Assembly (NCBI GenBank): GCA_019694655.1
Contig: JAIBBN010000001.1
Location: 62,001-126,000 of the forward strand
Direction: 5' to 3'
Source of the DNA: Leptospirales bacterium
GTDB taxonomy: Bacteria > Spirochaetota > Leptospiria > Leptospirales > Leptonemataceae
Length of the DNA stretch: 64,000 nucleotides
A program made the translations under genes and the position numbers. The notes below the pieces were generated by a model. The model worked only from the letters and a program-made list of their open reading frames with translations. It was not told where the DNA came from and searched no databases. The first letter of the stretch is position 1; each line of letters starts with the position of its first letter. This document shows, one piece after another, positions 1-64,000 of this stretch.

Positions 1-472
1 GGTATTCTGTCGCGAAGATAAAGCGGCGGAGGCCAAAGAAGCTGGCGCCGATTTTGTTGGCGGCGCCGAGCTCGTTGAAAAGATTCAGAAAGAGGAATGG
101 ACCGACTTCGACGCCTGTGTGGCCACGCCGGACATGATGAAGGATGTTGGCCGTCTGGGTCCAATCCTTGGTCGTAAGGGGCTGATGCCAAAGCCCAAGG
201 CCGGCACGGTAACTACCGATGTCGCCACAGCGGTAAAGAACCTCAAGGGCGGCCAATTGGAATACAAGCCGGATAAGACCGGCGTCATCCATCTGCGCGT
301 CGGAACCGTCGGCTTTGAGCCGGCCAAGCTGGAAGAGAATATTCGGACGCTTTTTCAGTCAGTGATGCGCGACAAGCCATCGGACGCCAAAGGCGAATAC
401 ATTCGCTCCTTCTACATTGCGCCCACCATGGGGCCCGGTATCAAATTGAACACGCGGTCGCTCGCGTCCTGA
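1..472 (+). CDS. rplA: 50S ribosomal protein L1, C-terminal part (cut by window start)
   Basis: Only about 156 C-terminal residues are visible; the start lies before base 1. L1 binds the mobile stalk of 23S rRNA near the exit site and, in many bacteria, represses its own mRNA. The visible frame carries typical L1 segments (GADFVGGAEL, ATPDMMK, LGRKGLMPKPK) and the near-terminal family motif PTMGPGIKLN. It stops 11 bases before rplJ, so the window starts inside an rplKA-rplJL-type cluster. Identity is certain; nothing can be said about the missing N-terminus. Confidence 0.97.
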   Translation, partial: VFCREDKAAEAKEAGADFVGGAELVEKIQKEEWTDFDACVATPDMMKDVGRLGPILGRKGLMPKPKAGTVTTDVATAVKNLKGGQLEYKPDKTGVIHLRVGTVGFEPAKLEENIRTLFQSVMRDKPSDAKGEYIRSFYIAPTMGPGIKLNTRSLAS

Positions 473-483
473 CGAGGTCTATT

Positions 484-1014
484 GTGCCTTCTGCAGCTAA
501 CATCGCGAAATTCGAAGCCATCGCCAAAGTGCTGGAAAAGAGCCAGGACTTCGTGATTGCAACTTACAGCGGTCTATCTATCGAGCAGATGAATGATTTG
601 CGCGAGCAGGTGCGCGCCAAGAGCGCCCGTATCCGCGTATTAAAGAACAATCTGTTTCGCAAGGCCCTGGAGGCCAACCCGGCTTTCAAAGACGTTGCGC
701 CCATGATGAAGGACGTCCTTCACGGTCCGATTGCCGTAGCCTTTACCGAAGGCGATCTGCCGGCAGTCAGCAAGACGATTCTGGAATTCTCCAAGAAGAA
801 TGACAAAGTCAAGATCATGGCAGGATGCTTCGAGCTCCGCCCGCTGGATCAAAAGGCTGTGGCGCAGATTGCCGACCTGCCATCCCGCGAGCAGCTGCTC
901 AGCATCATTGGTCGCGGCCTGAACACTCCGGCCACCAAGATCGCAACCGGTATCAATCAAATCATGGCCAGTCTGGCGCGCGGCATCAAAGCTGTCGGCG
1001 AGAAGAACGGCTGA
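484..1014 (+). CDS. rplJ: 50S ribosomal protein L10
   Basis: L10 (176 residues, normal length) anchors L7/L12 dimers to the ribosomal stalk. The start is GTG at 484, preceded by a GAGGT-like Shine-Dalgarno at about 474-478. The N-terminal half (VIATYSGLSIEQMNDLR, VLKNNLFRKAL) binds rRNA and the C-terminal helix (TKIATGINQIMASLARGIK) recruits L7/L12. The gap from rplA is only 11 bases, so there is no room for the long L10-binding leader that E. coli has at this point. Any autoregulation would have to act elsewhere, for example in the 119-base gap before rplL. Confidence 0.98.
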   Translation: MPSAANIAKFEAIAKVLEKSQDFVIATYSGLSIEQMNDLREQVRAKSARIRVLKNNLFRKALEANPAFKDVAPMMKDVLHGPIAVAFTEGDLPAVSKTILEFSKKNDKVKIMAGCFELRPLDQKAVAQIADLPSREQLLSIIGRGLNTPATKIATGINQIMASLARGIKAVGEKNG

Positions 1015-1133
1015 GCTGGAAACAGCTAAGTAAGTTAGAGGGACTGATTACAGTCGATATGCATGCAAAACGGCGGGAGAATGGAAGCTGAGCGAAGGGC
1101 TCGGAACCGCCAGGACAGGGAAAGGAAGACACA

Positions 1134-1514
1134 ATGGCAGACGTAAACGCATTGCTCGATCAAATTGGATCGCTGACGCTTGTAGAAGCGGCCGATCTCG
1201 TTAAGAAAATGGAAGATCGCTTCGGCATCTCCACTGCTGCGCCGACCATGGCGTTCGCGGCGGCGCCTGCCGGCGGCGCTGCAGAAGCCGAAGAAGAAAA
1301 GAGCTACAATGTGGTGCTCAAGGCTCACGGCGACAAGAAGATCGATGTGATCAAGATTGTCCGCGAAGCCACCAACCTGGGTCTGAAGGAAGCGAAGGAC
1401 CTCGTGGAAAAGGGCGGCCAGGCTGTGAAAGAAGGGCTCTCCAAAGATGCAGCTGGCGAACTGAAAAAGAAGCTGGAAGACGCTGGCGCCACCGTCGAAC
1501 TGCAAGCAGTTTGA
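1134..1514 (+). CDS. rplL: 50S ribosomal protein L7/L12
   Basis: Multicopy stalk protein (126 residues) that recruits and stimulates the translational GTPases encoded further down the cluster. The N-terminal dimerisation helices ([20 protein letters not shown]) are followed by an Ala/Gly/Pro/Glu-rich hinge at about residues 38-56. The conserved globular domain follows ([32 protein letters not shown]). A good ribosome site (GGAAAGGAAG) lies just before the ATG. The gene sits 119 bases after rplJ and 167 bases before rpoB. Neither gap contains an open frame or a convincing terminator, so co-transcription with rpoB is likely. Confidence 0.98.
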
Positions 1515-1681
1515 TCGTTGTCGCGCAAATCGCCGGGAGTCGCTATCAAAGGCGGCCCCGGCGTTCTTCGCTTTCAGGCTGCTGCCCGGTGGCGGCCTGC
1601 ATTGCGAAATTTCCGATTCGCTCGCGCAGCTCCCGGAGCTTGCCGAGCCTGCACTGATTACTGGCCGAGGTTCTTGATTCC

Positions 1682-5368
<3,687 letters not shown>

Positions 5369-5415
5369 GGCGCCGTCAGAGTTCAGGCGCACAGGAACGA
5401 CAAACGGAAGGAACC

Positions 5416-9624
<4,209 letters not shown>

Positions 9625-9647
9625 GCAATCGCGATCACTTGCAGCGG

Positions 9648-9682
9648 AAACCCGGCCGGCAATCGCGGCCGGGTTTTCTTTT
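9648..9682 (+). terminator. Rho-independent terminator after rpoC
   Basis: An 11-base-pair perfect stem (9648-9658 with 9666-9676) closes a 7-base loop and is followed by TCTTTT. It separates the rplJL-rpoBC unit from the downstream rpsL unit and implies a fresh promoter in the following 380 bases. Confidence 0.9.
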
Positions 9683-10061
9683 GCGTCGCGGTTATCCAAA
9701 CTTCGCTTCAGCCGATTATGCGACATAAGTCTGGAGCGATTCGTCCTGCATTGCGACGCAGCCGTTTTGCCTTGATCGTACAGGGCACTTGCGGGAAGTG
9801 GTCTCAGCACCGGTCTATTGGATGGCTCGTTATGCGGGCCCCGGTTGCCAAAACCGTCTCCCACAGGATGGGGCGATAGGTTGGCTGCCCGATCCAGTTG
9901 TTTGGCTGAAGCGCCCGCAAGGGCAACTTGTTCACCGGCCCGTTTTTCGGGTCCCGGCTGACATATTGCCGCAGCGCTCAGCCATTTTTGAACGCTGCGG
10001 CGTTTCCGGTCAGGCTTGCACGCGGGGTGTGCAGCCAAGGGAAGTAAAGAGGAGCAAGAAG
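9683..10061 (+). promoter_or_regulatory. Long structured leader before rpsL
   Basis: There is no convincing gene between the rpoC terminator and rpsL. Three hairpins crowd the last 150 bases. At 9913-9924 a GCCC/GGGC stem carries a GCAA tetraloop. At 9937-9953 a six-pair stem carries a TTTTT loop. At 9968-10001 a nine-pair perfect stem (GCCGCAGCG with CGCTGCGGC) has a 16-base loop containing ATTTTTG. An open frame in phase with rpsL extends upstream to 9789, but its composition does not look like a protein. I see no sure promoter and recognise no riboswitch class. The likely role is leader-mediated control, for example by S7, S12 or another ribosomal protein; this is inference. Confidence 0.5.
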
Positions 10062-10436
10062 TTGCCTACGATCAGCCAGTTGATCCGCCACGGACGCGAA
10101 CAATCGCGTACCAAAACCAAGTCGCCGGCGCTGATGGCCTGTCCGCAGCGGCGCGGCGTTTGCACGCGCGTGATGACTTTCACGCCGAAAAAACCAAACT
10201 CGGCGCTGCGCAAGGTCGCGCGCGTGCGTTTGACTACGGGCATTGAAGTAACCGCCTATATCCCCGGCGAGACGCACAACCTGCAAGAGCACAACGTGGT
10301 GCTGGTGCGCGGCGGTCGTGTGAAGGACTTGCCTGGCGTTCGTTACCACATCGTGCGCGGCGCGCTCGATACCCAGGGCGTAGAGAAGAAGCGCCAGGGG
10401 CGATCAAAGTATGGCGCCAAGCGGCCAAAGGCTTGA
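10062..10436 (+). CDS. rpsL: 30S ribosomal protein S12
   Basis: Decoding-centre protein of 124 residues, the usual length. TTG at 10062 is chosen because it gives the canonical N-terminus ([11 protein letters not shown]) and has a strong ribosome site (AAGAGGAG at 10047-10054) seven bases upstream. The streptomycin loop [11 protein letters not shown] and the loop [11 protein letters not shown] have wild-type lysines, so the sequence predicts no S12-based streptomycin resistance. The aspartate in the second loop is the residue methylthiolated by RimO in other bacteria. It leads the str cluster; rpsG follows after 9 bases. Confidence 0.96.
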
Positions 10437-10445
10437 GGTCTGTAG

Positions 10446-10919
10446 ATGTCACGTAGAAGCGGAGCAATCAATCGTCGTCCGGTGATGCCGGATGCCCGTT
10501 ATGGCGACACCACTGTGTCCAGTTTTATCAACTATATGATGCACAGCGGCAAGAAGTCGGTGGCTGAGAGTCTGTTCTATGGCGCGCTCGACACGATCAA
10601 AGAAAAGACCGGAAACGAGGGCCTGGAAGTCTTCCGTCAGGCAATGGAAAATGTAGCTCCACAGCTGGAAGTTCGCTCTCGTCGCGTCGGCGGCGTCACC
10701 TACCAGGTGCCCGTTGAGGTTCGGCCAGCCCGCATGCGCGCCTTAGCCATCCGCTGGCTGGTGGGTTACGCTCGCGAACGTAAGGAGCACAGCATGGCGG
10801 CCCGTCTGGCTAACGAACTGATCGACGCCTCCAAAAATCAGGGCGGCGCAATCAAGAAGCGCGACGATACACGTCGCATGGCTGAGGCTAACCGCGCCTT
10901 CAGTCATTATCGCTGGTAA
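10446..10919 (+). CDS. rpsG: 30S ribosomal protein S7
   Basis: S7 (157 residues) nucleates assembly of the 30S head and contacts E-site tRNA. Family segments are clear: the N-terminal [15 protein letters not shown], the beta-hairpin region [17 protein letters not shown], and the C-terminal [20 protein letters not shown]. It is translated from ATG 10446, directly after rpsL, and precedes fusA by 24 bases, the standard str order. In E. coli S7 is the repressor of the str operon; the structured leader before rpsL would be the place to look for a similar target here. Confidence 0.98.
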
Positions 10920-10943
10920 GATCCGAGGAGCAGGAATTCACAG

Positions 10944-13046
<2,103 letters not shown>

Positions 13047-13071
13047 ACAAGGGGATTCGACGCTCTCGGGC

Positions 13072-13110
13072 GGGCCGCAGGGTAAATCGCTTTACCGGAT
13101 GGCCCTTTTT
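13072..13110 (+). terminator. Stem-loop with T-run between fusA and tuf
   Basis: An outer GGGCC/GGCCC stem (13072-13076 with 13101-13105) encloses a 4x4 internal loop. Inside is a six-pair GGTAAA/TTTACC stem with a TCGC loop, and TTTTT follows directly. It looks like an imperfect intrinsic terminator or attenuator that would set tuf levels apart from fusA. Confidence 0.6.
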
Positions 13111-13117
13111 CTGGGAG

Positions 13118-13126
13118 TGGTAAAAT
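13118..13126 (+). promoter_or_regulatory. Candidate extended -10 promoter element for tuf
   Basis: TGGTAAAAT matches an extended -10 (TGn followed by TAAAAT) just after the fusA-tuf hairpin and 62 bases before the tuf start. No good -35 is seen. The position after a terminator-like hairpin and before the most highly expressed gene makes an extra promoter plausible; this is inference. Confidence 0.4.
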
Positions 13127-13188
13127 CTTCGATCTTTTTTGAAACGAACACGAACCAACCGAGCTAGAGGGACCCGAGGAGCTGGGAG

Positions 13189-14391
<1,203 letters not shown>

Positions 14392-14398
14392 GACCGAT

Positions 14399-14428
14399 GG
14401 CCGGCGCTGCGGCGCCGGCCGGACTTTT
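14399..14428 (+). other. GC-rich hairpin between tuf and rpsJ
   Basis: A perfect nine-pair stem (14399-14407 with 14412-14420) carries a TGCG loop and is followed by GGACTTTT. The spacer and only four Ts make it a weak terminator at best. It could partly terminate, stabilise the tuf mRNA 3' end, or mark a processing point before the S10 cluster. Confidence 0.55.
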
Positions 14429-14440
14429 AGAAGAAGAGAT

Positions 14441-14746
14441 ATGGCCCAGAGAATTCGAGTAAAATTGAAGGCATTCGATCACCGTTTGATCGATCGGTCC
14501 GCCGCTGAAATTGTAGCGACGGCCAAGAAAACCGGCGCTGAAATCTCCGGGCCGATTCCGCTTCCAACGCGGGTGGAGCGCTTCACGGTGCTCCGCTCGG
14601 TGCATGTTAACGTAAAATCACGCGAGCAGTTCGAAGTGAGAACGCACAAGCGCTTGATTGATATTATGAATACAAATCCAGACACGGTGGATGCGCTGAT
14701 GAAGCTGCAGCTGCCGGCTGGCGTCAGCGTCGATATTAAGAGCTGA
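14441..14746 (+). CDS. rpsJ: 30S ribosomal protein S10
   Basis: S10 (101 residues) belongs to the 30S head and, as NusE, also joins antitermination complexes. Recognisable segments are [35 protein letters not shown], the long rRNA-reaching loop [12 protein letters not shown], and the [10 protein letters not shown] tail. It opens the S10 cluster 49 bases after tuf, with a GAAGAAGAG ribosome site close to ATG 14441. Confidence 0.98.
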
Positions 14747-14778
14747 TCTGGAAGGCATAGGGAACGCGGTCGACGATC

Positions 14779-15390
14779 ATGGCTAAGGGAATCATAGCGC
14801 AAAAACTGGGGATGACTCGCGTCTTCGACGAGGCTGGCAATTCTTTGCCGGTTACCGTTCTGCGCGCCGGTCCCTGCCGCGTGCTGCAGGTCAAGTCGGC
14901 GGAAAAGGAGGGCTACGAGGCGATTCAGCTCGGTTTCGCTCCATCCCTCGCCCGTCGCGTCAGCAAGGCTGAACGGGGTCATCAGAAGGGAGCGGAGAAT
15001 CCGCTGCGCATTCTCCGCGAGTTTCGCGATGCCGGCGACTATCAGCTTGGCCAGGAACTCCGCGCTGATGTGTTTGCGCCAGGCGATCGCGTGCGTGTCA
15101 TCGGCGTCAGCAAAGGCAAGGGTTTTCAAGGGCCGGTCAAGCGCTATGGCTTTGGCGGCGGTCGGGCCACGCACGGCTCCGGCTTTCATCGCGCGCCGGG
15201 ATCGCTGGGAGCGCATACCTATCCGGGTCGAGTATTCAAAGGCAAGCGCATGGGCGGCCATATGGGCGTGGCCAATGTCACGGTTCGCAATCTGCAGGTG
15301 GTTCTGGTCGACGCTGTCGAAAACCTGATCCTGATCAAAGGTGCAGTGCCGGGACCGCGCAGCGCAATAGTGCAGATCGAGGCGCTTTGA
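14779..15390 (+). CDS. rplC: 50S ribosomal protein L3
   Basis: Early 50S assembly protein whose long loop approaches the peptidyl transferase centre. The N-terminus [18 protein letters not shown] and the family signature [21 protein letters not shown] are diagnostic. The loop [20 protein letters not shown] contains the glutamine-methylation region of other L3 proteins, but here the position usually Gln reads within a different context, so modification is unclear. Length is 203 residues. The stop lies 2 bases before the preferred rplD ATG, indicating translational coupling. Confidence 0.98.
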
Positions 15391-15392
15391 TC

Positions 15393-16043
15393 ATGAAAGT
15401 GAATCAGTACGATCGTAGCGGAAAACTCAAGGGGCAGGCCGAGTTGCCAGAAGCCGTCTTTGGCGCAAAGGTAAGCCCGGCGGCCATTCATGCCGTGGTG
15501 CGCGCGGAGCTGGCCAACCGCCGTCAGGGAACGCACAAGATCAAAGTCCGCGACGAAGTGTCCGGCGGCGGCAAGAAGCCCTGGCGCCAGAAGGGCACAG
15601 GCAACGCGCGCCAGGGATCGACGCGCGCTCCGCAATGGCGCGGCGGCGGTATCGTGCACGGGCCGCAACCGCGTAGTTATCGTATGGAAGTGCCGCAGCA
15701 AATACGCCAGGCCGGCTTGCGTGGCGTGCTCAGTAAGAAAGCTGAAAGCGGCGCGATCAGCGTACTGGAAGATGTTCAAGTCGAAGGCTACAGCACTCGC
15801 GCAGTAGCCGAAGTGTTTAAGGCTATGGGCCTCGTCAAAGAACCTTCCGTTGCGTGGATCGTCGGCAGCGATGATGCGAAGCTTCGCGCCTCGGCCCGGA
15901 ACATTGGCAATCTGCACTTGATCCATGCCTCGCGCTTGAATGCGCCCGAAATTCTGTATTCCGGAGCAGTGGTCATTACGCAGAGCGCTTTGCGTATCTT
16001 GAGTGAGACGCTTGGCAAGAGCGGCAGCGGGAGGGCGGCCTGA
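15393..16043 (+). CDS. rplD: 50S ribosomal protein L4
   Basis: L4 (216 residues) has a globular domain and an extended loop lining the exit tunnel. The loop is clear: [20 protein letters not shown], followed by [13 protein letters not shown]. In E. coli L4 represses the S10 operon; no leader test is possible here. ATG 15393 is chosen over an upstream TTG at 15387 that overlaps the rplC stop, because it gives the usual short N-terminus. The last base of its stop is the first base of rplW. Confidence 0.97.
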
Positions 16044-16339
16044 TGGATCTGCACCAGGTAATCATCGCTCCGCTGATCACTGAAAAAGCGGAGGGCCAAA
16101 AGGAGCCGCGCAAAGACGTGCATCGCTATGTCTTTCGCGTTCATCCTTCGGCCAACAAGGAATTGATTCGGCAGGCGCTGCACCATCTGTTCAAGGTGAA
16201 GGCCGTGCGCATCAATACGATGGTCGTGCCGGGCAAAAAGAAGCGCTTCCGGGCTGATCGCATCAAGCTTCCGAAGTGGAAGAAGGCAATTGTGACTCTG
16301 GCGCCGGGTCAATCGATCGAACTTGTGAAGGGCGCCTGA
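16043..16339 (+). CDS. rplW: 50S ribosomal protein L23
   Basis: L23 (98 residues) sits at the exit tunnel mouth and docks trigger factor and SRP. The N-terminal segment [15 protein letters not shown] and the core [18 protein letters not shown] are typical, as is the loop [20 protein letters not shown]. The TGATG overlap with rplD couples the two genes translationally; rplB follows after 13 bases. Confidence 0.97.
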
Positions 16340-16352
16340 GGGCGGACGAAGA

Positions 16353-17195
16353 ATGGCCGTAAAGAAATTTAAACCGCATACACCGACGCTGCGCTACAAG
16401 ACTGTTCTGGACTTTAGCGGTCTGGACAAGGTTCGACCAAACAAGCAGCTGGTCGAAAGTCTGAACTACGGCGCAGGCCGTAACAGCGCAGGCCGCATCA
16501 CTATCTGGTGGCGTGGCGGTCGACACAAGCGCCTTTATCGGAAGATCGACTTCAAGCGCAACAAGATCGGCGTCGCCGGCGTTGTGGATACCCTGGAATA
16601 TGATCCCAACCGCTCCGCCAATATTGCGCTGATCAAGTATGCCGATGGCGACCAGCGTTATATCCTGGCGCCGGATGGACTGCAACGCGGCCAAACCGTG
16701 CTTTCGGCTGACGATGCGCCGATTCGTCCAGGTAATGCGCTGCCGCTGGAGAAAATCCCGGTCGGTTCTTCTGTGCACAATATCGAAATGCAGCCAGGGC
16801 GAGGCGGGCAGATTGCTCGCTCTGCGGGATCCTTCGCCACGATTGCCGGCCGCGATGGCGACTACAGTATTCTCAAGATGCCCTCCGGGGAAACACGACG
16901 CGTACATTGCCGCTGCCGGGCGACGGTTGGCGAAGTCGGCAATCGCGAACACAACCTGGTGAGCCTTGGTAAGGCCGGACGTAAGCGCTGGCTGGGACGG
17001 CGGCCGCACGTGCGCGGCGTCGCCATGAACCCTGTGGATCACCCGCTGGGCGGCGGCGAGGGCAAGACCTCTGGCGGCCGTCATCCGGTTACGCCCTGGG
17101 GCCAGCCGACCCGCGGCTACAAAACGCGCAAAAAGAATAAACCATCGAACAATTTTATCATTCAACGCCGCGTGAATAAGCGCATCGGACGTTGA
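16353..17195 (+). CDS. rplB: 50S ribosomal protein L2
   Basis: L2 (280 residues) is needed for subunit joining and peptidyl transferase activity. The N-terminal RNA-binding fold ([20 protein letters not shown]) and the C-terminal signature ([20 protein letters not shown]) are complete, including the histidine in NPVDHP studied in E. coli. The basic tail ends RVNKRIGR. Codon use and spacing match its neighbours. Confidence 0.98.
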
Positions 17196-17219
17196 GCAAC
17201 ACCTGAGAAGTAGAAGCAT

Positions 17220-17498
17220 ATGGCCCGTTCATTGAAAAAAGGACCCTACGTGGCAGAGCATCTGATGGCTCGCATCACGAAGATGAACAATGAGAACAAC
17301 CGCAAGCCCTTCAAAAGCTGGTCGCGTCGTTCCACTATTTTTCCGGAAATGATCGGTCACACCGTGCTGGTGCACAACGGGGCAAAGTTCATTCCTGTTT
17401 ATATCAACGAGAATATGGTGGGTCATAAGCTTGGCGAATTTTCGCCGACCAGGACCTTTCGCGGTCATACCTCGCAGGACAAGAAGGTGAAGAAATAA
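17220..17498 (+). CDS. rpsS: 30S ribosomal protein S19
   Basis: S19 (92 residues) lies in the 30S head near the A-site finger. The sequence [14 protein letters not shown], the central [20 protein letters not shown], and the C-terminal [13 protein letters not shown] are family hallmarks. Its stop codon overlaps the rplV start by one base (TAATG), so rplV translation is probably coupled to it. Confidence 0.98.
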
Positions 17499-17833
17499 TG
17501 GAAAGCAAGGCTGTATCGCGCTTTCTGATGATCAGTCCGCGAAAGGTCCGCCTGGTAGCGGACGAAATACGCGGCTTTTCATACCCTGAGGCTGTCGACA
17601 TCCTGCGCTTCATTCCGCGGAAGGGCGCGCGCATGCTGGAAAAGGCGCTGAAATCGGCGCGAGCTAACGCCAGTGTGCAGAGCGATGCGGTGCGCGATGA
17701 TCAGCTATTTGTGAAGAAGCTCTATATCGACGGCGGACCGGTGATGAAGCGCTGGCGGGCGCGCGCCAAAGGGCGCGGGGTGCGCATACTGAAGCGCACC
17801 AGTCACATCACTGTGGTGCTTGGCGACAAGTAA
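17498..17833 (+). CDS. rplV: 50S ribosomal protein L22
   Basis: L22 (111 residues) contributes a beta-hairpin to the exit tunnel and is a macrolide-resistance site elsewhere. The N-terminal [20 protein letters not shown] and the hairpin with [18 protein letters not shown] are intact, with no insertion or deletion of the kind linked to macrolide resistance. It begins on the last base of the rpsS stop and precedes rpsC by 17 bases. Confidence 0.97.
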
Positions 17834-17850
17834 GGCGCGAGGAATCTTAG

Positions 17851-18528
17851 ATGGGACAAAAAGTAAATCCAGTTGGTCTGCGAGTTGGCATTACCCGAAG
17901 CTGGGATTCGGTTTGGTTCTCCAAAGAGGAATACCGCAAGAACCTGCATGAGGATCTGATGCTGCGGCGCTTGATCCAGAAGCGCTTCAAGCGCGCGGGC
18001 ATTGTACGCATTGTTGTCGAGCGCTTCCCGGAAAAAATCAATGTAAGCATTCACACTGTGCGTCCCGGTATGATCATCGGGCAGAAAGGAGCAAGCATCG
18101 AGCAGCTGAAGTCCGAGCTGAAAAGGCGCGTCCAGAAGCCGATCGCTGTAGGCATTGTCGAAGTCAAGAAGCCAGAAACCGTCGCGCAGGTAATTGCTGA
18201 TACGATTGCACAGCAGCTGGAGCAGCGGATGCCCTTCCGCCGGGTTATGAAGCAGGCGCTTCGCGGCGCAATGCGCGGCGGCGTGGACGGCGTAAAGATT
18301 GGCGTTTCCGGACGCTTGAACGGCGCCGATATGGCCCGCGCCGAGCAATACAAAGATGGACGAGTTCCGCTACATACGCTGCGCGGTCGTGTAGAATATG
18401 CTCATAGCGAAGCCAAGACTACCTACGGCATGATCGGGGTGAAAGTGTGGACCTACCACGGCGACCTGCTGCCAGGGGTTGAGAAAGAAGAAGAGGATCA
18501 GTACGCAGTTCGCCGTCGAACGGGCTGA
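17851..18528 (+). CDS. rpsC: 30S ribosomal protein S3
   Basis: S3 (225 residues) forms part of the mRNA entry tunnel and its helicase activity. The start [20 protein letters not shown] is canonical. The KH domain ([20 protein letters not shown]) carries the GxxG motif as IGQK. The C-terminal domain includes [20 protein letters not shown] and the closing segment [14 protein letters not shown]. An AGGAATC-type ribosome site precedes ATG 17851. Confidence 0.98.
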
Positions 18529-18558
18529 GTCGCAAAGCGATAAGAAGGATAAGCAGTC

Positions 18559-18972
18559 ATGCTGGCGCCAAAGCGAGTAAAATATAGAAAACGGCAACGC
18601 GGCCGTATGAAGGGTAAGGCCCACCGCGGCAGCACCGTGGCCTTCGGCGAATACGGTCTGAAGGCAATGACCGGCGGCAATCTCAGCGCTCGTCAGATCG
18701 AGGCTGCGCGTCGCGCCATGACCCGTCGCGTAAAGCGCGGCGGTAAGATGTGGATTCGGATTTTCCCTGATTATCCGGTCACCAAAAAGCCGGCCGAAAC
18801 GCGCATGGGTTCGGGCAAGGGCGCTCCGGAATTCTGGGTGGCGCGAATCCATCCTGGTCGGGTGCTGTTTGAAATGAGCGGCATTGACGAAGCGGCGGCG
18901 CGCGAAGCGCTGGAACTCGCAGCGCACAAGTTGCCGCTGCGCACAAGCTTTGTTAAGAAAGAAGTCATCTAG
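18559..18972 (+). CDS. rplP: 50S ribosomal protein L16
   Basis: L16 (137 residues) organises the A-site region of the 50S subunit. The N-terminus [19 protein letters not shown], the segment FGEYGLKAM, and the motif [20 protein letters not shown] are characteristic. A ribosome site AGAAGGATAAG lies before ATG 18559. It is followed by rpmC in the standard order L16-L29-S17. Confidence 0.98.
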
Positions 18973-18998
18973 AGCAAGGATACAGACGGACATTGACT

Positions 18999-19232
18999 AT
19001 GGGCAGCCCCTTCCACGAAATGAGTGACGAAGAACTGAAGAAGCAGCTGGTCGATTCGCGGCGCGAATTGATGGAGCTTCGTTTCAATTTTGCTGTCGCT
19101 CGGTCGCTGCCCAACCCGGCGCGCGTTGGTCGCTTGAAGCGCAACGTCGCGCGGATCCTCACTGTCACTCAAGAGCGTGCACAGGGTAAGGCTACGCAAA
19201 AGGCCTCCAGCGGACGCAAGAAGAAGAAATAG
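18999..19232 (+). CDS. rpmC: 50S ribosomal protein L29
   Basis: L29 sits beside L23 at the tunnel exit. The two-helix core is clear (EMSDEELKKQLVDSRRELME, then NPARVGRLKRNVARILTVTQ), with a lysine-rich tail. The start is uncertain: ATG 18999 gives 77 residues and has a GACGGA-like site eight bases upstream; TTG 18993 and ATG 19020 are in frame too. The product is slightly longer than the usual 60-70 residues because of the basic C-terminal tail. Confidence 0.93.
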   Translation: MGSPFHEMSDEELKKQLVDSRRELMELRFNFAVARSLPNPARVGRLKRNVARILTVTQERAQGKATQKASSGRKKKK

Positions 19233-19257
19233 CAATTAAGAGCGAGACCAGAGTAAG

Positions 19258-19530
19258 ATGTCGGAAGCAAAGCAGAAGCGAGAAAACATCGTCCAGGGGC
19301 GGGTGGTCTCGGATAAGATGGACAAGACGCGCGTGATCTTGGTCGAAACGGTGCGCACGCACCCCTATCTGTCCAAGCCTATGCGTCGTTCGCGTCGGGT
19401 AAAAATCCACGACGAGAAGAATGAATGCAAGTCCGGAGACCTCGTGCAGGCAATTGAGACGCGTCCGCTGTCCGCTGACAAGCGTCATCGCCTGCTGAAG
19501 ATCATCGAAAAGGCGGAGGCCGAGGCATGA
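19258..19530 (+). CDS. rpsQ: 30S ribosomal protein S17
   Basis: S17 (90 residues) is a primary 16S rRNA-binding protein with an OB fold. The core [20 protein letters not shown] and the later [20 protein letters not shown] segment match the family. Its ATGA stop/start overlap with rplN implies coupled translation of L14. Confidence 0.97.
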
Positions 19531-19919
19531 TTCAGGTTGAAACCTTTCTGGACGTAGCGGACAACACCGGCGCGCGCCGCGTGCAGTGTATTAAGGTTCT
19601 TGGCGGAACGCGGCGTCGCTATGCAACTGTTGGCGATATCATCGTCGTCGCGATCAAGGACGCGATCCCGGCTTACGGCCTCAAGGACGGAACCGGCAAG
19701 AAGGTGCACAACAAGGCCGTGCAAAAGGCGGTGGTTGTGCGGACGCGCAAAGAAATTCGGCGAACGGATGGTTCCTACATTCGCTTCGACGACAACGCCT
19801 GTGCTATTATTGACGAAAAGCTGAATCCGCGAGGCACGCGCATCTTTGGGCCCGTAGCCCGTGAATTGCGCGATAAGAAGTTTATGAAGATCGTATCGCT
19901 GGCGCCGGAAGTACTCTAG
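19527..19919 (+). CDS. rplN: 50S ribosomal protein L14 with an internal insertion
   Basis: L14 (130 residues) contacts 16S rRNA across the subunit interface and is where RsfS binds. The flanks are classic ([18 protein letters not shown] at the N-terminus, [19 protein letters not shown] at the C-terminus). Compared with E. coli L14 (123 residues) there are about eight extra residues around [15 protein letters not shown], between the KDAIP and KAVVVRTRK blocks. I recall a similar insertion in Leptospira L14, so it looks like a lineage trait rather than a sequencing error. Confidence 0.97.
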
Positions 19920-19940
19920 GGACGCAGGGCGGGAACGGAC

Positions 19941-20315
19941 ATGGCACTAGACAGCAGAGAAATGGAAGCCAAAAAGCGCCGTAAAGTGCGGCTCAAGGCT
20001 GGCGACGAAGTGATCGTAATCAGCGGTCGAGAAAAGGGGAAGCGCGGCGCCGTTCGCTTCGTAGATAAGAAGCGCGACCGCGTGGTCGTCGAAGGCCTGA
20101 ACAAGGTGAAGCGCTTTCAGCGTCCCACGCAGGAAAATCCTAAAGGCGGCGTTCTGGAAATGGAGTTTGGCATCCCGATCTCCAATGTAATGTTCTACGA
20201 TGCGAAGACAAAAAGCGGGAAGCGTGTTGGCTATCTTCGTGAAGCGGGCGAGCGCAAACGCGTCGTTCGCAGCAAAAAAGAGACGCGTGAGATTAAGGAA
20301 AAGGCTGAGAAGTAA
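19941..20315 (+). CDS. rplX: 50S ribosomal protein L24
   Basis: L24 (124 residues) is an assembly initiator. A KOW motif is seen in [20 protein letters not shown], and the later block [20 protein letters not shown] is typical. The C-terminus has an extra basic/acidic run ([20 protein letters not shown]) that makes the protein about 20 residues longer than E. coli L24. The start ATG 19941 gives an N-terminal [14 protein letters not shown] extension. Stop and rplE start share one base. Confidence 0.96.
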
Positions 20316-20857
20316 TGAGCGTTCTCTATAAAAAGTATCGCGAGGCAGTGGCCCCCGAGTTGTTCAAAGAGTTTGAGTACGGCTCAGTGATGCAGGTGCC
20401 GCGCTTGGAGAAGATTACGCTCAACATTGGCATGGGCGATGCTCCGGCCAATCCGAAGGGTTATGAGACGGCCATCGAAGAAATGGCCCTGATCACCGGG
20501 CAGCGCCCGGTGAAGACGCGGGCCAAGAAGTCTATAGCTGGATTCAAGCTTCGCGAGGGTTCGGCAATCGGCGCTAAAGTTACGCTGCGTGGTAAGCGCA
20601 TGTATGAATTCCTGGAGCGGTTGGTGTTCGTAGCGCTGCCTCGTGTGCGCGACTTCAAGGGCATCAACCCCGACGGCTTTGATGGCCGCGGAAACTACAA
20701 CATGTCGATCAAGGAGCAAATTATCTTTCCAGAGATCGATGTGGATAAAGTCGATAGTTATCATGGTTTGAACCTGACTTTTACTACCACGGCAAAGACC
20801 GATGCGGAAGCGCGTTCGCTGATGACCCGCCTCGGAATGCCGTTCAAGAAGAAGTAG
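20315..20857 (+). CDS. rplE: 50S ribosomal protein L5
   Basis: L5 (180 residues) binds 5S rRNA and contacts the P-site tRNA. Diagnostic blocks are [37 protein letters not shown], and [20 protein letters not shown]. The TAATG overlap with rplX couples translation. rpsN follows after 35 bases. Confidence 0.98.
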
Positions 20858-20892
20858 GTATGCAGAAAGTAATTTGAGGAACCAGGCGCAGT

Positions 20893-21078
20893 ATGGCAAA
20901 GAAATCAGTCGTTGAGCGGCACAAGCGGAAGCCGAAGTTTAAGGTGCGGGCCTACAATCGCTGCCCGCTCTGCGGTCGGCCCAGGGCATACCTGCGCCGT
21001 TTCGATATGTGCCGCATCTGTTTCCGAAAACTTGCCGGTTTTGGCCAGGTTCCCGGCGTGTTGAAATCCTCATGGTAA
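20893..21078 (+). CDS. rpsN: 30S ribosomal protein S14, zinc-binding type
   Basis: This is the short zinc form of S14 (61 residues). Two CxxC pairs form the zinc ribbon, Cys24/Cys27 in [10 protein letters not shown] and Cys40/Cys43 in [10 protein letters not shown]. The closing segment [11 protein letters not shown] is typical. If the genome also has a zinc-free paralogue it would be under zinc control; none is visible here. Confidence 0.98.
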
Positions 21079-21088
21079 GAGGCGAAGA

Positions 21089-21484
21089 ATGAGTCTCGCA
21101 GATCCAATTGCAGATATGCTCACCAGAATCCGGAACGCCAGTCGCGCCGGTCATCCCTCGGTAAGCTTTCCCGGTTCGCGGCTGAAGGTCGCGATCCTGG
21201 ATATCCTGAAGAAGGAAGGCTTTATCGACGAATACCAGCTGCGCAAGGCCAGCAACAAGACCGATATCGAGGTCAAGCTGAAGTATGCCGATAAGCGCCC
21301 GGTAATCCGGCAGATTGAACGCGTCTCCAGACCTGGACGACGTTTCTACACTGCCGCTGAAAAGCTGCGGCCTGTGCGCAATAATCTGGGCATTTCGATC
21401 ATCTCCACCTCTCAGGGTGTAATGACGGGGCGCAAAGCGCGTAAATTGAATATCGGCGGCGAAGTTCTCTGCCGGGTTTGGTAA
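21089..21484 (+). CDS. rpsH: 30S ribosomal protein S8
   Basis: S8 (131 residues) binds the central domain of 16S rRNA and represses the spc operon in E. coli. The N-terminus SLADPIADMLTRIRNASRAG and the C-terminal GISIISTSQGVMTGRKARK are diagnostic. It lies 10 bases after rpsN with a ribosome site AAGAGGCGAAG. Length is normal. Confidence 0.98.
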   Translation: MSLADPIADMLTRIRNASRAGHPSVSFPGSRLKVAILDILKKEGFIDEYQLRKASNKTDIEVKLKYADKRPVIRQIERVSRPGRRFYTAAEKLRPVRNNLGISIISTSQGVMTGRKARKLNIGGEVLCRVW

Positions 21485-21504
21485 GCGGGAAAGGGAGTGA
21501 TTCT

Positions 21505-22053
21505 ATGTCTCGGGTAGGGAAAGCCCTGATCAACATGCCGGCGGGCGTCACTGTCTCCTTAAGGGATGGCGCAATTGCGGTGAAAGGTCCGCTGGGCGAG
21601 CTTCAGTCGCCGCTGCCTGCAGGCATCAGCCTGGAGCAGAAGGATGGCGCACTTGAGTTGCGTCGTGCAAATGACGAACGAGAGCTGCGCGCTCTGCATG
21701 GCACGGCGCGGGCTCTGCTGCAAAATACGGTACTGGGCGTCAGCAAAGGCTGGGAGAAGCGACTGGAGCTGATCGGAGTAGGCTATCGCGCGCAGCTCAA
21801 GGGAAAGGAACTGGTCTTTTCACTTGGCTATTCGCACGAAGTCCGCTACGCATTGCCTGCTGCGGTTGCAGCGACGGTCACGGACCAGACCAAAATTGAT
21901 CTGAAAAGCATTGATAAGCAAAAGCTGGGGCAGGTCGCCTCAGAAATCCGGGCCTTGCGTCCGCCGGAGCCCTACAAGGGCAAAGGGGTCAAATACGCGG
22001 ATGAAACCATTCGTCGCAAGGCCGGGAAGGCCGGAAAAGCGGGTAAGAAGTAG
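21505..22053 (+). CDS. rplF: 50S ribosomal protein L6
   Basis: L6 (182 residues) has two related domains near the factor-binding site. The N-terminus SRVGKALINMPAGVTVS and the C-terminal signature IRALRPPEPYKGKGVKYADE are clear. ATG 21505 is preferred over an upstream in-frame start at 21478 that overlaps rpsH, since it follows an AAGGGAG ribosome site and gives the canonical start. The tail ends in a short Lys/Gly/Ala repeat. Confidence 0.97.
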   Translation: MSRVGKALINMPAGVTVSLRDGAIAVKGPLGELQSPLPAGISLEQKDGALELRRANDERELRALHGTARALLQNTVLGVSKGWEKRLELIGVGYRAQLKGKELVFSLGYSHEVRYALPAAVAATVTDQTKIDLKSIDKQKLGQVASEIRALRPPEPYKGKGVKYADETIRRKAGKAGKAGKK

Positions 22054-22079
22054 GGCGAGTCTGACTCGCGGAGAATGAA

Positions 22080-22439
22080 ATGAATCGTCTGGAACAAAAG
22101 CGCAATCGCAAGTCGCGTCGAGTGGAACGGGTGCGCCATGCGATCAAGCCCAAGACGCCTCGCGCTCGGCTCGTCGTGAATCGTTCGAACAAGTACATCC
22201 ATTGCCAGGTCGTGGACGACCTGGCAGGCAAAACCCTTGCCGCCGCCAGCACGGCCGAAAAGGGATTCAGCAAACGCGGGAAGAACAAAGAGTGTGCGGC
22301 GGCGTTGGGCGCAGTCATTGCCGAGCGAGCGCTTGCCAAGGGCATCAAGCAAGTCGTGCTCGATCGTCGGGGTTTGATATACCACGGTCGCGTGGCGGCT
22401 CTTGCCGATGCCGCTCGTGAAAAGGGACTGGAGTTCTAA
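22080..22439 (+). CDS. rplR: 50S ribosomal protein L18
   Basis: L18 (119 residues) bridges 5S rRNA to the 50S subunit. The basic N-terminus is followed by [20 protein letters not shown], and the C-terminus has [20 protein letters not shown] and ends REKGLEF, all typical. It precedes rpsE by four bases. Confidence 0.97.
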
Positions 22440-22443
22440 AGTT

Positions 22444-22959
22444 ATGATGCAAGCGGGTATCGAAAGCGAACGCGAACTGGTTGAGAAAGTAGTTCGCATC
22501 AACCGTGTTTCCAAGGTGGTCAAAGGCGGCCGCCGCTTTTCCTTCAACGCACTGGCCGTTGTCGGCGACGGCGCCGGTCAGGTGGGAATTGGATTGGGAA
22601 AGGCCAATGAAGTACCCGATGCCATTCGCAAGGCCATCGAGCAAGCTCGTCACAATATGCGCAAAGTGAGTCTGACCCGCAAGCGCACGCTGCCGCATGA
22701 GGTGCATGGCGCCTTCAAAGCGACGCGTGTTATGCTGCGACCGGCAAGCCCGGGAACGGGGATTATCGCCGGCGAAGCAGTGCGTTCGGTCGTCGAGCAG
22801 GCCGGCGTTCATGATATTTTGAGTAAGGTCGTCGGATCGAAAAACACAATCAATGTGGTGCGCGCCACGATGGACGCGCTGCAGCAACTGGAGACGCCAA
22901 TTGTTAGCGCGGGCAAGCGTCGCATCAGTTTGCGTCAACTGTTTGGTCAGGATCTTTAA
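22444..22959 (+). CDS. rpsE: 30S ribosomal protein S5
   Basis: S5 (171 residues) shapes the mRNA entry site and decoding fidelity. The block [20 protein letters not shown], with the adjacent [12 protein letters not shown], is the family signature; [20 protein letters not shown] and [20 protein letters not shown] follow. ATG 22444 (followed by a second ATG) is chosen over an in-frame ATG at 22402 inside rplR because it matches the family start and has GGAG upstream. Confidence 0.97.
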
Positions 22960-22982
22960 GTTCTGACGCCCGGAGTCGAAGG

Positions 22983-23165
22983 ATGAGCGAAGAAGTAAAA
23001 GTGACGCTGTTGAAAAGCTCCATCGGGCGGCATCCGTCGCACCGTCGCACCCTGCGAGCCCTGGGTTTGCGTTATACTGGAGCCAGCCGCAAGCATAAGA
23101 CGACCCCTGCTATCAAGGGAATGTTGCTGCAAGTTGGCTACTTGATCAAAGTCGAGAAGGCCTGA
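22983..23165 (+). CDS. rpmD: 50S ribosomal protein L30
   Basis: L30 (60 residues, normal) is identified by [20 protein letters not shown] and [20 protein letters not shown]. Some bacterial lineages lack L30; it is present here in the usual S5-L30-L15 order, and rplO begins one base after its stop. Confidence 0.96.
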
Positions 23166-23166
23166 G

Positions 23167-23730
23167 ATGGCAAAAAAAGAAATCCTGAACTACGCATCCT
23201 TGCTGCCGGCCAAGAAAAAGGCCAAACCCGCGCGGAAGTCAGCCGCCAGCCAGGTCAGTCTGGTCCCCGGCAGCCGTAAAAAGAAACGGCGCATTGGTCG
23301 GGGCCACAGCTCTGGCTCCGGCAAGACCAGCGGCCGCGGTCATAAAGGTCAGAAGGCGCGCAGCGGTTACTCGCGCAAGCGAGGCTTTGAAGGCGGCCAG
23401 ATGCCCATTCGCATGCGCTTGCCCAAACGCGGCTTCCGGCGGCCTTTCGTGGACATTGTCCAGGAAGTGAATCTCTATCGTCTGGAGAAGTCCACAGTTA
23501 GCGGCACAGTCGGGCCGCAGGAACTCTTCGCTGCGGGCCTGATTCGAGATCCTTTGCATCGCATTAAGATACTCGGAACTGGAGAAATTAAGAAAGCGCT
23601 GAAGTTGACTGCGGACGCATTTTCCGAATCTGCAAGAAAGAAGATCGAAGCGGCAGGCGGCGCCTGCACGGAACGTGAGCTGGGCGCTGAACAGCGCGCT
23701 GCAAAAAAGAAGGCAGCAGCAGCCAGCTGA
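23167..23730 (+). CDS. rplO: 50S ribosomal protein L15 with extended ends
   Basis: L15 (187 residues) has the glycine/arginine-rich rRNA-binding arm RRIGRGHSSGSGKTSGRGHK followed by GYSRKRGFEGGQMPI. The protein is about 40 residues longer than E. coli L15. The N-terminus has an extra lysine- and alanine-rich stretch (residues 1-40) and the C-terminus an Ala/Lys tail (ERELGAEQRAAKKKAAAAS). It is separated from secY by 52 bases. Confidence 0.96.
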   Translation: MAKKEILNYASLLPAKKKAKPARKSAASQVSLVPGSRKKKRRIGRGHSSGSGKTSGRGHKGQKARSGYSRKRGFEGGQMPIRMRLPKRGFRRPFVDIVQEVNLYRLEKSTVSGTVGPQELFAAGLIRDPLHRIKILGTGEIKKALKLTADAFSESARKKIEAAGGACTERELGAEQRAAKKKAAAAS

Positions 23731-23782
23731 CTTTTAGCCGGGTGCGTCGCTCGGGGGACGCGCCTCTCTTCAGAGGAACTTG

Positions 23783-25150
23783 ATGAGCGCGCTGATCAAC
23801 ATTTTTAGAATTCCGGACCTGCGAAACAAGGTTCTATTTACTATAGGCCTGCTGGTCCTCTATCGTCTGGGAACCTTCATAACCATTCCGGGCGTCAATC
23901 CCTATGCCCTTGCAAACGCTCGCCCGCCGGGGCAGTCGCTCCTGAATGTGGTCAACGTTTTTGCCGGCGGCGCTTTGTTTAAGTTGTCGGTGTTCAGTCT
24001 GGGCATCATGCCCTATATTTCGTCCTCGATTATTATCAACTTGCTCACGGTTGTCATTCCGCCGCTGGCGCGACTGCAACGCGAAGGCGAAGAGGGGCGC
24101 AAGAAGATCAATCAGTACACCCGATATGGGACGATCGTTCTTTGCGCCGTTCAAGCCTACTTCATTCTGAAGACGTCGGAGTCGATTACAAACCGCCTGG
24201 GCGAACCGCTGGTCTCGCAGCAAATGCCGGCGGCCTACTTCGTTGCGCTGGGAATCATCACCATCACCGTCGGGACGATGTTCTTGATGTGGATGGGCGA
24301 GCAGATTACGGAACGCGGAATTGGCAACGGCGTTTCGCTGATTATCTTCGCTGGTATCGTCGCCCAGCTGCCGGCGATGATCTTTCAGATGATGAACGAT
24401 CCGACCGGGGCAGTGAATGCCTTCACTGTCATTATTCTGGTTATCGTTTTCATAGCGCTGATTGCATTCACGGTGGTTTTAACGACTGCAGTGCGGAAGG
24501 TTCCTCTTCAGTACGGAAAGAAGATGCAGGGCCGCCGCATGGTTCAAGCGCGCAGCCAGAGCATTCCCTTCAAATTGAATTCGGCTAATGTGATGCCGAT
24601 CATTTTCGCCTCCTCGCTCTTGCTTTTCCCGCAAACCGTTGTCGAATACCTGGGTCAGGAGAATGCCAGCTGGATTGGTTGGCGCGTCATCCAGGAATGG
24701 ATGAACCCGCTGAACCCCGTGGTGTACAAGCAGCTGCCGTATTACTTCATCTATACGGCGTTGATCATTTTTTTCGCCTACTTCTATACCGCTATTCAGA
24801 TCAATCCGCAGGACCTGGCAGAGAATCTGAAGAAGCACGGCGGCTTTGTTCCGGGAATTCGTCCGGGCAGCCACACCAGGGACTACATTGAGTTCGTACT
24901 CAATCGCATTACCCTGCCGGGCGCTTTCTTCCTCGCCGGCCTGGCGCTGGCGCCCTTCTTCGTGTTGAACTTGTTGAAGCTGCAAAGCAACACTACGGTG
25001 AGCAGCCTGGCCTATACCTTTGGCGGCACGTCACTGCTGATTATCGTGGGAGTGGCCCTGGATACCCTGAAGCAAATCGAATCACAGTTGTTGATGCGCA
25101 ATTATAGCGGCTTCATGAAAAAGGGTCGGATCCGCGGTCGCAGCGCCTGA
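23783..25150 (+). CDS. secY: SecY, protein-conducting channel subunit
   Basis: The central pore protein of the Sec translocon has 455 residues and ten predicted membrane helices. Family motifs include the N-terminal [20 protein letters not shown], the plug-region [20 protein letters not shown], and the cytoplasmic loop [17 protein letters not shown] that contacts SecA and the ribosome. ATG 23783 is used, with AGAGGA six bases upstream; the TTG immediately before it is a less likely start. It lies in the normal spc position before adk. Confidence 0.98.
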
Positions 25151-25183
25151 GGCGCATCCGGTTCGCGGCAGGGGGCTAGAAGC

Positions 25184-25756
25184 ATGAAACTATTGTTTAT
25201 GGGACCGCCGGGCGCCGGCAAGGGCACGCAGGCTCAGCTCATTTGCGATCGCTACAGTATCCCGCAGATATCCACCGGCGAAATTCTTCGCGCTGCTGTA
25301 AAGAGCGGCACGGCAATGGGCAAGAAGGCGCAAGAGTATATGAACGCCGGAAAGCTCGTGCCCGACGAAGTAGTGATTGGCATCGTTAAGGATCGTCTGG
25401 CCGAAGAGGATGCTCAAAAAGGCTACATTCTCGACGGCTTTCCGCGGACCCTTGAACAGGCTGACGCCCTCGGCAAAATGCTGGCCGAATCCGGCCAGAA
25501 GCTGGACCTGGCGCTCAATCTGGCGGTTCCTGACGACGAGCTGGTGCGCCGACTGCTGGAGAGAGCTCGCAAAGAGGGCCGCGCCGACGATACGGAACCT
25601 GTAATCAAGAGCCGCCTGAAGACTTACAATGACCAAACTCGGCCGTTGATCGAATACTATCGTAAGCACGGCATTCTCAGGGAGATTGATGGGCTGGGCG
25701 GAATGGACCAGATAACGGAGCGCATCAATTTGATTCTCAAGGCCGCTGGCGGCTGA
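25184..25756 (+). CDS. adk: Adenylate kinase, short-lid form
   Basis: Converts ATP and AMP to two ADP in the cytoplasm. The P-loop GPPGAGKGTQ is at residues 6-15, the AMP-binding block QISTGEILRAAVKSG follows, and DGFPRTLEQA is intact. The lid between RRLLERARKEGR and DTEPVIKSRL is short with no zinc-binding cysteines, giving 190 residues, so this is the short form. It sits between secY and infA; map, often found next to it, is absent. Confidence 0.97.
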   Translation: MKLLFMGPPGAGKGTQAQLICDRYSIPQISTGEILRAAVKSGTAMGKKAQEYMNAGKLVPDEVVIGIVKDRLAEEDAQKGYILDGFPRTLEQADALGKMLAESGQKLDLALNLAVPDDELVRRLLERARKEGRADDTEPVIKSRLKTYNDQTRPLIEYYRKHGILREIDGLGGMDQITERINLILKAAGG

Positions 25757-25858
25757 GTCGAGATTCAAATTTCAGTCTGTCGAATAGAATCCAGGTGACG
25801 GCTTCCAGGGGGCCGGCATTCATGGTTAAATTTGCTCCTCAGGGGCGTTTTTGCGATC

Positions 25859-26077
25859 GTGGCGAAAGAAGAAGCGATAGAGGTCGAAGGGACAGTGGTG
25901 GAACCGCTGCCCAATGCCATGTTTCGGGTGGAGCTGGATAACGGCCACAAGGTGCTGGCGCACATATCAGGAAAGATGCGTATGCACTACATTCGCATTC
26001 TGCCTGGCGACAAGGTTGTTGTTGAGCTTTCTCCCTATGACCTGACGCGCGGGCGAATTACATACCGGAAGAAGTAG
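25859..26077 (+). CDS. infA: Translation initiation factor IF-1
   Basis: IF-1 (72 residues) is an OB-fold protein that blocks the A site during initiation. The sequence [20 protein letters not shown] and the later [20 protein letters not shown] are diagnostic. GTG at 25859 is chosen because it gives exactly the family length; an in-frame TTG at 25832 would add nine residues. The ribosome site AGGGGC is 12 bases upstream, rather far. Confidence 0.95.
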
Positions 26078-26103
26078 GCCGATACGGCCAGATTGAACGC
26101 ACT

Positions 26104-26217
26104 ATGAAAGTTCGAGTATCAGTGAAACCGATGTGCAGCAATTGCCGGATCATCCGGCGTCGCGGCGTCTTGCGTATCATTTGCAGCAATCCGCGTCACA
26201 AGCAGCGGCAAGGGTAG
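26104..26217 (+). CDS. rpmJ: 50S ribosomal protein L36, zinc form
   Basis: A 37-residue protein from ATG 26104 to TAG. The zinc ligands are all present: Cys11 and Cys14 (MCSNCRII), Cys27 (RIICSNPRH) and His32. It is the zinc-binding form, like the S14 in this cluster. Position between infA and rpsM is standard. Confidence 0.96.
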
Positions 26218-26230
26218 GATCGGTAAGAAT

Positions 26231-26614
26231 ATGGCGCGTATTGCAGGCGTTGAACTGCCCAATGAGAAGCGAGTCATTGTTGGGCTGACCTATATCTTTG
26301 GCATCGGCCCTACTTCCTCGCGGAAGATCCTCGGAGACGCTGGCGTCGATCATACAATACGCTGTCGCGATCTGGACGAGCAGCAGGTCAATGCAATCAA
26401 AAAGATCATTGATTCCCGCTATCGTGTAGAGGGCGATCTGCGGACTGAAACGCAGCTGAACATCAAGCGGCTGATGGAGATCGGCTCCTATCGCGGCTTG
26501 AGGCATCGCAACAGTCTGCCAGCTCGCGGTCAGCGCACGCGAACCAATTCGCGCACGCGCAAGGGCAAGCGTAAGACCGTCGCCGGTAAGAAAAAGGCGC
26601 CAAGTAAAGGCTGA
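26231..26614 (+). CDS. rpsM: 30S ribosomal protein S13
   Basis: S13 (127 residues) makes intersubunit bridges from the 30S head. The N-terminus [20 protein letters not shown] and the C-terminal [20 protein letters not shown] are diagnostic, with the usual basic tail. It starts the alpha cluster, 13 bases after rpmJ, with AGGATCGGTAAG upstream of ATG 26231. Confidence 0.98.
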
Positions 26615-26631
26615 TCGGGAGCACAGGGAAG

Positions 26632-27024
26632 ATGTCGCAGCAGCAGCAACAGAGCGGTCGCAAGAAGGAAAAGAAGAACGTCGTTCGCGGCCGCGTTCAT
26701 ATACAGGCTTCATTTAACAATACGATCATCAGCATTGCGGATCCAAGCGGGAATATAGTTTCCTGGTCCTCCGCAGGCCACATGAACTTCAAGGGATCGC
26801 GCAAGTCGACTCCCTACGCCGCGCAGATGGCAGCTCGCGATGCCGCGGAGAAGGCGCGCGAACACGGCGTTCGCGAAGTCGAGGTGCTGGTAAAAGGACC
26901 GGGGATTGGCAGAGAGTCGGCCATCCGGGCCATTGCCAATGAGGGCATCCATATTCGGTCTATTAAGGACATTACGCCGCTGCCGCACAACGGTTGTCGG
27001 CCGCGCAAACGCCGTCGCGTCTAA
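26632..27024 (+). CDS. rpsK: 30S ribosomal protein S11
   Basis: S11 (130 residues) lies on the 30S platform. The block [20 protein letters not shown], then [20 protein letters not shown], and the C-terminal [18 protein letters not shown] are classic. The short gap that follows (57 bases) leads directly to rpoA; rpsD, which normally sits here, is missing. Confidence 0.98.
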
Positions 27025-27081
27025 CGGTCGGATTTCAATCAGCAATTATCGCCGCATGGTCGCGGTCACAGGAGTACGCAG

Positions 27082-28074
27082 TTGTCACCAAAACATTTGC
27101 TCCGCGGACTGAAACGCCCCCGCCAGATAGAGTTTGCCCAGGACGCCAGTCAGCCGGGATACGGGCGCTTCACTGCTGAACCTTTTGAGCGCGGCTTTGG
27201 CATGACTGTGGCCAATGCCTTGCGTCGCGCGCTGATGTCTTCCATCGAGGGCAGCGCCATTACCGCTGTAAAGATCGAAGGCGTGCCTCACGAATTCTCA
27301 ACGATCGAAGGCGTAGTCGAAGACGTGGTGCGTCTGGTTTTGAACCTGAAACAGGTTCGGGCGCATTACGATGCGGAAAACCGCGACGAGCCCAAGGTCA
27401 TTCACATTGAAAAGCGGGGTGCCGGCGTGCTGCGCGCCGCGGATCTGGCTGTGGACAGCCAGATCCAGATTCTGAACCCCGATCTGCATCTGGCCACTCT
27501 CAACGAAGACGCCAATTTGATCATGGATCTGCAGTTTGAGCGCGGCCGCGGCTATGTTCCGGCCGAAGTGCTCAAGAAGAATATCGACGAGATCGGTACG
27601 ATTCCTGTCGATGCGCTCTTTTCTCCCGTCCGCCGCGTAAACTTTCAGGTGGCCGAGACGCGCGTTGGTCAGCGTACCGACTACGAAAAGATTACTCTCG
27701 AACTCTGGACCGACGGATCCTTGGCCCCCGAAGACGCTCTGGCGCAGGCCGCAAAAATATTGAAAGAGCATCTGACGGTATTCATCAATTTTGAAGAGGA
27801 GCCGGAGGAGGTCGAGGAAGAGACCAGCGAGATCGAGGAAACGCTGCGCGGCAACCTGGAGAAGCATGTAGAAGAACTGGATCTTTCCGTTCGCTCCCTT
27901 TCCGTCCTGAAAAGTCTCGAAATCGAATATGTCGCTGACCTGGTGAAGAGGACTGAAGAGGAACTCAAAAAGTCGCGTCACTACTCCATCCAGTGCGTGG
28001 AAGAGATTCGTCAAAAGCTGGCGGAAATCAACCTCGAGTTTGGCATGCGCGATTTCTTCGCTACACGCGATTGA
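27082..28074 (+). CDS. rpoA: RNA polymerase alpha subunit
   Basis: Alpha (330 residues) dimerises to start polymerase assembly and contacts regulators through its C-terminal domain. The N-terminal domain has [20 protein letters not shown] and [19 protein letters not shown]. The linker is unusually acidic ([17 protein letters not shown]), a feature I also recall in Leptospira. The C-terminal domain carries [20 protein letters not shown]. The start is TTG 27082, supported by an AGGAG ribosome site at 27070-27074. In the domain-position of the missing S4 repressor gene, no other gene intervenes. Confidence 0.97.
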
Positions 28075-28107
28075 TGGCCGCGTCTGGATTGGATTTGGTA
28101 GGAAATC

Positions 28108-28632
28108 ATGAATAAACGCAATGCAGTGGCAAAGCTCAACCGTCGCCACGCCCACCGCGGCGCAATGCTGCGCAATATGGCTACCAGCCTTTTTGAGCAT
28201 GAGCGCATCATAACCACGCGGGCCCGCGCCAAAGCCCTGCGCAGCTATTCGGAAAAACTAATCACGCGCGCACGCCAGGCCGGCGTGCAGAGCGGAGAGG
28301 CGCATAAGTTGCTGCACCACAAGCGCGAGTTGCTAAAGCATGTACGCAATCAGGACATTCTGAAAAAGCTTTTGGAAGACATCGCCCCGCGCTTCAAGGA
28401 CCGGGCCGGCGGATATACGCGCATCATTCATCTTCCGGAACGGCAGTCGGACAGCTCGCAAATGAGCATACTCGAGCTGGTTGATCGTAAAGAAAAGGTG
28501 CGCCGCGTGCGCGACCGGAAGACCCGCGCCGCCGGCGGCGAAGGGCAGGGCCCCCGCGACGAATCGCGCAAGCGCGAAGGCAAGTGGTATGACCGCTTCC
28601 GTCGCAAGAAAAAGGATACGGATTTCGAATAG
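28108..28632 (+). CDS. rplQ: 50S ribosomal protein L17 with extended C-terminus
   Basis: L17 (174 residues versus about 120-130 in many bacteria) starts NKRNAVAKLNRRHAHRGAML and contains HERIITTRARAKALRSYSEK and GGYTRIIHLPERQSDSSQM. After ILELVDRKEK there is an additional basic, low-complexity tail of about 45 residues (RTRAAGGEGQGPRDESRKRE). Leptospira L17 also has such a tail, as far as I recall. It closes the ribosomal run; the next gene starts only 10 bases later. Confidence 0.97.
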   Translation: MNKRNAVAKLNRRHAHRGAMLRNMATSLFEHERIITTRARAKALRSYSEKLITRARQAGVQSGEAHKLLHHKRELLKHVRNQDILKKLLEDIAPRFKDRAGGYTRIIHLPERQSDSSQMSILELVDRKEKVRRVRDRKTRAAGGEGQGPRDESRKREGKWYDRFRRKKKDTDFE

Positions 28633-28642
28633 GCGAATCTCG

Positions 28643-29476
28643 ATGGCGCCGGCTGCTGGCCGCCTCAAGACTTCGATCAGGGCCGCAGGCATTGCGGCCC
28701 TTGTTGTTTCTGGACTGGTCTGGGCCGTGGGCGGCCTTTTGGCGCTCTTCCCGCCTGCCGTTTCGGCGTGGCGACTGCTGCTTCCCTGGCCGCCTGTGGA
28801 CAAGGTCCGGACTGCATTGCTGGCCGGGGTTGCTTCATGGAGCATGAGCGTCCTTCTCTGGAATCGATGGCAATCGCGGCGATGGATTTCGAGGAGCTTC
28901 CGTGCAAGCGTCGCGATCTATTTGTGTCTCTGGCTGTGTATGCTGCCGCTGCTACGTATGGCGGCGGCCTGGGGCCGGCGCGCGGCGCCGCACGCTGACT
29001 GCCTGATTGTGTTTGGCGCTCGCACCTACGCCGATGGTCGCATGTCCACGGCGCTGCTGGATCGCATCCGAACGGCAAGCAACTACGCCCTTGCCAATCC
29101 CGAAGCGCGCCTGATACTTTCCGGAGGACCTGCCGAGGGACCGCGCAGCGAAGTCCAGGCCATGGCTGATTATGCGACAAACCGCGGTATTGCCGCACAT
29201 CGGCTGGTGGCCGATGAATCTGGCCTGAGTACCTCGGCCAGCGTGGCGAATTTAAGACAGCTTGCCGGTCAATACTCATGTCGGCGCATTGTGGCAGTCA
29301 GCCAGTTCTATCATTTGCCGCGCATCGAGATGGAGGGCCTGCGCCTGGGATTACGACTGGAGCTGCAGTATGCGCTGCCCAGTCTGGTGATCGTGAAGTT
29401 GCCGGCGCTGGTAGCGCGCGAGATTCCTGCCTTCTGGTTGTACTGGCTGCTGCTCTGGCGATCGCCTGCAGCTTAG
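28643..29476 (+). CDS. Membrane-anchored DUF218 (YdcF/ElyC-like) protein
   Basis: The 277-residue product has hydrophobic helices near residues 13-40 and 85-108. A DUF218 domain occupies about residues 120-245: DCLIVFGARTYADG, then LDRIRTASNYALANPEARLI, SGGPAEGPRSEVQAMADYA and the VADESGLSTSASVANL block. DUF218 proteins such as ElyC and SanA act in envelope or polyprenyl-carrier metabolism, but the reaction is not firmly known. ATG 28643 follows rplQ by 10 bases with only a weak ribosome site. The last four bases overlap, tail to tail, with the Rrf2 gene on the other strand. Confidence 0.82.
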   Translation: MAPAAGRLKTSIRAAGIAALVVSGLVWAVGGLLALFPPAVSAWRLLLPWPPVDKVRTALLAGVASWSMSVLLWNRWQSRRWISRSFRASVAIYLCLWLCMLPLLRMAAAWGRRAAPHADCLIVFGARTYADGRMSTALLDRIRTASNYALANPEARLILSGGPAEGPRSEVQAMADYATNRGIAAHRLVADESGLSTSASVANLRQLAGQYSCRRIVAVSQFYHLPRIEMEGLRLGLRLELQYALPSLVIVKLPALVAREIPAFWLYWLLLWRSPAA

Positions 29477-29892
29477 ATGTAGAACATCAGCGACTCTTCT
29501 GCCGCTCGACCGGCCGCCGCGAATTCGCTCAAGGGAATCATCAGAATGCTGCGGATACGGGTTTCGAGTTCTGTCCAGAAGACGCCCTGGTCAGGGCCCC
29601 AGGAAGGATCGCTATAGTCGACGATGCTCAAGTCGCCTTCCAACGCCTGCAGAATCTCAAATACAGTAGTCTCCGCTGCAGGGCGCGCCAGACGATAGCC
29701 GCCTTCGCTGCCGCGGACGCTGGCCACAAGCCCCTGACGTTTCAGGGTATTGATGATCTGTTCCAGATACTTCAGCGGAATGCTCTGACGCTCCGCAATT
29801 TCTCGCGTCTTCAGCAGGCGCTGTTCATCGCCCAGGCGGGCAAGTTCCAGCATGGCCTTGAGGCCGTAGCGCCCCTTACTTGTGATCCTCAC
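29473..29892 (-). CDS. Rrf2-family transcriptional regulator without cysteine ligands
   Basis: A 139-residue winged-helix protein. The N-terminal MRITSKGRYGLKAMLELARL, the recognition region IPLKYLEQIINTLKRQGLVA and the wing VRGSEGGYRLARP are diagnostic for Rrf2. IscR and NsrR bind a cluster through three cysteines after the wing; this protein has no cysteine at all. It therefore resembles CymR-type, cluster-free members that sense via partner proteins. It lies 34 bases downstream of the GDP-mannose dehydratase gene on the same strand and may be co-transcribed with it. Its targets are unknown. Confidence 0.88.
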   Translation of the reverse strand: MRITSKGRYGLKAMLELARLGDEQRLLKTREIAERQSIPLKYLEQIINTLKRQGLVASVRGSEGGYRLARPAAETTVFEILQALEGDLSIVDYSDPSWGPDQGVFWTELETRIRSILMIPLSEFAAAGRAAEESLMFYI

Positions 29893-29926
29893 GGTTCAAG
29901 CTCTGTTCCGGCCGGCTCGCGTCCGC

Positions 29927-32018
<2,092 letters not shown>

Positions 32019-32029
32019 CGGCTGCCACT

Positions 32030-33112
32030 GTGAGCGGAAGACTCATTCAATTTGCGTCGGGCATCAATCCGGATGATGCCGTCAGCAAACATCTGGCTGA
32101 AATTCATCGCGGCGTAGCGCAGGGCTACTCAGCCGAATTCTCGCAGTCGAAAATCTTTGCCGAGGCGATTCATCCACAGGCGCCGGCGCCGGCTCAAAAG
32201 CCCGAGCGCTATCGTCGACAGCGCGGCGATTGTATACTGATCCACTACAGTATGGCATTGAACTGTCTGCCGGCGTTGCTTGCGTTGCGCGCGCCATTGG
32301 CTATTTACTATCAAAACCTGAGCCCGGCGGCAACGTTGCGCGATTGGAATCTTGCCCTGGCCGGCAAACTGGAGCGCGCACGATCGGATTTGCGTCAGCT
32401 GAGCGGACGAGCCGCGCTGGCGATGGCCGCGTCGGAATTCAGCGCACGCGAATTGGAGGCCTTGAGCATCGGGCCGACGCACCGCATTGATCTCTTAATT
32501 CCTGATTTGCCTGGAGCGGCCCGGAGACGTGCGCCCTTTCAAGGTCGCAGCCTGCGGCTGCTGTTTGCGGGGAGATTGCTCCCGCATAAAGGCCATGATC
32601 GCTTGCTGCAACTGATGTACTACCTGGCGCGCCTGGCGCCAGGCGCCCAACTGGTGTTGGCCGGAGATACCCCGCGCGGACTGGAATTGTACGCTACGGC
32701 GCTCCGCAATCGCGCTCGCCTGTTGCGTATTGAGGACCGAATAGAATGGCGCGGCTTTACGACTCGCGCTGAGCTGGAAGCGCTCTATGCGGAGTGTGAC
32801 GCCTTCGTTTGCGCCTCTTCGCATGAAGGGTTTTGCGCTCCGTTGCTGGAGGCAATGGCTGCCGACTTGCCGGTATTTTGCTGGACCCGCCCGCGCAGCG
32901 CCGTGAGCGACACGATGCAAGATGCTGGCGTGGACCTCGGCGCTGAAAGCCCGGAGCGCGCCGCTGCAATCATTGCCGAGTTCTGGCAACGTCCGGATTT
33001 GTGCGAGTCCATCGTTGCACAACAGAGGGCGCGAATGAAACGGTACGACCCGGCCGCCAGTCTCAGCCGAATTCTCAGCCTGCTGGATCGCATTCAGCCG
33101 CGTTACGTGTAA
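32030..33112 (+). CDS. Glycosyltransferase, GT4-like (GT-B fold)
   Basis: The 360-residue product has a C-terminal nucleotide-sugar domain with LRLLFAGRLLPHKGHDRLLQ and the ExxxxxxxE-type motif in SSHEGFCAPLLEAMA, the hallmark of GT4/GT1 retaining enzymes. The N-terminal acceptor domain starts IQFASGINPDDAVSKHLAEI. Donor and acceptor cannot be deduced. The start is uncertain: GTG 32030 or TTG 32015 (overlapping the previous stop as TTGA); neither has a clear ribosome site, in keeping with coupling to the upstream gene. Its stop overlaps the next ATG by one base. Confidence 0.87.
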   Translation: MSGRLIQFASGINPDDAVSKHLAEIHRGVAQGYSAEFSQSKIFAEAIHPQAPAPAQKPERYRRQRGDCILIHYSMALNCLPALLALRAPLAIYYQNLSPAATLRDWNLALAGKLERARSDLRQLSGRAALAMAASEFSARELEALSIGPTHRIDLLIPDLPGAARRRAPFQGRSLRLLFAGRLLPHKGHDRLLQLMYYLARLAPGAQLVLAGDTPRGLELYATALRNRARLLRIEDRIEWRGFTTRAELEALYAECDAFVCASSHEGFCAPLLEAMAADLPVFCWTRPRSAVSDTMQDAGVDLGAESPERAAAIIAEFWQRPDLCESIVAQQRARMKRYDPAASLSRILSLLDRIQPRYV

Positions 33113-33771
33113 TGGATCTTGAATCGATTATTGTCTGGGTTCAGTCCGCGCCGGCCTGGAGCGTCTATGTAGCGGTCTTCCTGGCCTCGTTGGTAGAAAA
33201 TGTTTTTCCGCCGATCCCCGGCGATGCTATTATCATCTTTGCCGGGTTCATTTGCGCCGGGGGTGAAGCGAGTCTGGCGCTCTGTCTGCTTTGCGCCCTG
33301 GCAGGCAATCTCGCCGGGGGCTGGATCATGTACCGCAGCGGCCCCGCAGTCCTCGCTCTGGCTCATCGCGTCAATGAATGGATTGGCCGTCCCCGTTTGT
33401 TGCACCGCTTTCTCGAAGATCTATCCTCCGACCGGCGTATGGAGCGTGTGCGCACAGCGTTGCAGCGCTATGGAGCCTGGCTGGTGGTGGTTTCTCGCTT
33501 TCTGGCCGGAATCCGCTACTTTGTGAGCATCGTTGCCGGTCTGGGGCGCATGTCGCCGCTGAGTTATTTGGTCAGCTTTGGAACCGGAGTCGTAGTCTGG
33601 AATGCGCTGCTCCTATCGCTGGGCCGGCAGCTAGGCGCTAACTGGCGTCTGGCAGTGAACTGGATTCAATTCTACACATCCACGGCGCTGTCACTTTTTT
33701 TGATCGTATTGCTGATCGCGCTGCTCCTCTACTGGCGCCGTCAGCGCCGCGCCAACCGAGCTGCACCCTGA
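33112..33771 (+). CDS. DedA-family membrane protein
   Basis: A 219-residue polytopic inner-membrane protein. DedA features are the re-entrant region LASLVENVFPPIPGDAIIIF with its conserved acidic and proline residues, the GNLAGGWIMYRSGP helix, and the conserved arginine segment VVVSRFLAGIRYFVSIVAGL. DedA proteins include flippases that recycle undecaprenyl phosphate or translocate phospholipids. Its translational coupling (TAATG) to the glycosyltransferase suggests a role in recycling a lipid carrier for glycan export, an inference from context. Confidence 0.9.
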   Translation: MDLESIIVWVQSAPAWSVYVAVFLASLVENVFPPIPGDAIIIFAGFICAGGEASLALCLLCALAGNLAGGWIMYRSGPAVLALAHRVNEWIGRPRLLHRFLEDLSSDRRMERVRTALQRYGAWLVVVSRFLAGIRYFVSIVAGLGRMSPLSYLVSFGTGVVVWNALLLSLGRQLGANWRLAVNWIQFYTSTALSLFLIVLLIALLLYWRRQRRANRAAP

Positions 33772-33825
33772 TCTACAGTCCGCTGGTTGCGTCCGCTGTC
33801 ACTTGCGCTTGAAGATCGGGGCCTG

Positions 33826-34569
33826 ATGAATTCCATCCATGCGTTAGCGGAAGCCTTGCAGCGGACTGACTCGCTGGCGGTAATTACCGGCGCCGGCGTC
33901 TCCAGCGAAAGCGGCATACCAACCTTTCGGGGCGCCGGCGGGCTGTGGCGGCAATACCGCGCAGAAGATCTGGCGACCCCACAGGCATTTGCGCGCGATC
34001 CTCAGCTGATCTGGGAGTGGTATGAATGGCGTCGCGCTCTGTGTATGGGCGCCAGACCAAATGCGGCGCACCGTGTTCTGGCGGCGATGGAGCAGGGAGC
34101 TATCGATTTCCTGTTGATTACGCAGAATGTCGACGGTCTTCACTTGCGCGCCGGCAGTCGCAAGGCGGAAGAGATCCATGGCAGTCTGCTGCGCCAGCGC
34201 TGCACAGTCTGCGGTCAGCGGACAGAACTGCCGCTGGCGCCGCTTTCAAGTCTTCCGCCCTGCTGTCCCGCATGTGGCGGGGTCGGCCGTCCGGATGTGC
34301 TCTGGTTCGGGGAAAGCTACGACGACGGGCAGATGCAACGCGTTCACTCATTTTTGGCTGGCGCGAGCCTGGTTCTGGTCGCCGGAACCAGCGGCGTCGT
34401 GCCCATTCCCCTACAGCTTGCCATGTTTGCAAAACAACACGGCGCACTCCTTGCCGAAATCAATATCGAGAAAACGGCGCTGAGTCTGGCCGCGGATTTT
34501 TGCCTGAAGATGCCAGCGGCCGAGGCATTCAGTCAGCTTGCTGAAGCCAGCGGTCTTCAGCTGCGCTAG
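33826..34569 (+). CDS. cobB: NAD-dependent deacylase, class III sirtuin
   Basis: A 247-residue Sir2 enzyme that removes acyl groups from lysines with NAD. The NAD site TGAGVSSESGIPTFRG (21-36), TQNVDGLH (99-106) and the catalytic His118 (EIHG) are present. The zinc site uses Cys126, Cys129, Cys147 and Cys150. Tyr66 and Arg69 (WYEWRR) match the YxxR pair that lets class III sirtuins such as SIRT5 and E. coli CobB accept succinyl- or malonyl-lysine. ATG 33826 is chosen over TTG 33787; no strong ribosome site is seen. Confidence 0.92.
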   Translation: MNSIHALAEALQRTDSLAVITGAGVSSESGIPTFRGAGGLWRQYRAEDLATPQAFARDPQLIWEWYEWRRALCMGARPNAAHRVLAAMEQGAIDFLLITQNVDGLHLRAGSRKAEEIHGSLLRQRCTVCGQRTELPLAPLSSLPPCCPACGGVGRPDVLWFGESYDDGQMQRVHSFLAGASLVLVAGTSGVVPIPLQLAMFAKQHGALLAEINIEKTALSLAADFCLKMPAAEAFSQLAEASGLQLR

Positions 34570-34633
34570 CTGGTCGCTGAAAAGGGAATTGACCATGGTT
34601 CTCTGGCAAAAGAGATGACCGAGATTCTGCAAC

Positions 34634-34707
<74 letters not shown>

Positions 34708-34726
34708 CACTTCCGAGCCCTGAAAC

Positions 34727-35656
34727 TCAACGTCCGTTTGCCGGCTCGGCAACGCCCAATGGCGGCGGTCGGTCGATTGGCGCGGCGGACTGCCGGCGCG
34801 CCTGGGCTGAAACCTTCCTGTAGAGGTCAAGAAAACCGTTGCTGATCTCCGCATCCTTGGGATTGCCCAGCAGCGCCGCCGCCTGCCTCAGCCGATAACA
34901 GGGAATCCGCGGGTACTGGTGATGGATCGCATGGTAGCGATCGTTGTGTGGACTGATGAATAAATACTCCAGTAACCCGAGCGTGATGCGTGATTGTCCG
35001 CGGCGCACGCCGAAGTGCTCGCCCACCTCTCCATAAAAGATCAGCGCCGGATAGGTCCACAAAGCGGGAATAATCCAGTAGTAAACGAGAAGGTCCAGGG
35101 CGCCCATCGACCAGCAGACAATTCCCACAATAAGCCAGTAGCCCAGTGTTCGCCAGCGATAGGCGCTGTCCTGTAAGAGGCCGCGAATGACTTCTTGAAT
35201 CAGGTAGAGCGTATCAAAGAAAAGCCACGGTCGGATAAACCAAACCCAAACGGGATTCCACGAGCGTTCGTGCAAACCCCAGCGGCGATAATCCTGCCAC
35301 GCCGGATCAATGGGTGAAAGCAGGCCGCGGTGATGATTGTTGTGCACCTCACGATAACTGTTCCAATTTTCAAAAACTGGCGCAAACCACAGGAATTCCA
35401 GCCAGCGATTCCATTCCCGTTTGCGAAAGAGGTTGTAATGCACAGAGTCGTGTCCAAGAACTTCGGCCAGCGCCACCATGCGTCCGCCAATGATCCAGCA
35501 GGCGAGAATGTAGGCCAGCCAGTGGTCGAGCCAGAAGCTCAAGGCGGCAGCGGCGGCCCAGATTGCGTATTGCAGCGCAAGGTAAAGCAGCGAAAGGGCC
35601 CCCTGGGGCCGCATCAACGCTCGCATCGATTCACTTCCCGGCTTTGCCATAGTCAT
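34727..35656 (-). CDS. Membrane fatty acid desaturase
   Basis: A 309-residue di-iron membrane enzyme. The three histidine boxes are in order: HDSVH (69-73), HNNHH (105-109) and HAIHH near residue 238. Hydrophobic segments lie before box 1 and between boxes 2 and 3. It belongs to the FADS-like group and probably introduces a double bond into a fatty acyl chain, or hydroxylates a related lipid; substrate unknown. Several starts are possible (GTG 35677, ATG 35656, ATG 35650); ATG 35656 is used. Its 3' end comes 20 bases from the tRNA-Val gene. Confidence 0.9.
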   Translation of the reverse strand: MTMAKPGSESMRALMRPQGALSLLYLALQYAIWAAAAALSFWLDHWLAYILACWIIGGRMVALAEVLGHDSVHYNLFRKREWNRWLEFLWFAPVFENWNSYREVHNNHHRGLLSPIDPAWQDYRRWGLHERSWNPVWVWFIRPWLFFDTLYLIQEVIRGLLQDSAYRWRTLGYWLIVGIVCWSMGALDLLVYYWIIPALWTYPALIFYGEVGEHFGVRRGQSRITLGLLEYLFISPHNDRYHAIHHQYPRIPCYRLRQAAALLGNPKDAEISNGFLDLYRKVSAQARRQSAAPIDRPPPLGVAEPANGR

Positions 35657-35714
35657 GCGCCGCGCCGGCCGACGCACAAATGCGAAGCCGTCTTTATGTG
35701 AGACGGAAAAAGCC

Positions 35715-35779
35715 GCGCTACTTTTTCAGGATGACCCAGGGAAGATGCAAGGGGCAAGCGCTTCCTGAAAAAAAGGCGC
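35715..35779. repeat. Inverted repeat between stress-protein and desaturase genes
   Basis: A 16-base arm (35715-35730) and its imperfect complement (35764-35779) match in nine outer-loop-side and four basal positions around a 33-base spacer (CTTTTTCAGG with CCTGAAAAA). Read on the minus strand it lies between the stress-protein stop and the desaturase start, so it may terminate the first or regulate the second. The rest of the 189-base gap shows no gene. Confidence 0.5.
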
Positions 35780-35845
35780 TCTGGATGGGCGACATAAGCT
35801 CGCTCGCCTCCGGGCTACGCGCGGTCGCCGGTCATTCCTTCGCTA

Positions 35846-36679
35846 TCAATGGTAAACAAAGATGGGCGATGGGCATTTTTCCAGCATCTTCTGGGTAACC
35901 GAACCAAAGAAAAATTCGCGCAGGCCGGACACGCCAAAGGCGCCCATCACCACGGCTTCGGGCCTGGCGGCATTTGCCAGATCCAGAAGCACGTCCATCG
36001 GCGGCTCCCTGGAAGCAGTGGGCGATTCCGTTACGGCTACTCCATGAGAACGCAGGTATTCTGCCGCCGCTGTGCATTGGGCGCTGGCGCGGCTCTGATC
36101 ATCGTGGATGGATACGACCGTCGCCTGCCTGCCGTTAGCCAAGCCTAACAGGGCAAAGAGCTGAATGGTGCGCGCAGCCTGAGGGCTGCCGTCCGTTGCA
36201 ATCATGACTCCGTTCCCGGGGTGCTGCACGGAAGGAACAATCAGCGTCGGGCGAGCCAGTTTTCGCAGCGCCGCGGGCAATGTGTCGCAGGCTTCATCCT
36301 GAGTAATGTGCTTCAAGTGCGGATGCTGCGCCGATACAAATAGGTCGCAACGAAATGCCTCTTCCTCTATGACTTCCGCCGGCTTGCCGTGCAGCTTGTG
36401 AGCTGTGCAGCGTACGCCAGCCTGCTGACATTGATCGCTGAAGTTCTTGATCAGCTGCTGCGCTCTTTCCTCGCCGCGCTGCAGGAGGGTATGCACTTTT
36501 TGCTGATGGAATTCGGCTGCGCCCGGCGGCACAAGTTCGGGCTCAGTAATGCCCGGTTCATCGACAATGCCAAGGGCAAGGATTTCCGCCTTAAATTCCG
36601 CGGCCAGCGCAAGAGCGCGCTGCTGAGCGTGGTGCGCCTCCGTGGAAGGATCCAGAGCGACAAGAATCCGCTTGAGCAT
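35846..36679 (-). CDS. Tandem-domain universal stress protein
   Basis: A 277-residue protein with two UspA folds. Domain 1 (1-145) starts MLKRILVALDPSTEAHHAQQ. Domain 2 (150-277) starts VMIATDGSPQAARTIQLF and ends with GAFGVSGLREFFFGS, which matches the G-2x-G-9x-G(S/T) ATP-binding motif; this motif is not obvious in domain 1. Such proteins bind nucleotides and help cells survive stress, mechanism unknown. The ATG at 36679 follows the inverted-repeat nest. It precedes the desaturase gene on the same strand. Confidence 0.92.
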   Translation of the reverse strand: MLKRILVALDPSTEAHHAQQRALALAAEFKAEILALGIVDEPGITEPELVPPGAAEFHQQKVHTLLQRGEERAQQLIKNFSDQCQQAGVRCTAHKLHGKPAEVIEEEAFRCDLFVSAQHPHLKHITQDEACDTLPAALRKLARPTLIVPSVQHPGNGVMIATDGSPQAARTIQLFALLGLANGRQATVVSIHDDQSRASAQCTAAAEYLRSHGVAVTESPTASREPPMDVLLDLANAARPEAVVMGAFGVSGLREFFFGSVTQKMLEKCPSPIFVYH

Positions 36680-36727
36680 ACCGGAGCTTCGACCCCTGTA
36701 TGTCGCGCGTCAATCAAATAAGAGCGC

Positions 36728-36917
36728 GTCCCAAAACTCCATCCGTGGAGTTTTGGGACAAACGGAACGGTTTTCAAAATTCGCTGCATTGCCTTCGGCA
36801 ATGGCGAATTCCCTGGAGAATTCGCACGAATTTTTCAACCGTTCCTCACATTCGCTTTACGAATGGCGCGACTTCCTTTCGCTAAGAGCCGGTTTTGGGA
36901 CCGGCTCTTAGGTCGCG
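36728..36917. repeat. Nest of perfect inverted repeats (structured element)
   Basis: Five or more hairpins are packed into 190 bases. They are: (1) a 14-pair perfect stem, 36728-36741 with 36746-36759, loop TCCG; (2) a long stem, 36764-36783 with 36827-36845, made of nine plus eight pairs with a small internal loop, that encloses two hairpins (36787-36803, loop TTC, and 36804-36825, loop CCTGGA); (3) a six-pair stem, 36849-36865; (4) a 12-pair stem, 36882-36893 with 36900-36911; (5) CGCGAC/GTCGCG (36867-36872 with 36912-36917) enclosing the last one. It lies between the P-ATPase stop and the stress-protein start, both on the minus strand, and contains no gene. GTTTTGGGAC occurs twice. It looks like a repetitive palindromic element or structured RNA. 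Confidence 0.75.
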
Positions 36918-39503
36918 ACGTTGTTGTCCCGATGCCACAGGCGGCGTCCGGCGGCGCCGCCGCTTCAGCGCCTTTTCTGCCTCGACGCCCCAGAAAACGA
37001 CGCTGGATAGTGCAAGGCAAAGCGCTAGTTCGGTTGGACTTAAACTTTGTGTATTGAACACAAAATGTAAAGGTGTAAAGTAGATCAGCGCCAGTTGCAG
37101 GGCGAGCGTCAGGCTGATCGCGCCAAGCAAGAAACGATTGGTGGAGAGCCCCATTTGAAACAGCGACAGCGTATCGCTGCGAATGGCCAGGGCATGTCCC
37201 ATCTGTGAGAGACAGAGCACGGTGAAAACCATGGTTCGCCAGTGTCCAACGTGGAAGTAAATGGACAACGCCTGCAACACAAGGCAGACGCCGCCCATCA
37301 GCAATCCGACCCACAGGATATGCCAGGCCATTCCGTCAGCAAAAATGCTCTCCGTCGGTTTTCGCGGCGGGCGACGCATCACATCGGGCTCGGCCGGCTC
37401 GCTGGAAAAGGCAAGGCCTGGCAGTCCGTCCGTTACCAGATTGATCCAGAGAATATGAATCGGTAGGAGCGGAATAGGCAAGCCCAGAACTGGCGCCAGA
37501 AAAATGGTCCAGATTTCGCCGCTGTTGCTGGTCATCGTATACTTGATGAACTTTCGAATGTTGTCGAAGATTCGGCGACCCTCGCGCACGGCGCTGGAAA
37601 TCGTGGCGAAGTTGTCGTCGAGCAACACCATATGCGCAGCTTCTCGGGAAACGTCAGTTCCAGTTCGCCCCATGGCGACGCCGATATTTGCGCGACGCAA
37701 GGCAGGCGCATCGTTGACGCCATCTCCCGTCATGGCTACATAGTGACCCTTCTTTTGCAGGGCCCGCACAATGCGTAGCTTCTGTTCCGGCGCCACTCGC
37801 GCATAAACGCGAATACGCTCCACAAGCTGTTCGAAACTGGTTTCATCCAAAGCCGCCAGTTGCGGGCCATGGATCAGCTCTGTCTCCGGATCGCGCATGA
37901 TCCCGAGTTTGACAGCAATTGCGGAAGCGGTCAGGGGATGGTCGCCAGTTATCATGACCGGCGTGATGCCAGCAGTGAAACAATCGGCAATTGCCTGTCT
38001 GGCCTCATCGCGCGGCGGATCGATCATACCCGCGAGGCCCACCGGCCTGAGCTCGCTCTCCAGTCGCAGGCGCTGCTCATCGTCCGGCGCTTGGTCCAGC
38101 AGACGCAGGCCGAAGGCCAGCACGCGCATTCCGCGATTTGCCATATCTTCCGCCAGAGGCAGCAGCGCAGCGCCCGCGTCATCTGCACATGCTGCGAGCA
38201 AGGATTCCACGCCGCCCTTGGTTACGCAGAGGAAGCGCTCGCCGTAGCGATGAACGGTGGTCATCCGCTTGCGTTCAGAATCAAAGGGCAGCTCGTCGAT
38301 GCGCAAATGTCGCTGCAATTCTGCGGCGCTTTCCAATCGTTGATCTCTGGCGTAGCGCAACAGGGCGAGTTCTGTAGGATCGCCTATCTCTTCGTCGCCG
38401 CTCTGGCGAACATCTTGATTCAGAAGCATCGCCAGGGTCAGCCAGCTGGAACATGGCAATCCCTGCCAATCGCCCTGCGCAGCATACGTTTCCACAACCG
38501 TCATTCGATTCTGCGTCAGAGTACCGGTCTTGTCGGAACAGATGTAGGTGACAGAACCAAGCGTTTCCACTGCCGGCAGTTTACGGATCAAAGCTTGTCT
38601 GGATGCAAGGCGGCGGGCGCCCAGCGCCAGCGCTATGGAAACAACTGCCGGCAGCGCCTCGGGAATGGCAGCGACCGCCAGGGAAATAGAAACCAGCAGC
38701 ATCTGCAGCGGCGCCTCTCCGCGCATCAAACCGACTACAAAAAGCAGCGCGCAAATTCCCAGGACAGCAAGCGAGAGCCGTTTGCCAAAATCAGCGAGGC
38801 GCTGCTGCAGCGGCGTTGGGCCGCTCTTTTCTTGCAACAGCAACGCAATTCGGCCCAGCTCCGTGTTCATGCCAGTGGCAACCGTCAGGCCCAGCCCGCG
38901 ACCATAAGCTACCGTCGAACCCTTGAAGACCATGTTCAGACGATCGCCTGGCGAAAGGGCCGCGCCGCTGATGACGGCGATGCTCTTTTCCACCGGTTGC
39001 GACTCGCCAGTCAGAGCGGCCTCCTCCATCAAGAGCGAGTGCGATTCAATCAGCCGCAAATCAGCAGGTATCATGTCGCCTGCTTCAACGGCGACGACGT
39101 CGCCCGCTACCACCTGGTCCGCTGGAACAATTTGCAGCTGCCGATCGCGCCATACGCGCGCCGCCGGCGCCGCCAGCCTTTTCAGCGCCTCCAGTGCAGA
39201 TTCCGCACGAAATTCCTGTGCAAAGCCCAACGCTGCATTCAACAAGACGATGACCAGAATAACAATCGTGTCCTTGTGATCGCCGATCAGACTGGAAATT
39301 ACGGCGGCCGCCAGCAGTATCAGAATCATTACATCCTTGAACTGATCGGCAAGAATGGCAAGGCGTGTTCGCCTGCCCTTGCCGCGCAGCCGATTGGGAC
39401 CGTCACGCAAAAGCCTGGTCGCCGCCTCGCTGTTGCTCAGGCCATCGCGATTGCTCTGCAGCTCCTGCAGAGCTTGCTCGGTGCTACACTGGTGCCAGTT
39501 CAT
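36882..39503 (-). CDS. P2-type (calcium-like) cation-transporting ATPase
   Basis: An 873-residue P-type ATPase. The actuator loop has LTGESQPVEKS, helix M4 has PEALPAVV, the phosphorylation site SDKTGTLTQN has Asp324, and the hinge has MTGDGVNDAPALRRANIGVA. M6 carries NLVTDGLPGLAF, with the Asn and Asp that bind calcium in SERCA/PMR1-type pumps; the N-terminal cation ATPase domain starts WHQCSTEQALQEL. Calcium export is most likely. The C-terminus is odd: after the last helix a strongly basic run (KRRRRRTPP) continues to a stop inside the palindromic element at 36882-36911. The gene for an exported protein ends three bases upstream of its ATG, so the two are co-transcribed. Confidence 0.93.
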   Translation of the reverse strand: MNWHQCSTEQALQELQSNRDGLSNSEAATRLLRDGPNRLRGKGRRTRLAILADQFKDVMILILLAAAVISSLIGDHKDTIVILVIVLLNAALGFAQEFRAESALEALKRLAAPAARVWRDRQLQIVPADQVVAGDVVAVEAGDMIPADLRLIESHSLLMEEAALTGESQPVEKSIAVISGAALSPGDRLNMVFKGSTVAYGRGLGLTVATGMNTELGRIALLLQEKSGPTPLQQRLADFGKRLSLAVLGICALLFVVGLMRGEAPLQMLLVSISLAVAAIPEALPAVVSIALALGARRLASRQALIRKLPAVETLGSVTYICSDKTGTLTQNRMTVVETYAAQGDWQGLPCSSWLTLAMLLNQDVRQSGDEEIGDPTELALLRYARDQRLESAAELQRHLRIDELPFDSERKRMTTVHRYGERFLCVTKGGVESLLAACADDAGAALLPLAEDMANRGMRVLAFGLRLLDQAPDDEQRLRLESELRPVGLAGMIDPPRDEARQAIADCFTAGITPVMITGDHPLTASAIAVKLGIMRDPETELIHGPQLAALDETSFEQLVERIRVYARVAPEQKLRIVRALQKKGHYVAMTGDGVNDAPALRRANIGVAMGRTGTDVSREAAHMVLLDDNFATISSAVREGRRIFDNIRKFIKYTMTSNSGEIWTIFLAPVLGLPIPLLPIHILWINLVTDGLPGLAFSSEPAEPDVMRRPPRKPTESIFADGMAWHILWVGLLMGGVCLVLQALSIYFHVGHWRTMVFTVLCLSQMGHALAIRSDTLSLFQMGLSTNRFLLGAISLTLALQLALIYFTPLHFVFNTQSLSPTELALCLALSSVVFWGVEAEKALKRRRRRTPPVASGQQRRDLRAGPKTGS

Positions 39504-39506
39504 AGT

Positions 39507-40265
39507 TCAGTTCATCAGACTCCGACTGGGTCGCGCCGCGCCCGGATTGGCGGCTTGATTGCCCGCTGCTCGTTCGAGCAAAATGCCGGCGCGCAGCTCG
39601 TTGGAGGATACAGCGACGATCCCTCGGCCATTTTCCGTCCGCTCAATGAAAAAAGATTCGTGGTTCTCAATTAAAAGTGACGGCAGCCACTTGTTGACTG
39701 GAGGCGAGGCGCCGTTGATCGGACCGGTCGTCACGCGGGAAGCGAAGGCAAGGTAGGAACGATTGTATCGCGAGTTTTCCAGGCGCAATTGCAAACTCAG
39801 GCGATGATCCGACGCGGTCCAGAACCGCAGGCGATAGCCTGTTTCTCCATCAGAGCATTCCAGCCGGCCAAAAATAGTAATCCCGTCAGCCAGGTCAATG
39901 CCGTCGACCTTTTGACGAAAGCAAAGCGCCATGGGCCTCGCGGCAATTGCCGCAATTCCGGAATGATATCCAGGCAGCCGACCCTCTCTTGCCGCGGCGA
40001 CAAAGCCCCCGCCTGGCAAGCTGCTCCAGAGTTCCGGCGAGGACCCTGCCAGATGGCGAATCGCAAAACGAGCATTGGCCAGTGAAGCGCCGTTCCATTC
40101 CAGTGTTGTGTCGCCGCTCCGGACCGACCCGGGAATAAAATTCCAGCGCCCCTGCACCAACTCAATCTCCGGCGTAAGCCTGCGGACCTCGGCGACAGCG
40201 AACCAGATGACTGCCGCCAGCGCTGCGCACAGTCGCGTCAATCCCATAAAACGCTGCCACTGCAT
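39507..40265 (-). CDS. Exported or membrane-anchored protein of unknown function
   Basis: A 252-residue protein with one N-terminal hydrophobic segment (LTRLCAALAAVIWFAVAEV), either signal peptide or anchor. The rest looks like a beta-rich extracytoplasmic domain (PEIELVQGRWNFIPGSVRSG, TGYRLRFWTASDHRLSLQL). I recognise no family. ATG 40265 is chosen over upstream frame because it places the hydrophobic segment near the start. It stops three bases before the P-ATPase gene, suggesting a shared transcript and perhaps a linked role in ion homeostasis; the latter is inference. It is divergent from icd across 181 bases that hold no gene. Confidence 0.7.
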   Translation of the reverse strand: MQWQRFMGLTRLCAALAAVIWFAVAEVRRLTPEIELVQGRWNFIPGSVRSGDTTLEWNGASLANARFAIRHLAGSSPELWSSLPGGGFVAAAREGRLPGYHSGIAAIAARPMALCFRQKVDGIDLADGITIFGRLECSDGETGYRLRFWTASDHRLSLQLRLENSRYNRSYLAFASRVTTGPINGASPPVNKWLPSLLIENHESFFIERTENGRGIVAVSSNELRAGILLERAAGNQAANPGAARPSRSLMN

Positions 40266-40446
40266 AGGACAAACCCCAAGGACGCTTTTCCAGGCCCAAA
40301 TCGATGGAGCGCCCGGTTCAGAAGCGGCGCCGGTAATGCACGGCAGCCCCATTTGCGCGGCAGGCAACCAACTTTCTGTGCACAGCGAGGTCCGGACTGC
40401 TGCGACTCTTGGTTGACTGGTTCATTGCCAGCAGGCAGTGCGACCT

Positions 40447-41727
40447 ATGGCATTCGAACACATTAAGGCGCCGTCCAGCGGCGAAAAAATCTCGATTCAG
40501 AACGGAAAGCTTCAGGTTCCAGACCAGCCGGTGATTCCATTCATCGAAGGCGACGGCACGGGACCTGATATCTGGCGCGCCTCTGTGCGAGTGCTGGATG
40601 CAGCTGTCGAGAAGGCATATGGCGGAAAACGAAAGATCCACTGGTTTGAGGTATATGCCGGCGAGAAATCCTTTAACAAGTTCAAAGATACCTATCCCTC
40701 CGATCTCGGCAAGGCCTGGCTGCCCGACGATACCATCAAAGCCTTCCAGGATTACCTGGTGGGTATCAAGGGTCCTTTGACCACGCCGGTTGGCGGCGGA
40801 ATTCGCAGTCTCAACGTCGCATTGCGACAGATACTGGACCTCTATGTTTGCCTCCGCCCGGTTCGCTGGTTTCAAGGGGTGCCCAGTCCAGTGAAGCAGC
40901 CGGAGTTGATTGATATGGTGATCTTTCGCGAGAACACCGAGGACATTTATGCCGGCATTGAATTCCAGGAAGGTACGGCGGACGCCAGGAAGTTCATCGA
41001 ATGGTTTGCACAGACTTTCCCCGCCATGCACAAGAAGATTCGTTTTCCGGGAAGCGCTGGCATTGGCATCAAGCCAGTCAGTCGCGAAGGAACGGAGCGC
41101 CTGGTTCAGGCGGCCATCGACTACGCCATCGCCAATGATCGCAAATCAGTAACCCTGGTGCACAAAGGCAATATCATGAAGTTCACCGAAGGCGGCTTCC
41201 GTGATTGGGGCTACGGGCTGGCTAAAAGCGCTTACAAAGGCGAACTGGTCGACGGCGGGCCGTGGACAAAAATCAAGACCGGCGGAAAGGAGATCATGGT
41301 CAAGGATGTGATCGCAGACGCTTTCCTGCAGCAGATTCTAACGCGTCCGGCCGAATACGATGTGATCGCAACGCTCAACCTGAACGGCGACTATATCTCC
41401 GACGCCCTGGCGGCGCAGGTCGGCGGAATCGGGATAGCGCCAGGCGGGAACATCAACTACAAAACGGGGCATGCGATCTTCGAAGCCACACACGGAACGG
41501 CGCCGAAGTATGCCGACCAGGACAAGGTGAATCCGGGTTCAGTCATTCTATCCGGAGAAATGATGCTTCGCTATATGGGCTGGGTTGAGGCCGCGGATCG
41601 ATTGATTGGAGCAATGGATAAAGCGATCACGCAAAAGACAGTAACCTACGACTTTGCTCGTTTGATGCCAGGCGCAAAAGAAGTGAAGTGCTCCGAATTT
41701 GGCGACGCGCTGATCAAGAACATGTAA
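40447..41727 (+). CDS. icd: NADP-dependent isocitrate dehydrogenase
   Basis: A 426-residue E. coli-type enzyme that oxidises isocitrate to 2-oxoglutarate in the citric acid cycle. The start has [27 protein letters not shown] contains Ser121, matching E. coli Ser113, the substrate-binding residue phosphorylated by Ace[17 protein letters not shown] has the Lys-Tyr pair and Val, and VTYDFARLM the Arg, that in E. coli specify NADP over NAD. ATG 40447 is preferred over GTG 40438. A strong terminator follows. Confidence 0.96.
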
Positions 41728-41752
41728 CGTTGCTGCGACAACGGCCGAAAGC

Positions 41753-41782
41753 AAGGCAGGACCGAAAGGTCCTGCCTTTTTT
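41753..41782 (+). terminator. Rho-independent terminator after icd
   Basis: An 11-pair perfect stem (41753-41763 with 41768-41778) with a GAAA tetraloop runs into TTTTTT. It ends icd transcription before the convergent outer-membrane protein gene. Confidence 0.93.
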
Positions 41783-41821
41783 GTAAGCAGACGGTCCGGG
41801 CTGGCCCCGTTGCCACGGCGA

Positions 41822-42979
41822 TCAAACGCTGAAGCTGTAGCCCACGTTCAGGTAGTAAAGAACGCGCGGTAACTTCTGGCGCGGCGTGTAGTTGTAGACG
41901 CTGCCTATCTGCGGCGTCAGGAAGCTCTTGTACAGATTGTTCAGATCGCTATTCACCGCGCCGTTGGTTTTCGAAGGATCGGCAACCAGACCATCATACT
42001 TCGTCGAGCCGCCTACCATCCAGGCAGGGACATCGCGGCCTGCAGTATCCGTGTCAAAGAAAGCCAGGGTCGGACGGTAAACTACGTAAAGTCCCACATT
42101 GAATCCGCTCAGCGCAAATCCAATGCCGCCGGTCAAATCCTGCCAGTTGTTGACGCCGGGCGCGACGCCATAGCCGGCGCTCAGGCTGAAAAAGAACGGC
42201 TCCGGGGCAAACTCGATCGTTACGGGAACGTAAAGCGTATTGGCCTGGATATCGCCATAGATGCCGGTGCTAAGGAAGGACAGCGCATCGGGAAAGCTGT
42301 AAGTAAGGAACAGCTCGCTGGAAGGCGTCGGCGTTGTGTTGACCGGGTTAGGTTTGAGGTAGGCCACCAAACCAAAGCCCAACGTTCCGGCATTGGTTTC
42401 GCGCTGGTAACCCAGCGTAAGGTCAATCTCGTCGAGGCGGCGCAAGCCGTTTTGCTCTTTGTGGAAGCCAGGCGCTCGGCCGCCATTGGCAGTCTGCTCA
42501 AGCAGCGTTGCTCCGGTGGCATTCAATCCGGCAGTCGTCAGCAAGGAGTCGTAGGTCGCCTGGAGCTCCGGCAAACCATAAGCGCCGCCGGCCTCGCGGC
42601 TCAGGGTTACGAGATTGGCGCCCTGCAAATTGCCGTTGGCATCGTTGCCGCTAAGGCCAGGACCGATCTGCAAGAGCTGGTCGGTGTCTGTATCCTGGCG
42701 ACCCTGCATGGCAATGCTCATCCACGCATTGGCGTATAGACCCTCGACCGGAGTATTCACCGTGATCGATGGCTGAAAGGCAAGAGCCCCGCTGGCGCTG
42801 CCGTAGGCGCGGCCCTGCTGCGAGGCATAGTTCTGGTACAGGTCGTAGCCCCGCCAGACGTAGTTGGATACAAACTGAAGGCTTACATCCACGCTGGCTG
42901 GCGGGAGCTCGTCTTCGGCGAACAAAGCCGCCGGAAAGGCGATGGCCACGGCCGTCGCAAGCTTGGCTATTCTGCTCAT
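41822..42979 (-). CDS. Outer-membrane beta-barrel protein
   Basis: A 385-residue exported protein. A signal peptide (MSRIAKLATAVAIAFPAALF, then AEDELPP) is followed by alternating hydrophobic strands, starting SVDVSLQFVSNYVWRGYDLY. The phrase SNYVWRG resembles the start of several porin-like families (for example TIGR02001-type), and the last strand ends LNVGYSFSV. Several loops are Gly/Asn rich. The function is probably a porin or passive channel; no specific substrate. ATG 42979 is fixed by an AGGGGG ribosome site at 42985-42990 and the signal peptide. It converges on icd and its terminator. Confidence 0.8.
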   Translation of the reverse strand: MSRIAKLATAVAIAFPAALFAEDELPPASVDVSLQFVSNYVWRGYDLYQNYASQQGRAYGSASGALAFQPSITVNTPVEGLYANAWMSIAMQGRQDTDTDQLLQIGPGLSGNDANGNLQGANLVTLSREAGGAYGLPELQATYDSLLTTAGLNATGATLLEQTANGGRAPGFHKEQNGLRRLDEIDLTLGYQRETNAGTLGFGLVAYLKPNPVNTTPTPSSELFLTYSFPDALSFLSTGIYGDIQANTLYVPVTIEFAPEPFFFSLSAGYGVAPGVNNWQDLTGGIGFALSGFNVGLYVVYRPTLAFFDTDTAGRDVPAWMVGGSTKYDGLVADPSKTNGAVNSDLNNLYKSFLTPQIGSVYNYTPRQKLPRVLYYLNVGYSFSV

Positions 42980-43061
42980 TCTACCCCCTCTGATCCGCCT
43001 GTAGTGCAAATCTGCGGCGAACCAAACAAATGGCCGGACAAACTGTACCGGCACTGTCTTA

Positions 43062-43378
43062 TTATTCGGCAGAAAGCTTACGTTCGTAGCATTTCTTTGC
43101 CTCCTGACTGTAGACGGAAAAAATGAGCCGATCCAACTCCGGTCCGGGGACAGATAGCTCCTTACGGACGGCTGCGATCGCAATGGAGGTTGCAGCTTCC
43201 AGGGGGGAAGCCGTAGGCGCCGGTGGAAATTGCCGGAAAGGCAATGGTGCGCGCCCCCAGACTGCGCCCCAATTGTAAGCTAGACCGATAGCAGTCTGCT
43301 GTTGGCCGCATTGACGATGGCATCTACTGGCGCCGTGCAAATGTCGCCAAAGCGAATTTCGATCAGCGTTTGACTCAT
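43062..43378 (-). pseudogene. Decayed macro-domain (ADP-ribose-binding) gene
   Basis: The start MSQTLIEIRFGDIC and [10 protein letters not shown] match the beginning of a macro domain. A block of about 70 residues is then missing: the sequence jumps, in another frame, to [20 protein letters not shown], continuing [13 protein letters not shown] one-base expansion in a C-run (seen as GGGGGG at about 43200-43206 on the plus strand) shifts the frame again before [20 protein letters not shown] and the natural stop. All three parts are colinear with one macro-domain protein that would have bound or hydrolysed ADP-ribose or O-acetyl-ADP-ribose. The gene therefore has one internal deletion plus a frameshift and is non-functional. 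Confidence 0.85.
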
Positions 43379-43496
43379 GCCACGCAGACCGACATAAGCG
43401 GCAGGGCGCGCAGCCTCTTTCCGCTCTGGCGCCCGGGCCTGGCTTTTCTATTTTGTTTGCCGGTCGCGCCCGCCTGCCAACCCTGACCGCCATCTC

Positions 43497-44717
43497 ATGG
43501 CGCTGATTGTGCAAAAGTACGGCGGAACCTCGGTGATGGACGCCGAGCGCATCAAGAATGTGGCCAGTCGTATCAAACGATACCACGATGACGGCGACGA
43601 TGTTGTCGTAGTTGTATCGGCGATGGGTCATACGACCGACCGCCTGATTGAGCTGGCGGCGTCGGTCACTGCGTCGCCCAGTCGCCGCGAGATGGATATG
43701 CTCCTGTCCACAGGGGAGCAGGTGTCCATTGCGCTGGTGGCCATGGCCCTGGAAGCCATTGGCGTTCCGGCCATCTCCTTTACGGGCGGTCAGGTGCGCA
43801 TCCGAACGGACGCCCAGCACAGCACCGCGCGCATCACGGACATCGATACCACTCGACTGCAGCAAGAACTGCTGCTGCGCAAGGTATGCATTGTTGCCGG
43901 CTTTCAAGGGGTCGACGATCAGCATACGATCTATACGCTGGGTCGCGGGGGCAGCGATACCAGCGCCGTGGCTCTGGCCGTCGCTTTGAAGGCCAGAGAA
44001 TGCGAAATCTATACGGATGTCGATGGCGTCTATACCACCGATCCGAACAAGGTAGCATCAGCGCGCAAAATCGAGCGCCTTGCGTATGAAGAAATGCTGG
44101 AACTGGCGCGACTGGGCGCCGGCGTCCTGCACAGTCGTAGCGTGGAACTTGCTTCTAAATTTGGCGTGGTGATCCACGTGCGTTCCAGCTTCAACAATTC
44201 CAGCGGCACGCTGGTCGTCCCGGAGGATCAAGTCATGGAACAGGTTGTAGTCCGCGGGGTTACGCTGAAGAGCGACGAGGCCCGTATCTCAGTGGAGGAT
44301 ATTCCCGATCGGCCGGGTCTGGCCGCCGATCTTTTTGCTCGCCTGGCGGATAGCAGCGTCAATGTCGATATGATTGTACAGAGTGCAGGCTACGACAATC
44401 TGAACTCGATCTCTTTCACCGCCGGTCAGTCACAGCTCAATCTGGCGCGCGAGACAGTTCATGCCTTCTGCGCTGAGAACGGCGGCTCCGTGTCCGTGGA
44501 AGAAAAGATTGCCATTGTCAGCGCCGTCGGCGTTGGAATGCAATCGCACAGCGGCGTGGCAGCGACCATGTTCCAGGCGTTGGCGCGCATCGGCGCAAAT
44601 ATCGAAATGATTTCGACGTCAGAAATCAAGCTGTCGGTGGTTGTGAAACCGGAGCAGGGTCGCGCCGCTTTGCAGGCTGTGCACGACGCCTTTCAACTGG
44701 GCGCCCGGGCGGGCTGA
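43497..44717 (+). CDS. lysC: Aspartate kinase
   Basis: A 406-residue enzyme that phosphorylates aspartate, the first step to lysine, diaminopimelate, threonine and methionine. The N-terminal kinase domain starts [20 protein letters not shown] and contains [30 protein letters not shown] and [12 protein letters not shown]. Two ACT domains for feedback control fill residues 265-400 ([40 protein letters not shown]). It abuts murI with no gap, linking two sources of peptidoglycan precursors. No clear ribosome site is seen before ATG 43497. Confidence 0.96.
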
Positions 44718-45536
44718 GTGGCGGATCCGCGGCCAATCGGCGTTTTTGACTCTGGCCTTGGCGGTCTGACAGTCCTGACCGAGCTGGTGCGCGCGCTTCC
44801 GGCGGAATCCTACATTTATCTGGGCGACACGGCGCGTCTGCCCTATGGCGCCAAGTCCTCGCGAACGATTCAGCGTTACAGCCAGGAAGTTGCGGCGCGT
44901 TTGCTGGAACAGAATATCAAACTGTTGGTGATTGCCTGCAATACCGCGTCCGCTCACGCCGAGTCCTTACTGCGCAGCGAACTTGCCATTCCTGTTCTGG
45001 GCGTGATCCAGCCCGGGGTGGACGCTTTGCTGGCGGCCAGCCTGCACAATCGTGTTGGAGTGATCGGAACGCGCTCTACCATCAAGTCCGGCGTCTATGA
45101 ACAGCGCATTCGCGCCCGCAAACCAGAGGCGCAGATTTTCAGCAAGGCCTGTCCGCTTTTTGTGCCGCTGGTAGAGGAGGGCTGGATCGAAAAGCGCATC
45201 ACACAGCTGGTCATCGAAGAGTATCTGTCTGAAATGGTGCGCGAAGAGGTGGACGCCGTAGCCCTTGGCTGCACCCACTATCCGCTGCTGAAAAAGGCAA
45301 TCCACAACGTGTATCCAGCGCTGCGTCTGGTGGACTCCAGCGAAGAAATCGCGCGCCAGGCTGCATCCTTGCTGGCAAGTACTCCCGGCCTGGCAGCCGG
45401 CACAAACTCCAGACCTCAGGTGCGCATCGAGTTGACTGATTTGACCGAGCAGATGAATGATCTGGAACGACTACTTTCCGGCTTACCTGTAAGCTCAGTA
45501 GAAGAAATCCAGTTGTCCGCCGCAGCGCCGCATTGA
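44718..45536 (+). CDS. murI: Glutamate racemase
   Basis: A 272-residue enzyme making D-glutamate for peptidoglycan. The two catalytic cysteines are Cys74 (VIACNTASAHA) and Cys185 (ALGCTHYPLL); the N-terminal GVFDSGLGGLTVL and the GDTARLPYGAKS block are diagnostic. GTG 44718 starts immediately after the aspartokinase stop, so the genes are translationally linked; ATG is absent nearby. Confidence 0.96.
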   Translation: MADPRPIGVFDSGLGGLTVLTELVRALPAESYIYLGDTARLPYGAKSSRTIQRYSQEVAARLLEQNIKLLVIACNTASAHAESLLRSELAIPVLGVIQPGVDALLAASLHNRVGVIGTRSTIKSGVYEQRIRARKPEAQIFSKACPLFVPLVEEGWIEKRITQLVIEEYLSEMVREEVDAVALGCTHYPLLKKAIHNVYPALRLVDSSEEIARQAASLLASTPGLAAGTNSRPQVRIELTDLTEQMNDLERLLSGLPVSSVEEIQLSAAAPH

Positions 45537-45576
45537 CCGATTGGATTCAACCCGCCGATCACGGCAGGAGGCAAGC

Positions 45577-46581
45577 ATGCGTTTGGCACTCTTTGGCGCG
45601 CGTCACTACGATCGTGAATCCTTTGAAATCGCAAATCAAGGCTTTGCACATTCCATCAGTTATCTGGAACCAAGGCTCGACGCAGATACTGCGCCGCTGG
45701 CTGCGGGCTATGACGCAGTCTGTTCTTTTGTCAACGATCGCCTTGATCAGCGTGCGCTGGAAAAACTCAAAGAGATTGGCGTTCGCATTATAGCCTTGCG
45801 CTGTGCCGGATTCAACCATGTAGATCTGGCTGCCGCTGCCCGTCTCGGCCTGCCAGTGGTTCGCGTCCCTGCCTATTCGCCGCATGCTGTGGCCGAGCAC
45901 GCGGCGGCTCTCTTGCTTTCGCTGAATCGCCGCATCCACCGCTCGCATGCTCGAGTGCGCGAAGGCAACTTCTCGCTCGATGGATTGGTAGGATTCGACC
46001 TCTATGGTAAGACCATTGCCGTACTGGGAACTGGCAATATCGGGGCTACGGCGGCCCGTATTTTCCGGGGATTTGGCTGCCAGATTCTGGCTTACGATGC
46101 CTATCCAGACCAGGCGCTGAGCGCCGCCGGCATCCTCAGCTACGTTTCCCTGGATGAGGCGCTGCGCGCCGCGGACGTGATTTCGCTTCACCTGCCGCTT
46201 AGCCCGGAGACCCGTCACATTCTTGATGCGGATGCGTTTGCCAGGATGAAGCCGGGTGCGCTGGTGATCAACACCGGTCGCGGAGCGCTGATTGACAGTC
46301 GGGCCCTGGTAGTCGCCTTAAAGGGCGGTCGCGTCGGAGGCGCGGGCCTGGATGTATATGAAGAGGAGGAGGGACTCTTCTTCCGCGACATGTCCAATCA
46401 GGTAATTCAAGACGATGTTCTGGCGCGCTTGCTGACTTTTCCCAATGTGATCATTACCGCTCATCAGGCTTTTTTGACACGCGAGGCTCTGGGTGCAATT
46501 GCCGCCACCAGCCTGCAAAGCCTGGCGGATTTTGAAGCAGGTCGTCCCCTTCAGCATCAAGCGCCGGCGCCCGCCGGCTAA
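45577..46581 (+). CDS. ldhA: D-lactate dehydrogenase-like 2-hydroxyacid dehydrogenase
   Basis: A 334-residue NAD-dependent enzyme that probably reduces pyruvate to D-lactate. The NAD fold has VLGTGNIGATAARIFRGFG; catalytic residues are seen as Arg in NTGRGALID, Glu in the DVYEEEEGLFF segment and His in ITAHQAFLTREAL. The phrase MSNQVIQDDVLARLLTFPNV is highly typical of LdhA-type enzymes rather than glycerate dehydrogenases. ATG 45577 has a near-perfect AGGAGG six bases upstream. It follows murI by 40 bases. Confidence 0.92.
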   Translation: MRLALFGARHYDRESFEIANQGFAHSISYLEPRLDADTAPLAAGYDAVCSFVNDRLDQRALEKLKEIGVRIIALRCAGFNHVDLAAAARLGLPVVRVPAYSPHAVAEHAAALLLSLNRRIHRSHARVREGNFSLDGLVGFDLYGKTIAVLGTGNIGATAARIFRGFGCQILAYDAYPDQALSAAGILSYVSLDEALRAADVISLHLPLSPETRHILDADAFARMKPGALVINTGRGALIDSRALVVALKGGRVGGAGLDVYEEEEGLFFRDMSNQVIQDDVLARLLTFPNVIITAHQAFLTREALGAIAATSLQSLADFEAGRPLQHQAPAPAG

Positions 46582-46666
46582 ATTTCCCAATACCATTGAA
46601 TCGCTCGCAATGGCGCATGATCCGTTCGAATGCTGGACAGCGCCGCGCCTTCCTCAATCTTGCAGT

Positions 46667-47755
46667 ATGTGCTCCTGCTCCAGGCATGCGCAGCGAGCTT
46701 TCAGAATCTCGCCGCTGGTAATGGCCGCTTTGTTGTTTGCATCGCCGCTGGCGCTGCATGCACAGACCCCGCAGGTCGCGCGCTGTAGCGGCGACTGCCA
46801 GCACGGCGAAGGGCTTCTGGACCTGGGGGCCGGCCGCAGTTATCGAGGCGGCTTCCGCGATGGTCGATTTCATGGTCAGGGAACGCTGCATCTTGGAGCG
46901 GGCAACGAGTACCGCGGGCAGTTTGCCAACGGTGAAATGAGCGGCCGCGGATTGCGCATCTGGCCAGGCGGCCGGCGCTACAACGGCGAACTGCGCGCCG
47001 GACTGCCGGAGGGTCAGGGTGAAATGCACTGGCCCTCGGGACTGGTCTATCGCGGCCAATGGCGTCAGGGAAGGATGCAGGGGCGCGGCCAGCTGACTTT
47101 TCGCGGCGGCGCCGTACTGCGCGCGCAATTTCGCAACGGTCAGGCGGTGGCCGATGCTCTACTGCAATTTGCCGACGGCGTCGTCTATCGCGGCGCACTG
47201 CGCAACAACAAGCCGCACGGGCAAGGAGAGATGCGCTTCGCTGATGGCGCAGTCTTGCGCGGCCAGTTCATTGACGGACGTCCGGCAGGGCAGGTGCAAA
47301 TCCAGTATTCCAGCGGCATCCAATTCACAGGTCAGCTGCACGCTACAAATGGCGCCGGCATGGTGGACCTGAGCGGCGAAGGCGAATTGCGATTCAGCGC
47401 AGAGCAGGTCTACCGCGGCGGATTGCTGCACGGAAAAATGCACGGACACGGGCGTTTGGTTCAGCAGGGGAAGTTTGAGTATCAGGGCCAATTTCGCGAA
47501 GGACGCTACCACGGACAGGGCGAGCTGAAGACGCAGGATGGCGCACTCTACCGCGGGGAGTTCGTCAGCGGAGCGCCACAGGGCCAGGGGATGTACCGCT
47601 TTCCAGGCGGCGCCGTTTATGAAGGTCAATTTGCTGGCGGCCGCTTTCAAGGTCAGGGTACGCTAACGCGCGCCAACGGCGAGGTGGTCAGAGGTGAATT
47701 CCAAAATGGTCAGCTGGTCAAGCCCCAAGAAAGCGTTACGCCGTCCGCGCCTTGA
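46667..47755 (+). CDS. Exported MORN-repeat protein
   Basis: About 13 MORN repeats follow a signal-like segment (LVMAALLFASPLALHAQ, cleavage probably after AQ). Repeat units such as YRGGFRDGRFHGQGTL, YRGALRNNKPHGQGEM, YQGQFREGRYHGQGEL and YRGEFVSGAPQGQGMY run nearly back to back over residues 50-350. A few central units are worn (LRAQFRNGQAVADAL; FTGQLHATNGAGM). MORN repeats form elongated beta-hairpin arrays that act as scaffolds or lipid-binding surfaces. An exported copy probably lies in the periplasm or at the surface. The start is uncertain (46610, 46667 or 46721); 46667 gives the best signal peptide. Confidence 0.85.
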   Translation: MCSCSRHAQRAFRISPLVMAALLFASPLALHAQTPQVARCSGDCQHGEGLLDLGAGRSYRGGFRDGRFHGQGTLHLGAGNEYRGQFANGEMSGRGLRIWPGGRRYNGELRAGLPEGQGEMHWPSGLVYRGQWRQGRMQGRGQLTFRGGAVLRAQFRNGQAVADALLQFADGVVYRGALRNNKPHGQGEMRFADGAVLRGQFIDGRPAGQVQIQYSSGIQFTGQLHATNGAGMVDLSGEGELRFSAEQVYRGGLLHGKMHGHGRLVQQGKFEYQGQFREGRYHGQGELKTQDGALYRGEFVSGAPQGQGMYRFPGGAVYEGQFAGGRFQGQGTLTRANGEVVRGEFQNGQLVKPQESVTPSAP

Positions 47756-47816
47756 GCGTCGAGTTGCAATGCCAGAAGTCTGATGCGCTTTCCAGTACGC
47801 GCAAAAGATTGATGAG

Positions 47817-48518
47817 CTAGGGGGGCGTGGGCGCTTCCAGTCCGGCAGCGGAACGGTCTGGAATGGGCGGCGCCGCCGGCGCTGGCGCGGCATGGATGGG
47901 CGGGAAAGTAGCCAGGGATTCCATCAAGGCCTTCGCTTCCGCGCTCAAGGGCGACGGCTGCATTCCATCCAGACTGTCGCCCTGCGCCAGCCGAAGCTCG
48001 GAGGGCCCATCGAGCGCAATACTTCGTCCGCCTGGATCGGCAACAAGCAGCTTGCCATCAAACAAAGCGGTCAGGGTCCCCGCGGATGATTCGCGCATCA
48101 AGAACCGCGTTCCACGTACTGCGGCAATGGTTGTCGGGGTCCGCAGCGAAAAATCGCTGCCTGCCGATAGGCGAGCGATCTCTGCCGAAACGGCGCCCCG
48201 ATCCAGCTGCAGCCTGCTGGCATTCTTACTGGCGTCGCTGAGAGTCTGCAGCCGGGCGCCGGGTCCCAGACGCAGGCGGGCCCCGGTATGCAGCACAATC
48301 TCACATCCCGAAGCCGGTCCGGTTTCGATGGCGTCATTGGCCTGCAGCTGGGCGCCGGCCTGCGCCGGTGCGGTCTCAGCGCCGCGCGTCAATCGTACCT
48401 GTCCGAACACCTGCGAGAGGAGCCCGGCGGGGCCGCTGTTGCGTGCGCAGGACAGGCACGCCGAAGCCAGCACGGCGGCCAGCATCGCCGCGATTGGAAT
48501 TCTTTGCGAAAAAAGCAT
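47817..48518 (-). CDS. FecR-domain lipoprotein
   Basis: A 233-residue protein with an N-terminal hydrophobic segment (IPIAAMLAAVLASACLSC) that ends in cysteines compatible with a spirochaetal lipobox. A FecR domain spans about residues 35-165: FGQVRLTRGAETAPAQAGAQ, NDAIETGPASGCEIVLHTGA, LRLGPGARL and SLRTPTTIAAVRGTRFLM. In Leptospirales such FecR lipoproteins are common and are not tied to iron signalling. The C-terminus is rich in Pro/Ala. ATG 48518 is chosen over longer frames. It converges on the MORN gene across 61 bases with no terminator visible. Confidence 0.83.
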   Translation of the reverse strand: MLFSQRIPIAAMLAAVLASACLSCARNSGPAGLLSQVFGQVRLTRGAETAPAQAGAQLQANDAIETGPASGCEIVLHTGARLRLGPGARLQTLSDASKNASRLQLDRGAVSAEIARLSAGSDFSLRTPTTIAAVRGTRFLMRESSAGTLTALFDGKLLVADPGGRSIALDGPSELRLAQGDSLDGMQPSPLSAEAKALMESLATFPPIHAAPAPAAPPIPDRSAAGLEAPTPP

Positions 48519-48712
48519 CAGCAGGCAATCGTTCCGGCGGCCGCAGTCCCCGGGCAAGCGAAGAAATTCTAGCCCGTGGCAAGCGTCAATTTCTACTGTC
48601 CGTGCTGGCAACGCCGATCTCTGCGCTGCCTGTCTGCGTCCAATGATATCGAGCATCGGCGTTACTCAGTGTTGTGGCCGCGCAATCCGATGATCGCTGC
48701 AGAGGTGGGTAC

Positions 48713-50560
48713 TTGATCCGCAATTTTCGATACCTGATACTGGCGGCCTTTGCACTGGCCTTTGCGCCGCTCTTTGCCCAGACGGTGGCAGTCGACTTCG
48801 ACCAGGCGGAGTTTGACCGCCTGGCCGAGCTGGCCAGCCAGAAGTACATCGATCCCGACCGCTTGCAGCCCTCGCTGGCCTATTCCAGCGCAGCCGACAC
48901 GGCCCTGCGCTCGCTGCCCTATCCGCTTCTGCTGTGGCCCCGGCGCTTCTACGATCGGCGCAGCGAGTTTCGCGACGACGTCGATATCCCGGGCCGGCCG
49001 GTGGAAAGCGGCATTGCTGGCGACTTTGTGATCTTTCGACCGGATCATGCCGCCTGGCAAGAGCAACTGAACGCTTACCGGCTCAACAACAAGGCGCGTT
49101 TGGAGCGCATGACGCCCGCCGAACGACTTCAGGAGACTGATCGACTGCGACAGCGGCGGAGAGAAGCTCTGCAATTCATTGACCAGAGCTGGAAGGAGTC
49201 GGCTTTCGGACGCGACCAGTACCTGGCGATCATGCAATGGCTTTCCAATCGCTGGTCGGACTACGCTACGCCCCCGCCAGGCGTGGGCGCTGCGCAACTA
49301 GAATCCTTTCGTGGCTTTGGCATGCACCGCCTCTACTTTGCGGCGATCAACGGTTACCTTTCCTCGCTGGATCCTCATAGCTCTGTCGTCACTCGCGCCG
49401 ATTGGGAAAAGATCATCTCCGAAGCGGCTAACTCCTCTTTTGAAGGAATTGGCGCCCTGCTTCGCGGAGGCGGCTCAGAGGACGTAGTGATTGAAACGCC
49501 CCTGGCAAACTCGCCGGCGCTGGCCGCCGGCGTCCGCGCTGGCGACATCGTGCGCAAGGTCGATGGACGTTCCGTCGCTAACCTGCAGCTGGATGATATT
49601 GTTCGAATGATTCGCGGGCCGCGCGATTCCATAGTCGAATTGGAAGTGGAGCGGTTGGGCGAGGCGACGCCAACTGTTCTGCGAATCAAGCGCGGCCTCA
49701 TTGAGCAGCGCGCAGTAAGTTCGGAGTATCTGTCCGAACGAAAAGTCGGAGTGATTCGCGTTACCTCATTCCTCTACAAAGATCGCAACACCGATGATAT
49801 GGTGCTGGAGGAGTTTCAGCGGCTGCGCGCCCAGGCGGAGGGCAAACTCAAAGCGCTGGTCATCGATCTGCGCGGGAACTCGGGCGGTCATCTGATTCAG
49901 GCGGTGCGTCTGGCGGGGCTTTTTATTCCGCCGCACGCTGCTGTCGTTACGGTACGCACAGGCGACGGTCGCGCGGAAACCCATGGCAGCCCGGTCAATC
50001 GACCGCTGCGCGATCCGCGCGTGGACCGCTGGCCCTTGATTGTGTTGATCAATTCGCAGTCTGCCAGCGCCAGCGAAATCTTCGCATCGGCGCTGATGGA
50101 TCATAATGCGGCGTTGATAGTTGGCGAGCGAAGCTTTGGCAAGGCTACGGTTCAAGATCTGATTCCATCCGGCAGCAACTTGTTGAAAATCACGACGGCG
50201 CGTTACTATGCACCGCACGGCTACACCTGTCAGATTTTTGGCGTACGACCGGACATCGAGATTTCGGACGAGGGCGACAATGGATTCCCGACGCGCTTTC
50301 GCGAAGAGGATATGTTCACACACCTTCCCGAGCTCAGCGACCGTCCAGCGGACCCGGCGCGCAACGCCTGGATCGGCGAATTGCGTCGAGCCAGCGCCCA
50401 GCTGATCCAGACAACGGAGGCCGACATTTCCCGTCGCGGCCATGATGCCAGACGGCCGGACTATATGCTGCTCCGCGCGCTGGCCTTCGCGCCGGCTCTG
50501 GAACGAAATCCGCTGCCCGGGGCCGGCGTTTCTACAGTCCAGCGACGACTGGCGCGTTGA
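48713..50560 (+). CDS. C-terminal processing protease (S41 family) with N-terminal extension
   Basis: A 615-residue periplasmic protease. A signal peptide (LIRNFRYLILAAFALAFAPL) is followed by a helical N-terminal region of about 190 residues. A PDZ domain comes next (PALAAGVRAGDIVRKVDGRS), then the S41 core: VIDLRGNSGGHL, the nucleophile region INSQSASASEIFASALMD (Ser452) and GERSFGKATVQ (Lys477). It probably trims or degrades envelope proteins, as Prc/CtpA do. TTG 48713 has an AGAGGTGGG ribosome site; an upstream GTG at 48674 lacks one. It is divergent from the FecR gene. Confidence 0.92.
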   Translation: MIRNFRYLILAAFALAFAPLFAQTVAVDFDQAEFDRLAELASQKYIDPDRLQPSLAYSSAADTALRSLPYPLLLWPRRFYDRRSEFRDDVDIPGRPVESGIAGDFVIFRPDHAAWQEQLNAYRLNNKARLERMTPAERLQETDRLRQRRREALQFIDQSWKESAFGRDQYLAIMQWLSNRWSDYATPPPGVGAAQLESFRGFGMHRLYFAAINGYLSSLDPHSSVVTRADWEKIISEAANSSFEGIGALLRGGGSEDVVIETPLANSPALAAGVRAGDIVRKVDGRSVANLQLDDIVRMIRGPRDSIVELEVERLGEATPTVLRIKRGLIEQRAVSSEYLSERKVGVIRVTSFLYKDRNTDDMVLEEFQRLRAQAEGKLKALVIDLRGNSGGHLIQAVRLAGLFIPPHAAVVTVRTGDGRAETHGSPVNRPLRDPRVDRWPLIVLINSQSASASEIFASALMDHNAALIVGERSFGKATVQDLIPSGSNLLKITTARYYAPHGYTCQIFGVRPDIEISDEGDNGFPTRFREEDMFTHLPELSDRPADPARNAWIGELRRASAQLIQTTEADISRRGHDARRPDYMLLRALAFAPALERNPLPGAGVSTVQRRLAR

Positions 50561-50632
50561 GCGGCGCAGGCTGGCGCCAGGAGGTCCAGCCGCGCGGACC
50601 CCGGCGCTGCCGCCAGCGACCTGGTCGGCGTT

Positions 50633-50663
50633 TACTGAATTTTTGTTGACTAAAAATTCAGTA
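50633..50663. promoter_or_regulatory. Perfect palindrome before lexA, candidate LexA operator
   Basis: Twelve-base arms TACTGAATTTTT and AAAAATTCAGTA are perfect complements around a 7-base centre GTTGACT. The centre is 34 bases before the lexA ATG. It has the size, symmetry and position expected for an autoregulatory operator, and the TTGACT centre could be a -35 element. The arms do not match the E. coli CTGT-N8-ACAG box or the B. subtilis box. GTTTACT occurs at the left edge and again just before the ATG. Confidence 0.7.
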
Positions 50664-50681
50664 GCCACCTGTCTGTTTACT

Positions 50682-51299
50682 ATGCGCGACCTCACCGAGA
50701 AGCAGCAGGCCATTCTGGAATTCATTGAAGTCTACATCCAGGAGCAGGGCTATCCGCCCACGATCCGCGAAATTGGAGAGCGATTTGCGATTACCGCTAA
50801 GGGCGCATATGATCACCTCAAAGCGATCGAGAAAAAGGGCTACATCAAGTGCGAAAAGAACCGCAGCCGCGCTATTGAGTTGCTCAAGAAGAGCAATGGC
50901 GCCGCCAATATGGCTGGCGGCCGAATTGTGAATATTCCGCTGGTGGGCCGGGTTGCCGCCGGGCGGCCCATTCTGGCGGAAGAAAACATTGAGGAGTACA
51001 TTGCTTTCCCGCGCTCCATGCTTCCGCGCGAGGAGGGCGTGTTTGCTCTGCGCGTCGCTGGAGACTCCATGAAAGACGCCGGCATAATGGATGGAGACGT
51101 AGCCTTGATTCACAAACAGGAGGCGGCTGGCGATGGCGATATCGTCGTCGCCCTGATCGATGATGAGGCCACGCTGAAATACTTCTATCGCGAGAAAAAG
51201 CGCATTCGCTTGCAGCCGGCCAACAAGGCCTACAAGCCTCTGTTTGTAACTGATGCGACGATCCTTGGCAAACTGGTTGGCATCTACCGGCATATGTAA
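50682..51299 (+). CDS. lexA: LexA repressor
   Basis: A 205-residue SOS repressor. The N-terminal winged helix starts MRDLTEKQQAILEFIEVYIQ and has YPPTIREIGERFAITAKGAY as the recognition unit. The self-cleavage site is Ala93-Gly94 (GRVAAGRP), with the Ser129 (AGDSMKDAGI) and Lys166 (ATLKYF) dyad. ATG 50682 matches the family start exactly and has no ribosome site: only ACT separates it from upstream TTT, so a very short leader is possible. The upstream palindrome suggests autoregulation. Confidence 0.97.
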   Translation: MRDLTEKQQAILEFIEVYIQEQGYPPTIREIGERFAITAKGAYDHLKAIEKKGYIKCEKNRSRAIELLKKSNGAANMAGGRIVNIPLVGRVAAGRPILAEENIEEYIAFPRSMLPREEGVFALRVAGDSMKDAGIMDGDVALIHKQEAAGDGDIVVALIDDEATLKYFYREKKRIRLQPANKAYKPLFVTDATILGKLVGIYRHM

Positions 51300-51365
51300 C
51301 GCCCCTGTCAGCTTTCCGCCACGCTTGACCTCTGCTGCTTGTCCGTTCGGACTGGACAGCAATCT

Positions 51366-52994
51366 ATGTTCGGATTACGATTGCGCAGGTCGAACTCGGC
51401 CCCGCCAAATTTGCGTCGCGACTCAATGCTTGTATGGGTCGCGGCATCTTTGGTTGCAGTAACCATTGTAGCCTTGCTGCTGACAGCAGGCTACAGTCTT
51501 GCCGGCGACCATTTTTACTATGGGCTTGATGATCCCTACATTCACTTAAGTATTGCGCGCAACATTCTTTCCGGCGTCTGGGGACTGAATGCCAACCAGG
51601 CGGCAGGCGCATCCTCCTCTCCGCTCTGGACTGTATTGATGGCTGGTGCAAGCGCTCTCAGTCCGAACCTTGCCCTCTATGCGCCGCTGGCGATCAACCT
51701 GCTATTGTTGGTTTCTGCTCTGCATTTGTTGCAACAAGCTCTTGTCGTCTTTGCGCCTGCCTACTCCAGCGTGAAACGCTTCTGGTGGCTGTTATTTTTC
51801 TGCCTCGCCATGCCCGCCGCTCCGCTCATCGCCGGGGGCATGGAACACATGCTGCAAATCAATGTCGCGATTCTCATGCTGGCGGTGGCAATTCGATTGC
51901 TGCAGGGCGATTCGGCCGTGCTGCTGCTGCGCTGCTCGCCATTGATTGCAGTTCTTGGTCTGGTCCGCCCGGAGTTCAGTTTCATGATCAGTGGATTGGC
52001 ATTGCTGCTACTGCTTCGCAAGCGCTGGACTGGCGCCATTGTAATCTGCGCAATTGCCGTTGTCGGACCATTGCTCTACGCCGCGCTTGCGTCCCTCCAG
52101 GGTTTGCCGCTTATTCCTGCGCCCTTACTGTTGAAGACCGAAGCAGAGATTCCCGGCCGTCCTATCTTCAGCTTTATCTTTCGTGTTGTGGCCAGTGTGA
52201 TTCTGGCGCCGCATATCACCCTGCCAGCCGTACTGCAAGTTGTATTGCTGCGCAGGCCATTGCCGGGCGTGGCAACGGACCCGCGGGTTCGAGATCTTCG
52301 CTTCCTCTACCTGTTGCTTTTTGTTCAGCACATTTGCTTTGCTCGCCTGCACTGGTTTTTCCGCTACGAGGCATACCTTGCGCTCTTTGGCGCCTTTCTA
52401 TGCGCCCTGGACCTTCTTTTCTGGCTGTATGGTAATAATCAGGGACTTCCACGTCGCCGGGTCGCGGCCGCGCTTCTAAGCCTATCATTCCTGGCGCTTG
52501 CTGTCCGGGGCGTTTATGCGCTCTATTGTACGCCGCTGGCCATTCGTGATATCGCTCTGCAGCAAGGCGTCTTTACCAGATTTGCCGCCCGCTACTATGC
52601 AGGCAGAACTGTCGTTGCTAATGATGTGGGTCTGCTTGCTTACAGCGGCAGGGTTCGTATTTTAGATTCCTATGGACTGGCCAATACCGAAATAGCCGAA
52701 AGCAAACGTCGCGGACAGTACAACTCTGCCCAGCTGGAAAGCCAGGCCAGGCGCGAACAGGCAGCCTTTGCCGTCATCTATCCGGAGTGGCTCAAATCTT
52801 ATGGCGGTACGCCTGCGTCGTGGTCGCCGGTATTCCGTTGGCGCGTACCAGGCCACGTCGTTCTTGGCGTTGATCAAGTCACAGTCTATGCGATTGGCGT
52901 GGCGCCGGAAACCTTGCGCGGTCAGTGGCAGGAATTTGCCGCGACTCTGCCCTCCGCTATTGAAATCCTTCCGCTACAGGAAACCAGACCTTGA
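51366..52994 (+). CDS. GT-C-type polytopic membrane protein (putative glycosyltransferase)
   Basis: A 542-residue membrane protein with about ten hydrophobic segments. The first extracytoplasmic loop holds GLDDPYIHLSIARNI, whose paired Asp residues resemble the metal/substrate motif of GT-C glycosyltransferases (PMT, ArnT, GT39/GT83 types). LVRPEFSFMISGLALLLL in the middle and a C-terminal soluble part (ANDVGLLAYSGRVRILDSYG) are also seen in bacterial GT-C proteins. It probably transfers a sugar from a lipid carrier to a surface molecule. The start is uncertain between ATG 51366 and ATG 51426. Its stop overlaps the next start as TTGA. Confidence 0.72.
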   Translation: MFGLRLRRSNSAPPNLRRDSMLVWVAASLVAVTIVALLLTAGYSLAGDHFYYGLDDPYIHLSIARNILSGVWGLNANQAAGASSSPLWTVLMAGASALSPNLALYAPLAINLLLLVSALHLLQQALVVFAPAYSSVKRFWWLLFFCLAMPAAPLIAGGMEHMLQINVAILMLAVAIRLLQGDSAVLLLRCSPLIAVLGLVRPEFSFMISGLALLLLLRKRWTGAIVICAIAVVGPLLYAALASLQGLPLIPAPLLLKTEAEIPGRPIFSFIFRVVASVILAPHITLPAVLQVVLLRRPLPGVATDPRVRDLRFLYLLLFVQHICFARLHWFFRYEAYLALFGAFLCALDLLFWLYGNNQGLPRRRVAAALLSLSFLALAVRGVYALYCTPLAIRDIALQQGVFTRFAARYYAGRTVVANDVGLLAYSGRVRILDSYGLANTEIAESKRRGQYNSAQLESQARREQAAFAVIYPEWLKSYGGTPASWSPVFRWRVPGHVVLGVDQVTVYAIGVAPETLRGQWQEFAATLPSAIEILPLQETRP

Positions 52995-53533
52995 AACGCA
53001 TTGCCATCTTTTGTGGTTCGAGCGCCGGGGCGTCGCCGGCCTTTGCGCGCACGGCCCAGGAGCTTGGTCGCCGGCTTGCGGAGCGCAAGATTGGCATGGT
53101 GTATGGCGGGGCCAGCGTTGGACTGATGGGCCTCGCAGCACAGGCCGCGCTGGACGGGGGCGGAGAGGTCATCGGCGTCATTCCGCGAAGTCTCCGCGAG
53201 CGCGAGTTGGCGCATCCGTCGCTCAGCGAACTTCACGTTGTCGAGGGAATGCACGAGCGCAAGGCCTTGATGAGCTCGCTTTCGCAAGGCGTCATCGCGT
53301 TGCCCGGAGGCTTTGGGACGCTCGACGAGCTATTCGAAGCGCTTACCTGGCGGCAGCTTGGCATCCGACACTTGCATTGTACTTTGCTGAATGTCGATGG
53401 CTACTATGATTCGCTTCTGGCCTTTCTCGACCGCTGTGTAGAGCAGGGCTTTGTGCGGCCCGAAAATCGGCGCCTGCTTGGGGTCGGCGCCAGCGTCGAT
53501 GAGGCCATTGACAGAGCGCTGGGGGCAAGTTAG
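52991..53533 (+). CDS. LOG-family nucleotide phosphoribohydrolase
   Basis: A 180-residue Rossmann-like enzyme. The motif LPGGFGTLDELFEAL and the catalytic-region GMHERKALM are the LOG signatures; the N-terminus is RIAIFCGSSAGASPAF. LOG proteins cleave ribose 5-phosphate from nucleoside 5'-monophosphates; in plants this releases cytokinin. In bacteria AMP or related nucleotides are likely substrates. The TTG start at 52991 overlaps the upstream stop by four bases, implying coupling. It ends 14 bases from the convergent kinase gene. Confidence 0.9.
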   Translation: MKRIAIFCGSSAGASPAFARTAQELGRRLAERKIGMVYGGASVGLMGLAAQAALDGGGEVIGVIPRSLRERELAHPSLSELHVVEGMHERKALMSSLSQGVIALPGGFGTLDELFEALTWRQLGIRHLHCTLLNVDGYYDSLLAFLDRCVEQGFVRPENRRLLGVGASVDEAIDRALGAS

Positions 53534-53547
53534 CAGCAGCGCAAGGC

Positions 53548-56500
53548 TTACTTGGCAGAGAGGCGAAAGATCCCGTCCCAGTTGGCCGGCGCCGTCCGTA
53601 AGAATTCGCCGGAACGTTCCAGAAAAACTGACGCCGGCAGGTCATCCGGATGTGCGGCACAGTAGGCGGCGAAGGCATGCTGAGCGGCGGCAAAATCGCC
53701 AACCAGATACAGATTTCTGGCGGCAGTGAAATCGCTCTCCGCCTTCTGGCGACGGTTTCGATCCTCTACGCTGAGCTGATTCAAGGTTTCGTAAATGGCG
53801 ATAGGTTCATCCTTGCCTTTGACCATTACCATATCCAGAAAGCGAAGATCAAACTCTCCAGCGGGGAGTTCCTCGCTGACGGCGCCAGATAGAAGCAAAG
53901 GCGTGCCATAGCTTTTTGTCAGCGATTCCAGACGCGAAGCGGTATTGACCACGTCGCCGACCGCGGTTGTATCCAGTCGATCGCGCGATCCTACCACACC
54001 CAGAGTAGCTTCGCCCCAGTGGACGCCAATTCCGGCGCGCAACGCTGGCAGTCCCGATGCGACTCGTTCTTCATTGAGCAGGGCCAGTTCGCGAAGCATG
54101 TCGGCGCCGGCGCGCAGGGCGTTAACTGGATGTTCGTCAAAGAGCGCCATCACAGCATCGCCTATGAATTTGTCGACGAAGCCGCCATGTCGGCGCACCG
54201 CCGCTTCCATCCGGTCCAGGTAGTCGTTGAGCAGAGCGAAGGTTTCTTCCGGACTCAGTTTCTCAGAGATGGAGGTGAAATCGCGCAAATCGGAGAAAAG
54301 CACGCCGAGACGTTCGCGCCGAGAGAGGCCCCGTTCCAGGCGCTCCAATTCGCCGCCGGCAAATCGCTGGGTAAACTGTCTGGGTATGAATCGCTCGAAA
54401 ATGCGCAGCGTATTCTCGGTGCGCTGTCTGGCCTGTTGCTCCGCCTCAAAGAGTCGCGCATTGTGAATGGCAATGGCCGCCTGCGTAGCAAAGGTCTCGG
54501 TAATTTCGCGATCATGCAATGTAAATACCGAGCTGGCCTGGCGATTGTCCAAATAGATCAAGCCCAGCGGACGATCGCGCAACAACACTGGCGTAGCCAG
54601 AATAGATCGCAGCTCATGTTCCCGTACTGCCGGATCATCTCGCCAGCGTGCTTCGCTGCGCGCATCGCGCAGCAATACGGAGCTGCGCGACTCCAGCACG
54701 GCATCCACAACGCCGGGGCTGTACGACAGTCGTTCCCGGTTCACCGGATGGCCAGCCGCGTCGCGTGCAAAGCGTAGATCAGCAATGACGCCGCCGCCGG
54801 CTGCGCTGTCGCTGCGGCAAAGGAATAGATAGCCCTGCTGCGCGCCGGCCAGGCTCATGGCGCCCTTCAACGTCTCTTCCATCAACTGATCGAAATCAAG
54901 AGTTGAAGATATCTTGCGCGAAAGATCAATCAGTTGAAAGAGTTCGCGGTTTTCAGTGCGCAGTCGCAGGCTTTGCGAGCTGCTGTCGCTGCCCTGCAGT
55001 CGCCAATTGCGCAGCATCTGTCGATAGATGGCATGCCAGCCGCTGGCGCCAATCTGACCGATCGCTTCCAAGGCAGCTTCCAGCGCGGCTGTGGAGGCCT
55101 CTGAGCGTACGCGATACGAAGTGAGCCGACTCCAGGCCAGTTCGATGTGCGCGTCGAGCAGCGGCGAGCGCAACTCCTGGGCCAGCTGGCGAGCGGAATT
55201 CAAGCGGTCCTCCGCCAGATCCGGTTCGGAGAGGTCCAGTGCAGCATGCGCGCACAAGTAGAGCAGCGTACTCTCCATGAAGGCGTCGGGCCGCAGGCGC
55301 AGGTGATTCAGGCCGCGTTCAACAAATTCAAGAGCCGTTTCCGGGTCTTCCTGGATCAGCGCCATCCAGATGCGACCATGAAAAGCGATGGCCAACTCGC
55401 CGCGAGTGCCAGGCGCTACGTCTGCTGAAAAGAGCATCTCGAAACACTGCAGCGCTTCCCTGGTGCGGCCCAGAACTCCCAGGGCGCGAGCGCCATGGGC
55501 CAGAGCAAAGCGTCGGCCGGCGTCGCTGACTTGAAATTCAGCGAGTCGCTCCAGGCCAAGCGACTCGGAGATGCCACTGAAATCGCCCACTTCCGCCGCC
55601 ACGCCGGCGGCCGCAAATAGCGCAACAGGAAGATCAACGCGATCCTGTCCTTCCAGCGAGCTCGTGATCTGTGCTACAAATGCGCGCGCCTCGTCCAGTT
55701 TGCCCAGGTAACAGAGCATGATGGGGTAAACCGCAACGGCGATGGGCGATTGCGCCAGTTTCTGGCGGCGCCTGGCGATCTCAACGGCCTGGCGCAGCAG
55801 CTCAGCGCGCTCCGCATAGCTCTTGCCGGTCGGGCTGGAACCAAGATTGACCAGGGTGTGCAGCAACATCTCTTCAAATTCCGGCCGACCGCCGCCCAGC
55901 TGAATGGCCTCTTCGCTGTAGCGCACCATTGCGACGCGATCGCCGCTATAAGAAGCAAGCTGTGCGCGCATATTCAGTATTTCGATGCGACGGCCAACGT
56001 GCTCGCCGGCCATTCGTTCCAGACAGTCCATCTCCTGGATGATGTCAGCGCGCCGCGGATCAATATTCAGGTTGTGCTGCAGTGCGGCATTGCGGACTTC
56101 AAAGAAAAGCTCTTCGTCGCGCTGGCCGGGATCCAGCTTTTCCAGACAGCGCAGGGCTACGTTATAGTAGTGCTGTGATTGACGATTGGTATGGCGGCCA
56201 TCGTCCGTCAGCCGCGCGGCTTGTACCGCGGTACGTGCGGCGCTCTCCAGATCGTCGCTTTGCTCCAGGTGGTAAGCGATATCATAGATGGCTTCGCGAC
56301 TTTGCGGCAGCACTTCGCGCTCGAGAAAATGCGCCACGCGTCCGTGCGAGCGCTGTCTGAGCGTCAGGGGCATTTCCTGCTTCAAATGCGACCGAAGATG
56401 CGGCGACGTGAATGCATAGAGCTTGCGCGAATCGGCGCTGAGCACGCCGGCATGTATGGCGCGATCCAGCATATTCAGCAACGCGACCCGGTCGGGAAAG

Positions 56501-58446
56501 AGATCCTTTAAGTCGGCCTCGCAGCAGGAATCTGCCAGGCAATGGCTCTCCTGCGGATTGGTCAGATGATAGAGGGCATCCAGCGTAAAGGCGCGCTGAA
56601 AAATTGCGGCGCGTCGCAATGCTTCAACTTCGCGCCTGGTGAAGAGCTCCGGCAGCGCTTCGTCCCGTCCGTGATGCTGTTCATGAATCAGCGCTTGCAA
56701 TGCGGCATGTTCGCAGATCCAGACGCCGCCTTCAAAGCGAACGATGCCGCGGTCAGTGGATTCCTGCAAGATGGAGCGCAGCAGCAAAGGATTTCCGTTT
56801 GCATAGTGATTTAGAATTTCCAGGAGTGTTTCACTATCATCCAGCTTTCCGGAAAAGGTGCGCTGTAAAAACTCGCCGGTCTCCTGATCGGTCAGCGAGT
56901 CCAGATGAAGCTGCAGCAAGCTGCCGGCCGGCGCGCCGTCGATCAGGCGGCGCATGCCCGGCGTGAGTTCCGAGGCGGTCAAAGTGGCGACCACGCGAAT
57001 GTTCTGCTGCGCCAGACTCCCGCCGAGCAATTCCAGCAGCAGCTTCAGCGAGTCAAGGTCGGCATTGTGCATATCGTCCAGAAACAATATAAGCCCGCCA
57101 TCTTTAGCCACGGCGCCGGCCAGGAAGTGGCCCAGAACAAAACGGTAATCGTCTTCTACCCAGGGACGCGCGCTTGCCGGGGTCTCGCTGAGCCACGTCT
57201 TCAAATCCGGCGCCAGTTCCAGCAGAAAGCCAAAACGATCGCCCAGTTCGCTTTGAATCATTTCCAGCATCTGGGCTTGCATTTCGGCGGGGCGCGAACG
57301 CAGAAAATTAGCAACACGGGAAATGAGATTGCCCGTCATGCGAAAGGGCAGGCGCGTCTCTTCGCGACGGATGCGCAATTGCCAGCGAGAACCCTCGCCA
57401 GGCGATACGCGATTGTAAAGTTCATCCAGGAATCGACTGCGTCCGCCGCCGGCCACGGATTCAATCAGCAACAGGCGGGCCGCGCCCGCATTGCAAAGAA
57501 ACTGCTCCGCATCGTGCAACTCACGGGCGCGTCCCACAAAGGGACTCAAGCGGGGAAAACTCTCCCAGTGGTCCTGTTCGCCTGGCTGGAAGTCTGCGCT
57601 GTGCAGTCCAAGTCGTTGCAGTCGATCCAGGTCGCGCAGCAATCCGCCCGTGGTACGGTAACGATCGTCCGGGTCCTTGTGCAGCAGCTTCAGGATGATC
57701 TGTTCCAACGCTACGGGCAGTTGTTGGTTCTTCTGGCGCGGCGGTTGCGCTTCGCCGGCAACGTGCAGGTGCATCAGTCGGCCAGGATCGCTGTGCTGAA
57801 AAGGCGGCTCTCCCGTGGCTGCTTCGTAGAGGATGACGCCCAGAGCGTAAAGATCGGCCCGATGGTCGATCAGTTTGTGCAGCATCCCCGTTTGCTCCGG
57901 AGACATGTAGGTTAGCGTTCCAGCGTGAAGGCCCGATTGTGCGCCAATCAGGTGCGACAGGCCAAAGTCCAGTATGCGCAGCCCCTGCCAGCCGCCGTCC
58001 TCCAGACGCGCCAGGATGTTCGCCGGTTTCAGATCGTGATGCACGAGGCCGCGTTCGTGGACATAGGCCAGGCCGTCGGCCAGCAAACGCAGCAATTCGA
58101 AGAGGGCCTGCGGCGACAAGGGCGCTTCTTTCTGGAGCAGGTCGCGAAGCGTGGGCGCCGGAAAGTATTCCATCACCAATCCGCTAATCTGGTTCTCTTC
58201 AAAGAAATCTTCGTAGCGAATGATCGAATTGTGCTGTAAGCTTCGCAAGGTTTCGGCCTCAGCGCGAAAGCGAAGCACCGTCTCCAGCGGATAGCGCCGT
58301 CCAGAAACATCGATGAGTTTGATAGCTTTCTGCTGGCGGGTCTGCCGGTCCCAGGCCAGCGCCGCCTGTCCGGTGCGCCCTTCACCCAGGGCCTGCCGAA
58401 TTTCATAGCGCCCGGCAAGGACTCGATTCTGCGTGGCGAGGATCAT
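53548..58446 (-). CDS. Giant Ser/Thr kinase - AAA ATPase - GAF - adenylate cyclase protein
   Basis: A 1632-residue signalling protein. Residues 13-270 are a Ser/Thr kinase: GEGRTG loop, Lys43, VHHDLKPANI (Asp138) and DFGLS (Asp160), with MSPEQ. Residues 295-680 are an ATPase module; its Walker A, SVAGGGRSRF, has Arg where Lys is expected, while Walker B LILFLDDMHNAD looks normal. A long helical, TPR-like region follows to about 1150. A GAF domain lies near 1175-1335 (GAQQGYLFLCRSD). A class III cyclase is at 1375-1555, with metal ligands Asp1386 and Asp1430, the substrate Lys in DKFIGDAVM, and Thr where many adenylate cyclases have Asp. A TPR-like tail ends it. This architecture is common in Leptospirales and links kinase and cAMP signalling. 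Confidence 0.93.
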   Translation of the reverse strand: MILATQNRVLAGRYEIRQALGEGRTGQAALAWDRQTRQQKAIKLIDVSGRRYPLETVLRFRAEAETLRSLQHNSIIRYEDFFEENQISGLVMEYFPAPTLRDLLQKEAPLSPQALFELLRLLADGLAYVHERGLVHHDLKPANILARLEDGGWQGLRILDFGLSHLIGAQSGLHAGTLTYMSPEQTGMLHKLIDHRADLYALGVILYEAATGEPPFQHSDPGRLMHLHVAGEAQPPRQKNQQLPVALEQIILKLLHKDPDDRYRTTGGLLRDLDRLQRLGLHSADFQPGEQDHWESFPRLSPFVGRARELHDAEQFLCNAGAARLLLIESVAGGGRSRFLDELYNRVSPGEGSRWQLRIRREETRLPFRMTGNLISRVANFLRSRPAEMQAQMLEMIQSELGDRFGFLLELAPDLKTWLSETPASARPWVEDDYRFVLGHFLAGAVAKDGGLILFLDDMHNADLDSLKLLLELLGGSLAQQNIRVVATLTASELTPGMRRLIDGAPAGSLLQLHLDSLTDQETGEFLQRTFSGKLDDSETLLEILNHYANGNPLLLRSILQESTDRGIVRFEGGVWICEHAALQALIHEQHHGRDEALPELFTRREVEALRRAAIFQRAFTLDALYHLTNPQESHCLADSCCEADLKDLFPDRVALLNMLDRAIHAGVLSADSRKLYAFTSPHLRSHLKQEMPLTLRQRSHGRVAHFLEREVLPQSREAIYDIAYHLEQSDDLESAARTAVQAARLTDDGRHTNRQSQHYYNVALRCLEKLDPGQRDEELFFEVRNAALQHNLNIDPRRADIIQEMDCLERMAGEHVGRRIEILNMRAQLASYSGDRVAMVRYSEEAIQLGGGRPEFEEMLLHTLVNLGSSPTGKSYAERAELLRQAVEIARRRQKLAQSPIAVAVYPIMLCYLGKLDEARAFVAQITSSLEGQDRVDLPVALFAAAGVAAEVGDFSGISESLGLERLAEFQVSDAGRRFALAHGARALGVLGRTREALQCFEMLFSADVAPGTRGELAIAFHGRIWMALIQEDPETALEFVERGLNHLRLRPDAFMESTLLYLCAHAALDLSEPDLAEDRLNSARQLAQELRSPLLDAHIELAWSRLTSYRVRSEASTAALEAALEAIGQIGASGWHAIYRQMLRNWRLQGSDSSSQSLRLRTENRELFQLIDLSRKISSTLDFDQLMEETLKGAMSLAGAQQGYLFLCRSDSAAGGGVIADLRFARDAAGHPVNRERLSYSPGVVDAVLESRSSVLLRDARSEARWRDDPAVREHELRSILATPVLLRDRPLGLIYLDNRQASSVFTLHDREITETFATQAAIAIHNARLFEAEQQARQRTENTLRIFERFIPRQFTQRFAGGELERLERGLSRRERLGVLFSDLRDFTSISEKLSPEETFALLNDYLDRMEAAVRRHGGFVDKFIGDAVMALFDEHPVNALRAGADMLRELALLNEERVASGLPALRAGIGVHWGEATLGVVGSRDRLDTTAVGDVVNTASRLESLTKSYGTPLLLSGAVSEELPAGEFDLRFLDMVMVKGKDEPIAIYETLNQLSVEDRNRRQKAESDFTAARNLYLVGDFAAAQHAFAAYCAAHPDDLPASVFLERSGEFLRTAPANWDGIFRLSAK

Positions 58447-58640
58447 TTTGTTACAGAAACAGCGCTGCAGACGGTTTCGGCGCGTCTGAAGTTCGACGGT
58501 CTCGCCTGAAATTTTTCAGCAGCCGCAGCTGCACGCCAGACTTTTTGCACAATGTCCCGGGGCGATTCTATTTGACGAAATGCCGCCTGCCGCCCTGCTT
58601 ACCAGTGTTCAGCTTGGACGCTTCGCGAAGGGAGCGGGAA

Positions 58641-59711
58641 TTGGGCGCACGACGAATCTTCTACGAAATTCCGGATCTGAACGAGTCGATCGAGACCCTG
58701 ATCGCATTGTGCGACCGTGCGCGCCAGGACGGACCCGCTGTGCTGGAGGGCGCCTATCGAAAGCTGACTCCGGCCAACCCCTTTGAACGACTGGTTCGCA
58801 TCGGTCTGGCCTTGATCGTTGATGGTGTGGATCCAGAACTGGTCAGCCGTACGCTGGAACACAGCAGCGAAAGCTATCTGACTCGTTTGCAATATCGCTG
58901 GCGTATCTGGGACGGACTGCTCGGCGCTATGTCGCCTGGCGCGCCCATGGCGCCGCTGGGCGAGTTCCTGGAAGCGCTGCTTCTTGGCGATCATCCCGAG
59001 AACAGCCTCTTGCGCACAGCCTTCAGCGACCTGCTGACAGAGCTGAGTAATGAGCAGGGACAATTGGAGTGGTCGCGCTGGCCGGAAGAATACCGCCGAC
59101 ACCCCCTGACGGGCGCCGGATTGCGTCTGGCGGCGTTGCGCAGCGCTTTTCCGGACGAGCGGCTGCGTCGCGCGCTGGATAACCAATTTGCGTCGTACAA
59201 GGACCAATTCATCAAGATGAGCAATATCGCCATCGAGGGCGTCATTTCGCTGCAAAGCGGCGATAGCCCGCGACTGATGCGCAGCTTGCTGTCTACGCTG
59301 GAAGGAAGCGACATCATGCAGGTGCGCACCCTGGCCGAGGACCAGGGCTTCGAGAGTGCGGGCGACGAAGCGGCGCTACAGATTGGCGATCCAGAGTCTC
59401 CTGATCGGATGTTCGCTTCCTCCTTCGAAGAGGTATTTCTCAATATGGATTTCCGCGCCATCCGACGAGTGATGCGCGAGGTAGAGCCAGGCGAGCTGGC
59501 CTGCGCCCTCGCGGGAGTGCGCGAGGAAGTTCGTGAAATCATTCTGGCAAACCTCAGCGATCGTGTTGTCGATCGGCTGCGGCGCGAGGCCGGCGCCGGC
59601 AAGGGCGCAACGCGCGGCGAGGTACGCAACGCTCAGGAACGTATCCTTGGCGTGTTCCAGCGCTTGCGCGAGTCCGGCGAGATTGCTTCCTCGGAAGCGG
59701 ATGAATCCTAG
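58641..59711 (+). CDS. MotA-like domain joined to FliG C-terminal domain
   Basis: A 356-residue cytoplasmic protein. Residues 5-110 resemble the cytoplasmic loop of MotA: IETLIALCDRARQDGPAVLE, then NPFERLVRIGLALIVDGVDP and ELVSRTLEHSSESYLTRLQY. No membrane helix follows where MotA has one. Residues 258-345 match the FliG torque domain: FEEVFLNMDFRAIRRVMREV, GELACALAGVREEVREIILA, NLSDRVVDRLRREAG and the final AQERILGVFQRLRESGEI. One of the two adjacent torque-region Asp residues is Phe here. TTG 58641 has AGGGAG six bases upstream; no ATG is suitable. It is divergent from the kinase-cyclase gene. Function: perhaps a motor accessory or a regulator, not a bona fide FliG. Confidence 0.72.
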   Translation: MGARRIFYEIPDLNESIETLIALCDRARQDGPAVLEGAYRKLTPANPFERLVRIGLALIVDGVDPELVSRTLEHSSESYLTRLQYRWRIWDGLLGAMSPGAPMAPLGEFLEALLLGDHPENSLLRTAFSDLLTELSNEQGQLEWSRWPEEYRRHPLTGAGLRLAALRSAFPDERLRRALDNQFASYKDQFIKMSNIAIEGVISLQSGDSPRLMRSLLSTLEGSDIMQVRTLAEDQGFESAGDEAALQIGDPESPDRMFASSFEEVFLNMDFRAIRRVMREVEPGELACALAGVREEVREIILANLSDRVVDRLRREAGAGKGATRGEVRNAQERILGVFQRLRESGEIASSEADES

Positions 59712-59814
59712 CCACATCACTCGCTACGAAATTGGCTTGCGGCGTCTCGCCGCGCTGCCTGAGTGACTGGCTTCGGCCTCCTGATATTTCCGCCCGGCCG
59801 GAGGGATGGTATCC

Positions 59815-60300
59815 ATGCAAATCGCCGCTAACAAAGTCGTTACCCTGCGCTATCGCCTGACTGACAACGACGGCGACTTAATCGATGAATCGACCGACGC
59901 CGAGCCAATGGCCTATATCCATGGCATGGGCAATATTATTCCCGGTCTGGAGTCGGCGCTCAATGGCAAAGGCCGCGGCGACAGTATGAAAGTGACGGTC
60001 CCGCCCGCAGAGGGCTTTGGCGAACGCGATGAGTCATTGATGCGCAACGTACCTCGCAAGGCATTCGATGGCGTTGACGATTTGCAGGTGGGGATGCAGT
60101 TCCAGACCGATGGCGGCGAAGGCATGGAAGTTGTTACGGTCGTGGGAATGGAAGGCGATCAGATTACTATCGATGGCAACCATCCGTTGGCCGGCGTGAC
60201 GCTGACCTTTGATCTCACCATACTGGAAGTGCGCGACGCTACAAAAGAGGAAATCTCTCACGGCCATGTTCACGGGCCAGGCGGACACCACCACCACTGA
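59815..60300 (+). CDS. slyD: SlyD-type FKBP peptidyl-prolyl isomerase
   Basis: A 161-residue cytoplasmic folding helper. The FKBP part starts VVTLRYRLTDNDGDLIDEST and has MAYIHGMGNIIPGLESAL; the IF insert domain follows (FGERDESLMRNVPRKAFDGV), then TLTFDLTILEVRDA. The tail is histidine-rich (HGHVHGPGGHHHH) and likely binds nickel or zinc. ATG 59815 is preferred because GGAGGG (59800-59805) is nine bases upstream, whereas ATG 59806 is too close. A bidirectional terminator lies seven bases after the stop. Confidence 0.95.
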   Translation: MQIAANKVVTLRYRLTDNDGDLIDESTDAEPMAYIHGMGNIIPGLESALNGKGRGDSMKVTVPPAEGFGERDESLMRNVPRKAFDGVDDLQVGMQFQTDGGEGMEVVTVVGMEGDQITIDGNHPLAGVTLTFDLTILEVRDATKEEISHGHVHGPGGHHHH

Positions 60301-60306
60301 TCAGAC

Positions 60307-60341
60307 AAAAAAAGCCCGGTCAAAAGACCGGGCTTCTTGTT
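60307..60341. terminator. Bidirectional terminator between slyD and glnK
   Basis: A 10-pair stem AAGCCCGGTC/GACCGGGCTT (60312-60321 with 60326-60335) has an AAAA loop. On the minus strand it is followed by a seven-T run, making a strong terminator for glnK; on the plus strand the T-tract is weaker (CTTGTT). Confidence 0.9.
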
Positions 60342-60375
60342 CTGCCGGCAAGTTCTGTTGCTGGCAATTTGGACC

Positions 60376-60714
60376 TTAAATGGCGGTCCGGCCAGACTCC
60401 TTGGTGCTGACACGATAGGTTTCATCCATCGGCAACACGAAGACCTTGCCATCGCCGGGCTTGCCTGAGTAGCAAACCCGCATGATGGTATCTACAGTCG
60501 GCTTCAGGAAATCGTCGTTCACGGCGATCTGAATTTCCAGCTTGTTCACGAAGTTGATATGCACTTCCTGACCGCGGAAAATCTCCTTGTGGCCTTTCTG
60601 CCTCCCATATCCGCGCACATCCATAATGGTCATGCGCGTGACATCTACTTTGGCGAGCTCATCTTTGAGCTCTTCCAGTTTGTGGTGCGGAACAATCGCA
60701 ATTACGAACTTCAT
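60376..60714 (-). CDS. glnK: PII nitrogen-regulatory protein without uridylylation tyrosine
   Basis: A 112-residue PII trimer subunit that senses 2-oxoglutarate and ATP/ADP and gates AmtB. The core is clear: MKFVIAIVPHHKLEELKDEL, RGYGRQKGHKEIFRGQE at the T-loop, and GKPGDGKVFVLPM. The T-loop position 51, Tyr in E. coli GlnB/GlnK and the site of uridylylation, is Val here, and position 46 is Phe. So GlnD-type control at Tyr51 cannot operate; regulation would be by ligand binding alone or another modification. It lies 23 bases after amtB on the same strand. Confidence 0.94.
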   Translation of the reverse strand: MKFVIAIVPHHKLEELKDELAKVDVTRMTIMDVRGYGRQKGHKEIFRGQEVHINFVNKLEIQIAVNDDFLKPTVDTIMRVCYSGKPGDGKVFVLPMDETYRVSTKESGRTAI

Positions 60715-60737
60715 AGCTTTGGTACTCCTGTCTGCTC

Positions 60738-62201
60738 TTAGCCCTTGATGCTGAAGTTCGGATAGGCTTCGTTGCCATGTTCGCCAATGTCCAGACCTTC
60801 CACTTCTTCTTCTTCAGATACGCGGATGCCGACGGTGAACTTCAGAATGAACCACAATACAATGGACGCAACCAATGTAAAGGCGCCAACGGCCAGAATT
60901 CCTTTCAGCTGCTCCATGGTTTGAGCCCCAATGCCATTGTCCGTAGCCAGCGCAGCAACGTTCTTGGCGACTTCGTTATCATAGAAAAGCCCCAGAGCGA
61001 GCGTTCCCCAGATGCCGTTGATCAAGTGTACGGGAACAGCGCCTACCGGGTCGTCCAGTTTCACTTTGTCCATCATCAAGGTTGCAAGCACGACGATGAT
61101 ACCGGCGATGAATCCAATCAGCATTCCTGCAGGGATGGAAACAAAGGCGCAGGGCGCCGTAATCGCCACCAGTCCGGCAAGACAGCCGTTCAAAATCATG
61201 CCCATATCTGGCTTTTTCAGCAGAATCCACGCCGTAAACATTGCGCCCAGCGTTCCCGTTGCTGCCGCCATATTGGTGTTTACCAGCACATAGGCGATCG
61301 CCGAACCGTCGCCCACGCCCATCGTCGAACCAGGGTTGAAGCCGAACCAGCCCAGCCACAGAATCAAAACGCCAAGGGCCGAGGAGGTCATGTTGTGTCC
61401 GGGGATTGGATAGACCTTGCCATCGCGGTACTTGCCAATGCGCGGTCCAAGAACAATGATCCCGGCCAATGCCGCCCAGCCGCCCACGGAGTGAACTACC
61501 GTTGATCCGGCAAAGTCGCGGAAGGCGCCGGAACCAAGCCAGCCGCCGCCCCAGATCCAGTGTCCGGTGATCGGGTACATTACCGCTACCAGGATGAAGC
61601 TGAAGATAATGAAGGCGTGGAACTTGATACGCTCAGCCACTGCGCCAGAGACGATGGTAGCGGCAGTTCCAGCAAAGACCAGTTGGAAGAAAAACTTGGC
61701 CAGCAATGGAACGCCCGTCCAGTTCATAGACGTGTAGTCGCCCTGGTAGGCATCAAGCAGGGCCGGCGAATTATCGGCGCCCCCCAGGAACCACAGGCCG
61801 CTTGTGCCCATGAATCCATTGCCGTTGCCAAACATGATGCCCCATCCCAGCACGTAGAAGGAGATCGAGCTGATGGCAAAGACAATGAAGTTCTTTGTCA
61901 GGATGTTGACCGTGTTCTTGGCACGGTTAAAACCGCTTTCCACCAATGCAAAGCCGGCGTTCATCCAGAAAACCAGAAAACCTGCTACCAGCACCCATAC
62001 GGTATCCAGACCGACACGGTTGCTGCTGATCGTTTCTTGTATTTTGGCCAGCGGGTCTGCTGCCGCCTCCTGGGCCAGCAGCGGCGAGGCCGCAAGCAAG
62101 GCTACCAGCGAGATCGAGACAGCAAATCCAATCTGGCGAAGTCTTTTTGCGCCCGCCACCCTGCGTGGGGCGGAGGCGGACCACTTGCCAAATATCGACA
62201 T
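60738..62201 (-). CDS. amtB: Ammonium transporter AmtB
   Basis: A 487-residue ammonium channel with a cleavable signal peptide (RQIGFAVSISLVALLAASPL, AQEAAA), then 11 expected membrane helices. The twin histidines are seen in DFAGSTVVHSVGGW and in VPVHLINGIWGTL. The selectivity-region WGGGWLGSGAFRDF and GFNPGSTMGVGDG are typical. The tail (EEVEGLDIGEHGNEAYPNFS) is the PII-binding end. With glnK immediately downstream, the pair forms the classic amtB-glnK operon. A sigma-54-type promoter lies 46-61 bases before the ATG. Confidence 0.97.
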   Translation of the reverse strand: MSIFGKWSASAPRRVAGAKRLRQIGFAVSISLVALLAASPLLAQEAAADPLAKIQETISSNRVGLDTVWVLVAGFLVFWMNAGFALVESGFNRAKNTVNILTKNFIVFAISSISFYVLGWGIMFGNGNGFMGTSGLWFLGGADNSPALLDAYQGDYTSMNWTGVPLLAKFFFQLVFAGTAATIVSGAVAERIKFHAFIIFSFILVAVMYPITGHWIWGGGWLGSGAFRDFAGSTVVHSVGGWAALAGIIVLGPRIGKYRDGKVYPIPGHNMTSSALGVLILWLGWFGFNPGSTMGVGDGSAIAYVLVNTNMAAATGTLGAMFTAWILLKKPDMGMILNGCLAGLVAITAPCAFVSIPAGMLIGFIAGIIVVLATLMMDKVKLDDPVGAVPVHLINGIWGTLALGLFYDNEVAKNVAALATDNGIGAQTMEQLKGILAVGAFTLVASIVLWFILKFTVGIRVSEEEEVEGLDIGEHGNEAYPNFSIKG

Positions 62202-62246
62202 AGATTATACTCCCAGTTGCCGCCTCTAAGCGGCTGCAGGACAGTA

Positions 62247-62262
62247 TGCACAAATGGCGCCA
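62247..62262 (-). promoter_or_regulatory. Candidate sigma-54 promoter of amtB-glnK
   Basis: On the minus strand TGGCGCCATTTGTGCA has GG and GC exactly ten bases apart, and it agrees with the consensus TGGCACG-N4-TTGCA at nine of twelve defined positions. It ends about 46 bases before the ATG, leaving a leader of roughly 35 bases. Sigma-54 control of ammonium transport is known in many bacteria, including reports for Leptospira. Confidence 0.65.
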
Positions 62263-62302
62263 GGCGCTTCTGGTCCAAATTCGCTCATTAATCGGGCAGA
62301 AT

Positions 62303-62315
62303 GTACTATCTGTAC
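62303..62315. promoter_or_regulatory. GTAC inverted repeat upstream of the amtB promoter
   Basis: GTAC-N5-GTAC lies about 40 bases upstream of the -24/-12 element. It could be an enhancer-binding protein site for the sigma-54 promoter; four-base arms are short, so this is tentative. The rest of the 246-base gap to the next gene shows no coding sequence. Confidence 0.25.
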
Positions 62316-62389
62316 GCCGGCGCCTGTTCGCCTGGCAGGCGTACGCGGTGTCAGCGGGCGCCGGCGATTGGACAGAGACTGGATCGTGG

Positions 62390-62421
62390 AAAAAAGAAGG
62401 GCCGCCACTGCTGGCGGCCCT
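62390..62421 (-). terminator. Rho-independent terminator of the tandem-repeat exported protein
   Basis: A 10-pair perfect stem (62398-62407 with 62412-62421) with loop CTGC precedes TTCTTTTTT when read on the minus strand. It separates the exported-protein gene from the amtB promoter. Confidence 0.9.
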
Positions 62422-62447
62422 CTGGCAGGGACCCTGGGCTTGCTGGA

Positions 62448-63125
62448 TCAGCCGCCGTACGATCCGTCGCCGCTGAATTCGAAATTATACTCTTGTTGCG
62501 AATTGTCGACATCGATGTCGAACTTGTGCTGCTGTTCCTGATCATCAACGCCCAGCACATTGTAGGTCACTGAGCTGCCGCCCACTGGCACCAGAATGCT
62601 GTGCGAGGCGCCGGGCGCAAGCACCGTGTTCTGGTCCATATAGTCCGCTCCCCAGTACTGGGAATCAGCTGGAGAAACAAACAAAAAGCGAATCGTTACG
62701 TCCAGATTGTTGGTGAACGTAAGCTTGGCATAGGTATAGTTCGCGCTGTTGTTCTGGCGGTTCTGCGCCGTCATTGTTACGCGCTGGTTGTTGCGGTTAT
62801 CGCAAACCTCCACGCCGCGCTGCACGAATACGTTGCCGTTGGCGTGGATCGCCATCAGGTCAAACTTTCCACAGGCCTGCGGGTAGTGCGTGAAGAAGCC
62901 AACGCTGCCGCCGGAGGGCAGTGTCGTGCTTGCGCCGAGAATATCGGGTCCCCAGTGCTGGCTATCATTTGGCGAAACAAACAGATATTTCACTTCCGCG
63001 CCAGTACGGTTGATCACCGTTAGCTGCTTAACCTGTTGTGAGAAGGGACGGCTTTGTGCAGTGATCGGTGCGGCTCCGGCCAGCAGCAGCAGGCCAAGAA
63101 CCATGGCAATTTTACTTTTGAGCAT
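62448..63125 (-). CDS. Exported protein of two similar halves, function unknown
   Basis: A 225-residue protein. A signal peptide (MLKSKIAMVLGLLLLAGAAP, then ITAQS) is followed by two homologous domains exactly 100 residues apart. Repeat 1 at residues 35-110 has VKYLFVSPNDSQHWGPDILG; repeat 2 at 135-208 has IRFLFVSPADSQYWGADYMD. Each continues with a threonine/proline-rich strand and a short acidic end (CDN and VDN). Cys85 and Cys108 occur only in repeat 1 and may pair. Similar FLFVSPxDSxxWG domains exist in unrelated secreted proteins, but I know no function. ATG 63125 has GGGAGA upstream and a palindrome beyond it. Confidence 0.75.
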   Translation of the reverse strand: MLKSKIAMVLGLLLLAGAAPITAQSRPFSQQVKQLTVINRTGAEVKYLFVSPNDSQHWGPDILGASTTLPSGGSVGFFTHYPQACGKFDLMAIHANGNVFVQRGVEVCDNRNNQRVTMTAQNRQNNSANYTYAKLTFTNNLDVTIRFLFVSPADSQYWGADYMDQNTVLAPGASHSILVPVGGSSVTYNVLGVDDQEQQHKFDIDVDNSQQEYNFEFSGDGSYGG

Positions 63126-63141
63126 AGAGGCGAATCTCCCA

Positions 63142-63157
63142 GAATTCCGGGGAATTC
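63142..63157. promoter_or_regulatory. Palindrome upstream of the tandem-domain exported-protein gene
   Basis: GAATTCC and GGAATTC form a perfect seven-pair inverted repeat around GG, 17 bases before the ATG on the minus strand. It may be an operator or a short leader hairpin. Confidence 0.35.
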
Positions 63158-63262
63158 CTTATTTGGATTTCCCGGTTAGACGGTCAATTGGCGCCCGGGG
63201 TTCTTGCGTACGTCGAGCGAAAAAGCCTATGCCTGGCCCTGGCGATCGCTCAGTTGACTGAA

Positions 63263-64000
63263 ATGTGCGCCGCACCTGCCATGTGGCCCTTGCTGCGGTC
63301 GATCCTCTTCCGCCTTGATCCCGAAAGCGCTCACGATCTCGCCGGCCTGGAAATGCGCACCGCGGCAAGTGTGCCGGGCTTCCTGAGCCTGCTGGCGCAA
63401 TGGACCCGTCCTCCGGACCGGCTGGCGCGCGAGGTGGCGGGGCTTCACTTTCCGGGGCCGCTGGGACTTGCCGCCGGATTTGATAAAACTGGATTGCTGT
63501 ATCCCTTCCTGGCCGCCCTGGGATTCGGATTTGTGGAGTGCGGAACCTTTACCGCCATATCACAAAGCGGCAATCCGCGGCCCAGACTCTTTCGCTATCC
63601 ACAATACAAAGCCCTTGTCAATCGCATGGGCTTCAATAACCCGGGTGCGGCAAGAGCCAGCGCCAATCTCGAAGGGGTCTTGCACCGCGTTCCTCTGGGC
63701 ATCAACATCGGAAAAAGCAAAGTCACCGAACTGGCCGATGCAGAGGCGGACTATTTACGCAGTCTGGATTTGCTGTACGATCGAGCCGACTACATGGCCA
63801 TTAATGTCAGTTCGCCAAATACCCCAGGACTACGAAAGTTGCAGAAGGGGAAGAGTTACAGTTCGCTGCTGAATGCGTTGCGCAAACGCATCGATCTTCT
63901 GGCCCGCCAGCGAGGCAGAAAGCCGGCGCCCCTTTTTTGCAAGGTAGCGCCGGACATGAGCGTGCGCGAATTCAACGAACTTGTCGACCGCAGCATCGAC
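63263..64000 (+). CDS. pyrD: Dihydroorotate dehydrogenase, class 2, N-terminal part (cut by window end)
   Basis: The frame stays open to the window end, giving 246 residues of a class 2, membrane-associated enzyme of pyrimidine synthesis. The N-terminal helix (PLLRSILFRLDPESAHDLAG) is the membrane/quinone-contact segment; GPLGLAAGFDKTG, LVNRMGFNNPGAARA and INVSSPNTPGLR (catalytic-serine loop) are diagnostic. The enzyme passes electrons from dihydroorotate to quinone. The start is ATG 63263 or ATG 63281. It is divergent from the exported-protein gene across 137 bases. Confidence 0.94.
   Translation, partial: MCAAPAMWPLLRSILFRLDPESAHDLAGLEMRTAASVPGFLSLLAQWTRPPDRLAREVAGLHFPGPLGLAAGFDKTGLLYPFLAALGFGFVECGTFTAISQSGNPRPRLFRYPQYKALVNRMGFNNPGAARASANLEGVLHRVPLGINIGKSKVTELADAEADYLRSLDLLYDRADYMAINVSSPNTPGLRKLQKGKSYSSLLNALRKRIDLLARQRGRKPAPLFCKVAPDMSVREFNELVDRSID

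Follow-up and report, generated by a model that had tools for sequence, protein, structure and literature searches.

A structured MITE family of leptospiral spirochaetes with one-strand GGA-loop hairpins as possible CsrA targets

The dense cluster of palindromes between a cation P-type ATPase gene and a universal stress protein (Usp) gene in the DNA analyzed here (a 64,000-nt stretch of a Leptospirales genome, referred to below as the window) is almost certainly a MITE, that is, a non-autonomous element derived from an insertion sequence (IS). The family to which it belongs shows terminal inverted repeats (TIRs), a target-site duplication, and multiple dispersed copies without a transposase gene. 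A preliminary description had left the choice between a palindromic repeat of the REP/BIME kind, the remains of a small transposable element, and a folded RNA; the second of these proved right, given the TIRs, the 3-bp TNA target duplications and the dispersed copies. The third probably holds in addition, judging from a structure that is kept with compensatory changes, although as part of a mobile element rather than as a lone RNA gene. As we set out below, our leading explanation, which we hold tentatively and at slightly less than an even chance, is that transcripts of this IS-derived MITE carry CsrA-type sites, acting as untranslated-region (UTR) modules or as decoys.

The mobile element proper occupies positions 36722-36907 (186 bp), with TAA on its left (36719-36721) and TTA on its right (36908-36910), where related copies have their TNA duplication; in the window copy the two flanks are no longer identical. 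Its left TIR, GAGCGCGTCCCAAAAC, lies at 36722-36737 on the plus strand and defines what we call the A end, and its right TIR, GAGCCGGTCCCAAAAC on the minus strand, lies at 36892-36907 and defines the B end; counted with the flanks, the two arms (36719-36737 and 36892-36910) are 89% complementary. The A end has a hairpin with a 14-bp stem (36728-36759; arms 36728-36741 and 36746-36759), described earlier by its TCCG loop, which on the minus strand presents the loop CGGA (CTCCA-CGGA-TGGAG), a putative CsrA-like site. The remaining features also read on the minus strand: a branched core (36764-36844), whose 17-pair outer stem consists of 9 + 8 pairs around a small internal loop and encloses 8- and 7-pair hairpins (GAATTC..GAATTC and ATTGCC-GAA-GGCAAT); a further hairpin (36849-36865; consensus CATTCGC-AAA-GCGAATG, with one change in the window copy), whose divergence between copies is among the lowest of any part; and a short GGA hairpin adjacent to the B end, hp1 (36868-36882; consensus GCGAC-AGGAG-GTCGC). 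The stem of hp1 is weakened in the window copy (GCGAAAGGAAGTCGC), for which the folding prediction does not include this hairpin. The B-end hairpin (CTAAGAGCCGGT/ACCGGCTCTTAG, 36882-36911) is the 12-pair hairpin of the preliminary description (36882-36893/36900-36911); of the further CGCGAC/GTCGCG stem said to enclose it, the GTCGCG arm (36912-36917) lies outside the element. The 6-pair hairpin (ATTCG..CGAAT) and the absence of T-tracts from the palindromic region were borne out, as was the reuse of one sequence in two stems, which arises because the TIR has that sequence, GTTTTGGGAC, as its inner half. When compared with dinucleotide shuffles, folding on either strand gives z = -9.6, a value matched by 0 of 200 shuffles.

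The placement between the two genes is likewise correct, but the end of the P-ATPase gene (36882-39503, minus strand), which lies upstream of the element, falls within the element itself. Because the ATPase frame enters the feature and ends at a TAG in the right-hand hairpin (36884-36882, minus strand), the last residues, LRAGPKTGS, are encoded in or at the repeat, and the stop codon is supplied by the element. The Usp gene (35846-36679), on the same strand, starts about 42 bp downstream. No convincing coding signal was found in the element by codon position or stops, some frames being open; one frame has a small excess of synonymous changes, which probably reflects transition bias and was discounted.

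A search of the same genome with 36700-36940 returned seven other near-full-length copies at 77-92% identity, along with many shorter matches; when the copies are aligned, the similarity begins and ends at the inverted repeats. In total, this genome holds eight compound copies (the others 76-92% identical to that of the window) and a partial one, elements of a second compound type, and roughly a dozen short versions of 36-46 bp, each made up of the two ends with a single loop (e.g., TTA-GAGCGCGTCCCAAAACCCCATCCGTTGAGTTTTGGGACCGGCTC-TTA). The inverted ends common to the copies read GAGC(G/C)(C/G)GTCCCAAAAC, with the TAA/TTA target duplication also present in intact copies; in general form the element ends are GAGCNNGTYYCAAAAC in inverted orientation. 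Among 62 candidate elements from seven genomes, identical TNA flanks were present in 31 (16 TAA, 14 TTA, and 1 TGA), as they were in 16 of the 26 listed elements whose TIRs are near-perfect; these counts are mildly overestimated since identical flanks were favored in choosing among overlapping candidate pairs. Since TAA can serve as the target, several copies lie precisely at stop codons; several also have decayed ends. Of 48 genomes of the class, 8 contain an exact match to the TIR pattern with TNA, compared with one match each to a reversed-pattern control in three others; outside the class the pattern is rare, with four more genomes among 393 sampled from the phylum. A covariance model built on a section of the core finds nine sites in the genome of origin, namely the eight compound copies and the partial one; its matches in other genomes are weak and serve as a lead only. 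We found no match to the element in a plasmid collection and none to the TIR in viral contigs, and the covariance models of Rfam yielded no significant match (the sole hit, mir-583, was non-significant).

Further copies in the genome and its relatives, which the preliminary description had named as the sign of a mobile repeat, extend to six compound types from five genomes: the genome of origin and G006 in the same family, and G036, G037 and G038 in other families of the class. These types measure 83-190 bp and differ in their stems and cores, yet follow one asymmetric plan, in the order A end, core hairpins, hp1, and B end. The two end hairpins draw on different halves of the TIR: the inner half (GTCCCAAAAC..GTTTTGGGAC) forms the one at the A end, and the outer half (AAGAGCCGG..CCGGCTCTT) the one at the B end.

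Several other palindromic repeats were observed in the course of these searches. Two genomes, G042 and G032, contain elements of about 90 bp (L184, L188, L195, L182, L198) that share the TIR of the family; most show a TNA duplication, their core is different (CGCCRTYRCTTGGC..GCCGAACGCGGCTTGTCGCGCGACGAGG), and no GGA hairpin was seen in them. A spirochaete of another family, G054, has intergenic arrays in which several perfect hairpins display loops of the ACANGGAUGU type on a single strand (GCGTACAAGGATGTACGC, TGCTGACACGGATGTCAGCA, GCGACAGGATGTCGC) at L259, L274, and L293-L307 (e.g., L295:1530-1680 and L294:1615-1690); 52.8 kb of these loci hold 68 GGA loops compared with 12-23 in shuffles, the loci having been picked by an hp1 model, so that the set is biased. 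Short palindromic elements with the TIR GAGCCTGTTCCAAAAC, one of them with internal CGAACGYAGTTCGCAAA-type repeats, occur in G341 and G358 (L242-L249), from another spirochaete family, and the last 200 bases of L148 in G006 carry a palindromic repeat, CAGGCTGCTGAAAAAGCAGCCTGC with GAAAAAGTCCACGGATGGACTTTTTC, in which a loop on one strand also contains GGA.

The two strands of the compound elements differ in the placement of GGA in hairpin loops. Read on the B-first strand (the minus strand of the window), the element has two such hairpins, hp1 and the A hairpin. The former appears as GCGAC-AGGAG-GTCGC in the main type of the genome of origin and GACA-AGGA-TGTC in its second type, as GGTC-AGGAT-GACC and CAC-AGGAA-GTG in G006, as GGTAC-AGGGAT-GTACC in G038, and as AACGC-GCGGAG-GCGTT in G037. 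In most copies the loop of the A hairpin is CGGA, TGGAG, AGGAG or TGGA, and in some the GGA has been lost. With all compound elements folded, GGA loops make up 39 of 129 on the B-first strand vs. 11 of 132 on the other, over a background of 4-5% per strand among ordinary perfect hairpins of the window (at least 5-6 bp); the pattern was seen first and counted afterwards. An alignment of eleven hp1 sequences has 96% of cells paired and two-sided changes at four of five pairs, in keeping with the suggestion in the preliminary description that covariation would support RNA structure. Across types the stem accumulates 19 compensatory cells around an invariant GGA, a count reached by 0 of 500 shuffles, although the element types are related by descent, so that the shuffle counts overstate independence and are not probabilities.

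Divergence among the eight copies suggests that they have been under constraint since insertion. Relative to their consensus, 6.3% of cells differ in the core and 14.6% in the ends (Fisher p = 1.4e-7), a 2.3-fold difference; by part, hp1 diverges by 3.3%, its neighboring hairpin by 4.4%, and the two end hairpins by 17% and 13%. Purely neutral decay predicts equal divergence throughout, and the lower divergence of the core, seen in 8 of 8 copies, counts against it.

The element would have been moved in trans by a transposase that is no longer recognizable in its own genome. A DDE enzyme is suggested by the combination of TIRs and 3-bp duplications, and in the IS5 family the IS1031 and IS427 groups have TIRs that start with GAG and a TNA target. 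A source of this type thus appears to fit the TNA target, the GAG-type ends, and the similar end of an IS in G006, which encodes DUF4096 and DDE domains and whose TIR, GAAGCCATCTCAAA, resembles the GAACACGTCTCAAA of the element. That IS (loci L122-L125 and L152-L157) is multicopy, shows a TA duplication, and is a possible relative of the missing parent; as the parent itself it was rejected, since its GAAGCCATCTCAAA ends do not match and it duplicates TA, not TNA. An IS1182-like IS in G006 and G011, with ends GAGCCTGTCGAAAAACC and different flanks, was rejected as well. Searches with PF01609, PF13340 and PF13586, and for TIR pairs spaced at 0.4-3.5 kb, found no autonomous parent with the TIRs of the element.

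What the conserved hairpins might bind is suggested by their form, and CsrA is the best single mechanism that we can offer for strand-specific GGA hairpins, although our confidence in it is evenly balanced. Hairpins of the CsrA/RsmA type have an NGGA apical loop on a short hairpin with a variable stem; in this family hp1 shows these features strongly and the A hairpin shows them in most copies, the window's hp1 being weakened. In G038, hp1 contains GUACAGGGAUGU, within the sequence GGTACAGGGATGTACC, and so matches exactly the consensus for CsrA, RUACARGGAUGU, as quoted in PMC8668096. In the same work, CsrA of L. biflexa bound an RNA with GGA in a hexaloop in a gel shift and did not bind its AAA mutant, and Leptospira genomes were reported to be without homologues of CsrB and CsrC (PMC8668096). 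The genome of origin itself encodes CsrA (C7), matching solved CsrA/RsmE chains, with a FliW-like ORF adjoining the gene.

Under our leading explanation, then, a MITE family with the TIR GAGCNNGTCCCAAAAC and a 3-bp TNA target duplication would carry, in its longer versions, a conserved structured cassette. In the window, the B-first strand would be transcribed by read-through from the P-ATPase gene towards usp, yielding an RNA with two NGGA-loop hairpins that are predicted CsrA targets. Copies in UTRs would place neighboring transcripts such as usp under the influence of CsrA, and the set of copies could act together as a distributed CsrA decoy; transcription, CsrA binding, and an effect on neighbors or on free CsrA are steps that we infer. 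Counting against this explanation are the balanced orientation of the GGA strand relative to neighboring genes, the weakened hp1 of the window copy, the loss of GGA from some A hairpins, the elements of G042 and G032 that share the TIR but showed no GGA hairpin, and the failure to find an autonomous partner. A wider version, in which a leptospiral-spirochaete element family has a conserved pair of CsrA-binding hairpins as its cargo and transposition spreads CsrA-responsive sites and decoys, seems to us rather doubtful.

The main rival to the CsrA-type reading, which we judge a serious contender even if somewhat improbable, is that this is a plain MITE with no host function, whose hairpins and GGA loops were inherited from a parent IS (where they may have been sites for the transposase or a structured leader that limited its expression) and whose copies decay neutrally. 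The TIRs, the TNA duplication, and the short and long deletion versions all suit it, as do the decayed ends, the copies at stop codons, where insertion into TAA is harmless, and the finding that GGA strands have no bias relative to neighboring genes (sense and antisense are about equal in tandem contexts, with genes called by ORF length only). It does not, however, predict the uneven divergence described above, and the compensatory changes together with a GGA that is invariant across types imply selection on one strand.

Two other explanations fare less well. A terminator active on both strands, or an mRNA stabilizer processed by RNase III between convergent or tandem genes in the manner of NEMIS/Correia, would suit hairpins that are very stable on both strands and copies placed just past stop codons, but the element has no T-tract, and this explanation leaves the strand-specific GGA loops, the asymmetric plan, and the low divergence of hp1 unexplained; we regard it as unlikely. 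Less probable still, and already largely refuted, is a REP/BIME palindrome in the strict sense, moved by a RAYT (Y1 tyrosine) transposase that acts on single-stranded DNA. In its favor, the palindromes are intergenic and dispersed and show asymmetric hairpins on a single strand, but Y1_Tnp searches found no match in the genome of origin, G006 or G036 (and one match each in G038 and G037), and the TIRs and 3-bp TNA duplications suit a DDE enzyme instead.

Among known systems, CsrB/CsrC and RsmX/Y/Z are sponge RNAs with GGA-loop hairpins on one strand, as in the element. The element differs from them in having two GGA hairpins in each copy rather than many, in being dispersed by transposition, and in having no Rfam match and no identified promoter or terminator. 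Titration by CsrB/C is noted in PMC12594629, which also describes a structured RNA from a mobile element, the IS200 5'tnpA small RNA, whose GGA sites have been proposed, but not demonstrated, to bind CsrA; that RNA comes from a transposase leader, whereas the element has TIRs and no transposase. Of the bacterial MITEs, some of which have known RNA-level effects, Correia/NEMIS, ERIC, and RUP resemble the element in being shorter than 200 bp and non-coding, with TIRs, a TA-type target, structured RNA, and copies that lie at the ends of genes and form fusions with ORFs (PMC2229807). They are unlike it in that the element has a three-base TNA target, end hairpins built from different TIR halves, and one-strand GGA-loop hairpins, and they are described with IHF or methylase sites, not CsrA sites (PMC2229807). 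QMITE1 and QMITE2 of Coxiella burnetii are likewise a MITE family and a source of small RNAs, but QMITE1 is 300-400 bp long, unlike the element, and CsrA is unmentioned in that work (PMC5896051). The GAG-type TIR and TNA target are shared with the IS1031 and IS427 groups of IS5, with no IS found to have the element's own TIR. In the open-access literature we found no report linking CsrA with a MITE family, nor a MITE family with conserved CsrA-type hairpins.

Should CsrA not bind these hairpins, the family would still clearly exemplify a MITE whose asymmetric, structured plan has been maintained across genera. If the CsrA-type reading is true, mobile CsrA-type hairpins would offer a testable answer to the question of what titrates CsrA in the Leptospira group, and the elements could fill the role of CsrB/C in those lineages that have them, showing how a transposon can rewire a global post-transcriptional network.
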